DNA of 45,012 nt from Acidobacteriota bacterium (GTDB taxonomy: Bacteria; Acidobacteriota; Vicinamibacteria; Vicinamibacterales; CAVVIG01). The stretch is from NCBI GenBank assembly GCA_003222395.1, contig QHWB01000076.1, positions 1 through 45,012 on the forward strand, in the 5' to 3' direction. Below the pieces are notes generated by a model. That model saw nothing but the letters and a program-made list of their open reading frames with translations. It ran no database searches and was not told the DNA's origin. Numbering within the stretch: position 1 is the first letter of the stretch; each line of letters begins with the position of its first letter. The position numbers were made by a program, and so were the translations under genes. Below, one piece after another: positions 1-45,012 of the stretch.

Positions 1-760
1 CGAATCCAGATCCGGGGCCGACGATGCGTGAGCTCGGTGAGGTACTCCAGCGCCGGTCGGCCGAGCGCGAGCACATGCTCCCGCTGCAGATAGCGCTTGG
101 CGCGCTTCCCGGAGACCGCCGCGACGCGTTCGGCCCGATGCTCCGGCAGCGTCGACTTGGCCCCGCGCTCAAAGAGGCGCCGATGCACGGCGGTGAAGCG
201 GCCGGCCACGATGCGGACCCGATCGCGATACAGAAACAGCGTCCCGGCAATCCCCATCGCATCAGCCGCCATCGAGTACGAATGCGTGTCATGCACGACC
301 TCCGCCGTCGGCCCGACCACGACCGGCACCCGCAGCGCGAGATCGGCTGGCGCAATCTTCAGCGCCCGCAGTCGCGGGCGCTCGTCCTTAAGTCGGACCG
401 CGGAATGACGCGCGTCGCGCGCGAGGGGCACTGGGTATTGACCTCGGTGTGCCACTCGGCGAGCTGCGCGAGCAGATCGGCGTCGTCGAGAAACCGTCGT
501 TGTTTGAAGAACGACCCTTTTATCCAGCCGACCAGGTGTTCGATCGATCCTTTTTGTTCCGGACTCGCGGGCCAACAGAGCTCGATCCCCAGACCCAGAT
601 CCAGGGCCACGCCGGCAAATAGCGGATTCCATTCCGTGACCTCACCGCTCTTGGTCCACTTCAAGGCGACGGTTGTCGGTCGGTCGAACACTGCCAGCAA
701 GGGAATCCCGTAATGTCCAACAACTCGATCGGCTTGCATCGGCTCGGCCTGCAACCGCGT
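1..760 (-). pseudogene. IS21-type IstA transposase remnant (partial, frameshifted)
   Basis: Reading the minus strand from about 760 gives an IS21-family IstA integrase segment: a stretch with PLLAVFDRPTTVALKW, then CWPASPEQKGSIEHLVGWIK and FFKQRRFLDDADLLAQLAEW. Near position 400 the frame breaks. A second frame continues with VRLKDERPRLRALKIAPADL and HDTHSYSMAADAMG, the usual IstA C-terminal domain, to the window edge. One extra G near 400 would rejoin the two parts. The N-terminal HTH and first catalytic part are absent upstream of about 760, and the C-terminus runs off the window, so an IstB helper, if present, would lie outside. This is a dead fragment. Assignment to IS21 rests on recalled family sequence and is fairly secure; the exact upstream edge is not. 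Confidence 0.8.
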
Positions 761-891
761 CGACTCGCGAGGTCGTTCGAAATTCTGAGCCAGAACACAC
801 TCGGACGGTGGCCTGAGGCAGTTCGAGAGATCTGTGTTCGTGTGGGCACGGTTTTAAACGGAAGGATCATCCGAGGGTCACTCGGGCAGGG

Positions 892-1713
892 TCACGCGGC
901 TGGCCGGTGGTAGTACTTCAACAGGCCACCCAGACGATCACGACACGCGATGGGTCCGTCCTGGCGATGTGCGACCGGGCGCGTGATGAGTTGATTCTGA
1001 AGGCCCTGATGGTTCCGTTCGCCGTGATAGTGCGCGACGAACTCGCGGATCGCCCGGCGTAACGAGGCTTCGCCCATGAGGATCACGCGATCGAGGCACG
1101 ATTCCTTGATCGTCCGCACAAAGCGCTCGGCGAACGCGTTGAGATTCGGCGAGCGAGGTGGCAGGCGGACCGTCTGAACGCCGGCGGCCGCCAGCGTCTC
1201 CCGAAACGCATCGCCGAACAATGGATCGCGATCGTGCAGCAGGAAGTGCTTCCCGATGAGGAATCCATCGACGGCGTCGGTGACCTGACGTCCGCATTGC
1301 AGCACCCAGGCGCTATCCGGCTCTGACATCACGCCGGTAATCTCGACCCGTCGCGTCGCCAACTCGATCACGAATAACACGGCGAATCGCGTGAGCCCAC
1401 TACAGGTCCACACCTCCACCGTGAAAAAATCCGCGGCGGCGAGAACGTCCCAGTGCGTTTCAAGAACTCCTGCCAGGTCGTCCGCCGCTGACGCTCCGGC
1501 GCCGGCTCGATCCCATGCTGCTTGAGGATGTTCGCGATGGTGCCCCGTGCGACGTGATGATCCAGGTTGGCGAGGACTCCCTGGATTCGTGTGTAGCCCC
1601 AGTCGCGATTCTCCGTTGCCATCCGCACCACCAATTGCCGAATCTCCGTCATGACCGGGGGCCGGCCCGGACCGCGCCGTCGGTGGCCGTCGTACTTCCG
1701 CGCGATCAACTGC
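892..1713 (-). pseudogene. IS3-type DDE integrase-core transposase, 5'-truncated and frameshifted
   Basis: The minus strand starts near 1713 with [16 protein letters not shown], then an HTH-like segment ([28 protein letters not shown]) and a linker ending TTWQEFLK. The frame then shifts near 1460. It resumes as [18 protein letters not shown], followed by the integrase core with HDRDPLFGDAF, PRSPNLNAFAERFVRTIKES and the typical end GGLLKYYHRPAA. One additional A in the AAA at about 1463 would restore a single frame. The usual N-terminal half upstream of LIARKY is missing; at about 1713-1716 the sequence passes directly into a plus-strand cellular pseudogene. It is therefore a truncated copy abutting, and probably having replaced, the 5' part of that gene. 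The 130 bases between this and the IstA remnant carry no recognisable gene. Confidence 0.8.
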
Positions 1714-1715
1714 CG

Positions 1716-2572
1716 ATGCGGTCGCGTTCGACAAAACCCACGACGCCCAAGCGTCGCAGGGTTGGTGTCCGGCCGTGCTCGACACGAACGGCGACGGCAA
1801 GATCAGCGAGTGGACCGAGCCCAAGGAACCGATCGATCCGAAGAAGGACCACCGGATCGAGTTCGGATGTTACGGGAGATGCGATCCATCCAATCGTTGG
1901 GAGCCTGTGGTGCTCGGGAATCGGCGCCAGGGACACGAAGCTCGTGCGCATCGAGCTCGGCGCGAACCCGCCGCAAACGTGTAAAGCGGAAGTCTACGTA
2001 CCGCCGCCTGACAAAATGCCGCTGCCCGGTTTCGGGGGGGCGTGGCGATCGACAGCAACGGGCTGGTCTGGCAGAACTGGCGCGGCGCTCATCGGATCCT
2101 GAGTTTCGATCGCCGGATCCTGAGTTTCGATCGCCGCAAGTGCAAAGTGCGGAATGGACCGGACGCCACCGGGCAGCAGTGCCCCGAAGGATGGGCGGTG
2201 TACAGGAAACCCGGCCCCACGTTCCACGGCGGCGCCGATTATTCCAGCACGGACATGCTGTACATGACCGAGACCGATCGCGACGGTCTCGGAAAGGACG
2301 TGGTGCTTGCCGGCGATGTCAACGCACACTCGTTCTTCGTAGTGATGCCGCAAGGCGGTCAGATGACGACGTTGACGTTGCGCGTTCCTTATCCGCTGGG
2401 ATTGGCCGCTCGCGCGGGATCAGGACGGATCGATGACCCGAATGCAAGATGGAAGGGTCGTGGGTTCTGGTCGAGCTATTCGATGTACACGCCTTGGCAC
2501 CAGGAAGGCGGCAAAGGTACAAAACCAAAAGTTGTGAAGTTCCAGGTCCGGCCGACTCCGCTCGCGAAATAG
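1716..2572 (+). pseudogene. Broken secreted hypothetical (PQQ/streptogramin-lyase-like acidobacterial family)
   Basis: Three successive plus frames form one protein of a family common in Acidobacteria, often labelled carboxypeptidase-regulatory or lyase-like. Frame one has [19 protein letters not shown]. Frame two, from about 1880, has SGIGARDTKLVRIELGANPP and CKAEVYVPPPDKMPLPGFGG. Frame three, from about 2040, has VAIDSNGLVWQNWRGAHR, CKVRNGPDATGQQCPEGW and the C-terminus KVVKFQVRPTPLAK. The second break falls in a run of seven G at 2034-2040; eight G would rejoin it. The N-terminal part and signal peptide are lost at the IS junction near 1716. An EF-hand-like DTNGDGKIS motif is visible. Function is unknown. 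The C-terminal frame alone (2042-2572) is open but lacks a start context, so I call the whole a pseudogene. Confidence 0.75.
2094..2135 (+). repeat. 21-bp perfect tandem duplication inside the pseudogene
   Basis: The unit at 2094-2114 (beginning GGATCCTGAG and ending GATCGCC) is repeated exactly at 2115-2135. It is in frame and duplicates seven residues (ILSFDRR twice). Family members known to me have one copy. It looks like a recent slippage event in a gene no longer under selection. Confidence 0.9.
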
Positions 2573-2577
2573 GGTTT

Positions 2578-2640
2578 GTAACGAAGCTTCGCCTCAGACT
2601 GCCGAGCAAAAGCTCGTGCGGACGAGCGAATCTTCGTTAC
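2578..2640. terminator. Inverted repeat between convergent genes (bidirectional terminator candidate)
   Basis: Arms GTAACGAAGCTTCGC (2578-2592) and GCGAATCTTCGTTAC (2626-2640) are reverse complements except for one base. Inside lies a small CGAGC-AAAA-GCTCG hairpin (2603-2616). The structure fills the gap between the stop of the plus-strand pseudogene (2572) and the stop of the minus-strand flavoprotein (2640-2642). It lacks a T-tract on either side, so it could instead be a dispersed palindromic repeat. Confidence 0.5.
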
Positions 2641-3902
2641 TAGGATTCCTCTCCGTAGAAGCTTTCCAGGCTCGGCGTGGCCCGTACCGGCGCGGATCGC
2701 GTGAGCCGGACTCCGCCGGTCGGAGCGCGCATCGCTGCGAAAAACGCGATGGCCGCGCTCACGTTCTGCTGACGCACTTCCTCATTGGGTTCGAGCGACC
2801 AGTTTCCGCGTTCCTGCATGTTGCCAATGACGAGCCCGTCGCTTCGCGGATTTATGCTCGCGTTGATAGTGCTGTTCAGGAGACGGCCCGACGCCCGATA
2901 GTGCACTTCGGGCTGCGGGATGCACACGGTCAGCTGCCCTCTGATCGGCACGAGCTCGTCGTCGTTGAAGAGTGTTTTTGATCCCAAGCCTGTGCAATTG
3001 ATGATGACCGGCTCGTTCAGCGACATGAGATCGCGCGGCGTGTCGAACTTGCGGATGACGATCTTGCCGCCGAAGAGCAGGAAGTCGCGCACCAGCGCGT
3101 CGAGATAGATCGACGGCTCGATCGCCAATGCCTGCGTGCGGATGGCGTACTTGGTTGGAAACGGATGTTCGCCCGGGCCCAGCACTTCCCGGTCGCGTCC
3201 AGTCCGCAGGTGCTCAGGAACCAGATCTCCGTCAGGACCTCCGCCCACAGGAAGAGTCGGATCGTCTGTGGCGTTGTAGTTGTCGATCCAGTAGACGCCG
3301 TAGCCGGGGGCGCCGGCGAGGAGCTGGAGCTGCCGGTATGAGATCTCTGCCGCCTGCCTGAACTGCGCGTCCCACGCCGGCGTGCGCTGCTCCGCGGACA
3401 CCAGCCCCGCGGTTGGCGTGAAGCCGGCGGACGACATGTTTGACGTGGTGTACGGCGGCACAGCCAGCGTGTAGATCGTCACGGCGAAGCCGCGGCGTTG
3501 GAGCTGTCGCGCTGCGGTCAGGCCCGGCGAACCACAACCGAGCACCGCCGCACGCCGGTCTCCTTGTTCGAGCGCCATGTCGGCCGCCATCGCTCCGCAG
3601 CCCCAGGCCAGCGACATGCCGGCCCCACCGAAGCCGTAGTCGTGGATGACTGTCTTGTCATCGAACTTCATCCCCTTGAGGACGAAGCCAGAGTCGCGGT
3701 GAGGGCGCAAGCCGATGGTCGTCCGGATGACCCGATCCCACGTGATACGGGGAGGCGTCAAGTCAATCGCGGGCCGCGGCGCGAACGCGGGTACGGCCTG
3801 CCGTGTCGGCGCCGTCTGGATCACTTTCTTGGGGCCGCAGCCGGCGAGGCCGAATCCGGCGAGCGCCATGCCGCCGGTCTTGAAGAAATGTCGCCTATCC
3901 AT
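2640..3902 (-). CDS. Exported D-amino-acid-oxidase-like FAD-dependent oxidoreductase
   Basis: About 420 residues of the DAO (D-amino-acid oxidase) flavoprotein family. After the start comes a twin-arginine motif (RRHFF) and a short hydrophobic stretch ending in a lipobox-like LAGC (Cys22), so it is probably Tat-exported and may be lipid-anchored. The dinucleotide-binding loop AVLGCGSPGLTAARQLQRRG and the DAO signatures TIGLRPHRDSG, GFGGAGMSLAWG and INCTGLGSKTLFNDDELVPI are present, supporting oxidative deamination of a D-amino acid or related amine using FAD. The ATG at 3900-3902 is preferred over the one at 3908 because GAGG sits about 7 bases before it. It is the last gene of a minus-strand operon behind the PLP enzyme (3974) and the receptor (5271). 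Substrate is not deducible; other DAO-family amine oxidases remain possible. Confidence 0.82.
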   Translation of the reverse strand: MDRRHFFKTGGMALAGFGLAGCGPKKVIQTAPTRQAVPAFAPRPAIDLTPPRITWDRVIRTTIGLRPHRDSGFVLKGMKFDDKTVIHDYGFGGAGMSLAWGCGAMAADMALEQGDRRAAVLGCGSPGLTAARQLQRRGFAVTIYTLAVPPYTTSNMSSAGFTPTAGLVSAEQRTPAWDAQFRQAAEISYRQLQLLAGAPGYGVYWIDNYNATDDPTLPVGGGPDGDLVPEHLRTGRDREVLGPGEHPFPTKYAIRTQALAIEPSIYLDALVRDFLLFGGKIVIRKFDTPRDLMSLNEPVIINCTGLGSKTLFNDDELVPIRGQLTVCIPQPEVHYRASGRLLNSTINASINPRSDGLVIGNMQERGNWSLEPNEEVRQQNVSAAIAFFAAMRAPTGGVRLTRSAPVRATPSLESFYGEES

Positions 3903-3911
3903 GCTCATCCT

Positions 3912-3961
3912 CAGACTTCCAATTTCAGACTTCTGAACTTCAGACTTGAAACGTCAGACTT
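3912..3961. repeat. Four CAGACTT heptamers at 14-15 bp spacing
   Basis: CAGACTT occurs at 3912, 3926, 3941 and 3955, with GAACTT between some copies. It fills the intergenic gap between the PLP enzyme stop and the flavoprotein start. The period (about 1.4 helical turns) and position inside an operon are unusual. A simple-sequence origin or a protein/RNA binding array are both possible. Confidence 0.7.
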
Positions 3962-3973
3962 CGAACTTCGGTT

Positions 3974-5227
3974 CTACTGGGAGTGACCGCGCCCGGTAAT
4001 CGGCCAGACCACTTCGACTTTGTCTTTGCGTGTGCCGTAGATCCAGTCGTACTCGTTGACGGCCGGGTCGCAGTGCGGAACGATGCACTCGAGTTTGTCG
4101 CCGATCTTGTAGGACTTGCTCGGCGTGCCTGTGATCTTGATCGACCCGAACTCGTCGGACCCGGCGTTGTAGTCCATGCCGGGTTCGCCGATCACGCCCG
4201 CGTTCGGTTTGTTCAGCGTGAACGCCTTCGAACCGCCGTCGGTCGTCAGAAGGCCGGGGAATCTGTTGTTGAGAACCGTCACGAGCACGGTCAAGGACGG
4301 CTGGAAATCGGTGTACGTATTCGGGTCGTCCTGACCGCCGATCGCGAGGTACTGCATGTCCATGAACAGGTAGCTGCCGACTTGGACGTCGGTGAAGCCG
4401 GACGTCTGGTGCATGATGTTGTAGGTCCCGCTTCCGCCGCCGCTGAAAATCTCCGTGTTCAGGCCGGCCTTCTTCAACATCGCGAACACTTCCGCATTTG
4501 GCTCGATGTTCTTCAGCGCGCGCTCCTTCCGTTCGGCGAACCCTTTGATATGCTGCGCGCCGCCGTCGTACGAAAGCACGCCGCGGAGCTTCAGATTCGG
4601 CAGCGTGTCGATCACTTTGGCCAGCGACAGGACGCCTTCTCCCGGGGGAATACCGCTGCGGGTCCCGACGGCGACATCGATGACGACGTCCGCGACGACG
4701 CCCGCTTCCTTGGCGGCGGCCGACAGATCCCGCGCGTTCTCTTCCAGATCCACCGCCTGAATGAAGCTGCTGCTGCGCTTTCTGATGGCCATCGCGCGGC
4801 GGATCTTGCTCCGCGATGGATTGCTGGTCGTCATGCACACCTTCTCGACGCCGTTCTCGAGCATCGCCTCAGCCTCGCTCACCTTCGCGCAGCAGATCCC
4901 GATGGAGCCGGTCGCGAGCTGATATTTCGCGATGGCGGCGCACTTGTGCGTCTTCGTGTGCGGCCGGCTGGCGATGCCGTTCGCCTTCACCGTCGCCTGC
5001 ATTTTCGCGATGTTCCGCTCCATCTTGTCCAGGTCCACGCACAACGCGGGCGTGTCGAGTTCCCATTTCGAGATGCCGGGCTTCACCTTGTTGTCGACCG
5101 TGGTCATCGCGAGCATCTCGGCGGTCGAATAACCATTCACGGATTTCGGAATCCAGAAATACGCAGAGGCAGCCGCTGCACCCGACAGGAACGCACGTCG
5201 AGACGCCGTCGATGTTCGTAAGCTCAT
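3974..5227 (-). CDS. Tat-exported D-threonine-aldolase / D-serine-dehydratase-like PLP enzyme
   Basis: 417 residues, alanine-racemase-fold type III PLP enzyme of the DSD1/D-threonine aldolase family. The N-terminus carries a Tat motif (SRRAFLSG, residues 9-16) and a hydrophobic stretch, so the enzyme is predicted to work in the periplasm. The PLP-lysine motif RPHTKTHK lies at residues 88-95. The metal site near the C-terminus reads HCD (His385, Asp387) in HCDPAVNEYDWIYG. H-x-D is the pattern of D-threonine aldolase, whereas D-serine dehydratase uses H-x-C, so aldolase activity (D-3-hydroxyamino acid to glycine plus aldehyde) is the better guess. The start is ATG 5225-5227; the open frame continues further upstream, but that part overlaps the receptor gene and has no signal peptide. 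It lies 43 bases behind the receptor stop and 71 bases before the flavoprotein start. Confidence 0.82.
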   Translation of the reverse strand: MSLRTSTASRRAFLSGAAAASAYFWIPKSVNGYSTAEMLAMTTVDNKVKPGISKWELDTPALCVDLDKMERNIAKMQATVKANGIASRPHTKTHKCAAIAKYQLATGSIGICCAKVSEAEAMLENGVEKVCMTTSNPSRSKIRRAMAIRKRSSSFIQAVDLEENARDLSAAAKEAGVVADVVIDVAVGTRSGIPPGEGVLSLAKVIDTLPNLKLRGVLSYDGGAQHIKGFAERKERALKNIEPNAEVFAMLKKAGLNTEIFSGGGSGTYNIMHQTSGFTDVQVGSYLFMDMQYLAIGGQDDPNTYTDFQPSLTVLVTVLNNRFPGLLTTDGGSKAFTLNKPNAGVIGEPGMDYNAGSDEFGSIKITGTPSKSYKIGDKLECIVPHCDPAVNEYDWIYGTRKDKVEVVWPITGRGHSQ

Positions 5228-5270
5228 TGCCGTCCTCCACCTGTTACCGAATGGGGCTGGATCCTCGACG

Positions 5271-8200
5271 TCACCAAAACAGCCGCAACAGGAATTGGCC
5301 GGTCCGAGGGAAGCCGGCCTGCGACGTGATGGTGCCGAAGCTGGACCGACCAAATCGCGAGTCTCCGCCGCTCACGAACTTCGGGTTGTTGGTGGCGTTT
5401 AGCATCTCGATCCGGATCTGGGCCTTCAACCCGCTCCGCAGGCCGATTGTCTTGGCCAGCACCACGTCATAGTTCGTCCGGAAGGGGGTGCGAATCCGAG
5501 GGTCGGTCCGCGCGCCGGTCCCGAACGTGAAGGGAGCCGCCGCCTTGTACGCCGCCGGATTGATGTAGTTGTTCAGCCGGTCGACAGTGCTTCCAGCCGT
5601 CACCGGATCCACGCCGGTCCAATTAGGGCGTTGAACACCGCTGAAGGAGCCCGTGTTGTCGGCGTTCTGAACGATGTTCTCCGGGAAGCCGCTCTCGTAC
5701 GTCGCGATGGCCGAGACGGTCCATCCGCCGGCGACTGCATTGGGCAACCCGTGTGTCGCCCACGGTTTCCCCTCGCCGAACGGCAGTTCCAGAATGGGGG
5801 ACAGGATCACTCGGTGCGGCGAATCCAGTAAACTCCGGCTGTATTCCGCGGCCAAGTCGTAGTTGTTGAGCGGCCGCCCGCCCTGATTCTGAGATACGTA
5901 GTAAGTGGGCTCGCCGAACACGTCGTCGTCCAGCCGGCTCCACGTGTAGTGAAACCGCCCACCCCACCCATGGGACTGGCGCTTCTCCAGCTTCATGACT
6001 ACAGCGTGGTAACGAGACCGGGCGCCGGAAGTCTGGCGATCCCGGACGTTGCCAAATTGTGGGAACGGGCGCAGCAGTTGCCCTCGTGCGATCGTCGGCG
6101 AGGTTGAGAATGCCCCGGCTTCGGGGATGCCAAAGAACGGGTTCGGGACTTGCTCTTGAAGCGCCGCCCCCAACGCCAACTGCTCGGGCCGAAGCTGATT
6201 GATGTTCACGAAGGCGGCCCCGGCGCCGCCGTAGCCCAAGTTGTCGCCGCGCGATCCGATGTAGCCGATCGAGACTGCTACATCCCCCCGAAGCTCCCGT
6301 TGCAGGTCAGCCGAGTACTGCTGCACGTAGGGCGATTTCCGATCCTGCGTGACAAAATCGATCTGTCCGCCGACGCCCGTGAGCAATCCCAATGTGTTGC
6401 CGACCGGATTGAGCAATCCGTTTGGAAACGGATTGTCCAGGGCGGCCGTCGGGATCAAACGGCTGGATTGGTCGACGAAAGTTTCGCGGGTGTAACCGAT
6501 CTGTCCGTAGTTGACGGTGCCAGGGCTTATATAAATCCACGGCGACCAAAACAGCCCGTATCCGCCACGCACCGCCGTTTTCTCGTTCAGAGACCAGGCC
6601 AGGCCCACACGCGGTGAAAACTTCGTCTTGGATGGATCGCCCTGATAGTCCGGAAACCCGTCCTGCCCCGCATAGCGCAACCCGCCCCGCAGATCCAAGC
6701 CCGTCTTCGCTGCGAGCGGGCTGACTGCGTTGCGGTCGAAGGCGACCGTGAAGCGGTTCTCCTTCTCCCGTAGTCCCGCCTCATATTCGTAGCGAAGCCC
6801 GAAGTTCAGCGTGAGTTTGGAGTTCAGCCGGAAGTCATCCTGCGCGTAGGCGGCATAGTAGTGAATGAACGCGTCGAGCGGCGTGGAGACGGGCGCTGAG
6901 CTGACGTTACCGGGGTTGCCCGATGGCAGCCCGAGCAGAAAACTGGCGAACCCATTCCCTTCATTCGACCTTGCCACGAATGGGTCGGACTGCGTCCACT
7001 CCTTGTCGAACCTGAAGTCGCCGCTCGCGTCGCCATAGGTGAGCGTGAACGCGCTGATCCGACGGAAGTCGGCGCCGAACTTGAACGTGTGGCGGCCGAC
7101 GAACTTCGAGACGCTGCCGTTCACCGCCCACGAGTCATACGTCGTAGGACTGTACCCTCGGTTGCCGAATATGCGACTGCCATCGGTCGGGCCATAGCCG
7201 TCGATCGTTCCGGAGGGGAACTTCTGGTACGCCACGTCCTTCACGAAGCTGTTGGGGAAGCCCAAACTGGCGAGGTCGTAGCTGAATGGTAATTGGAAGT
7301 CTTCGAATCGGGTCCACCCGTAGCGGAAGGTCATCGTCGTCGTTGGATTCGGAATGAGGGTATTGTTCAGCGACACGATGTGGACTCGCCGCCTCTCGAG
7401 CCCCTGACCCGGATCCGCAAAAGGATTCTGCTCGGCCCAAGCATGCCTATCCTGCTCGTTGTCCGGTTGATAGAGGTACATTCCAGTCAACGACGCCTTG
7501 TCGGTCAACTTGTGCTCGATCTTCGTCGTCAATTGTCGGGCCCAGGTGAAGATCGGCGATGTGTACTGGTAGTTCGCCAACCCGTCCGCGCCGCTGCGTT
7601 GCGCATCCGGCTTCGGAATGAAGCTCGCGAGGTTTCGCGCGACCTTGCTGATGCGATTTGGGGGAATGACGTTCCCCGGGAACGGGTCGCGAACAAAACC
7701 CGAGCCGCTCGGGTTGGGTCGAGTCGTCAGCGGGTCGTAGATGATGATCGGGTTCCCGTTTCGATCGAAGGTCTGTGAGAAATCGCCCGCGCGCTCCCGG
7801 TCCGTCGGGAAGATCAGCAGGTTGGTGAGCGCGGAGTTCGTCTGATAGCCCTCATGCGATAGCCAGAAAAACGTCTTGTTCCTCGCAATCGGGCCCCCAA
7901 AGGATCCGCCCCAGTACCGATAGTACGGCAACGTCGACTTGCCGCGACCGGCTAGCGCGTCGAAGAAGTTCGACGCGAGCGCCCAGTTCGGCCGCGCCTG
8001 CGCGAACCCGCTGCCATGAAACGTATTGCTGCCGGACTTCCCCGTCGTGTTGAACACGCCGCCGCCCGACCGGCCCATCTCGGCGTCGTAGGTGTGGACT
8101 TGCACCTTGACTTCTTCAATCGCCTCTAGGGAGGGAAACGCCGAAGTCCGGTTCGTCAGATCCGTATATGACACCCCGTCGAGCAGGTAATTGTTGGCGC

Positions 8201-8783
8201 GCCGGGGGCCACCTCCCAGGGAGAGGAGCGACCCGTTGCTTTGGTCCTCCATCCGGCTGAAGTACGGGTTGCCCGTTGCGATGACCGTTGCGACCGTTAC
8301 GACGGCCGTCATGTAGGCGTTGCGGTTCAGCGCGGGCAGTGCCTCGAGCGTTTTCTTCTGGAGCACCTCGCCGGTTGAGGCGTTCGAGGTCTCGACGAGC
8401 GGCGGAGCGGCCGTCACCGAGATCGACTCCTCGATCGTTCCCACCTCCATGACGAGGTCGACCGTGATGAACTGCTGCGTCCCGATCGTGAGCCCTCGTC
8501 GTTCGAATGTCTTGAACGCTTGGAGGACCGCGCGCACGGTGTAAGTGCCGGGCAGCACCGCGGCAAAGACGTACTCGCCGCGCTCGTTGCTGACGGTCAT
8601 CCGCGACACGTTGGTGCCTTCGTTGATGAGGGTCACCATCACGCCGGGGATAACGCTGTTGGCGTCCTTCACAGCGCCCCGCAACCCGCCTTGAAACGAT
8701 TGCGAAGCGCCGTCCCTCGCGATCGCGACGAGGAGAAGCGCCGCCGCGAAGATAGATGTCCAGGACAGAGTCGAGCGTCTCAT
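5271..8783 (-). CDS. TonB-dependent receptor with N-terminal carboxypeptidase-regulatory-like domain (Oar-like)
   Basis: 1170 residues from ATG 8781-8783, which has a strong GGAGGAATTTC ribosome site. A signal peptide (MRRST then a long hydrophobic run ending GASQS) is followed by a carboxypeptidase-regulatory-like beta domain (about 30-110, LRGAVKDANSVIPGVMVTLI). Next come the plug (EVLQKKTLEALPALNRN, LLDGVSYTDL) and the 22-strand-type barrel. The protein ends in an aromatic residue (FLLRLFW), the usual BAM signal. Such Oar/SusC-like receptors import ligands across the outer membrane using TonB-ExbBD energy. It is the first gene of the operon with the two exported D-amino-acid enzymes, so its ligand may be a D-amino-acid-containing compound; that is inference. 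The open frame extends to 8867 but the extension lacks a signal peptide. Confidence 0.9.
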   Translation of the reverse strand: MRRSTLSWTSIFAAALLLVAIARDGASQSFQGGLRGAVKDANSVIPGVMVTLINEGTNVSRMTVSNERGEYVFAAVLPGTYTVRAVLQAFKTFERRGLTIGTQQFITVDLVMEVGTIEESISVTAAPPLVETSNASTGEVLQKKTLEALPALNRNAYMTAVVTVATVIATGNPYFSRMEDQSNGSLLSLGGGPRRANNYLLDGVSYTDLTNRTSAFPSLEAIEEVKVQVHTYDAEMGRSGGGVFNTTGKSGSNTFHGSGFAQARPNWALASNFFDALAGRGKSTLPYYRYWGGSFGGPIARNKTFFWLSHEGYQTNSALTNLLIFPTDRERAGDFSQTFDRNGNPIIIYDPLTTRPNPSGSGFVRDPFPGNVIPPNRISKVARNLASFIPKPDAQRSGADGLANYQYTSPIFTWARQLTTKIEHKLTDKASLTGMYLYQPDNEQDRHAWAEQNPFADPGQGLERRRVHIVSLNNTLIPNPTTTMTFRYGWTRFEDFQLPFSYDLASLGFPNSFVKDVAYQKFPSGTIDGYGPTDGSRIFGNRGYSPTTYDSWAVNGSVSKFVGRHTFKFGADFRRISAFTLTYGDASGDFRFDKEWTQSDPFVARSNEGNGFASFLLGLPSGNPGNVSSAPVSTPLDAFIHYYAAYAQDDFRLNSKLTLNFGLRYEYEAGLREKENRFTVAFDRNAVSPLAAKTGLDLRGGLRYAGQDGFPDYQGDPSKTKFSPRVGLAWSLNEKTAVRGGYGLFWSPWIYISPGTVNYGQIGYTRETFVDQSSRLIPTAALDNPFPNGLLNPVGNTLGLLTGVGGQIDFVTQDRKSPYVQQYSADLQRELRGDVAVSIGYIGSRGDNLGYGGAGAAFVNINQLRPEQLALGAALQEQVPNPFFGIPEAGAFSTSPTIARGQLLRPFPQFGNVRDRQTSGARSRYHAVVMKLEKRQSHGWGGRFHYTWSRLDDDVFGEPTYYVSQNQGGRPLNNYDLAAEYSRSLLDSPHRVILSPILELPFGEGKPWATHGLPNAVAGGWTVSAIATYESGFPENIVQNADNTGSFSGVQRPNWTGVDPVTAGSTVDRLNNYINPAAYKAAAPFTFGTGARTDPRIRTPFRTNYDVVLAKTIGLRSGLKAQIRIEMLNATNNPKFVSGGDSRFGRSSFGTITSQAGFPRTGQFLLRLFW

Positions 8784-9190
8784 GAAATTCCTCCTCCGAA
8801 ACGCTGGACGTATTGAAGCTGACCGAAGACGGTGATGAAGGGAAACACTTTCGCTGCGGCTTGTCAACGCGCGAATGTGTTTTGCTGCACGGAGATTTCT
8901 GTTGCTTCAGCGGCGGCGGCGAATGACGCACACTTCGATGATAATCGTCCCAATTTGATGGGGCGCACAGCCTCCTTCGTCTCTGCGTATCGCGTCGGAG
9001 CGTTCCGAGCTAACTTCACGAACATTCCGGAATTTCGCGCGCGAGTTCTCGTCATTCGGGAGGCAAGGCGGCTGTGAGAGAGCGGCGCCGATCCTGGACA
9101 CGGCTCTGCCCGTCTACGCAGTCGACGCGCTGGTTCCAGCAGTCGTCTCCAACGCACGGGCCCGCGGGTCACGGTGGTCGCTGTCAGTGA
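8784..9190. other. Upstream region of the receptor operon, no gene seen
   Basis: This stretch should hold the promoter of the receptor operon. On the minus strand a perfect TTGACA (complement of 8862-8867) is present, but no good -10 box lies 16-18 bases downstream, so I do not call a promoter. Short open frames on both strands show no family resemblance. Confidence 0.4.
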
Positions 9191-9836
9191 TCATGCGGCC
9201 GCGTCGATTGATGATGGGCACGTCGTGCAGGTCGCCGATCGGTTGGTCTCAAGGCGGGCCAGGCGTACGGCGGCCGCGCGTGTCTTCAGGTCTGCTGGAA
9301 CCGCATCGCCTCTGCCGAAGTACATTTCGTCAGGCGTCTCTCCGCGAAACGCCAGACGATGGGGCGACGTGTGCGGACAGGACGATCGATCGTCAAGCGC
9401 ACACACGTCCTGCCGCCGCCGCCACGCATGGAACCGACCCGGCGACAATCGCAGGAACCGCAGGAGTGCCCGTAACGGAACGACGTCACGAGCACGATCT
9501 ACGGCTCGCAGGATCGTGACTTTGTCGCGTCCGTCGGGCAGACGTTTGTGCGGCAAGGTGAATCCCGAGGCCCGAAGCAGGGCGGAGAGCGAGGCGAAGT
9601 AGTGCCGTGAGCTTCTTCACGCGTCGCCGGAGCTCCAGAACTTCTTGCTGAAGTTCCGATGCCGTCCGGTTCGTCACGTCCACGCCGACCACGACCGTCG
9701 GTGCCTTGCCGAGCCAATCCCGGGCCGTCGAGCGAGGAACGCCAACACTCGTGGCGATGGTCACGTCCCCGGTGCTGTGGACGAGATCCCGAAGCCGGTG
9801 GTCATAGCACTGCTGCGGGCGCCGCGAAGTCGTCAT
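9191..9836 (-). pseudogene. Internally deleted integrase-type transposase remnant
   Basis: The minus strand from ATG 9834-9836 encodes a transposase N-terminal HTH region (STGDVTIATSVGVPRSTARD and a coiled segment ELQQEVLELRRRVKKLTALL). After a frame break near 9555 it continues as LPHKRLPDGRDKVTILRAVD and LRFLRLSPGRFHAWRRRQDV. It then jumps near 9340 to the C-terminal end seen in related transposases, AFRGETPDEMYFGRGDAVPA and RAAAVRLARLETNRSATC. The whole catalytic DDE core between these parts is missing. The fusion point lies around SCPHTSPHRLAFRGE. The element can no longer move by itself. Family assignment (integrase-core superfamily, IS3-like) is by recalled similarity. Confidence 0.7.
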
Positions 9837-9980
9837 GAGGATGATCATCGGCGGTTCGTTAACGCCGCTCAACCCTTGAGGACATGCGGACGCTCCGCCA
9901 ACTTGAGACGGCTACCGCAGTGACGACAACTCGCGCCGGAAGCGGCAGAATGTCCGCGGAGACAGTTCGGCGAGCGCGCG

Positions 9981-10359
9981 CAGCCCATTCGTTTTGTCAT
10001 TCGCGATCACGACCGGAAGTTCACGGACAGCTTCGATGCGGTGTTTGAGTCAGAAGGCGCTCGAATCGTTCGTACGCCGATTCAGGTTCCCGAAGCGAAT
10101 GCGATCGCCGAACGTTTTGTTCGGACCGCGCGTTCCGAATGCCTCGACTGGCTGCTGATCATGAATGCCGGTCATTTGGAGCGCGCGCTACAGGTGTTCT
10201 TTGATCATTACAATGGGCATCGGGCTCACCGGCGCCTGGGTCTCGCACCGCCAAATCGGCGGCCGGCGCTCGAGCGGTCGTACGGCATGCACGCGATTGC
10301 GGTGAAACGCCGCGATCGGCTTGGCGGGCTCGTTCACGAATATCGAGCTGGCGGCGTGA
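9981..10359 (+). pseudogene. IS3-type integrase-core transposase, C-terminal fragment
   Basis: The plus frame reads IRFVIRDHDRKFTDSFDAVF, then RIVRTPIQVPEANAIAERFV and SECLDWLLIMN, the second half of an rve-type DDE core. It ends with HYNGHRAHRRLGLAPPNRR and DRLGGLVHEYR. Related proteins finish EYELAA-stop. Here a one-base shift near 10345 reads through, while the expected stop TGA stands at 10357-10359 in the neighbouring frame. There is no N-terminal part upstream of about 9981. It differs in sequence from the 892-1713 and 9191-9836 remnants, so it marks a separate insertion. It sits directly at the 5' end of the broken PD40 gene. Confidence 0.75.
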
Positions 10360-11494
10360 CCCAGTCTATTTGCGCACCCTACACGCTCGCTTTGAAGTAG
10401 CCCCGGCCGCCGGCGCGAAGTACGGCGTGATTCCTGTGCAACCGTGGCCGGCCGTTTCGCCCGACGGTCGGACGATTGCCTTCGTGGCGCAAACCGATCG
10501 TGTGCAGTTATGGGGTGCGACCCATCGACGGGTTCGACGCGCGGCCGCTGCCCGACACCACGAACGCACAGTGGCCGTTCTGGTCGCCTGATGGCAGATA
10601 TATCGGCTACATCGCCGACGGCCGCGTGAAAAAGGTCGCCGTATCGGGGGACCCTCGGAAACAATCTGCGAGACCGGCTCACGTGAGGTGCAGCAAGCAC
10701 AGAGCGCAACGTGGAGTCCCACCGGCACGATCGTGTTCGGTGCGCAGGAAGGTCCGCTCCGGCAAGTGCCCGCCGCAGGAGGAACGCCGCAACCGCTCAC
10801 CCAGCTCGACGCCTCGCGTCAGGAAACGTCGCATCGTCATCCTTATTTCCTGCCAGACGGTCGTCATTTCTTGTATCTGGCCCGTAGTGTGATCCCCGAC
10901 CAACGCGGCGTGTACGTCGGCGGATTGGATGGGTCGACACCGAAAAAAGTGCTGAGCGACGACAGCAATGCGATTTATTTCGCGGGGCACCTTCTGTTTG
11001 TGCGGGGCACAACCCTGATAGCGCAGCCCTTCGAACCCGTCGGGCGGCAGGTATCCGGAGCCGCCGCAAGGGTCGCAACTGGCCTGTATATCGCGCCCAC
11101 GATGAGGTATGCACCGTTCGCTGCGAATGGGAGAACCCTGGTCTTTCGTAAAACGCCGCGTGAATTGTCGGAAATCCGGATTGTCGACCGAGCCGGAATA
11201 CTCGTCTCGACTGTCGCTGATCGCGGGAGCTACGACACGTTGGAGCTTGCCGGTGACGATCGCCATCTCATCATCGCGGTTCGTGTGCCGGATACGGATC
11301 GTGCGGCTCTGCGCCTGCTGGACATCGTCAGGCGCGTACCCGAGTCGGTCACGAGCGATGAATCGGATTACGCCAACCCCGTTTGGTCGCACGATGGACG
11401 TTGGCTTGCGTTCGCATCGCAACAGACCGGAGTCTGGGATCTGTACGCACGAGCTGTCGATCGATCCGGAGCCGCGCTACCTCCCGAGGGGTGA
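10360..11494 (+). pseudogene. PD40/TolB-type beta-propeller part of a kinase or sensor, truncated and frameshifted
   Basis: Three plus frames together form the TolB-like WD40/PD40 repeats found behind acidobacterial Ser/Thr kinases or winged-helix sensors. They contain PWPAVSPDGRTIAFVAQ, AQWPFWSPDGRYIGYIADGR, AQSATWSPTGTIVFGAQEGP, HRHPYFLPDGRHFLYLARS and ANPVWSHDGRWLAFASQQTG. The repeated W/F-SPDG-R-I motif is plain. Frame breaks fall near 10512 (GGGG; three G would rejoin) and 10646-10650 (five G; six would rejoin). The N-terminal kinase or DNA-binding part is gone, replaced by the IS fragment, and the frame stops after DRSGAALPPEG, short of the usual end. Fused frame 10688-11494 is open but is unlikely to make a functional protein. 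Confidence 0.75.
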
Positions 11495-11503
11495 GATGTC
11501 CGA

Positions 11504-14500
11504 TTAGAAGTAGTACTTCAATCCAAACTGCACGTTGCGCGGCCCTACTTTCGTTCCGTTGATGACGCCGAAGTTGCTGGCACCGTAAGCGGTTGATGGA
11601 TCGCTGAACACTGGATGGTTGCGTGCATTCTGCGCTTCCATGCGGAACTCGACGCGCTGGCCCTGCTGCACTTGCCAGCTCTTGATCAGCGCCACGTCGA
11701 GCATGTTGACCCTCGGCCCGCGAATGTCGAGCGTGCGCGGCGCAGTACCAAACGTGTCCGGCGCCGGACGCGAGAACGCGGCTTGGTCGAAATAGTTGTT
11801 CAACCGGTCGTGAATATCCCCCGGCGTCGCCGGGTCGCCGATCAGGTTCGGACGCTGCGTGCCGTTCCAGAGCGTTCCGCCCGACTGAGTGACCTGCAGC
11901 GGGAAACCGGACTGTAGCGTGAAGAATGCGCTGATCTCCCACCCGCCGATCACCGCATCGACCGGACGGCTCACGCCGGAGCCGAAACGGCGGTCACGTC
12001 CGAACGGGAGCTGCCAGTCACCAGTGGCCACAAAGCGGTGCTCCACATCGTGCTGCGAGAGCGAATGCTCCATGGCGAGATCGAGCGGGTTTTGAAAGCT
12101 GGTGGTCCCGCCGAGCCAGGCCAGGTTACCATCCGTGATCGACGCATCGTCGATCATCCTCGACCACGTGTAGTGCGTGAGAAGGGTCAGCTCCCGGGAG
12201 AAGCGCTTCTCGTATTTCAACTGCAAACCGTGATAATTCGAATCGGCGGCATTTGGATCAGATCCGCTGACGAACTCATATTGGGGCATGTTACGCAGCA
12301 GCCGGTATTGCTGAATCGTCTTGCCATTCAGATTGACTGCCTTGGGATCGGTGATGATGCCGTAGAACGGATTCGGCACTGCGGCCTGTAACTGCGCCCG
12401 GGTGTACTGTGCGTGCGGGCCCAGCCAGTAGACCGGATCCAGCGGGCTCAGCGACGTATACGGCGAATAGAGGTGCACACCGCGGCTGCCGGTGTAGTTG
12501 ACCTCCACGATGGAGCTCCAGCCGATGTCGCGTTGGATGGAGAGATTCCACGAATACATTTCGGGATTGCGAGTCTGCCGCGTAATGGTGCCGACGCCCA
12601 GTCCGATGTACGTCATATCACCGAGCGAACGCCCCGGAGGTGTCAGGATGCCCTGCGGATATGGGTCCGACAGCGTCGCATTTCGCGTCGCGCCGCTATC
12701 CAGCGACCACGGCACAGCGGAGTCGGTGTTGAAACCGGCGCCCGTGTGGCCCGAGACCGTGGCGCGCGAGAGCAGGAAGAACCTGCCGGCCCCAGCGCGA
12801 ATCGCGGTCTTGTCATTGAGTGCGTATGCAAAACCCAGGCGCGGACCAAAGTTGTTGTGATTGATATCGAACGGCGAGGGGGTCTTGTCGTCGACGAACT
12901 TCACCACGCCTTTCAGGTCGTACCCGGACACGGAGATGGGCGACTTCGCGTTCAAATCCCAATAGCTGTACCGGTTCTGCAGTTCTGTCCGCGGCACTTC
13001 GTACTCGTAGCGCAGTCCCAGATTCACCGTCAGCTTGCGCGACGTCTTCCAGTCGTCCTGAACAAAAAATCCGCGGTATCCCGCGCGCGAAAAGGCTTTC
13101 GGATCGATATGGAAATTCGAACCGTTGCCCCACCCGAGGAGCACCGACGCGAAACCGTTCCCTTGATAGCTGTTGCCAGTATTCAAATCCTCGCTGGTCG
13201 TCTGAGCGCCGAAAACAAAGTGGCCCGAAGGATATCCGGGCTGCGCGTAGTCCAAAAAGTTCTGCCGGACTTCGGCGCCCGCTTTGATGTTGTGGCCTCG
13301 CAGGATCTTGGTCATCGAGCCCGAATACTGGTGCACACCCTCCTGCCGGTCCATCTTCCAGTAGCCTTGCGTGCCCATGTCCGAATAGCCGCCGGCGCTG
13401 AACATCGGGAAAACATGCAGCGTCGCCGTGTCCTGCATGTACTTGGGGAGCCCCAGCGTCGTTTCGTCGAACGCCGCGTTGAAGGGATCGCGGCCGTAGT
13501 TGGAGTAGATGAGGCCGTACGTGAAAGTCCAGAGGGTGGTGGCATTCTGGACGAACGTGAGATTGCTGGTTGCGGATTTGGTTTTCGTGAAACTCGGTCC
13601 GTTGTAAGGGTCCGCCGCGGAGAGGGCCGGGTCCGCCAACGCGTACAGGTTCGGCGGGGCGTTGTGATTCCGGTTCTCGCTGAACCGCGCAGTCACACGG
13701 AGCTGGTTGTTGAAGCTGTGGTCGACTTTGAGATCGTACTGCTTGGCAAAGCTCTGTCCGATCCCCTGCATGAACCAATTGTTGATATGCGTGATCGGAT
13801 TCGGGTCCTGGTTCGGCTTCGGATAATACTGCAGCGCCTTCAGTGCGACTTTGTCCAGCAGCTCCGGCGGAATCACGTTGCCGGGAAACGGTCTTCGTTT
13901 TGTGATGCCCTGGGCATCCTTGTAGGTATCGAACGGGTTATAGATCGTGATTGGCTTGCCGTCGCTGAAAAACGTCTGCGAGAAATCGCCTCGTCGCTGT
14001 TCGAGTGTCGGGACCGTCGCGGTCGCGCTCGACGGGCTACTCGATCGCGTATATTCGAAGGTGGCAAAAAAGAAGGTCTTGTTTTTCCTGATAGGCCCGC
14101 CCAGCACGCCGCCGACTTGATCGCGATGGTAATACGGCTTCCGAGAACCATTACGATTCGCGGCCCAGGAGTTCGCATTGAAAGTGGAATCTCTCAAGAA
14201 GTCGTAGCCATCGCCATGGAACGCATTCGTGCCGGACTTGGTCACGACGTTGATGATGGCTCCGCCCGATTGCGCGTACTCGGCCCCGAAGAAGTTCGTC
14301 TGCATCTTGAATTCCTGCACCGCATCCACCGACGGGGTCCATTTCAGGTCTGTAGCCCCGGTGTTCTGCTCCGTGGTGTTGACGATCGCGCCGTCCACCA
14401 GCACGTCCGAGGTGGAATTTCGTGTGCCGTTCGCAACGAAGTTTGTGTTGCTCGGGCTGATGGTGCCTGCTGCGCCATTCACTCCCGGTGTCAGATTCAA

Positions 14501-14980
14501 CAGACTGAGAGGGTTTCGGCCGATGTTCGGCAGCGCCGTCATGTACCGGTTTTCGATCACCTGTCCAAGCGTCGAGATGGTGATGTTCAGAAGCGGCGCC
14601 TGGCTCCGAACTTCGACCGTCTCGGCGACTTCGCCAACCTCCAATGAAACATCGAACGTGGCCTGCTGCTGGACGGCCAAGGGAATGTTGGTGTGAGTGT
14701 ACGTCCTGAACCCGGTCAATTCGACGCTGAGCGTGTACTGACCGGGCGGTAGAGCGGTAACGACGTATCGACCCGCATCATCGGTCGTAACGTTGTGCGG
14801 CACGTTGCGATCCGATTCTGTGACAGTGACTGTCGCTCCGGGGATTGCGCCACCGCTGACGTCGGTGACGACGCCCCGTACCGCGGCCGTGTATGACGAC
14901 TGCGCCCAGGCAACACCCGAAACCGCGAGTGCCATGCAGAGCAAGGAAATAGCTCGCAAACGGTTTTGGATTTGACTCAT
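11504..14980 (-). CDS. TonB-dependent receptor, Oar-like, second copy
   Basis: 1158 residues, start ATG 14978-14980 behind GGAGGGGG. A signal peptide (MSQIQNRLRAISLLCMALAV, cut near AWAQ) precedes a carboxypeptidase-regulatory-like domain (AAVRGVVTDVSGGAIPGATV). The plug region has NRYMTALPNIGRNPLSLLNL and DVLVDGAIVN, and the barrel ends in QFGLKYYF with a terminal Phe. It is an outer-membrane, TonB-energised importer of unknown ligand. Its stop at 11504 lies 9 bases from the end of the PD40 pseudogene and no enzyme genes follow, unlike the 5271 receptor, so it appears monocistronic. It is only distantly similar to the other two receptors and not a recent duplicate. Confidence 0.9.
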   Translation of the reverse strand: MSQIQNRLRAISLLCMALAVSGVAWAQSSYTAAVRGVVTDVSGGAIPGATVTVTESDRNVPHNVTTDDAGRYVVTALPPGQYTLSVELTGFRTYTHTNIPLAVQQQATFDVSLEVGEVAETVEVRSQAPLLNITISTLGQVIENRYMTALPNIGRNPLSLLNLTPGVNGAAGTISPSNTNFVANGTRNSTSDVLVDGAIVNTTEQNTGATDLKWTPSVDAVQEFKMQTNFFGAEYAQSGGAIINVVTKSGTNAFHGDGYDFLRDSTFNANSWAANRNGSRKPYYHRDQVGGVLGGPIRKNKTFFFATFEYTRSSSPSSATATVPTLEQRRGDFSQTFFSDGKPITIYNPFDTYKDAQGITKRRPFPGNVIPPELLDKVALKALQYYPKPNQDPNPITHINNWFMQGIGQSFAKQYDLKVDHSFNNQLRVTARFSENRNHNAPPNLYALADPALSAADPYNGPSFTKTKSATSNLTFVQNATTLWTFTYGLIYSNYGRDPFNAAFDETTLGLPKYMQDTATLHVFPMFSAGGYSDMGTQGYWKMDRQEGVHQYSGSMTKILRGHNIKAGAEVRQNFLDYAQPGYPSGHFVFGAQTTSEDLNTGNSYQGNGFASVLLGWGNGSNFHIDPKAFSRAGYRGFFVQDDWKTSRKLTVNLGLRYEYEVPRTELQNRYSYWDLNAKSPISVSGYDLKGVVKFVDDKTPSPFDINHNNFGPRLGFAYALNDKTAIRAGAGRFFLLSRATVSGHTGAGFNTDSAVPWSLDSGATRNATLSDPYPQGILTPPGRSLGDMTYIGLGVGTITRQTRNPEMYSWNLSIQRDIGWSSIVEVNYTGSRGVHLYSPYTSLSPLDPVYWLGPHAQYTRAQLQAAVPNPFYGIITDPKAVNLNGKTIQQYRLLRNMPQYEFVSGSDPNAADSNYHGLQLKYEKRFSRELTLLTHYTWSRMIDDASITDGNLAWLGGTTSFQNPLDLAMEHSLSQHDVEHRFVATGDWQLPFGRDRRFGSGVSRPVDAVIGGWEISAFFTLQSGFPLQVTQSGGTLWNGTQRPNLIGDPATPGDIHDRLNNYFDQAAFSRPAPDTFGTAPRTLDIRGPRVNMLDVALIKSWQVQQGQRVEFRMEAQNARNHPVFSDPSTAYGASNFGVINGTKVGPRNVQFGLKYYF

Positions 14981-15214
14981 TGCCCCCTCCGATGCCGTCT
15001 CGAGGCCGCGAGAATTATTCGTAACTTTAATCTCCGATCTCGGTTGTGTGGCAGTTACTAAGGACTAAGCGACACCGAGCCGATAATGTGATGTCCTTTC
15101 ATCCTGCCGACACGCATGCACGTCCGCTTCCTCGAGACTTGTCGGCCGCAATTATTACGCAGCTGACTTCGCTCGCGACAGAATAGGCGGCTAACTGATG
15201 CTCACTTGCGGCAG

Positions 15215-15238
15215 CTCAGCACAGCACACAGTGCTGAG
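15215..15238. terminator. Short perfect hairpin downstream of receptor 15323-18841
   Basis: CTCAGCAC (15215-15222) pairs with GTGCTGAG (15231-15238) across an 8-base loop. It lies 40 bases past the larger hairpin on the minus transcript. There is no T-tract, so termination is only a guess. Confidence 0.35.
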
Positions 15239-15279
15239 TTGGATCGTTCATGTGACCGTCTGAGACTCTTCAGGAGTGC

Positions 15280-15314
15280 GCACAGGGCGCAGACGTGAAA
15301 CCTGCGCCCTGTGC
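15280..15314 (-). terminator. 13-bp perfect stem-loop just after a receptor stop
   Basis: GCACAGGGCGCAG (15280-15292) and CTGCGCCCTGTGC (15302-15314) are exact reverse complements with a 9-base loop. The structure begins 8 bases after the stop of the receptor at 15323. No T-run follows on the minus strand, as is common in GC-rich genomes, so it may end transcription with Rho or protect the 3' end. Confidence 0.6.
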
Positions 15315-15322
15315 AGAGAACC

Positions 15323-18300
15323 CTAGAACGCCAACCGGAACCCGAAGCGAAACTGCCGTGAGCGCCCCATTGCCCAGTTCGGATCCGTCGATAGGATCTT
15401 CCCGAAGTTGGAGCTGTTGACGTTTCCGTTCGGATTGGAGAAATGAGGTGTGTCGGTGATGTTGAAGCCCTCCGCCCGGAACTGCAGATCCACCGTCCCC
15501 GGCAGTTTGAAGGTGCGGAAGAGGCTCAAATCCAGATTCCGTTGGCCGGGGCCGCGCATGCTGTTCCGGCCCACGTTTCCGAACCGGACTTCCGTGACCC
15601 GCTTGAACGCGGTCGTGTCGAAGTACGTGGCATCCCCGACGTTGCCGAAGATCTCGACCGTATCTTTAATCTGATCCGGGGTCTGCTGGTTGTGCGGCAT
15701 GTTCAAAGAGGCGCCGGACCCGGTCAACGTAAACGGCCGCCCCGAGTAGGCGCTGAAGACGCCATTCAGTTGCCACCCTCCAAGGACGGCATTGGAGAGA
15801 CCGGTTGTCGCCCACGGTTTTCCGGTGCCGAACGGGAGCTCCCACACAGCGGCCAGCTGGAAGTTGTGCGGCGTATCGAACGACGCGAGCGCGCGGTTGC
15901 GATCGAAGACGCTCGGAGCGTTCCATAGGAACTCCGTCCAGTCGCCGTAGTTCGCCATGTCCATGGCCCTTGAGAACGTGTACGCGCCCTTGAGTAGCAA
16001 GCCATCCGTCAAGTGTCGATTGATCGAGGTCTGCAATGCGTGGTAGGTGCTTTGCGTGCGGCCATCCCATTCTCTCGTCGCCGTCGTGCGCCCGAACTTC
16101 GCAAAGAGCGGGCGTCCGGCGTCACCTGCGCCGGGGATCTGTCCGGCGTTGATATCCAGAAACGCGAAGCCGCGCACCGATTGGGACCCGACGTATCCCA
16201 GAGTCCCGAGGATTTGAAATGGCAGCTTGCGCTCGAAGATCACGTTCCAGGACTGAATGTAACCGCGGTGCAGCATCGTGTTCGCACGCGGGTAGCCGGT
16301 CTCGGCGACAGCGGGCAGGGGCACCCTGCCCGTATTGATGTCGGGGCAGCAGATCGATGGGATGCCGACATTCGGCCCGAGCGGCTGGTTCGGAATTCCC
16401 GCCGCGATGTACCCCAGGTCGGTGGTCACTGGTTGATACCCGTTGACGCCGGTGAACTCGGCCACGAGCGTCAGGGGATACCAGCCGCGCAGCGCCTGCG
16501 CGCCCCACGGGTGCGAATGGTACGTGATGCCATAGCCGCTTCGAACGACCGTTGAATCGGTAACCTGATACGCGAAGCCGAGACGAGGCGCAAACAGCGT
16601 CTTGCTGTAGCCGACGCCGTTATCCCGGGGAATGCCACCCTTACCGCCAATCAAGGCTTCGTTGGTGTTCGGGTCATACGACTCGATCCCCAATCCTTGC
16701 GAGCGCCGCCGGTTCGGGTAGAGCTCCCATCTCAATCCGAGATCGAGCGTCAGCGTCGGCCCGGCGCGCCAACGATCGCGCATGTAGAGTGCGTACTGCT
16801 CCTCCATGCTGTCCATCTGGATGAACTGACTGCTCTTCCCGGATCCGTTTGGCGTGCCGATCAGAAATCCGGCGAGGGCATTCCAATCGTTCTCGAATGA
16901 TGGAGTCCCTCCTTGAAATCCCACGGAGGAGGCGAGGGCCTGCGGATTCAACGCGGTCACACCGGAACCGAAAGTGAACGCGCCACGCGGCCCTTCCCCC
17001 AGCTCCGGCTGCCAGTGATTCATCAAGTGGTGAACGAAATCGAAGCCGAACCGGATGTCGTGCAGCCCCTTCATCCAGCTTGCGTTGGTATTGAATGTGT
17101 ACGACTGGTCGTTGCGGAACAGGGGATTCCAGCCTTCCGGATTGCCCAAGGTTGAAAACCCCGCAATGTTCAAGGGCGGCATGCCACCTTCGCGCGGGTC
17201 CGGGCCGTTGGTTCCTGGAATTCCTAGAATGTCCGAACCGAAGTTGGATCCGAGATCGGGCGGGCGCACGTCCTGTCCGAATCGCGTCCAGCCGAGCGTG
17301 CCGTCGATCAGGAAAGTTCGCGAGACGGTGTAGGTCTGTCCGATTCCCCCGATCTGCACGAGCGTGTCGCCGGTGCCGAGCCCACCTCCAGCGCACAAGC
17401 AACTGCCTCCTGCCTGGCCAAGTCCGAACTCACCGTGAACGAGCGCTTTCATCGCGCTGTACTTGAACCACAGCAGATGCCGCTCGTTGCGGTTCCAGTT
17501 GACCTTCGCGTCGAAGTTGTTGCGGTTTAGGCGCTGAACGCCGGTGTTGAAGTAATTCGCGTTATCGCCAGGCTGGTTCGGAAGCGGCACCAGCGCCAGC
17601 ATCTTCATCATCGGGACGTTCAACCGCGATGCGGGGATCACGTTCACGCGGCCGCCGCTGGAGAAAACCGCACGGCCGGTGCCGTTCGGATTGCCGGAAA
17701 ACGGATCGAAGATCATCCCTTGCTGAAGTGGAACCAGACCCCCTTCTGTGGTCGGAACCATGATCGGGCTGCCGCTCCGATCCAGAATCTGCGCGCCCAG
17801 CTTTCTGTTGAAATCCCCCGTGCGGAAATCAGCGGTGGGAACGGAAAAGAGCACGGAGTTGCCCAGGCTTTCGAACGTGCCTTCGTAATTCGCAAAGAAG
17901 AACAGCTTGTTTTTCCTGATAGGGCCGCCGAAATTGCCGCCATCGATATTGCGATTGCTGATCGGCTTCTCCTTGATGCCGGCTCGCTTCTCATCCCATG
18001 TCAGCGTGCGCAGCGCCTTGTTGTCGTTCATGGCGAAGGCGGTCCCGCGGAAATTGTTCGTGCCCGCCTTCGTGATCACCGTGACGGCAGCGCCGCCCGC
18101 CATGCCCTGCTCGGCATCGAAGCTGTTCGTCGCGATGTTGACTTCCTGAATGCTTTCCACGGGAGGGACGTACACCGCATGATGCGGCATCGTCACCAGA
18201 GTGTCGGCCGACCCATCGACCCGCGTGTTGTTGGCGCCACGCTCCTGGCCGTTGACATTGGTCGTCAGGGAACGTCCCGGCGTATCGGTGACGGCGTTCT

Positions 18301-18841
18301 GAAACCGCGCGGGTACAGCGCCTGGCACGAGATTGAAGAGCGACTGGTAGTTGCGATAGCCGGAGAGAGGGAGATTCTCCATCGCAGGCGTATCGAAGCT
18401 GACGCTGACGTCGGACTTCGTCGTCTGGAGTAGCGCCGTTATGGCCTCCACGCGCACTTCTTCGGACAGGGCGCCGACCTGAATCGTCGCGTCAACGCGT
18501 GTCACGGCGTTGATGGAAACGCTGATGCCTTTCTGAACGTACGGTTTGAAGCCGCTTATGCTGACCGAAAGGTCGTAACCCCCCTCGGGCAGGTTGGGAA
18601 TCGAATAGTAGCCGACCTCGTTCGTCGTCGTCTGGCGAGACAGGCCGGTGGACGTGTTCGACACGGTCACGGCGGCCGTGGGAACCATGGCGCCGCTCTG
18701 GTCGGTCACGGTTCCGACCATCGATCCGTAGAGAACCTGCCCCGACGCAGGACGGGCTGGATACACCGTCAGGAACATGCCGATGGCCAACCAGGACAGA
18801 ATGACTGTAGCCCTTCGCACTCCTGTCAGTCTTTTCGCCAC
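15323..18841 (-). CDS. TonB-dependent receptor, Oar-like, third copy
   Basis: About 1172 residues from a GTG start at 18839-18841, chosen because GGGAGG stands a few bases before it and the signal sequence (LTGVRRATVILSWLAIGMFL, cut near ASGQ) follows directly. The open frame extends to 18997 but the added residues look non-coding. Domains: a carboxypeptidase-regulatory-like beta domain (MVGTVTDQSGAMVPTAAVTV), the plug (FDTPAMENLPLSGYRNYQSL, NNTRVDGSADTLV) and a barrel ending RQFRFGFRLAF. Role: TonB-dependent outer-membrane uptake of an unknown ligand. A cysteine-containing loop (GGSCLCAGGGLG) and SICCPD are unusual in such barrels. It stands alone, with a hairpin at its 3' end, and is divergent from the padR gene on the right. 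Confidence 0.88.
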   Translation of the reverse strand: MAKRLTGVRRATVILSWLAIGMFLTVYPARPASGQVLYGSMVGTVTDQSGAMVPTAAVTVSNTSTGLSRQTTTNEVGYYSIPNLPEGGYDLSVSISGFKPYVQKGISVSINAVTRVDATIQVGALSEEVRVEAITALLQTTKSDVSVSFDTPAMENLPLSGYRNYQSLFNLVPGAVPARFQNAVTDTPGRSLTTNVNGQERGANNTRVDGSADTLVTMPHHAVYVPPVESIQEVNIATNSFDAEQGMAGGAAVTVITKAGTNNFRGTAFAMNDNKALRTLTWDEKRAGIKEKPISNRNIDGGNFGGPIRKNKLFFFANYEGTFESLGNSVLFSVPTADFRTGDFNRKLGAQILDRSGSPIMVPTTEGGLVPLQQGMIFDPFSGNPNGTGRAVFSSGGRVNVIPASRLNVPMMKMLALVPLPNQPGDNANYFNTGVQRLNRNNFDAKVNWNRNERHLLWFKYSAMKALVHGEFGLGQAGGSCLCAGGGLGTGDTLVQIGGIGQTYTVSRTFLIDGTLGWTRFGQDVRPPDLGSNFGSDILGIPGTNGPDPREGGMPPLNIAGFSTLGNPEGWNPLFRNDQSYTFNTNASWMKGLHDIRFGFDFVHHLMNHWQPELGEGPRGAFTFGSGVTALNPQALASSVGFQGGTPSFENDWNALAGFLIGTPNGSGKSSQFIQMDSMEEQYALYMRDRWRAGPTLTLDLGLRWELYPNRRRSQGLGIESYDPNTNEALIGGKGGIPRDNGVGYSKTLFAPRLGFAYQVTDSTVVRSGYGITYHSHPWGAQALRGWYPLTLVAEFTGVNGYQPVTTDLGYIAAGIPNQPLGPNVGIPSICCPDINTGRVPLPAVAETGYPRANTMLHRGYIQSWNVIFERKLPFQILGTLGYVGSQSVRGFAFLDINAGQIPGAGDAGRPLFAKFGRTTATREWDGRTQSTYHALQTSINRHLTDGLLLKGAYTFSRAMDMANYGDWTEFLWNAPSVFDRNRALASFDTPHNFQLAAVWELPFGTGKPWATTGLSNAVLGGWQLNGVFSAYSGRPFTLTGSGASLNMPHNQQTPDQIKDTVEIFGNVGDATYFDTTAFKRVTEVRFGNVGRNSMRGPGQRNLDLSLFRTFKLPGTVDLQFRAEGFNITDTPHFSNPNGNVNSSNFGKILSTDPNWAMGRSRQFRFGFRLAF

Positions 18842-19344
18842 AGGACGCCTCCCTTCGACTGCGGTACGAGCCAGCAATGAACGACCGTCGCCCGCGTCGG
18901 CGGGCGCCGATCCATCGCGTCGGTCGGATGGCCGAAGAACACCGACGCAGGTCAGGCGTGGACAGAACGGAAGCGGAACGTGAACCGGCGCGCACAATGC
19001 ACCTCGCGTGGTTCACCGGGCCTCCAGGAGGTCGGAGCCGGAATGTTTGCGTCCGCCGACCGGTTTGTCAAGTGGAATGAGGTACGTTTACCGTCGGCTC
19101 GCAGCACGTTCGAAGGGTCTGCGCGCGTCGCCGCGGAGATTGATGGACGCCGGTGTGACGGTGACTGCAACCCGGTACCTCGGCACCATCCACTCGCTCG
19201 TCATGCGAACTGCGGCGCCGCGGCGGCTATTTCGAGCATGATCGAGCGTCGCAGGCGCGTCCCCAGAGACAATGCCCATGCACATGCTGTGGCAGCGTCT
19301 GGCTCCAAGGTGTGCTGCGTCGCGAGTTCAGTGATCCCTACCCC
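18842..19344. other. Divergent intergenic region, no gene seen
   Basis: This lies between the start of the minus-strand receptor and the padR promoter. It must contain the receptor promoter. Short frames on both strands show no recognisable domain. Confidence 0.4.
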
Positions 19345-19394
19345 TTGATTACCGACAGGTACATTGGATATTCTCTTGTTGGTAACCGAGGGGG
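19345..19394 (+). promoter_or_regulatory. padR promoter with palindromic operator candidate
   Basis: A TTGATT (19345-19350), 18-base spacer and TATTCT (19369-19374) form a sigma70-like promoter. It overlaps an imperfect palindrome, TTACCGACAGG (19349-19359) and CTTGTTGGTAA (19375-19385), separated by 15 bases and flanking the -10 box. PadR proteins usually bind such dyads in their own promoters, so autoregulation is likely. A GAGGGGG ribosome site follows, about 10 bases before the ATG at 19405. Confidence 0.55.
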
Positions 19395-19404
19395 AATCCG
19401 CTGA

Positions 19405-19734
19405 ATGAGTAAGCCGACCGATCTCGTGCAGGGCACACTGGACCTGCTCATCCTCAAAGTGCTCGCGAACGGACCCGTGCACGGCTGGGCGATTGCGCAA
19501 CGGATAAAGCAAATGTCAAACGAAGTGTTGCAGTTCAGCCAGGGTTCGCTGTACCCAGCCCTGCACAAGCTGGAGCAGCAGGGCTGGATCGAGGCCGAAT
19601 GGGGTGAGAGCAAAAACAATCGCCGCGCCAAATACTATTCGCTTACGCGTGCAGGTAGAAAGATGATGGCCCGGGAGGCAGCACAGTGGGAACGGCTGTC
19701 GGCTGCTATTTCGCTTGTGGTCCGCCCGGCCTGA
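19405..19734 (+). CDS. PadR-family transcriptional regulator
   Basis: 109 residues, the short PadR type: winged helix with LVQGTLDLLILKVLANGPVH, GWAIAQRIKQMS, then FSQGSLYPALHKLEQQGWIE and a basic wing KNNRRAKYYSLTRAGRKMM. PadR proteins repress neighbouring transport or stress genes and release DNA on binding a ligand. It is followed 25 bases later by an ADOP permease, the standard acidobacterial PadR-ADOP pairing, so it presumably controls that gene and, through the palindrome in its promoter, itself. The partner is now broken, which leaves this regulator with no intact target in the window. Assignment is secure; the inducer is unknown. Confidence 0.92.
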   Translation: MSKPTDLVQGTLDLLILKVLANGPVHGWAIAQRIKQMSNEVLQFSQGSLYPALHKLEQQGWIEAEWGESKNNRRAKYYSLTRAGRKMMAREAAQWERLSAAISLVVRPA

Positions 19735-19759
19735 CGAGCATCAAAGGCGAGCGTCAAAC

Positions 19760-22416
19760 ATGATGCGCTGGTCCAGAATCCTTCGTCTACGGCTTCGTTC
19801 GTTGCTGAGGCGGAGGCGCGTTGACGAGGAGATCGACGAGGAACTGTCCTATCACCTCCAGCGCCAGATCGATGAGTTCGCCGTCAGCGGCATGGATCCG
19901 AGGGAGGCTCGTTACGCGGCGCGGCGCGAGATGGGCGGCGTCGAGCTGCAAAGAGAAGAGTGCCGCGATTCTCTGGGTCTTAGGCTTGTCGACGAACTAC
20001 GGCACGACGGGCGGTACGCGATTCGGACGCTCGTTAGGAATCCAGGCTTCACCGCCGTGGCGGTCCTCACGCTCGCCTTGGGCAGTGGAGCTAACGTGGC
20101 GATCTTCTCGATTTTCAACCAGGCGTTGCTTCGTCTCCTTCCGGTTCCCGCGCCCGACGAGTTAGTGAACTTTTCATCTCCCGGTCCCAAGACAGGCCGT
20201 ACGTCGACCAGTAGCACCTTTGGTCCCGACGCGGTGTTCAGCTACCCGCTGTTTCGCGACATCGAACGCGATCAACGAGTGTTCACGGGAATCGCCGCAC
20301 ACCGTGATTTCGTCGCCCACGTTTCGTACCGCGGCCAGGCGTCGAGCGAGCAGGGGCATCTCGTGTCCGGAAGCTACTTCCCAGTGCTCGCGCTCCGGCC
20401 GGCACTCGGGCGATTGCTGGGTCCCGAGGACGACCGCACGTCTGGCGCACATCCCGTCGTTGTCTTGGGCTATCCGTACTGGCGGTCCCGCTTCAAAGGC
20501 GATCCGGCGGTGCTCAATGACAGCATCATGGTGAACGGCCACGCTCTGACGATTGTCGGTGTCGCAGCGCAGGACTTCGTCGGAACAACGCTTGAGAACA
20601 GACCTCAGATCTTTGTGCCACTGACGATGGCTGCGCTGACGATGCCGGGACTCAGAAACCCGCATAGTGGCGGCGTATGGAATGGTTTCGAGGATCGTCG
20701 TGATCATTGGCTGTATTTGTTCGCGCGGCTCAAGCCCGGGATCGCCCTGGAGAGCGCCGAACGAACGATCAATATTCCATTCGCCGCGATCATCAACGAC
20801 GTCGAGTTTCCGGCCCAGCGCAGCGGACTAGGCAACACGGCTCGCGAACGCTTCAAGAATCGGCGGCTCTTGCTGGAGCCTGGCGCTCAGGGTGAACGAC
20901 CGGAGCGCGCGGAATTACGAAGCATGTTCCTGCTGCTGTTTTGCGTGACCGGCCTCGTCGTTCTGATTGCGTGTGCGAACATCGCCAACCTGCTGCTGGC
21001 GCGTCGGCCGGCGGTCTCGCTGGCCTGGTCGTGGCCCGCTGGACGCTCGACGCTGTGGCGGCTCTCGTCCCCGAACAGGGCAATGCGATGCTGCGCTTCG
21101 AGTTCGACGCGACGCTGTTGTTATTCACGATCCTGTTGTGCGCTGGGATGGCCTTACTGGTCGGCGCCTGTCCGGCGATGCTTGCCACGCGGCCCGATCT
21201 CGCGACGACGCTCAGGGGCGGTACGGCCGGCACTCGTTCGGCAACACGATTACGGACAGCATTGGCCACAGCACAAGTTGCGCTCTCGATGGCGCTCCTT
21301 GTGACAGCCGGCCTGTTCACGAAAAGCTTGCTGAATCTGAACCGCGTGGAACTCGGAATGCGTGTTGCCGGTGTCACGACATTCCGCGTCTCGCCGGAGC
21401 TGAACGGGTACTCGTCCGATCAATCGGCACTCTTCTTCGACCGTGTGCAACAACGGCTAACCGCGGTTCCGGGGGTCACATCCGTAGGTGTCTCCACAAT
21501 TCCAGTACTCGCCGGCGTCGGTCATGGAAGCAACGTCACTGTGGAGGGCTTCAGTGCCGACCCCGACGCAAACACCAGCTCGTACTCATCGAGCATCGGT
21601 CCAGACTACTTCCGGACGTTGGGCATTCCGCTGCTGGCTGGGCGGGAGTTCACAACTGCAGATGTCGGCGGCGCGCCGAAGGTCGCCATCATCAACGAGG
21701 CGTTCGCCCGCAAATTCAATCTCGGGCGCGCGGCGATTGGCAAGCGGATGCGGCCAGGCGCGGGGCGGCAACCGGACATCGAGATCGTTGGTCTCATCAG
21801 GGACGCGCGCTACAGCCAACCGAAAGACGAACCGCCGCCACAGTTCTTCGTTCCCTATCGCCAGGACGAGAAGGCCGGCACGCTGAACTTCTATGTCAGA
21901 TCGACCGAACGCGTGCCGCAGCTTCTGGCATCGCTGCATGGCGTTCTGAGCCAAATCGATCCGACGGTGCCGGTCGAGAACCTTCGTCCGCTGGCCGATC
22001 AGGTCGATGACACGATGGCGCTCGATCGCCTGATCGGCACGCTATCCTCTGGCTTCGCGCTTCTTGCAACGCTGCTTGCAGCGATCGGGCTTTATGGCGT
22101 CCTCACCTACAGCCTCGCACAGCGGACTCGGGAGCTTGGTCTGCGTATCGCCCTCGGCGCCACGATCGCCCGTGTGTGGCGGATGGTGTTCAGAGACGTG
22201 GGTCGGATCGCAATTGTTGGCTGCATCCTGGGAGCGATGGCGGCGCTCGTGCTGGGACGACTTGCCCAATCGCTGCTCTTCAATGTTCCTGGGTACGACG
22301 CCGGCGTCATGCTCGCGGCCGCTGTCGGTATTGCACTGATTGCGCTCGGCACTGGAGCGATTCCGGCGCGGCGCGCTTCGCGCATAGACCCGGTGCAGAC
22401 CCTTCGCTGCGAATGA
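19760..22416 (+). pseudogene. ADOP-type MacB permease with internal deletion and frameshift
   Basis: Acidobacterial duplicated orphan permease (ADOP), a MacB/FtsX-like membrane protein without its own ATPase. Part one (from ATG 19760) has the PadR-linked N-terminal helix RRRVDEEIDEELSYHLQRQI, then the first permease unit (VRNPGFTAVAVLTLALGSGA, NVAIFSIFNQALLR), MacB-like periplasmic domain and VVLIACANIANLLLAR. At about 21003 the frame changes and continues as GGLAGLVVARWTLDAVAALV, the second unit (RLRTALATAQVALSMALLV) and a normal end FGLYGVLTY-like to RRASRIDPVQTLRCE. About 40 residues normally between LLLAR and GG-AGLVVA are absent, so a deletion of roughly 120-130 bases caused the shift. 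The two halves could still be made separately, but loss of function is more likely. Confidence 0.82.
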
Positions 22417-22425
22417 GCGCCCAGG

Positions 22426-22665
22426 TCAGCGTGAACTTAGGAAGTCTGGCCGATCGAAGAGATTGAACGCCTCGACGCGCAACTCGAGCAGGCGCGCGCC
22501 GCCAAATGCGTGCGCTTGAAGATCGAAAATGGTGTTGAAGAACGTAGGCCCGCGCACCTGTCCCACCTCGTAGTTCCCGAAGACGAAGTCCGCGGGGTTT
22601 CGCGAAGCAATTCGTCGAACCACTGATCCAACTCGCCAACCATCCGAACCCCACTGCACGTCATG
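22426..22665 (-). pseudogene. TonB-dependent receptor C-terminal remnant
   Basis: The minus strand encodes the last part of an Oar-like receptor: GELDQWFDE in one frame, then ADFVFGNYEVGQVRGPTFFN and GARLLELRVEAFNLFDRPDF in another, matching the conserved terminal strands (for example FNTDFSLFKH...LEFRVEAFNLFNRPDF in relatives). At least one frame break lies near 22600. No upstream receptor sequence remains, and the fragment is only 10 bases from the ADOP stop. It is a relic of a fourth receptor gene, suggesting repeated gain and loss of such genes here. Confidence 0.7.
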
Positions 22666-23030
22666 TCGGCGAGATTGCCCGTGCCGGGGCACGGGCACGT
22701 AGTTCGAGAACTTGTATCGGAACAAGCTCTCTCTGAGCCAGGAGCCCTGACGCCGAGAACGATCGCCGGTACGGCGCGAATTGACTTCAACGCACTGTCA
22801 GCGTGCTCAGCTGTCGATAGCGAAGAACGCCGGAGCGCGAGGTACGGCCGGCCCGGCAGCGGCTACTCTGCCCATGCCGAGCACTCAGGATATACCGCGA
22901 CACTCGGATGCGAATGGACCAATGCGCGCCACTGCAAGGCCGCCTTTGTCGCGTAGAATCTCTCGAGTTGTTCGCGAGTGCGTCGCGGGGTCGCGAACGT
23001 TTCGGTGGGCTCGTAACCGAAGGTTGACAC
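22666..23030. other. Intergenic region upstream of the secreted protein gene
   Basis: No gene is recognisable here. It should hold the promoter of the plus-strand gene at 23031, but I cannot point to convincing -35/-10 boxes. Confidence 0.35.
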
Positions 23031-24068
23031 ATGAACCGCCGATTTCTCGCGTTGTTAGTGGCCCTCGCGGCCGTTGCGCCTCGCACAGCATTCATTGCGG
23101 GACAGGTGCCCGCGGCGTCGGCAGCACCAGGCCTGCCGCGTCCGACCGACCCATGGAAGCCTGTCCTCGGTCCTGACGGTCATCCCGATCTGCAAGGCGT
23201 CTGGCTGAACAACAGTGCAACCCCACTCGAACGCCCAAAGGGGCTCGAAGGCAGGCAGTTTCTGACCGACGACGAAGTCATCGAGCTGCGCAAGCGAGCA
23301 GATCGTCTGTTCAAGAACACGAACGCCGATTTCGCGGGGGGCGATGCGGTCTTCCTCGCCGCCCTCGCCAATGTCGATCATTTCAAGAGCGCGACGGCGA
23401 CGGGCACGACGTTCGAGATGATCGAGCGGGAGTTTGACAATCGGACTTCGTTGATCGTCGATCCACCTGACGGCCGGATCCCTCCGTTGACAGCCGAAGC
23501 GCAGCAGAGAAGGGCGGCCGCCGATGCGAGGCGCCGCCGTCCACCAGAGGGACCGGAAGATCTCAGCCATGTGGAACGATGCCTGACCTATGGTGTGCCG
23601 AGACTCAGCGGAACCAACACCGGCGCCGGACCGCTCGGCTTTTACCAGATCGTACAAACGCCTTCGCACGTCGTCCTGTTCCTCGAGGCTGTGCACGAAG
23701 CGCGCATCATTCATTTGGACAGCCGCCCGCACCTGCCGGCTTCCGTCGGACTGTGGGAAGGGGATTCTCGAGGACACTGGGAAGGGCAGACGCTTGTCGT
23801 CGACACGACCAACTTCTCGGCGAGGAACAACTTCATGGGTTCCTCCGACCGGCTGCATCTCGTCGAGCGCTTCACGCGCGTCGCGCTCGACCGAATCGAC
23901 TACGAGCTCACGATCGACGATCCGATGACGTGGACGAGGCCTTGGACCGCGGTCATCAGGCTCAAACGGAGTTCCGAGCGATTGTTCGAGTACGCGTGCC
24001 ACGAGGGCAATTACGAAATCCTCCGCGACATCTTCGCCGGAGCACGTGCCACCGAGAGAGGCCGATGA
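23031..24068 (+). CDS. Secreted protein of unknown function (acidobacterial family)
   Basis: 345 residues. A signal peptide (MNRRFLALLVALAAVAPRTA) is followed by a family seen many times in soil Acidobacteria and Proteobacteria without known function. Recognisable blocks are GPDGHPDLQGVWLNNSATPL near the N-terminus, RCLTYGVPRLSG, YQIVQTPSHVVLFLEAVHEA and the most conserved core SRGHWEGQTLVVDTTNFSAR followed by HLVERFTRV and TIDDPMTWTRPW. Extracytoplasmic location is likely. It stands alone on the plus strand, so the neighbourhood gives no clue. The stretch 24069-24332 after it is empty as far as I can see. The ATG at 23031 is supported by the signal peptide. Confidence 0.75.
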   Translation: MNRRFLALLVALAAVAPRTAFIAGQVPAASAAPGLPRPTDPWKPVLGPDGHPDLQGVWLNNSATPLERPKGLEGRQFLTDDEVIELRKRADRLFKNTNADFAGGDAVFLAALANVDHFKSATATGTTFEMIEREFDNRTSLIVDPPDGRIPPLTAEAQQRRAAADARRRRPPEGPEDLSHVERCLTYGVPRLSGTNTGAGPLGFYQIVQTPSHVVLFLEAVHEARIIHLDSRPHLPASVGLWEGDSRGHWEGQTLVVDTTNFSARNNFMGSSDRLHLVERFTRVALDRIDYELTIDDPMTWTRPWTAVIRLKRSSERLFEYACHEGNYEILRDIFAGARATERGR

Positions 24069-24332
24069 AACGCCGGATGCGACTGATCTCGACAAACACA
24101 TCCGTTAATCTGGCGACGCTGCAAGCCTAACTCAAATGGGAATTGTCTTGAGAACGACTGCTACGGCCCTCGGTTCTGTGGTCATTCACTGCCTTCGCCA
24201 GAAAATGACGAGGGTGCGCAAAAACGCGATCCGCTGTTGCCGAAGCAGTTGCTCGCGCACGCCGCTCGCGGTCAAGCGGTTCGTCCTGTTTGCCCAGATG
24301 CCGAGGACCGCAGACAAGCGCCCGCAGCGGTT

Positions 24333-24728
24333 TCAGGGGTGGATGACTGACAGCGTCAGAAACTCTTCAAACGGATCGAAATCTCGATCGCGGTGCAGCA
24401 GCGAATGCTGCTCGTGTAGGCAAAACGTGGCGATCAGACAATCGATCGTCTTCCGCACGGTGTGGCCGCGGCTCCTTAGCGTGCGGTAGTTCCGCGCCGC
24501 CTCCCTCGCCAGGTTGACGCCGCCTGTTTCGAACAGTTCCAGCTTGAGGAGTTGCCGTTCGACGTCTTTGGCGGCGTCCTCATCGCGGACGCCTTGTAAC
24601 ACTTCGCACAGAATGACGTCGGTCAGCCTTAGACGCTGACGATCGAGTTGTGCATGCACCCAATCTGTCTCGGGATTCCTGATGCCATGGAAGTAATCAA
24701 TCCAGACGGTGGTGTCGACGATCACCAC
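24333..24728 (-). CDS. vapC: VapC-type PIN-domain ribonuclease toxin
   Basis: 131 residues. A PIN fold with the acidic residues expected for Mg2+-dependent RNA cleavage: VDTTVWIDYF (Asp5), ILCEVLQG (Glu near 42), KTIDCLIATFCL (Asp near 95) and HRDRDFDPF. VapC toxins cut tRNA or rRNA and are held inactive by VapB, encoded just upstream. The start is GTG at 24726-24728 (a second GTG follows at once), 5 bases behind the VapB stop. Length and order match the type II family. The target RNA is not deducible, although the pair sits a few hundred bases from two tRNA genes. Confidence 0.9.
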   Translation of the reverse strand: MVIVDTTVWIDYFHGIRNPETDWVHAQLDRQRLRLTDVILCEVLQGVRDEDAAKDVERQLLKLELFETGGVNLAREAARNYRTLRSRGHTVRKTIDCLIATFCLHEQHSLLHRDRDFDPFEEFLTLSVIHP

Positions 24729-24733
24729 GCCGG

Positions 24734-24937
24734 CTACTTCGCAACCCTTCCCACACGGGAAGTGTCGAGATCGCCTTCCCAGGTCACCTTGCCGCGCAGG
24801 CGACGGATGCTCTTCTGACCGCGCGTCTGAATCAACAACCGCAGTCCTTCCTCCACCGCGGCGCGCTTGGTGCGCGCTCCGCTGCTACGCATGGCCTGAC
24901 GCATCAGTCGATCGTCGATGTCGATATTGGTTCGCAT
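24734..24937 (-). CDS. vapB: VapB-type antitoxin
   Basis: 67 residues starting MRTNIDIDDRLMRQAMRSSG, the classic VapB ribbon-helix-helix start with TNIDIDD as DNA-binding strand, followed by KRAAVEEGLRLLIQ and a C-terminal toxin-binding tail with a tryptophan (GKVTWEGDLD). ATG 24935-24937 is preferred to the TTG one codon earlier because family members begin at MRTNI. The antitoxin with VapC should autorepress the pair's promoter. That promoter would lie within 24938-24990, where I see no obvious palindrome. Confidence 0.9.
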   Translation of the reverse strand: MRTNIDIDDRLMRQAMRSSGARTKRAAVEEGLRLLIQTRGQKSIRRLRGKVTWEGDLDTSRVGRVAK

Positions 24938-25331
24938 CAAAGTAGACCTAGATGGGTAAGAATCGCTGATTTTGTGTATCGGTCAACCTTCCCCTGTAAC
25001 GGACATTGTCCACAAGCGCCCGACCGACGACGATCCTCATCGAGGCTACGGAATCGATTTGACTTGGGTTGCGGAAAGTCCAGGACGGACCGGCAACCGC
25101 TCGGCTCCGCGACGACCGGCCGTTTGGGCCGGAGGACGCGGTATGTTCGTGACGCGATCGTCAAAACGCCAGCATTTCTCTCAACGCGACGCGACGAGTC
25201 TGAACGAATCGAGCTGGAATCTCGATCGAATTCCGCCCCGCTTGCAAGCGAGCCCGTTCCGCGGACTCCGGCCAGTTTGCAAGCAGGCTCCCGCACCAAA
25301 CGGGAAACCCTTTAGTTGCTGAAGGATAAGT
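24938..25331. other. Intergenic region between vapB and tRNA-Asp
   Basis: No protein gene is supported. Frames here and across the tRNAs are artefacts of tRNA sequence. The stretch should contain the vapBC promoter and whatever follows the tRNA-Asp 3' end on the minus strand, but I see no strong terminator. Confidence 0.4.
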
Positions 25332-25408
<77 letters not shown>

Positions 25409-25418
25409 GAATCTCATT

Positions 25419-25450
25419 GCGGATCGCGGATTGGCGATTGCGGATTGGCG
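25419..25450. repeat. Short GCGGAT-containing tandem repeats between the tRNAs
   Basis: GCGGATTGGCG occurs at 25426-25436 and again at 25440-25450 (14-bp period), with a partial GCGGATCG copy at 25419. An inverted echo, AATCCGCCATCC, follows at 25462-25473. It is a simple intergenic repeat lying between tRNA-Asp and tRNA-Val. Confidence 0.7.
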
Positions 25451-25491
25451 TGCAAACCCGAAATCCGCCATCCGAATTCCACAATACCAAG

Positions 25492-25563
25492 TGGGCGGTA
25501 CAGGATTCGAACCTGTGACAGCCGGCGTGTAAAGCCGGTGCTCTACCACTGAGCTAACCGCCC
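25492..25563 (-). tRNA. tRNA-Val (anticodon TAC), no encoded CCA
   Basis: Minus strand from 25563: acceptor GGGCGGT pairs with ACCGCCC. D-arm is GCTCAGTGGTAGAGC. Anticodon stem CCGGC/GCCGG has loop TTTACAC, anticodon TAC. T-arm is ACAGG-TTCGAAT-CCTGT. The discriminator A is at 25492 and CCA does not follow, so it must be added by the CCA enzyme. Confidence 0.95.
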
Positions 25564-26112
25564 TTACCGCCAAAGGGAACTATTATACGTTGCCTTCAGC
25601 GCGAGCAGCAACCACGCTACGACGAATCCGGCGACCGCGCGATGCTCGTGGTTGCCGATCGCCTGCGCGAAGCTGAATCGGCGGCGCGCGTCGTTGTCGC
25701 GCACGATCTCGCCGCGCTTGAAGCGATCGTAGAACTCGCCGAACACGCTGCGCAGATAGGCTTCTTCCGTCTTGATCGCTGCAGTGATCGTCAGCCCGAG
25801 GTACAGCGCGATCATCGCGATGACGATGAGGCTGTGCGACGCGATGCCGACGCCGAGGCCGATGATCGACGAGCCGACGTACAGCGGATGCGAAAACCAG
25901 CGGTACGGGCCGGACGATGTAACCTCGCGCGCCTTGTTGAGGTGACCGGCGGCCCAGAAGCGCAGCGCTTCTCCGGCGGCGGCGAGCGCGATGCCGACCG
26001 CGAACGATCCGGTCGTCGGCTCCGCCACCAGCAGCACGAGCGGGCCGAAGACCCAACCGAGGGCGACACGAAAGCGCGCGAGCAGCCGCGTGGCGATTGG
26101 CGCGTCAGACAC
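25564..26112 (-). CDS. Isoprenylcysteine-methyltransferase-like (ICMT/PEMT superfamily) membrane protein
   Basis: 182 residues, several membrane segments (ALGWVFGPLVLLVA, FAVGIALAAAGEALRFWAAG, LIVIAMIALYLGLTI and a C-terminal helix AVAGFVVAWLLLAL). The conserved SAM-binding signature of bacterial ICMT-like methyltransferases is present: SSGPYRWFSHPLYVGSSIIG, then EEAYLRSVFGEFYDRFKR. Members methylate small or lipid substrates; the substrate here is unknown. I chose GTG 26110-26112, which overlaps the waaC stop by 8 bases; a TTG at 26142 is possible but would overlap by 38. It is the last gene of the heptose operon and ends one base before tRNA-Val, so the transcript may run on into the tRNA. 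Confidence 0.8.
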   Translation of the reverse strand: MSDAPIATRLLARFRVALGWVFGPLVLLVAEPTTGSFAVGIALAAAGEALRFWAAGHLNKAREVTSSGPYRWFSHPLYVGSSIIGLGVGIASHSLIVIAMIALYLGLTITAAIKTEEAYLRSVFGEFYDRFKRGEIVRDNDARRRFSFAQAIGNHEHRAVAGFVVAWLLLALKATYNSSLWR

Positions 26113-27145
26113 GGGTCGGCTCTGCCGCGAGACGCCGGTCAATGGCGGCGGCGACCTCGCCGACGTCGATGTCGAGCAAACACATCCGATCGCGGGTGCA
26201 CAGCCTCAGATGATGACACTGGCAGGACCCGTCGCGCGAAACGGTGACGTCGCGCGGCGAGAGCGGTCCGTTTCGCGACGGCCGCGTCGGCCCGTAGATG
26301 CCGATGATCGGCGTGCCGACGGCTGCGGCGACGTGCGTCGGCCCGGTGTCCCCGGAGATCATCAGCGCCGCTCCGCGCGCCAGCGCCACGAGATCGGCGA
26401 TCGTCGTCGGCGGCGACACGATCGCCGCGCCGTCCGCGGCGGCGGCTACCTCGCCCGCGAGCGCCTGCTCGCCCGGCCCCCACAGCACGACCGATGTCAA
26501 GGCGTAGCGTTCGCGCAGAATCGACGCGATCGCGGCGAAGCGCGCGGGCGGCCACCGCTTGTTCGGCCACCCGGCCCCGGGATTGAGCAGCGCGTACCGT
26601 CCGCGCGCCTGCTGCGCGGCGTTCCTCGCCGCCGGCGAGTCGACGATCTCGATCGGAAATTCTACGGACGCCGACGTGATGCCCAGCGTCTGAAGCAGCG
26701 CGAGGTTGATGTCGACCACGTGCCGCGTCTCGCGCGGATCGTAGATGCCGCCCCGGCCCGGGTCGAACGCTTCGGTATAGAACAGCCGCGCGAACCGCTC
26801 GCGTGCGTAGCTCGACGCGAAGCCGACGACGCGCGCGGCGCCGGAGCTTCGCGCCAGGAGCGCCGACTTGATCAGGCCCTGAAGATCGATCGCGACGTCG
26901 TAGCCGGCGCGCCGCAGCTGGTCGACCGCGCCGACGAGCGACGCGCCGCCGCTTGCGTCGGATCGATCGTTGATGACGAGGCGGCGATCGATCACCGGCA
27001 CGAGATCGAGGATCTCGCGGTGCTTTGCGCTGACGAGCCAGTCGATGCGTGCCGACGGAAACGCGCGGCGCAGCGCCGCGGCGACCGGGATCGCGTGCAC
27101 GACGTCGCCAAGCGCGCCGAGGCGGACGATCAGGAAACGGGTCAA
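26105..27145 (-). CDS. waaC: ADP-heptose:LPS heptosyltransferase (GT9, WaaC-like)
   Basis: 346 residues, glycosyltransferase family 9. N-terminal FLIVRLGALGDVVHAIPVAA is the GT9 acceptor-side motif. The C-terminal donor domain has LNPGAGWPNKRWPPARFAAI and MISGDTGPTHVAAAVGTPII. It adds L-glycero-D-manno-heptose from ADP-heptose to the Kdo-lipid A inner core at the inner membrane. WaaC rather than WaaF is chosen because the other GT9 gene in this operon fits WaaF better, but the two are hard to tell apart. The start is TTG 27143-27145, whose TG overlaps the TGA of hldC. A cysteine-rich C-terminal stretch (CQCHHLRLCTRDRMC) is typical of some acidobacterial members. Confidence 0.85.
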   Translation of the reverse strand: MTRFLIVRLGALGDVVHAIPVAAALRRAFPSARIDWLVSAKHREILDLVPVIDRRLVINDRSDASGGASLVGAVDQLRRAGYDVAIDLQGLIKSALLARSSGAARVVGFASSYARERFARLFYTEAFDPGRGGIYDPRETRHVVDINLALLQTLGITSASVEFPIEIVDSPAARNAAQQARGRYALLNPGAGWPNKRWPPARFAAIASILRERYALTSVVLWGPGEQALAGEVAAAADGAAIVSPPTTIADLVALARGAALMISGDTGPTHVAAAVGTPIIGIYGPTRPSRNGPLSPRDVTVSRDGSCQCHHLRLCTRDRMCLLDIDVGEVAAAIDRRLAAEPTRV

Positions 27146-27606
27146 GCGCGCGCGATCCTTTTCAACAGGTCGCGCGTGGCATGGGTCTTCCGATCGCCGA
27201 CGATGGCCGTGCGGCCGCCGTACGCCGCAACCGTGACGCGCTCGGGCACGGACTCGACCGTGTAATCGGTTCCTTTGCAGTGCACGTCCGGTTTCAAGAG
27301 CTTCAGCAGTCGGTCGACCGTTTCCTCGCCGAAGATCACGACATATTCGACGCCGCGCAGCGCATCGACGAGCTCGGCTCGATCCGATGCGGTCAGCATC
27401 GGACGGCCCGGGCCTTTCAGCTTCCGCTCCGACTCGTCGTCGTTGATCGCCACGACGAGCCGATCGGCTTCGGCAGCGGCGCCCTGCAGATATCGCACAT
27501 GTCCTACATGCAGCAGATCGAAGCAGCCGTTCGCGAAGGCGATAGTTTTTCCCGCCGCCCGGTCGCGGGCAATCAAGGCGATGAGCTCGGATTCGTTGAC
27601 AATCAC
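27142..27606 (-). CDS. hldC: D-glycero-beta-D-manno-heptose 1-phosphate adenylyltransferase
   Basis: 154 residues, nucleotidyltransferase fold. FANGCFDLLHVGHVRYLQGA (about 24-43) contains the HxGH catalytic motif, and RAELVDALRGVEYVVIFGEE and KGTDYTVESVPE follow. It converts heptose-1-phosphate and ATP to ADP-heptose, the donor used by the waaC and waaF products. It equals the C-terminal half of E. coli HldE; here kinase and transferase are separate genes. It starts at GTG 27604-27606, overlapping the hldA stop by 3 bases (GTGA arrangement), and its own stop overlaps the waaC start, so the three are translationally coupled. Confidence 0.92.
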   Translation of the reverse strand: MIVNESELIALIARDRAAGKTIAFANGCFDLLHVGHVRYLQGAAAEADRLVVAINDDESERKLKGPGRPMLTASDRAELVDALRGVEYVVIFGEETVDRLLKLLKPDVHCKGTDYTVESVPERVTVAAYGGRTAIVGDRKTHATRDLLKRIARA

Positions 27607-28697
27607 GGACGGCGGCCCTGTGCGGGAGCCAGTTCGTCCGTCGCCTCGTGATCCGTCGTGATGGCGTCCGCGAGTTCTCGCGCCGACACAGTGGCGGTGC
27701 CGCGTTTCATGACCACGAGACCGCCCGCGTAGTTGGCGAGCCGGGCCGCCTCGAAGAACGATGCGCCGGCGGCAAGCGCCAGTCCGAACGTGGCAATGAC
27801 GGTGTCGCCCGCGCCGGTGACGTCGGCGACTTCGTCGGATCCGAAGATCGGCACGTGGATCGTCGGCTGGTTCGGCTGGAACAGCGCCATCCCACGGCTG
27901 CCGCGCGTGATCAGCACGGCCTGCATCGCCGTTCGCGCCAACAGCCGCCGGCCGGCCCGTTCCAGGGCGCCCGCATCATCATTTATATAGATGCCCAGAA
28001 CCTGCTCCACTTCAGACTCGTTCGGCGTGCACGTCGTCAGGCCGCGATAGTCGAGCAGGCGATATCTCGAGTCGATCAGCACCGGAACGGGCCGCCGCCG
28101 GCCGCGCCGCTCGACGGCCTTACGTACCGACGCGGCGAGCGCAGGCGTCACGAGTCCCGATCCGTAGTCCGACAACAGCACCGCGTCGCAGGCGTCGATT
28201 GTGGGCGCGATCTTCTTCGCGAGCGCGCGGCCGACCGACTCGTGGAGCGGCCACTCGGTTTCGCGATCGATGCGGACCACCTGCTGCCGAGCGGCATGGA
28301 CGCCGCCGGCCAGGATCCGCGTCTTCACCGGCGTGCGATAGCCGCGCGATCTGATGACGTGGGTCCGCTCGACGCCGCGATGGAAGCTCCCGATCAGCCG
28401 GCGCCCTTCCACATCGTCGCCGACGATGCCGACCAGCCGCGAGCGGCCGCCGAGCGCGGCGACGTTGTTGGCGGCGTTCGCGGCGCCGCCGCCAACGATC
28501 TCGGTCGTGTCGTACTTGAGAATCAGGACGGGCGCCTCACGCGAGACGCGGGCGACGTCGCCGTAGATGAACTCGTCGGCGATGAGATCGCCGACGACCA
28601 GGATGCGGCGGCTCGAAAAGCGGTCGACGAGCCCGAGCAGCCGTTCCCTGCGCTCGGCCTCGCCGGGAAGAGGATGCACGCTACGCGCGATCAACAT
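27603..28697 (-). CDS. hldA: D-glycero-beta-D-manno-heptose-7-phosphate kinase (PfkB family)
   Basis: 364 residues. PfkB/ribokinase fold: N-terminal ILVVGDLIADEFIYGDVARV, substrate region IVGGGAANAANNVAALGGRS and the C-terminal anion hole/catalytic base motif EVADVTGAGDTVIATFGLAL. It phosphorylates heptose-7-phosphate at C1 in ADP-heptose synthesis, as does the N-terminal half of HldE. ATG 28695-28697 lies inside the end of gmhB (17-base overlap). Next in the pathway is gmhB, directly upstream, then hldC downstream. Secure by sequence and context. Confidence 0.92.
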   Translation of the reverse strand: MLIARSVHPLPGEAERRERLLGLVDRFSSRRILVVGDLIADEFIYGDVARVSREAPVLILKYDTTEIVGGGAANAANNVAALGGRSRLVGIVGDDVEGRRLIGSFHRGVERTHVIRSRGYRTPVKTRILAGGVHAARQQVVRIDRETEWPLHESVGRALAKKIAPTIDACDAVLLSDYGSGLVTPALAASVRKAVERRGRRRPVPVLIDSRYRLLDYRGLTTCTPNESEVEQVLGIYINDDAGALERAGRRLLARTAMQAVLITRGSRGMALFQPNQPTIHVPIFGSDEVADVTGAGDTVIATFGLALAAGASFFEAARLANYAGGLVVMKRGTATVSARELADAITTDHEATDELAPAQGRRP

Positions 28698-29289
28698 GCG
28701 TCAGTATCCAGCTCGCCGCGGCCGCAAGATTATCCACGATGGCGTCGGCGTCCAGGCCCGGCGGCCAGGAGGGCACGGGCGGCAGCTCGTCGCGCGTCGT
28801 CGTGCGTTTGCGCACGAGAATCGACCGCGCGCCGGCCGCGCGGGCAGCGCCGACGTCGAGCCACGTGTCACCGACGACGAACGACCGCGACGGATCGAGG
28901 CCGAGGTCTCGCGACGCCCGCTCAATCATGCCGCAGCCCGGCTTTCGACAGTCGCAGGCCTGCACGTACGGCTCGACCTTGCCCTGCGGATGATGCGGAC
29001 AATAGTAGTAGGCGTCGATGCGGGCGGCGCCGGCCGCCACCTGCTCCGCGATGCGGCGATGTGTTTCGTCGACGAAGGCCTCGGTCAGGATGCCGCGCGC
29101 GATGCCCGACTGATTGGTGATGACGACGACCGGCAGGCCCGCGCGATTCAGCGCGCGAATCGCGTCGATGCTCCACGGAAAGAACACGATCTGATCGAGA
29201 TGACGGAGATACCCGACGTCCTCGATGATCGTGCCGTCGCGATCGAGGAAGACAGCCGGAAGCCGCCCTGGGTCAGGTCGAAACGTCAC
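28681..29289 (-). CDS. gmhB: D-glycero-beta-D-manno-heptose-1,7-bisphosphate 7-phosphatase
   Basis: 202 residues from GTG 29287-29289, overlapping the waaF stop (GTGA). HAD-family phosphatase with VFLDRDGTI (catalytic Asp16 and Asp18), VVVITNQSGIARGI and SRSFVVGDTWLDVGAARAAG. The Zn site of GmhB is visible as CPHHPQG and CDCRKPGCG. It removes the 7-phosphate between the kinase and adenylyltransferase steps. The frame remains open far upstream within waaF, but the residues before the GTG do not resemble the family. The isomerase gmhA is not in the window. Confidence 0.9.
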   Translation of the reverse strand: MTFRPDPGRLPAVFLDRDGTIIEDVGYLRHLDQIVFFPWSIDAIRALNRAGLPVVVITNQSGIARGILTEAFVDETHRRIAEQVAAGAARIDAYYYCPHHPQGKVEPYVQACDCRKPGCGMIERASRDLGLDPSRSFVVGDTWLDVGAARAAGARSILVRKRTTTRDELPPVPSWPPGLDADAIVDNLAAAASWILTHVDRA

Positions 29290-30350
29290 AATGTTCGACG
29301 GGCAGCCGCGACGACCGCTGCGGCGCTGACGCCGCGAAGGCAACGATGATCGAGGGGACACTCGCGCAGCATGCACGGCCGGCACCACACGTCGTTGGTG
29401 ACGATCGCGTGCGCGTCGCCCATCGGTCGGGTGGCGAGGTCGTTGGTCGGACCGAACACCGCAGTGACAGGGACACCCGCCGCCGCCGCGAGATGCATCG
29501 CGCCGGAATCATTCGTGACGAGGGCGCGGCAGTGCGCCAGCACGCCGGCGAGCGTCGGCAGATCCGTTTTGCCGACGAGATCGATCAAATGTAGGGCGGC
29601 GCTTTCAGCGCCGCCGACGCGGGCCTGACCGTCTCCGCCAAGACTACGGCGGTCCGTCGAAGCGTTTCGCGAAGGCGGAAAGGCCCGCGCCACACCGATC
29701 GTTGTTGAAACATCGGCCGCGCTGCCGATCATCACGGTCTGCACGCCGTCAGAGGCAAAATTGCTCGCAAGGTCGGCGAAGTATTCGGGCGGCCATCGCT
29801 TCGCTCCGCCGTACGCCGCGCCGGGCGCGATCGCGGCGAGCGGCGCGCGCCGATCCCACCCCCATTCGATCAACAGGCGCGCGCCCGCGCGGCGAACGGC
29901 GTCTCCAATCGCGAGACGCGGCTGGATGTCGCCGTGCGGAAAACCGAGCGCGTGTACCAGCTGTTGGTAGTACTCGACCTGATGCAGCCCTGAAGGAGGA
30001 TCGATGGCTCGCGTCAGCAACGGACCGCGCAGCTGCGTGCGGTAGCCCCATCGCTGCGCGATGCCCGCGCGATACGTGATCAGCGCCGCGTGGACCGAGT
30101 TCGGCAGCAGCAGCGCCGTATCGAACGCGCGCGCGCCGAGGTCCGCGGCGGCAGCGCGCCACGCTCTTCGATCGAGCACGATCGTCTCGTCGATGCCGCG
30201 CGCGAGCTGGAAGAGCGGCGCGATCGCGGGACGCGCGGCGATCGCGATCGTTGCGGCGGGCCGACCGCGCCGCACGTCGTCGATCGCGGGCAGCGCCATC
30301 ACGGCGTCGCCCAACCAGTTCGGCGCCATGATGACCAGCCGGTTGTTCAT
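29286..30350 (-). CDS. waaF: ADP-heptose:LPS heptosyltransferase II (GT9), with inserted palindromic element
   Basis: 354 residues. N-terminal LVIMAPNWLGDAVMALPAID is the WaaF signature; AIAPGAAYGGAKRWPPEYFA and ALVTNDSGAMHLAAAAGVPV belong to the donor domain, with a C-terminal WCRPCMLRECPLDHRCLRG. It adds the second heptose to the LPS inner core. Between ARA (about 223) and LIDLVGKTDLP (about 255) the protein carries about 30 residues (NASTDRRSLGGDGQARVGG and neighbours) that relatives lack. They are encoded by the palindromic element at 29592-29689. The reading frame is kept, so the enzyme may tolerate the loop. Start ATG 30348-30350; only 21 bases separate it from the divergent GT2 start. 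Confidence 0.88.
   Translation of the reverse strand: MNNRLVIMAPNWLGDAVMALPAIDDVRRGRPAATIAIAARPAIAPLFQLARGIDETIVLDRRAWRAAAADLGARAFDTALLLPNSVHAALITYRAGIAQRWGYRTQLRGPLLTRAIDPPSGLHQVEYYQQLVHALGFPHGDIQPRLAIGDAVRRAGARLLIEWGWDRRAPLAAIAPGAAYGGAKRWPPEYFADLASNFASDGVQTVMIGSAADVSTTIGVARAFPPSRNASTDRRSLGGDGQARVGGAESAALHLIDLVGKTDLPTLAGVLAHCRALVTNDSGAMHLAAAAGVPVTAVFGPTNDLATRPMGDAHAIVTNDVWCRPCMLRECPLDHRCLRGVSAAAVVAAARRTL
29592..29689. repeat. Palindromic repeat element inserted in frame inside waaF
   Basis: Two perfect hairpins sit side by side. GGCGGCGCT-TTC-AGCGCCGCC spans 29595-29615. CGCGGGCCT (29618-29626) pairs with AGGCCCGCG (29681-29689) around an inner CCGCC/GGCGG stem (29635-29652). The sequence is unlike the rest of waaF and corresponds exactly to the residues absent from relatives (about 221-253). 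It resembles REP/palindromic elements that insert in genes without breaking the frame. Confidence 0.75.
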
Positions 30351-30371
30351 GTGGTACGGTGTCCCTTTCCG

Positions 30372-31067
30372 ATGCCGAAGCTCGTCGACCCAGTGCTGTC
30401 GGTCGTGATGCCCGTGTATAACGAGCGTACCACGGTTGACGAAATCATTCGCCGCGTGCTCGCCGTTCCGCTCCGCATCGAGCTCGTCGTCGTCGACGAT
30501 GGATCCGACGACGGAACGAAAGAGATCCTGGAACAGCTGCAGTGCGAGCTCAGGTTCAACCTGCTGCGCCAGAAGAACGCCGGCAAAGGCGCGGCGCTCC
30601 GGCGCGGCTTCGCCGAAGTAACCGGCGATCTCGTCGTCATACAGGATGCCGATCTCGAATACTCACCCGAAGAATATCCGCAGCTCATCGAGCTCATCTG
30701 CGACGACAAGGCCGACGTCGTCTACGGGTCGCGATTTCTCGGCCGGCATCGCGCGTTCATGTTCGCCCATTACATGGGGAACAAGCTCGTCACCTTCGCG
30801 ACGAACGTTCTGTACAACACGATGCTGACCGACATGGAGACGTGCTACAAGGCGATGCGGATCGAGGTGCTGCGATCGATGAGGCTGAAGTCGAACGGCT
30901 TCGGGATCGAACCCGAGATCACCGCGAAGATCTTCAAACGCGGCTACCGTGTGTACGAGGTGCCGATCACCTACGCGGGACGCGGATACGAGCAGGGAAA
31001 GAAGATCACGTGGCGCGCCGGATTCGGCGCCCTGTGCGTGTTGCTGAAGTACCGTTTTACCGAGTAG
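30372..31067 (+). CDS. Glycosyltransferase family 2 (dolichol-phosphate-mannosyltransferase-like)
   Basis: 231 residues. GT2 fold with LSVVMPVYNERTTVDEIIRR, ELVVVDDGSDDGTKEILEQL, RQKNAGKGAALRRGFAEVTG, the metal-binding QDADLEYSPEEYP and DVVYGSRFLGRHRAF. The C-terminus has NGFGIEPEITAKIFKRGYRV and EVPITYAGR. No membrane helices, so it is the cytosolic DPM1-like type that transfers a sugar from a nucleotide donor to a polyprenyl phosphate or other carrier at the membrane. Donor is unknown. ATG 30372-30374 is the first start in a 21-base gap shared with waaF on the other strand, so its promoter must overlap waaF. It precedes nadE by 47 bases. Confidence 0.85.
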   Translation: MPKLVDPVLSVVMPVYNERTTVDEIIRRVLAVPLRIELVVVDDGSDDGTKEILEQLQCELRFNLLRQKNAGKGAALRRGFAEVTGDLVVIQDADLEYSPEEYPQLIELICDDKADVVYGSRFLGRHRAFMFAHYMGNKLVTFATNVLYNTMLTDMETCYKAMRIEVLRSMRLKSNGFGIEPEITAKIFKRGYRVYEVPITYAGRGYEQGKKITWRAGFGALCVLLKYRFTE

Positions 31068-31114
31068 GGGCGGACAGTGTCTTCGCCCCGCGGAGCCCGT
31101 GTCACGTTGCGACG

Positions 31115-32767
31115 ATGAAGATCGCGCTTTTGCAGATCAATCCGACCGTCGGCGATCTGTCGGGCAACGCGCGATTGATTGTCGACGCGCTCACCGAGGC
31201 CGGGCGGCTCGGCGCCGATCTCGCCGTGACGCCGGAGCTCGCGCTCGTCGGCTACTTGCCGCGCGATCTGCTGCTCAGCCCAGGATTCATCGACGCGAGC
31301 TGGCGCGCGGCCGGCGAGCTCGCCTCCAACGTGGCTTCGATGCCGCCGGTGCTCGTCGGCTTGCCGGAGCCGAATCGATCCGACGAAGGGCGGCCGCTCT
31401 TCAACAGCGCCGTGCTGCTCCACGGCGGAACGGTGGACCAACGGTTCCGCAAGGCGCTGCTTCCGACCTACGACGTCTTCGACGAGGATCGCTACTTCGA
31501 GCCGTTCCACGGACCGCAGATCCTCGAGATCTGCGGACGGCGGCTCGGGGTCAGCATCTGCGAAGACATCTGGAACGATCGCGACTACTGGAAGCGGCGG
31601 CGATATCACCACGATCCGATCGACGAGCTCGCGCGCGTCGGGGCGACATGCGTCATCAATCTCTCCGCCTCGCCGTTCACGGCCGGCAAGCACCACCGGC
31701 GCGAAGAGATGATCGGCAGCATGGCGCGGAAGCACCGCGTGCCGGTCGTGTATGTCAACCAGTTCGGCGGCAACGACGATCTGGTGTTCGACGGCCGCAG
31801 CTGCGCGTTCGACGCCGGCGGCGCGCCGGTCGCCCGCGGCCGCGCCTTCGAGGCAGACGTCGTCATCTGCGACATCGATTGCGCGCGGCCAATCGCGCCG
31901 CCGGCCGATACGACACCCGAATCGGAAATCTGGCGCGCGCTGGTGCTCGGGACACGCGATTACGTACGGAAGTGCGGCTTCAGCTCGGCCGTGCTCGGCC
32001 TGTCGGGCGGCATCGATTCGGCGCTCACCGCGGCGATCGCCGTGGACGCGGTCGGCGCCGACCGCGTGCTCGGCGTCCTGATGCCGTCTCCGTACTCGAG
32101 CCGCGGCAGCATCGACGACGCGAGCCTGCTGGCAGCCAACCTCGGAGTCCGCACGCTGACGCTGCCGATCGAGTTGCCGATGCGCGCGTTCGACGAGACG
32201 CTGTGCGAGCCGTTCTCGACCGGATCGTGCGAGGTCGCCAGGGAGAACCTCCAGGCACGGATTCGGGGCACTCTGCTGATGGCGCTGTCGAACACGAGGG
32301 GGGCCCTGCTGCTGACGACGGGCAACAAATCGGAGCTATCCGTCGGCTACTGCACGCTTTACGGCGACATGAACGGGGGGCTGGCGGTAATCGCCGACGT
32401 GCCGAAAACAATGGTGTACCGAATCGCTCACTGGCGGAACCAGACGGCCGGGCGGCCGCTGATTCCTGAATCGAGCCTGACGAAAGCGCCGTCGGCCGAG
32501 CTTCGACCGAATCAAAGGGACCAGGATTCGCTGCCGCCGTACGACGTGCTCGACGATATCCTGCAGCGGCACATCGAGCAGCATCAGCCGGCGCGTGAAA
32601 TCGTCGCCGCCGGGTTCGATGCGGAGACGGTCCGGCGGGTGCTGAGGCTGGTCCGGCTCGCCGAATTCAAACGCAAACAGGCTGCGCCCGGATTGAAGGT
32701 CACGGATCGGGCGTTCGGAACCGGATGGCGCATGCCGATTGCGGCTCGGGTCACGGAAGGAACATGA
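31115..32767 (+). CDS. nadE: Glutamine-dependent NAD+ synthetase
   Basis: 550 residues, two-domain bacterial form. The N-terminal nitrilase-like glutaminase shows the triad Glu41 (TPELALVGY), Lys113 (FRKALLPTYDVFDEDRYF) and Cys149 (SICEDIWNDRDYW). The C-terminal synthetase shows the P-loop SGGIDS (297-302), MPSPYSSRGSIDDA, LLTTGNKSELSVGYCTLYGD and SSLTKAPSAELRPNQRDQDS. It amidates deamido-NAD with glutamine nitrogen through a 40-Angstrom-type ammonia channel known for the family. ATG 31115-31117 begins MKIALLQINPTVGD, the standard start, though no strong ribosome site is visible. Its stop overlaps the next gene's ATG (ATGA), so both are cotranslated. Confidence 0.95.
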   Translation: MKIALLQINPTVGDLSGNARLIVDALTEAGRLGADLAVTPELALVGYLPRDLLLSPGFIDASWRAAGELASNVASMPPVLVGLPEPNRSDEGRPLFNSAVLLHGGTVDQRFRKALLPTYDVFDEDRYFEPFHGPQILEICGRRLGVSICEDIWNDRDYWKRRRYHHDPIDELARVGATCVINLSASPFTAGKHHRREEMIGSMARKHRVPVVYVNQFGGNDDLVFDGRSCAFDAGGAPVARGRAFEADVVICDIDCARPIAPPADTTPESEIWRALVLGTRDYVRKCGFSSAVLGLSGGIDSALTAAIAVDAVGADRVLGVLMPSPYSSRGSIDDASLLAANLGVRTLTLPIELPMRAFDETLCEPFSTGSCEVARENLQARIRGTLLMALSNTRGALLLTTGNKSELSVGYCTLYGDMNGGLAVIADVPKTMVYRIAHWRNQTAGRPLIPESSLTKAPSAELRPNQRDQDSLPPYDVLDDILQRHIEQHQPAREIVAAGFDAETVRRVLRLVRLAEFKRKQAAPGLKVTDRAFGTGWRMPIAARVTEGT

Positions 32768-33753
32768 CAAAGGTCCTCGTCACAGGCGCCGGCGGATTCA
32801 TCGGACACCATCTCGTCTCCTACCTGCGGAAGCAGGGGCACTGGGTCCGCGGCGTCGACATCAAGCATCCGGAATACGCCGCGACCGACGCGAACGAGTT
32901 CGTCATCCGCGATCTGCGCGATCCGGCGGCGGCGCTCGCTTCGGCGCGCGGAGTGGATCATGTGTACGCACTCGCCGCCGACATGGGCGGCATGGGCTAC
33001 ATCTCGTCCAACCACGCGCGCATCCTCCACGACAACACGATCATCAACTTCAACACGCTCGACGCGGCGCACGCCAGCGGCGTCGCACGATACCTGTACA
33101 CATCGTCCGCGTGCATCTATCCCGAGTACAAACAGACCGAGACGAGCGTGACGCCCCTCAAGGAGGAAGACGCGTATCCTGCGCAGCCGCAGGACGCGTA
33201 CGGGTGGGAAAAGCTGATCACCGAGCGCCTTTGCGCACATTACCGCGACGACTACGGCATCGAGACGCGCATCGTCCGCTTCCACAACATCTTCGGTCCG
33301 CTCGGCACGTGGGACGGCGGTCGCGAGAAGGCGCCGGCGGCCATGTGCCGCAAGGTCGCGAAGGCAAAGTTGACCGGCGCGCGCGAGATCGAGATCTGGG
33401 GCGACGGCGAGCAAACGCGATCGTTCTGCTACATCGACGACTGTCTCGACGGTCTCTCGCGGCTGATGGCGTCCGACTATCGCGAGCCGCTCAACCTCGG
33501 ACAGGATCGTCTCGTCACAATCAATCAACTGGCCGACATCGTGTGCGAGGCGGCGGGCGCGACGCTCGTCAAGCGCCACGTGCCGGGTCCTCAGGGCGTC
33601 CGCGGCCGCAACTCGGACAACACACGGCTGCGCCAGGTGTTGAAGTGGGAACCGAGGATCTCGCTCGAAGAGGGACTAGGGCGCACGTACGTGTGGATTG
33701 AGGAGCAGGTGCGCCGTTCGCTGCTCGCTCACGCCTCGTCGAGCGGTTCCTGA
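32764..33753 (+). CDS. GDP-mannose 3,5-epimerase-like SDR enzyme
   Basis: 329 residues, extended SDR fold. NAD-binding TGAGGFIG (7-14), the SSACIYPE block with Cys117 and the YGWEK dyad (Tyr146, Lys150). Blocks match plant GDP-mannose 3,5-epimerase closely: AADMGGMGYISSNHARIL, QPQDAYGWEKL, RFHNIFGPLGTWDGGREKAP (Lys189 equals the plant catalytic lysine) and GPQGVRGRNSDNTRL. The enzyme would turn GDP-D-mannose into GDP-L-galactose or GDP-L-gulose, presumably for a surface polysaccharide here since no ascorbate genes are nearby. It starts at ATG 32764, overlapping the nadE stop, and its 3' end overlaps the convergent lpxL by 25 bases. Confidence 0.88.
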   Translation: MTKVLVTGAGGFIGHHLVSYLRKQGHWVRGVDIKHPEYAATDANEFVIRDLRDPAAALASARGVDHVYALAADMGGMGYISSNHARILHDNTIINFNTLDAAHASGVARYLYTSSACIYPEYKQTETSVTPLKEEDAYPAQPQDAYGWEKLITERLCAHYRDDYGIETRIVRFHNIFGPLGTWDGGREKAPAAMCRKVAKAKLTGAREIEIWGDGEQTRSFCYIDDCLDGLSRLMASDYREPLNLGQDRLVTINQLADIVCEAAGATLVKRHVPGPQGVRGRNSDNTRLRQVLKWEPRISLEEGLGRTYVWIEEQVRRSLLAHASSSGS

Positions 33754-34688
33754 TCGAGATCGGCGGACGGAAACAGTCCTCGTTCCGTGTGCGTCGACGG
33801 CGCGGCATCCCGCCAGCGCCGGTGCATCCACAGCCACAGATGCGGATCGCGCCGCACGTACATTTCGAGCACGTCGGTGCAGCGCTGCGTGAACTCACGC
33901 GCCGCCAGGTCCGCATCCGCCGCGTCCGCGCGCGGCGGATCGACGGGATGCTCGTACACCATCCGGTAGCGGCCTCGGGCGAGCGGCAGCGCGAACACCG
34001 GCACGACCGGCGCACCGGTGCGCAGCGCGAGCGCGGCGATTGCCGGCGTCGTGGCCGCGGGCCGCTCGAAGAAATCGACGTAGATCGCGTCGCTGCTCAT
34101 GATGTGCTGATCGATCAGCACGGCGACCCCGCGTCCCGCCTGCAGCATCCGCATCACGCGACGCATCGTCCCCTTACGGTAAATGACCGTATTGCCGGTT
34201 CGCTGACGGATGTCTTCGAGCAGCCGGTTCAAGTACGGATTGTCGAGCGCGCGGCCGATGACGCCGACCGGTTCCACGCGCAGCGCGTGCACCAGCGCCT
34301 GCAGCTCCCAGAACCCGAAGTGGCCGGTCACGAACAGCACGCCCTTGCGCTGGGCATACGCGCTTCTGGCGCGCTCCTCGCCGTCGATCTCCACGCGCGC
34401 GAGCATCGCGTCGGGCGACAGCGTCGCGAATTTCAGCAGCTCCATCAGCAGCCGGCCGAAGTGGCCGAACGCGCGGCGGGCGATGGCGCGGCGCTCGCGC
34501 TCGGAGCGCTGCGGAAAAGCGGTGGCGAGGTTCTCGTGCGCGACGCGGCGGTGCGTCGCATCGACGGCATACAACGCGAAGCCGAGCATGGTTCCTGCGC
34601 GCCGGACGGACGCGTCGGGCATGATGCGTACGAGCGAGAGCATCGCGCGGACGAGGCCGTATTCGATGCGCTGGCGCACGGACATCAT
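33729..34688 (-). CDS. lpxL: Lipid A biosynthesis acyltransferase (LpxL/HtrB family)
   Basis: 319 residues. LPLAT fold with the HX4E motif GHFGFWE (His123, Glu128), IGRALDNPYLNRLLEDIRQR, IYRKGTMRRVMRMLQAGRGV, LIDQHIMSSDAIYVDFFERP and the end WLWMHRRWRD. An N-terminal amphipathic/hydrophobic stretch fits membrane association. It adds a secondary acyl chain to Kdo2-lipid IVA, the step after LpxK and WaaA. ATG 34686-34688 overlaps the lpxK stop by 4 bases. LpxL versus LpxM cannot be told from the sequence. The last 25 bases overlap the end of the plus-strand epimerase gene. Confidence 0.88.
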   Translation of the reverse strand: MMSVRQRIEYGLVRAMLSLVRIMPDASVRRAGTMLGFALYAVDATHRRVAHENLATAFPQRSERERRAIARRAFGHFGRLLMELLKFATLSPDAMLARVEIDGEERARSAYAQRKGVLFVTGHFGFWELQALVHALRVEPVGVIGRALDNPYLNRLLEDIRQRTGNTVIYRKGTMRRVMRMLQAGRGVAVLIDQHIMSSDAIYVDFFERPAATTPAIAALALRTGAPVVPVFALPLARGRYRMVYEHPVDPPRADAADADLAAREFTQRCTDVLEMYVRRDPHLWLWMHRRWRDAAPSTHTERGLFPSADLDQEPLDEA

Positions 34689-35710
34689 CGTGCCGGAGCG
34701 GCGCCGGTCCCCCCGAGCCGTTCGAACAGCCAGTCGCGAAACCTGTCGGCGGGCTCGACGCCGAAGACGAGCGGCACGGCGGCAATTGGAAGATCGCCGA
34801 GATCGCATGCGGCCAGACGCACCGCATCCTTTTCCGTCGTCAGGATGATCGCGGACCGCGCCGCCTGCGCCGCCGCGGCAATCCGCTTCACGTCGCGCGC
34901 GTCGAACGGATGATGATCGCGGAACGTCATGACGTCGGCGATCTCCCAGCCGGCGGCGGCGGCATCCGCTTCGAAACGATCCGGCCGGGCGATTCCGGTG
35001 ACGAGATACACCCGCGATCCGCCGGGGACGACGACCGAATCGCGCGAGGCCGCAATCATCCGCGGTGCGGCGATCGTCCGGGTCACGCGGAAAACCGTCC
35101 GGATTTTGAGCGCGCGGGCGATCCGCTCCGCCGCAGTGTCGTAGGAAGCCGTGACGAGCGCGGCGTCGGCAATGGCGGCCGCTGACAGCCGTTCGCGCAG
35201 CCGGCCCGCCGGCAGCGGCTGATCGGCGAGATCGTCTTCGGAGACGAGAATCAGATCGACGGCCCGCGCGAGCTCGACGTGCTGAAATCCATCGTCGAGA
35301 ATGTGGACCGTCGCTCTCAGCTTGCGTTCGGCGAGGCGTCCCGACAGGTAGCGGTTCGCGCCGACGAGGACTGAAGCGCCCTTGACCGCCCGCGCCAGCA
35401 TCAGCGGCTCGTCACCCGCGGCGTCGAGCCCGGCCAGCACGGTCAATCCATCGGACACGACGGTGACGCCATCGCGCGGCTTGCGCCGCGCGTATCCTCG
35501 CGTCAGGATCGCGGGCCGCTCGCCGCTCGCGACGAGCAGCCGCGCGATGTACTCGACCATCGGCGTCTTCCCGCTGCCACCGACGCGCAGGTTGCCGACA
35601 CTGATGACAGGCTGGTCCAGGCATTTGCGCCGCGCCGGATCGCGCTCGTACCACCGGCGCCGCCAGGTAGCCGCCGCGCCGTACGCCGCTGAGAGGGATG
35701 ACAGAAACAC
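34685..35710 (-). CDS. lpxK: Tetraacyldisaccharide 4'-kinase
   Basis: 341 residues. P-loop VGNLRVGGSGKTPMVEYIA, RGYARRKP, AGDEPLMLARAV, a Walker-B-like HILDDGFQHVELARAVDLIL and the C-terminal FRDHHPFDARD and ILTTEKDAVRL. It phosphorylates the 4' position of the lipid A disaccharide. A hydrophobic N-terminus anchors it in the inner membrane. It begins at GTG 35708-35710, directly after the waaA stop with no gap, and overlaps lpxL downstream, so waaA-lpxK-lpxL is one translational unit. Confidence 0.93.
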   Translation of the reverse strand: MFLSSLSAAYGAAATWRRRWYERDPARRKCLDQPVISVGNLRVGGSGKTPMVEYIARLLVASGERPAILTRGYARRKPRDGVTVVSDGLTVLAGLDAAGDEPLMLARAVKGASVLVGANRYLSGRLAERKLRATVHILDDGFQHVELARAVDLILVSEDDLADQPLPAGRLRERLSAAAIADAALVTASYDTAAERIARALKIRTVFRVTRTIAAPRMIAASRDSVVVPGGSRVYLVTGIARPDRFEADAAAAGWEIADVMTFRDHHPFDARDVKRIAAAAQAARSAIILTTEKDAVRLAACDLGDLPIAAVPLVFGVEPADRFRDWLFERLGGTGAAPAR

Positions 35711-37051
35711 TCAATGCACGAGTCGGAAGGGACGCACTGTGGCGCGGCCGCGACGTCCATCCGGAGGCAGGAGCTCGACGATCACCTCGAGCGTTTTTGT
35801 TTTGGCGCCGCGGTTCGCCTCGACGAGGGCGCGCGCGGCGGCGCCGAGCCGTGCGCGTCGCACCGGATCGGTGACGAGCGTCAGCAGCGCGTCGTCGAGC
35901 TCGCGATCGGACTGCACCTGCAGCGCGGCATCGTTGCTGAGGAACGTATCGGCAATCTCCTTGAAGTTGTGCATGTGCGGACCGAACACGATTGGTTTCC
36001 CGAAGACTGCCGGCTCGAGGATGTTGTGTCCGCCGTGATCAACCAGGCTGCCGCCGACGAACACGGCCGTCGCCACCTGGTAAAGCTGCGCCAGCTCGCC
36101 GATCGAATCGAGCACAACGACGTCGGCGCGCGGCTCCGCGTCGATTGGCAGCTCGGAACGCCGGACGGTGATGAATCCGGCATCGCGCGCGAGCCGTTCT
36201 GCTTCGCCGAACCGCTCCGGATGCCGGGGCGCCACGACGCACAGCGCGCTCGGGGCCAGCGCCTTCACGCGCCGGAACGCATCGAGGACCGCCGACTCCT
36301 CGCCTTTCATCGTGCTGCCGGCGACGATGACCGTGCGGTTCGGCGACAGCCGGAAGAATCGAAGCACGCGCTCGCGCGGCTTGCCGTGCGCGGCTGGAGC
36401 CGGCCACTCGAGCGAATCGAACTTCAGGCTGCCGGTCACCGTGATGCGCGCGGGATCGGCGCCAAGATCGACGAGACGGCGGGCTGATTCGTCGCTGTGC
36501 ATGCAGAACCGATCGACGTCGGCCAGCACGCGCGCGAAGAACGGTTTGATCAGGCGGTAGCGCGCATACGACCGCGCCGAGATCCGGCCGTTGATGAGCG
36601 CCGTCTTCACACCGCGCCTGCGGCACACACGGAGCAGGTTCGGCCAGATCTCCGTCTCCATCATCACGAACAGCTTCGGCCGGACGAGATTCAGCGTGCG
36701 CGTCGACGCGAACGACCAGTCGAACGGAAAGTAGAAGACGCCGTCGATGCTGGAGAGGCTGCGCCGCGCCACCTGCTGCCCGGCGATCGTCGTCGTCGAG
36801 AGAAACAATCGCAGGCGCGGGTATCGCGCCTTGAGATCGGCCGCGAGCGCGCGCGCCGTGAGCGCTTCGCCGACCGACACCGCGTGGATCCAGATCGATT
36901 CGTCGGCGTCGATGTTGAACGAGATCGGAAGGAATCCCAGCCGCTGACGCAGACTGCCGATGTACTTCTTGTACCGAATCGCCTGATACAGGAAGTACGG
37001 CGACACGACGACGAAGACGACGAGCGTGAGCAGGCTGTACACGACATACAT
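35711..37051 (-). CDS. waaA: 3-deoxy-D-manno-octulosonic acid (Kdo) transferase
   Basis: 446 residues. N-terminal membrane anchor (MYVVYSLLTLVVFVVVSPYF), then the GT-B fold: SIWIHAVSVGEALTARALAA, TTTIAGQQVA, KLFVMMETEIWPNLLRVCRR (catalytic Glu), INGRISARSYARYR, VAGSTMKGEESAVLDAF and VDHGGHNILEPAVFGKPIVF. It transfers Kdo from CMP-Kdo to lipid IVA; mono- or bifunctionality cannot be judged. ATG 37049-37051 places the membrane anchor at the start; the frame is open further upstream but overlaps gapA. It is divergent from gapA with a 49-base gap, first in the waaA-lpxK-lpxL unit. Confidence 0.93.
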   Translation of the reverse strand: MYVVYSLLTLVVFVVVSPYFLYQAIRYKKYIGSLRQRLGFLPISFNIDADESIWIHAVSVGEALTARALAADLKARYPRLRLFLSTTTIAGQQVARRSLSSIDGVFYFPFDWSFASTRTLNLVRPKLFVMMETEIWPNLLRVCRRRGVKTALINGRISARSYARYRLIKPFFARVLADVDRFCMHSDESARRLVDLGADPARITVTGSLKFDSLEWPAPAAHGKPRERVLRFFRLSPNRTVIVAGSTMKGEESAVLDAFRRVKALAPSALCVVAPRHPERFGEAERLARDAGFITVRRSELPIDAEPRADVVVLDSIGELAQLYQVATAVFVGGSLVDHGGHNILEPAVFGKPIVFGPHMHNFKEIADTFLSNDAALQVQSDRELDDALLTLVTDPVRRARLGAAARALVEANRGAKTKTLEVIVELLPPDGRRGRATVRPFRLVH

Positions 37052-37068
37052 CGGGGATGCCGCTATTG

Positions 37069-39309
<2,241 letters not shown>

Positions 39310-39310
<1 letters not shown>

Positions 39311-39383
39311 GCGGGATGGGCGGGGACGGCGGGAAAGGCGCAGGATCACCTCCTGCCCATCCCGCCCACCTGCCCCTCCCGCC
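39310..39383 (+). promoter_or_regulatory. G-quadruplex-capable tract and nested hairpin between pgk and tpiA
   Basis: GGGATGGGCGGGGACGGCGGG (39313-39333) has four G-runs with loops of 2, 1 and 5, a canonical G4 motif on the coding strand. The same G-runs can instead pair: GGCGGGATGGGC (39310-39321) is the exact complement of GCCCATCCCGCC (39355-39366), around an inner CAGGA/TCCTG stem (39341-39355). C-runs continue to 39383. tpiA starts 10 bases later. The two folds exclude each other. Confidence 0.55.
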
Positions 39384-39392
39384 TAAAGAGAC

Positions 39393-40160
39393 ATGAGGAT
39401 CCCATTCATTGCCGGCAACTGGAAGATGTTCAAGACCGTTCACGAGGCCGTCGTCTTCGTGAAGGAGCTGAAGAGCGTCGTGAAGGACGTGGCCGACGTC
39501 GAGATCGTCGTCGCGCCGCCGTTCACGGCCGTCCACGCGGTGGCCGAAGCGGCGCGCAATTCGAACATCGGCGTCGCGGCGCAGGATCTCTACTGGGAGC
39601 GCGAAGGCGCGTTCACGGGCGAAGTGTCGGCGCCGATGATCAAGGAAGCGGGCGCGGAGTACGTGATCATCGGCCACTCGGAGCGGCGGCGGCTGTTCGG
39701 CGAGACCGACGCGACGGTGAACCGCAAGATCGTCGCGGCGATCGGCGCCAATCTCGCGTCGATCGTCTGCGTCGGCGAGTCGCTCGAAGAACGCGAGCGC
39801 GACGAGACGCTCGCGGTCCTGGATCGTCAGATCAAGGATGGCCTCGATCGGCTGACGGCCGAACAGGTGGCCGATCTCGTCATCGCGTACGAACCGGTGT
39901 GGGCGATCGGCACGGGGCGCAACGCGACGGCGGCGCAGGCCGGCGAGGCGCATGCCCACATCCGCACGCGGCTCCGTCAGTGGTTCGGCGGCGACGCCGC
40001 CGACCACTGTCATGTGATTTACGGCGGCAGCGTCAAACCGGACAATATCCGCGAGCTCATCGCGGAACCGGACGTCGACGGCGCGCTGGTCGGCGGGGCG
40101 AGCCTCGACGTGCGAGGCTTCGGGGACATCGTGAACAAGAGCCGGCAGGCTGCGGTATAA
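39393..40160 (+). CDS. tpiA: Triosephosphate isomerase
   Basis: 255 residues. Catalytic residues are present: Lys11 in AGNWKMFK, His95 in YVIIGHSERR and Glu167 in IAYEPVWAIGTG; phosphate-binding YGGSVKPDN and ALVGGASLD close the barrel. It interconverts dihydroxyacetone phosphate and glyceraldehyde-3-phosphate. ATG 39393-39395 begins MRIPFIAGNW, the standard start. It is separated from pgk by the structured 82-base gap and is followed 34 bases later by secG, whose -10 box overlaps the tpiA stop. Confidence 0.97.
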   Translation: MRIPFIAGNWKMFKTVHEAVVFVKELKSVVKDVADVEIVVAPPFTAVHAVAEAARNSNIGVAAQDLYWEREGAFTGEVSAPMIKEAGAEYVIIGHSERRRLFGETDATVNRKIVAAIGANLASIVCVGESLEERERDETLAVLDRQIKDGLDRLTAEQVADLVIAYEPVWAIGTGRNATAAQAGEAHAHIRTRLRQWFGGDAADHCHVIYGGSVKPDNIRELIAEPDVDGALVGGASLDVRGFGDIVNKSRQAAV

Positions 40161-40161
40161 T
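40132..40161 (+). promoter_or_regulatory. secG promoter (TATAAT at the tpiA stop)
   Basis: A perfect -10 TATAAT at 40156-40161 has TGAACA (40132-40137, 4 of 6 to TTGACA) upstream with an 18-base spacer. The -10 overlaps the tpiA stop codon. It would drive secG on its own besides read-through from the glycolytic cluster. Confidence 0.6.
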
Positions 40162-40194
40162 CAGGGTTTCCGGCCACCAAAAAGTTCTGAACGT

Positions 40195-40536
40195 ATGATT
40201 CTTTATTATCTGCTCTCGGCGCTCTACGTGCTCGTGTGCATCCTGCTGCTGCTCGTCATCCTGATGCAGCAGGGCAAGGGCGACATGGCCGCGGCCTTCG
40301 GCGGCGGCAGCAGCCAATCGGCGTTCGGCGCGCGCGCCGGAGCGACCGTGCTGTCGAAAGCCACGACGGTTCTGGCGGTGCTCTTCATGCTCGGCGCGCT
40401 GGCGCTCGCGATCATGGGACAGAAAGGTCCTGGATCGCTGATGACCGGCACGGCCGCGCCGCCGGTGAAGAGCGCACCCGCCGCGCCCGCGCCGAAGCCG
40501 GTGACGCCCCCGACCGGCCCGCAGCAGCCGAAGTAG
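40195..40536 (+). CDS. secG: Preprotein translocase subunit SecG
   Basis: 113 residues. Two membrane helices: LLSALYVLVCILLLLVILMQ (about 7-26) and SKATTVLAVLFMLGALALAI (about 54-73). Between them is the conserved SecG cytosolic loop QQGKGDMAAAFGGGSSQSAF. The C-terminal tail is proline- and alanine-rich (PPVKSAPAAPAPKP), as in many acidobacterial SecG. It supports SecYEG-mediated export. Position after tpiA is the common bacterial order, and tRNA-Leu follows downstream as in many genomes. Confidence 0.93.
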   Translation: MILYYLLSALYVLVCILLLLVILMQQGKGDMAAAFGGGSSQSAFGARAGATVLSKATTVLAVLFMLGALALAIMGQKGPGSLMTGTAAPPVKSAPAAPAPKPVTPPTGPQQPK

Positions 40537-40594
40537 CGTCCGGTTTCAGGCGGATGTGACGTACGGTTTCAGCCGGACGGCCGATTGTCCACTT

Positions 40595-40681
40595 GCGGAA
40601 GTGGCGGAACTGGCAGACGCACCAGCTTGAGGGGCTGGCGCTCGCAAGAGCGTGGGGGTTCGAATCCCCCCTTCCGCACCA
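40595..40681 (+). tRNA. tRNA-Leu (anticodon GAG), CCA encoded
   Basis: Acceptor GCGGAAG pairs with CTTCCGC. The D-arm is GGCGGAACTGGCAGACGC. Anticodon stem CCAGC/GCTGG has loop TTGAGGG, anticodon GAG. A long variable arm (GCGCTCGCAAGAGCGT) marks a class II tRNA. T-arm is GGGGG-TTCGAAT-CCCCC. Discriminator A at 40678 and CCA at 40679-40681. It is the likely integration site of the element to its right. Confidence 0.96.
40656..40681 (+). other. Probable attachment site (attL) in the 3' end of tRNA-Leu
   Basis: A tyrosine integrase ends 12 bases after the CCA of tRNA-Leu, reading towards the tRNA. Such integrases use the T-arm and acceptor end of tRNA genes as attB and rebuild an intact tRNA at one edge. 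No second copy of the T-arm/acceptor sequence occurs later in the window, so attR must lie beyond 45012. The exact core cannot be defined. Confidence 0.5.
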
Positions 40682-40693
40682 AACCCTAAGTAG

Positions 40694-41998
40694 CTAAGAA
40701 GGCAGTGACTTGCTCGGCGTGGACGACGCTTCGGCGTCGTCTGCGTGCGGGACGGAATCCGGAGTCTCTTTGCAAGAATTTGCAAGACTCTCGGACTGCG
40801 CTCTCGCCTGCTCGACTCGCAACAGCGCGAGACGGAGCCGGCGACTGGTGGTGTTGAGATAACGAGTCGTCGTGCTGAGGTTCCGATGACCGAGGAACTT
40901 CGACACGTCGGTCGTCAGGACACCGGCTTCTTCGAACCGCGAAGCGGCTTCGTGACGAAGATCGCGAAGCTGGAAGCCATCGAGAGCCGCCGCCTCCCGC
41001 GCGTTCTCCCAGGCCGTCCTGATCGATTTGACGCGCTCGCCGAGGCGATTGCCAAACACGCACGCGTCCGGCGGAAACGGCTTGCCTGATGGATCGAGCC
41101 GTCGCATGTCCAGCACGGCCAGGAGCCGGCTGGAAATTGGCAACCGCCGAGCTCTACGCGTCTTGGTTTTCTCCGCGCGAATCGTCAGCTCGCGCGTCTC
41201 CAAGTCCACGTCTTGCCATTGGAGCGAGAGGATCTCGCCTGGCCGGCAGCACGTTTCGAGCATCGCCGTGATGACGCCGCGAAGGTGCTGCGATGCCGCG
41301 TCGAACAGCTTGCGTTCCCTTTCCTGATCAGTCAGCCGTTCCTCGCGCGGCGACTCGGGATCCAGCCGAACCACGTTCTCGCCTGCCACCTTGAACGGTG
41401 TCGCGTGCAGCAGTCTCTCCCGGATGCCCCACGCGAACATCTTTCGCAGCAGCTTGAGATCGTGGTTGATCGTCACCGCCGAGCGCTTCTGCATGCGTCG
41501 ATGGTGGCGATACGCTTCGATATCGCCGGTCGTGATCTCGGTGACAGGCTTCTCGCCGAACGTCGTCGGCGGTTGCGTTCCCGCCAGAACGAACGCGCAA
41601 ATGAGCTTCAATCGAGAATCGTTGTCGCCAGGACGAACGAGCTGATACCCGCGGCGCGCACGCCATTCATCGGCGAACTGGCGGAACGTGAGAGGAGCGG
41701 GTTGCTGCGGCTTCGGCTGATGCGCGCCGTCCTTCGCCGCCTGGAACTCGCCGGCGCGGATCGCGCTGCGCAATCGCTCCGCCTCGACATCTGCCTCTGC
41801 CTTCGTCAGCTTCTTGCCGATGTGGCGTTCCAGCGAGAAGCGGTAGTGCTGCCCCTCCCACTGAAAACTGAAATGCCACGGGTGCGGGCACTTCGTCCAC
41901 TTGTGCCGGCCGCAGCGACAGACTTTGCAGAGTCCGTCGTTGCGTCCGATGTCGACCTCGCGACCATCGCGAAGCCGTCGCGTTCCTCGTGTGTTCAT
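40694..41998 (-). CDS. Tyrosine recombinase/integrase of a tRNA-Leu element
   Basis: 434 residues from ATG 41996-41998, which has AAGGAGG a few bases upstream. The N-terminus has a Cys/His cluster (CKVCRCGRHKWTKCPHPWHF, about 24-43) and an arm-binding region. A core-binding SAM-like domain follows (LTFRQFADEWRARRGYQL onward). The catalytic domain has Arg252 (CCRPGEILSLQW), Lys near 279, LRDLRHEAASRF (Arg348; the usual box-II His is Arg345), His371 in FLGHRN and Tyr380 in TTTRYLNT. It catalyses site-specific integration and excision. The C-terminus points to the tRNA, with its stop 12 bases past the CCA. Two HTH genes upstream are probable recombination-directionality factors. Confidence 0.9.
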   Translation of the reverse strand: MNTRGTRRLRDGREVDIGRNDGLCKVCRCGRHKWTKCPHPWHFSFQWEGQHYRFSLERHIGKKLTKAEADVEAERLRSAIRAGEFQAAKDGAHQPKPQQPAPLTFRQFADEWRARRGYQLVRPGDNDSRLKLICAFVLAGTQPPTTFGEKPVTEITTGDIEAYRHHRRMQKRSAVTINHDLKLLRKMFAWGIRERLLHATPFKVAGENVVRLDPESPREERLTDQERERKLFDAASQHLRGVITAMLETCCRPGEILSLQWQDVDLETRELTIRAEKTKTRRARRLPISSRLLAVLDMRRLDPSGKPFPPDACVFGNRLGERVKSIRTAWENAREAAALDGFQLRDLRHEAASRFEEAGVLTTDVSKFLGHRNLSTTTRYLNTTSRRLRLALLRVEQARAQSESLANSCKETPDSVPHADDAEASSTPSKSLPS

Positions 41999-42021
41999 AC
42001 GCGCCTCCTTTCGCATCGACT

Positions 42022-42258
42022 CTACATCACTGGCTGCTCCCGTTGCTTCTGCTCCATCCACTCGTCGACCCATTCGCGAGTCGTGCGGATGTCGCCGCGC
42101 TGATTCAGGCGCACGGCTTTCAGCTTCCCGGCGCGGACCGCCTTGTAGATCTCCTTCGGTCCAGCGCCGACGTATGCCGCTGCTCGGCGTGCGGACCGCC
42201 AGCGGCACTCGCCCGCTTGATCGTTGGGCGTCTCAGGCGTTCGCGCGATCGGTTCCAT
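42022..42258 (-). CDS. Excisionase-like helix-turn-helix protein
   Basis: 78 residues from ATG 42256-42258, chosen because GAGGAGG stands 8 bases before it; an ATG at 42279 lies ahead of that site. It contains a MerR/excisionase-type helix-turn-helix: SARRAAAYVGAGPKEIYKAV followed by a wing KLKAVRLNQRGDIRTTREWV and a C-terminal helix EWMEQKQREQ. Such proteins bind element DNA and steer integrase to excision. It ends 23 bases before the integrase start and overlaps the next HTH gene by 26 bases. Which of the two is the true excisionase cannot be told. Confidence 0.7.
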   Translation of the reverse strand: MEPIARTPETPNDQAGECRWRSARRAAAYVGAGPKEIYKAVRAGKLKAVRLNQRGDIRTTREWVDEWMEQKQREQPVM

Positions 42259-42472
42259 GATCCGAACCTCCTCGCGCATCCGTGCGCGTCACGATCGCTC
42301 CTCGCGCATGTCGCTCCAGCCAAGCGTCGATCCATCCAGCTTTCAGCCGAATCGATCGTCTCCCGCCGATGCGCGCGTGATGCAGCTCGCGCCGCTCGCA
42401 CGCCGTGTAGATAGTGTCGCGGCTCACGCCGGCGTACTCGGCGCCCTCACTCACGGTGAACCAGGTCTTCAT
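42233..42472 (-). CDS. Second excisionase/MerR-like helix-turn-helix protein
   Basis: 79 residues. WFTVSEGAEYAGVSRDTIYT is a textbook excisionase HTH, continuing ACERRELHHARIGGRRSIRL and GWIDAWLERHARG. ATG 42470-42472 follows GGAGGG. The C-terminal tail is acidic/polar (TDARGGSDHGTDRANA). It is the first gene of the minus-strand HTH-HTH-integrase unit, whose control region should lie at 42473-42620, where an inverted repeat is present. It may be a regulator, an excisionase, or both. Confidence 0.75.
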   Translation of the reverse strand: MKTWFTVSEGAEYAGVSRDTIYTACERRELHHARIGGRRSIRLKAGWIDAWLERHARGAIVTRTDARGGSDHGTDRANA

Positions 42473-43000
42473 GCGGCCCTCCCGCGTTGGTCCGCCATCT
42501 CGCGGACCGACGAATCAAGTTGTTGATTGGGATTTACGCGCCCCAGCGCGCCGGCGATGTGGGCGGCGCGCTATCGGATAGTGGGCGCGGATGTTGACAT
42601 GACGCCAACATCAGGACCGCGTGGACATGTAGTGCACGCAGTGTGGGTGACGACCTCAGTGATCGCCTCTCTCCCACTTGCCAGCGCGAGGACGACTTCG
42701 AGCCTTGAGGTCGGAGCCGCCAACCGCCGCCACCGGCCGTCGCTCGTCCTCAAGGGCGGCGACGCTGAGAGCCGGGGTTTTGTTTGGAAGCCTGACGTCC
42801 GAGGTCCCGTGCGATATCGGACGGGATCACCTTGGACCGGACCTTCCGGTGCGCTCGATCGAAGGCGGTGTTGCGTTCGATCGGTGCGCGCTCCGCATGC
42901 GATAGTCGGACGCGGAGGTGGTGCCTTGGGGCACCGACGATGAACGCAGAATAGCGCCGAGCGAAATCGTCGTCAAACTCAACTGTGCTGTTGTTGAGGC
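42473..43000. other. Control region of the integrase unit; no gene supported
   Basis: It contains the inverted repeat at 42590-42612. Frames on both strands (plus 42527-42943, minus 42750-43034) lack recognisable domains, and the minus one overlaps the supported gene at 43001. I call no gene. Confidence 0.4.
42590..42612. promoter_or_regulatory. Operator-like inverted repeat GATGTTG-N9-CAACATC
   Basis: GATGTTG (42590-42596) and CAACATC (42606-42612) are exact reverse complements with a 9-base centre. It lies 118 bases upstream of the first HTH gene of the integrase unit. It could be an operator or excisionase binding site. Confidence 0.45.
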
Positions 43001-43546
43001 TCAATCGCGTCCGCTGGTGCGCTTTCCCCACCAAACGGCGTCCAGATGGACTCTCGCGACCCCGCGCTCAGACGCGACTTGAGCAGCAACTCTTTGAAAC
43101 GCGTCGCTAACCGATCGCTCAAGGCCGCGAACTGTGCGCCAGCGCGGAAGACTCCGCTTCGAGGCCTCGTAGAGCGCTTGGCCGGTTAGCGAGTCCAAAG
43201 GAATCTCAAACAGCTCCTCGGCTACGGCCAAGTTGTGAGCGTCGCGAACGTAAACTGTGTATAAGCACTCGCGCAGAAAAATGTTTAGGCCCTTCCGCGC
43301 GAGTCCCCAGTGTCTCGCGCCGCGAGGAAAGGCTCGCAGCAGCCCGTCAGTCGCGCGATCGAGCTCCATCTGAAACCGGCGCTCGTTGGAAGTGGAAAAC
43401 CGACCAAGATCCAGATCACCGAGAAACGTCCGACCGGCACCGACGACACCGGTACTGCCTGCGCCGCGCATGCTTGAAGGGCCAAGGGAGGCCCGGGCAA
43501 TGTGGAATTGAAGTGCAGCGAGCACTTCCTCCGGAAGTGTCGTCAT
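43001..43546 (-). CDS. Conserved-looking protein of unknown function (second gene of cargo pair)
   Basis: 181 residues. It starts at ATG 43544-43546, overlapping the TGA of the gene upstream (ATGA), so the two are translated together. No signal or membrane segment is present; it appears soluble and mostly helical. Conspicuous blocks are GARHWGLARKGLNIFLRECL and TVYVRDAHNL, then EELFEIPLDSLTGQALYEAS and a C-terminal GVARVHLDAVWWG. I have a vague sense of similar hypothetical proteins on mobile elements but cannot name a family. The surrounding DNA looks less GC-rich than the LPS region. Position inside a tRNA-integrated element, paired with a possible nuclease, suggests a defence or nuclease-associated role; that is inference. 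Confidence 0.6.
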   Translation of the reverse strand: MTTLPEEVLAALQFHIARASLGPSSMRGAGSTGVVGAGRTFLGDLDLGRFSTSNERRFQMELDRATDGLLRAFPRGARHWGLARKGLNIFLRECLYTVYVRDAHNLAVAEELFEIPLDSLTGQALYEASKRSLPRWRTVRGLERSVSDAFQRVAAQVASERGVARVHLDAVWWGKRTSGRD

Positions 43547-44151
43547 GGGAGAGCCCGGTCAACGTCACCCAACGCAGACGCCAGAACGCCGAGAATCGGA
43601 TGGTCCAGTCGAATCACCGTCACGCCTGTCGGTGCTGTTCTTCTCGTGTCGACCGGACTCAGAAAGAATACGAACTTGTGTTCGCCCGTCAGCGCCGCGA
43701 CTTTGGCCACATCTCGCCGCAGCTTGTCATTCGAATCAGGGTGCGTTGCCGCAAAGGTTTCGGCGACGAACCGTCCACACTTCGATTCGACGTCCGCGCC
43801 CGGTGCGGTGCCGAGATTCAGCACCAGCGGGAGGCATTCGGGATGTTGTGCGAGCAACCATCTTGCCGCACCGATGCTCGCCAAGTACGTAAAGGATTGA
43901 TTCAGCTGCTCGACGATGTTTAATGGCCGCGTTGAGTCAAGCGGATCGCGGTCGATTTCACCGAACTTGAGGAGCGCCAACGCGTTGAATGCAGAAGTCG
44001 AATTCAGGAGCTCCTTGAGCATGCCGATCGTGGCTTCTGCCGACGCGATGACGGCTGACTCAAGTCGATCCAGATCAGACAAGGATCCGACGATCTGTTG
44101 CTTCAAACAATCCCGGCTCCGGTCGTTTACTGTTCGATTGCAAAGCAGCAT
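43543..44151 (-). CDS. Unknown protein, possible PD-(D/E)xK-like nuclease (first gene of cargo pair)
   Basis: 202 residues. Residues 1-70 look helical (LSDLDRLESAVIASAEATIG, MLKELLNSTSAFNALALLKF). The second half looks like alternating strands and helices: CLPLVLNLGTAPGADVESKC, then RFVAETFAATHPDSNDKLRR, DVAKV and HKFVFFLSPVD. The order GxD (Asp120), a following strand with Glu131 (VAETFAAT) and NDKLRRD resembles restriction-endonuclease-like folds that mark foreign or damaged DNA. The canonical ExK lysine is not in place at Glu131, while ESK (122-124) offers an alternative. So nuclease activity is a low-confidence inference. ATG 44149-44151 has no strong ribosome site. It is the upstream gene of a two-gene overlapping operon in the tRNA-Leu element. 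Confidence 0.55.
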   Translation of the reverse strand: MLLCNRTVNDRSRDCLKQQIVGSLSDLDRLESAVIASAEATIGMLKELLNSTSAFNALALLKFGEIDRDPLDSTRPLNIVEQLNQSFTYLASIGAARWLLAQHPECLPLVLNLGTAPGADVESKCGRFVAETFAATHPDSNDKLRRDVAKVAALTGEHKFVFFLSPVDTRRTAPTGVTVIRLDHPILGVLASALGDVDRALP

Positions 44152-44262
44152 AGCGCAGCGGGTGATACTCGCGACAAACTCTGTCGGCCAATGCTGAAAT
44201 AAATCGCTGTAGGCGCATACAGGTTGCGGCCATCACGCAAGTGCCGATCTCGGCTGCGCGCA

Positions 44263-44331
44263 GGCGCCGTCAACGCCCGAAGGCCCCGCGGAACGCGGGG
44301 TCGAAGCGAAGCGCAGAGCGTTGACGGCGCC
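44263..44331. repeat. Nested perfect palindrome (69 bp)
   Basis: GGCGCCGTCAACGC (44263-44276) is the exact complement of GCGTTGACGGCGCC (44318-44331). Inside, CCCCGCG (44284-44290) pairs with CGCGGGG (44294-44300) around a GAA loop. It lies about 110 bases upstream of the cargo pair start. REP/MITE-like element, or a structured recombination or RNA site; a GTTRRRY attC core is not matched. Confidence 0.7.
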
Positions 44332-44498
44332 GAGCACAGCGACAGAATTGGACGCGGGATGGCCGCGACTACGAAAGCGTCGAAATGCGTCACGGATCCA
44401 ACCGCGAATTGCGCCTGAATCGTGAGGCGATCGTACTCGGGCGCGCGGCGCATTCCAGGCACTAATCGGCGACGATCACAACGCTCAATCACAGACTG

Positions 44499-44584
44499 AC
44501 AAACCAGAGCGTGAGCGACCCTGCAGTTTCGCGCGAGGGCACGGCGCGCGCGCGTCAAGTGGGGTCGCTCACGCGATGGTTTGT
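44499..44584. repeat. 23-bp inverted repeat flanking 40 bp, near the IS110 fragment
   Basis: The arm at 44499-44521 (ACAAACCAGAGCGTGAGCGA then CCC) and the arm at 44562-44584 are reverse complements with two mismatches. The 40-base centre is rich in GC dinucleotides (GGCGCGCGCGCG). It may be the edge of a small mobile element or a MITE. Confidence 0.65.
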
Positions 44585-44677
44585 GCGGTGTCGCGAACAC
44601 AAACCACGATCGCGGGCGGCACAACGCGCCGCCCGGTCGTCACGCCGCGATCAGGCGCATCGCTTCCCGTTGCGCTG

Positions 44678-45012
44678 CGCCTGCAACAAGTCCCCGGGGT
44701 CGGCGTGTTGACCTCGACGGCGCTCGTCGCGAGCGTCGGGCACATTCATGCGTTTCGGCGCGGCCGGCAGTTTGCCAGTTGGCTCGGCCTCACGCCGCGC
44801 GAGTCGTCGACCGGCGGGCGTCGGTACCTGGGAGGCATCAGCAAGCGTGGCGACGTCTATCTGCGATGCTTGCTCACCCATGGTGCACGCGCCGTGCTGC
44901 TGACGGCGCAACGAACCGTCGGTCGTACCCCACAGCGCGCCACGGCGTTTCAGCGCTGGGCCGCCAGTGTTGCAGTGCGCCGCGGGCACAACAAAGCGGC
45001 CATTGCCGTCGC
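44678..45012 (+). pseudogene. IS110-type transposase, C-terminal part only, open at window end
   Basis: The plus frame reads RLQQVPGVGVLTSTALVASV then GHIHAFRRGRQFASWLGLTP, RESSTGGRRYLGGISKRGDV, YLRCLLTHGARAVLLTAQR and RRGHNKAAIAVA at the window edge. This is the Transposase_20 domain of IS110-family DEDD transposases, with its helix-hairpin-helix start PGVGVLTSTAL and the serine region STGGRR. Upstream of about 44678 the frame does not resemble the N-terminal DEDD domain, so the copy is 5'-truncated. Whether it is otherwise complete at the 3' end cannot be seen. IS110 elements normally carry a bridge RNA beside the transposase; none can be assigned to this fragment. Confidence 0.85.

Follow-up and report, generated by a model that had tools for sequence, protein, structure and literature searches.

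Two questions are raised by this locus in the draft genome of a soil Acidobacteriota bacterium: whether neighbouring genes for an outer-membrane receptor and two putatively exported enzymes constitute a dedicated route for D-amino acids, and what kind of protein the second of these enzymes is. The window, that is the whole stretch of DNA analysed, comprises 45,012 nucleotides. In the first-pass annotation a receptor, a DSD1-like enzyme and a flavoprotein were placed in this order on the minus strand, with gaps of 43 and 71 bases. The order is real and the coordinates agree: the receptor and DSD1-like genes are separated by 43 bases, whereas the DSD1-flavoprotein gap measures 71 bases with the ATG at 3902 and 65 with that at 3908. 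All four copies of AAGTCTGA found on either strand of the window are located in the latter gap. The features are as follows.

5271–8783, minus strand: gene for a TonB-dependent, Oar-like outer-membrane receptor (ATG at 8783, stop at 5271), preceded by GGAGGAGG.
3974–5227, minus strand: gene for a D-threonine-aldolase/D-3-hydroxyaspartate-aldolase-like PLP enzyme (DSD1 fold type) with a Tat motif (ATG at 5227).
3909–3973, minus strand: gap with four copies of AAGTCTGA spaced by 14–15 bases, read from the sequence.
2640–3908, minus strand: whole gene for a flavoenzyme of the Tat-lipoprotein type, a circularly permuted D-amino-acid oxidase (DAAO; ATG at 3908 or 3902).
3837–3908, minus strand: predicted Tat signal with lipobox (MSMDRRHFFKTGGMALAGFGLAGC), read from the sequence and kept in relatives.
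3567–3731, minus strand: residues 60–114 of the flavoenzyme, the C-terminal segment in DAAO, with R68 as the Arg283 equivalent (HDYGFGGAGMSLAWG; aligned with 7ct4 and 6rkf).
2733–3560, minus strand: residues 117–392, the N-terminal segment in DAAO, with the GxGxxG FAD-binding site and the substrate domain (VIA alignment).

The receptor matches OMP_b-brl_4 (4.9e-193) and CarboxypepD_reg of Pfam above the cut-offs. The product of the middle gene (P0002) possesses both domains of the D-threonine aldolase/DSD1 fold type, Ala_racemase_N (PF01168, 1.7e-23) and D-ser_dehydrat (PF14031, 3.1e-12), again above the cut-offs. Its best match in the PDB is 6qkb (9.5e-67), followed by 7dib, 7yqa and 4v15, and the alignments to D-threonine aldolase and the D-3-hydroxyaspartate aldolase BhcC (4v15, 7dib, 6qkb) extend over almost the whole mature protein with E values of 7e-57 to 1e-66. 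The lysine of the RPHTK motif, H427 and D429 align with positions 59, 347 and 349 of 4v15, so that the comparison with solved structures that had been proposed for the H-x-D site reveals a site of the D-threonine aldolase type; we take the aligned lysine to be the PLP lysine and H-x-D to be the metal site. The score against the NCBIfam model for BhcC 3-hydroxy-D-aspartate aldolase (NF045642) is 279.8 bits, under the cut-off of 690, which places the enzyme outside the BhcC equivalog.

The flavoprotein (P0001) scores 78.6 bits against Pfam DAO (cut-off 27.9), with its segments in other than the canonical order: the strand-helix unit carrying the arginine and the HxYGxGGxG motif, which ends DAAO, precedes the FAD-binding GxGxxG. 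Comparisons of sequence, rotation and fold concur that this protein is a circularly permuted DAAO. In phmmer alignments against the PDB, residues 60–114 match 7ct4 320–374 and residues 61–112 match 6rkf 280–334, while residues 260–389 match 6rkf 147–270. With profile A1, the best domain of a Streptomyces DAAO (L110) scored 72.3 bits in its native order but 168.3 after rotation, which also made the two out-of-order pieces found by blastp with P0001 (71.6 and 48.5 bits) give way to a single one of 109 bits. Collinearity was likewise restored in blastp with L112 (65.1 and 52.0 bits before rotation, a single 86.3 after it), albeit the gain with profile A1 was small in this case (74.1 to 81.0), which counts against the permutation. 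Profile A2 matches 91 ORFs of the fetched loci in one span and 11 canonical DAAOs in two, Rossmann part first; by a strict count two pieces are seen in 10 of the 11, because the pieces of L142 meet at one residue. Among PDB sequences the same profile matches 17 DAAO/DASPO entries, the best stretch never starting before profile position 102, and none spanning the permuted order.

The AF2 model (pLDDT 81.2) is compatible with this. Its alignments with DAAO/DASPO chains start no earlier than residue 114–118; the best alignment places residues 116–392 on 6rkf_B 2–264 (VIA Z 21.0, rmsd 2.9, 257 residues aligned, 23% identity). Strands 60–91 and helix 97–113 are left unaligned in front by these sequential aligners, and the moved segment has secondary structure that would suit the place of the DAAO C-terminal strand and helix. 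The permutation is absent from the first-pass annotation and is the main oddity of the locus.

The 91 permuted ORFs, which include repeats of the same gene (81 distinct cores by one count, 76 in the Tat count below), belong to Acidobacteriota, Pseudomonadota, Chloroflexota and Actinomycetota; those family members that are annotated carry only the name 'FAD-dependent oxidoreductase'. The window comes from a draft assembly in 118 contigs and many of the relatives are metagenome-assembled, as might be expected if the swapped order were an artefact of assembly or annotation. However, the order recurs throughout the 91 ORFs in many genomes, and its presence in records titled complete (Niveispirillum, Rhizobium, Kozakia and Bradyrhizobium) rules out faulty assembly; an artefact is thus exceedingly improbable. 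In a tree of 75 rows, 64 permuted ORFs and 11 canonical DAAOs (nine Chloroflexota and two Streptomyces proteins) are found on opposite sides of one branch (SH-aLRT 100), and the unrotated part alone (74 rows) gives the same split; these are quick trees, with no bootstrap and with an assumed root. The permuted family is therefore set apart from canonical DAAO by a single split on the tree and is spread over several phyla. Matches were obtained in at least 20 of 398 genomes in the genome survey and in at least 12 of 201 in the Chloroflexota survey, the centre genome included in each; both figures are lower bounds, since few candidates (4 and 9, respectively) were scored per genome. The permuted case was confined to the centre genome in the Chloroflexota survey, the other 11 matches being to the canonical part only.

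The rearranged chain has its break where the last substrate-domain helix of DAAO gives way to the Arg283 strand, and a short loop now connects the former C-terminus to the former N-terminus. This could have come about by duplication and truncation, or by fission and fusion, with a separate C-terminal piece fused in front of a truncated DAAO. A tandem intermediate keeping both copies of the moved segment was sought, and a second match was present in none of the 91 permuted ORFs; duplication thus gains no support from an intermediate, which favours fission and fusion. The junction between WG and GxG, on the other hand, is short and uniform (16 to 116 residues, median 17, in 89 ORFs), which argues against fission and fusion, an origin that we regard as conceivable, if somewhat less probable.

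What the flavoenzyme does is less clear from its active site. In the register of the phmmer PDB alignment the Arg283 equivalent, R68, is invariant in the 19 rows of profile A2, while the position of Tyr228 is occupied by Ser351; many Acidobacteriota relatives have His at this position and others Tyr. Such variation suggests that DAAO activity may have been lost or changed. The proposal that the ligand is a D-amino acid derived from peptidoglycan or an antibiotic finds no direct support here. The protein might instead be a dehydrogenase acting on an opine, an N-substituted amino acid, an imino acid or another carboxylate and passing electrons to cytochrome c or a quinone. Apart from the serine, this would be consistent with the cytochrome c gene directly downstream of the Kozakia flavoprotein gene, with the PQQ enzymes near the gene in L035 and L036 (one in L035 with a cytochrome c domain) and with the methylamine-dehydrogenase heavy chain and MauE near it in L031. 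However, the invariance of the carboxylate-binding arginine, together with the fact that DAAO and DASPO are the closest solved relatives in both sequence and fold, renders a dehydrogenase of this kind rather doubtful.

Both enzymes have a twin-arginine motif, which reads SRRAFLS for the DSD1-like enzyme and DRRHFFK for the flavoprotein; beside the latter motif lies a lipobox, LAGC, overlooked previously, so that the flavoprotein looks like a Tat lipoprotein. The motif is visible in 27 of 30 DSD1 loci, window included; the exceptions are L086 and L089, where the stretch starts downstream, and L073, which has none. By a rough rule, a Tat-like signal is present in 66 of 76 distinct flavoprotein relatives, with four ORFs without its motif set aside and with an RR motif still showing in four of the ten misses. 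A hydrophobic stretch accompanies the motif at the corrected start and is kept in relatives, and the window genome has two TatC genes. Pfam TAT_signal gave 13.0 bits for the flavoprotein, below the cut-off of 22.7, and no entry for the DSD1-like ORF, whose scanned form carried 42 additional N-terminal residues. The claim that both enzymes bear twin-arginine signals thus stands as regards the motifs and their conservation, but not by the Pfam cut-off, and it is from motif and conservation that Tat export of both appears likely. In the open-licence literature searched, no paper contained both 'D-threonine aldolase' and 'Tat signal'.

The expectation of a conserved receptor-DSD1-DAO operon was not borne out. 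Among 45 flavoprotein rows and 13 DSD1 rows the three-gene order occurs in the window alone, and the set of a receptor, an aldolase-type enzyme with a Tat motif and a flavoenzyme of the Tat-lipoprotein type has so far been seen only in this genome. The 45 rows correspond to 44 genes, a frameshifted gene in L143 being counted twice, and are a selection of matches drawn from chosen loci (the window, 40 stretches and 24 earlier loci). No DSD1 gene was found in 23 flavoprotein loci within the DNA examined around each, and the window is the only one of 30 DSD1 loci (1.5-kb flanks) with the flavoprotein beside DSD1. Nor did a shared neighbour of the Tat-DSD1 gene emerge from 31 loci with 1.5-kb flanks, where the 14 largest clusters consist of DSD1 and overlapping frames and are followed by groups of three to four loci.

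Flavoprotein relatives often adjoin S9 peptidases, PLP or TPP enzymes with Tat signals, or PQQ enzymes. An S9 peptidase lies within 3.5 kb of the flavoprotein in 11 of the 45 rows, a marginal excess over DSD1 loci (0 of 13, p 0.055); such a domain also adjoins the Kozakia gene, and an S15 domain that of L054. The neighbour is a Tat aminotransferase V in L018 and a Tat TPP enzyme in L027, and TPP enzymes occur near the gene in rhizobia and Nonomuraea. The matches to ATV in L165, TPP in L168 and TBDR in L035 are weak. None of the six neighbour types sought was present in 26 of the 45 rows, some loci ending at contig ends, and other neighbours (AAA ATPase, PhoU, ketoacyl synthase, DUF2911, protein kinase) look unrelated. 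Short receptor-like remnants precede the flavoprotein orthologue in L030 (61 bases, 74%) and L011 (45 bases, 87%).

Across genomes, the two enzyme genes co-occur strongly. Among 162 genomes of the order, 44 have both, 15 DSD1 only, 14 the flavoprotein only and 89 neither, a count that ignores phylogeny and in which the 59 'Tat-type' DSD1 genomes were chosen by score, not by individual signal; within the family (n = 27) the numbers for both, either single gene and neither are 8, 1, 4 and 14 (p 0.0027, likewise ignoring phylogeny). This co-occurrence, the gene order, the Tat motifs and the aldolase-type H-x-D site are in keeping with the pathway originally envisaged, in which a D-3-hydroxyamino acid or a D-amino-acid-containing compound would pass through the receptor to the periplasm and be processed by aldolase and oxidase in sequence. 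One relative, L145, again pairs the receptor with a Tat aldolase-like enzyme, in the order receptor, Tat aminotransferase, Tat DSD1; its receptor is 59% identical to that of the window. The products of D-threonine aldolase, in turn, are glycine and an aldehyde, not typical substrates of DAAO, and among the loci examined the enzyme genes are adjacent only here. The argument for a dedicated D-3-hydroxyamino-acid pathway comes from gene neighbourhood, and we consider such a pathway improbable. From the earlier reading as a whole, the receptor, the Tat-motif enzymes, the H-x-D site and the co-occurrence survive; the conserved operon does not, and the ligand finds no direct support.

The locus is best read, with fair probability, as one of periplasmic amino-acid or peptide catabolism involving a new structural variant of DAAO. 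Both enzymes would fold with their cofactors in the cytosol, cross via Tat and act in the periplasm, where the lipid-anchored flavoenzyme may oxidise an amino acid, probably a D-amino acid, to the 2-oxo acid, its electrons passing to O2 or a periplasmic cytochrome c. It would work alongside further exported enzymes of catabolism, the receptor or a neighbouring peptidase supplying the material. A bolder and unlikely extension of this periplasmic reading is that one ancient DAAO permutation founded a widespread clade of Tat-exported lipoproteins, cytochrome c-coupled amino-acid dehydrogenases at the centre of an envelope peptide-catabolic set (receptor, S9 peptidase, exported PLP and TPP enzymes) that would perform deamination and decarboxylation before the cytoplasm is reached.

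DAAO is a textbook flavoenzyme with use in biotechnology (PMC4699246). The occurrence of a natural permutant in several phyla would demonstrate that DAAO tolerates joining of its two termini and opening of the fold at another point, and would yield new enzymes whose free ends lie elsewhere. Periplasmic amino-acid catabolism would, moreover, become directly testable through PLP, TPP and flavin enzymes that are exported and lie next to receptors and peptidases.

From D-threonine aldolase and BhcC the DSD1-like enzyme differs in carrying a conserved Tat motif. DAAO and DASPO are usually cytosolic or peroxisomal enzymes. With them (PF01266 DAO; 2du8, 6rkf, 7ct4, 1c0i) the flavoprotein shares, besides the fold, GxGxxG, the Arg283 equivalent and the HxYGxGGxG...WG motif, and it is distinguished by the swapped segments, the signal of the Tat-lipoprotein type and the serine at the Tyr228 position. 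No title or abstract in the open-licence literature searched reports a permuted DAAO. A permuted beta-sheet is noted between electron transfer flavoprotein and monoamine oxidase (PMC2916828), and counts of non-sequential alignments are given for the FAD/NAD(P)-binding fold (PMC2213659). Whereas those permuted FAD-binding sheets come from comparisons of distant families, the permutation described here is internal to a single family whose segments are each homologous in sequence.

The three genes lie on the minus strand in the order given by the first-pass annotation, as confirmed by their open reading frames and Pfam domains, separated by 43 and 65 bases, in a genome of 7.74 Mb (118 contigs):

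5271-8783, minus: TonB-dependent Oar-like receptor (Pfam OMP_b-brl_4)
3974-5227, minus: DSD1/D-threonine-aldolase-type PLP enzyme (Ala_racemase_N and D-ser_dehydrat)
2640-3908, minus: DAO-family flavoprotein (DAO)

When the flavoprotein was compared with PDB sequences using phmmer, residues 60–114 matched the C-terminal end of D-amino-acid oxidase (DAAO; 7ct4, 320–374), residues 116–179 matched 1c0i 5–72 and residues 260–389 matched 6rkf 147–270. The pieces thus match DAAO in swapped order, indicating circular permutation. Each of two canonical Streptomyces DAAOs (L110 and L112) gave two blastp pieces out of order, which rotation in silico merged into a single alignment, from 71.6 and 48.5 to 109 bits for L110 and from 65.1 and 52.0 to 86.3 bits for L112; the best-domain score against profile A1 rose from 72.3 to 168.3 bits and from 74.1 to just 81.0 bits, respectively. 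The AF2 model (pLDDT 81.2, pTM 0.79) found its best fold matches in DAAO and D-aspartate oxidase (DASPO) chains, which aligned just from residue 114–118 to about 392 (6rkf_B: VIA Z 21.0, rmsd 2.9, 257 aligned). Strands and a helix at 60–113 remained unaligned in front of the matching part, an arrangement that, in the model, would fit what permutation predicts. A second profile, A2, built from 19 permuted members, gave 23 matches in the PDB, none spanning the permuted order; 17 were DAAO/DASPO sequences, with the best stretches within profile positions 102–364, and the remaining six were weak matches to other flavoproteins. We conclude that the flavoprotein is a D-amino-acid oxidase that has undergone circular permutation in nature. 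Among the papers listed in searches of open-licence literature, none describes a permuted DAAO in its title or abstract.

Among all fetched loci, 91 ORFs match A2 in one span, whereas 11 canonical DAAOs match it in two pieces, Rossmann part first (10 of 11 by a strict non-overlap count). By the query range covered, 58 of the order's 162 genomes carry the permuted form, as do 26 of 297 sampled from the phylum and 20 of 398 sampled Pseudomonadota (search-centre genome counted); Niveispirillum, Rhizobium, Kozakia, Nonomuraea and Bradyrhizobium records contain it too. Twelve of 201 sampled Chloroflexota genomes match; the search-centre genome is permuted and the other 11 cover the canonical part only. 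A single branch (SH-aLRT 100) separates permuted from 11 canonical rows in trees with the rotated segment (64 permuted rows) or without it (63), a split compatible with one permutation event.

Each of the two window enzymes starts with a twin-arginine motif; the flavoprotein carries a lipobox, LAGC, as well. The Pfam TAT_signal model stays below cut-off; export via Tat is predicted from the motif and its conservation, and the genome holds two TatC genes. A rough rule assigns a Tat-like signal to 66 of the 76 distinct permuted members, 60 of these with a Cys in lipobox range. The permuted family is broad and, judged by these signals, mostly of Tat-lipoprotein type. Four of five rows of a rhizobial/actinobacterial clade (L106, L108, L109 and L130) have no Tat-like signal, and TPP (thiamine-diphosphate) enzymes flank signal-less members. 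In rhizobia and Nonomuraea (L106, L109, L111, L108) a TPP enzyme comes after a permuted flavoprotein that shows no visible signal; this flavoprotein is divided between two annotated genes in L111, and preceded by an FAD-binding oxidoreductase in L106 and L109. These gene sets probably represent a cytosolic pathway.

In the register of the phmmer alignment, R68 and S351 correspond to human DAAO positions 283 and 228, both of which appear in the title of mutant structure 4yjd. R68 is invariant in A2 (19 members); the S351 position is occupied in relatives by His or Tyr, among others. Given this residue and its variation, substrate preference may differ from that of DAAO.

The periplasmic route proposed in the first-pass annotation is supported in part: the twin-arginine motifs are kept in relatives, but the receptor–DSD1–flavoprotein order was found in the window only among the flavoprotein and DSD1 loci surveyed. 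In L145 (G323) a receptor 59% identical to that of the window precedes a Tat-motif class V aminotransferase (6947-8222, plus), which spans two overlapping frames and is apparently frameshifted, and then a DSD1 gene product 87% identical. L030 (G320) and L011 (G322) encode flavoproteins 94% identical at the protein level, the L030 gene (8001-9174, plus) being split into two overlapping ORFs. Upstream of these genes lie receptor-like stretches (61 bases at 74% in L030, 45 bases at 87% in L011), and L030 has a further 113 bases at 83% to DNA in front of the window's receptor; these short stretches suggest rather than prove that the receptor–flavoprotein linkage predates the window genome.

Within 3.5 kb, an S9 peptidase was present in 11 of 45 flavoprotein rows (44 genes, hand-picked loci) versus 0 of 13 DSD1 rows (p 0.055). 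Other neighbours in the flavoprotein rows were a PQQ enzyme (5), receptor (4), TPP enzyme (2) and class V aminotransferase (2); 26 rows had none of the types sought, and at many other loci the neighbours appear unrelated. In Kozakia, an S9-domain hydrolase, the flavoprotein and a cytochrome c are encoded consecutively. A TPP enzyme with an apparent Tat motif (L027:6064-7998, plus) directly precedes a Tat-type permuted flavoprotein, and a Tat-motif class V aminotransferase (L018:6458-7879, plus) adjoins another. In Woeseiaceae (L031:9501-11233, plus), genes for a methylamine-dehydrogenase heavy chain and MauE are found close to the permuted flavoprotein.

In the window itself, four AAGTCTGA repeats spaced by 14–15 bases fill the 3909-3973 gap before the flavoprotein gene and are absent from the rest of the window. 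Two further Oar-like receptor ORFs lie upstream on the minus strand, at 11504-14980 (OMP_b-brl_4, 33% identical to the set's receptor) and about 15326-19012. Transposase ORFs with rve_3 integrase cores (892-1824 and 10041-10400) flank the three genes, which suggests IS activity around the set.

In the order, 73 of 162 genomes have a DSD1-like match at 1e-60, and 59 of these, sorted by eye from the match table, hold the closer copy. This copy and the permuted flavoprotein gene occur together in 44 genomes, DSD1 alone in 15, the flavoprotein alone in 14 and neither in 89 (Fisher p 6e-15, kinship ignored); the respective counts in the window's family are 8, 1, 4 and 14 (n=27; p 0.0027, kinship ignored). 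Identity with the BhcC equivalog was rejected, the score lying far under the cut-off. In alignments with D-3-hydroxyaspartate aldolase (6qkb) and D-threonine aldolases, the DSD1-like enzyme retains their PLP lysine and H-x-D metal site.
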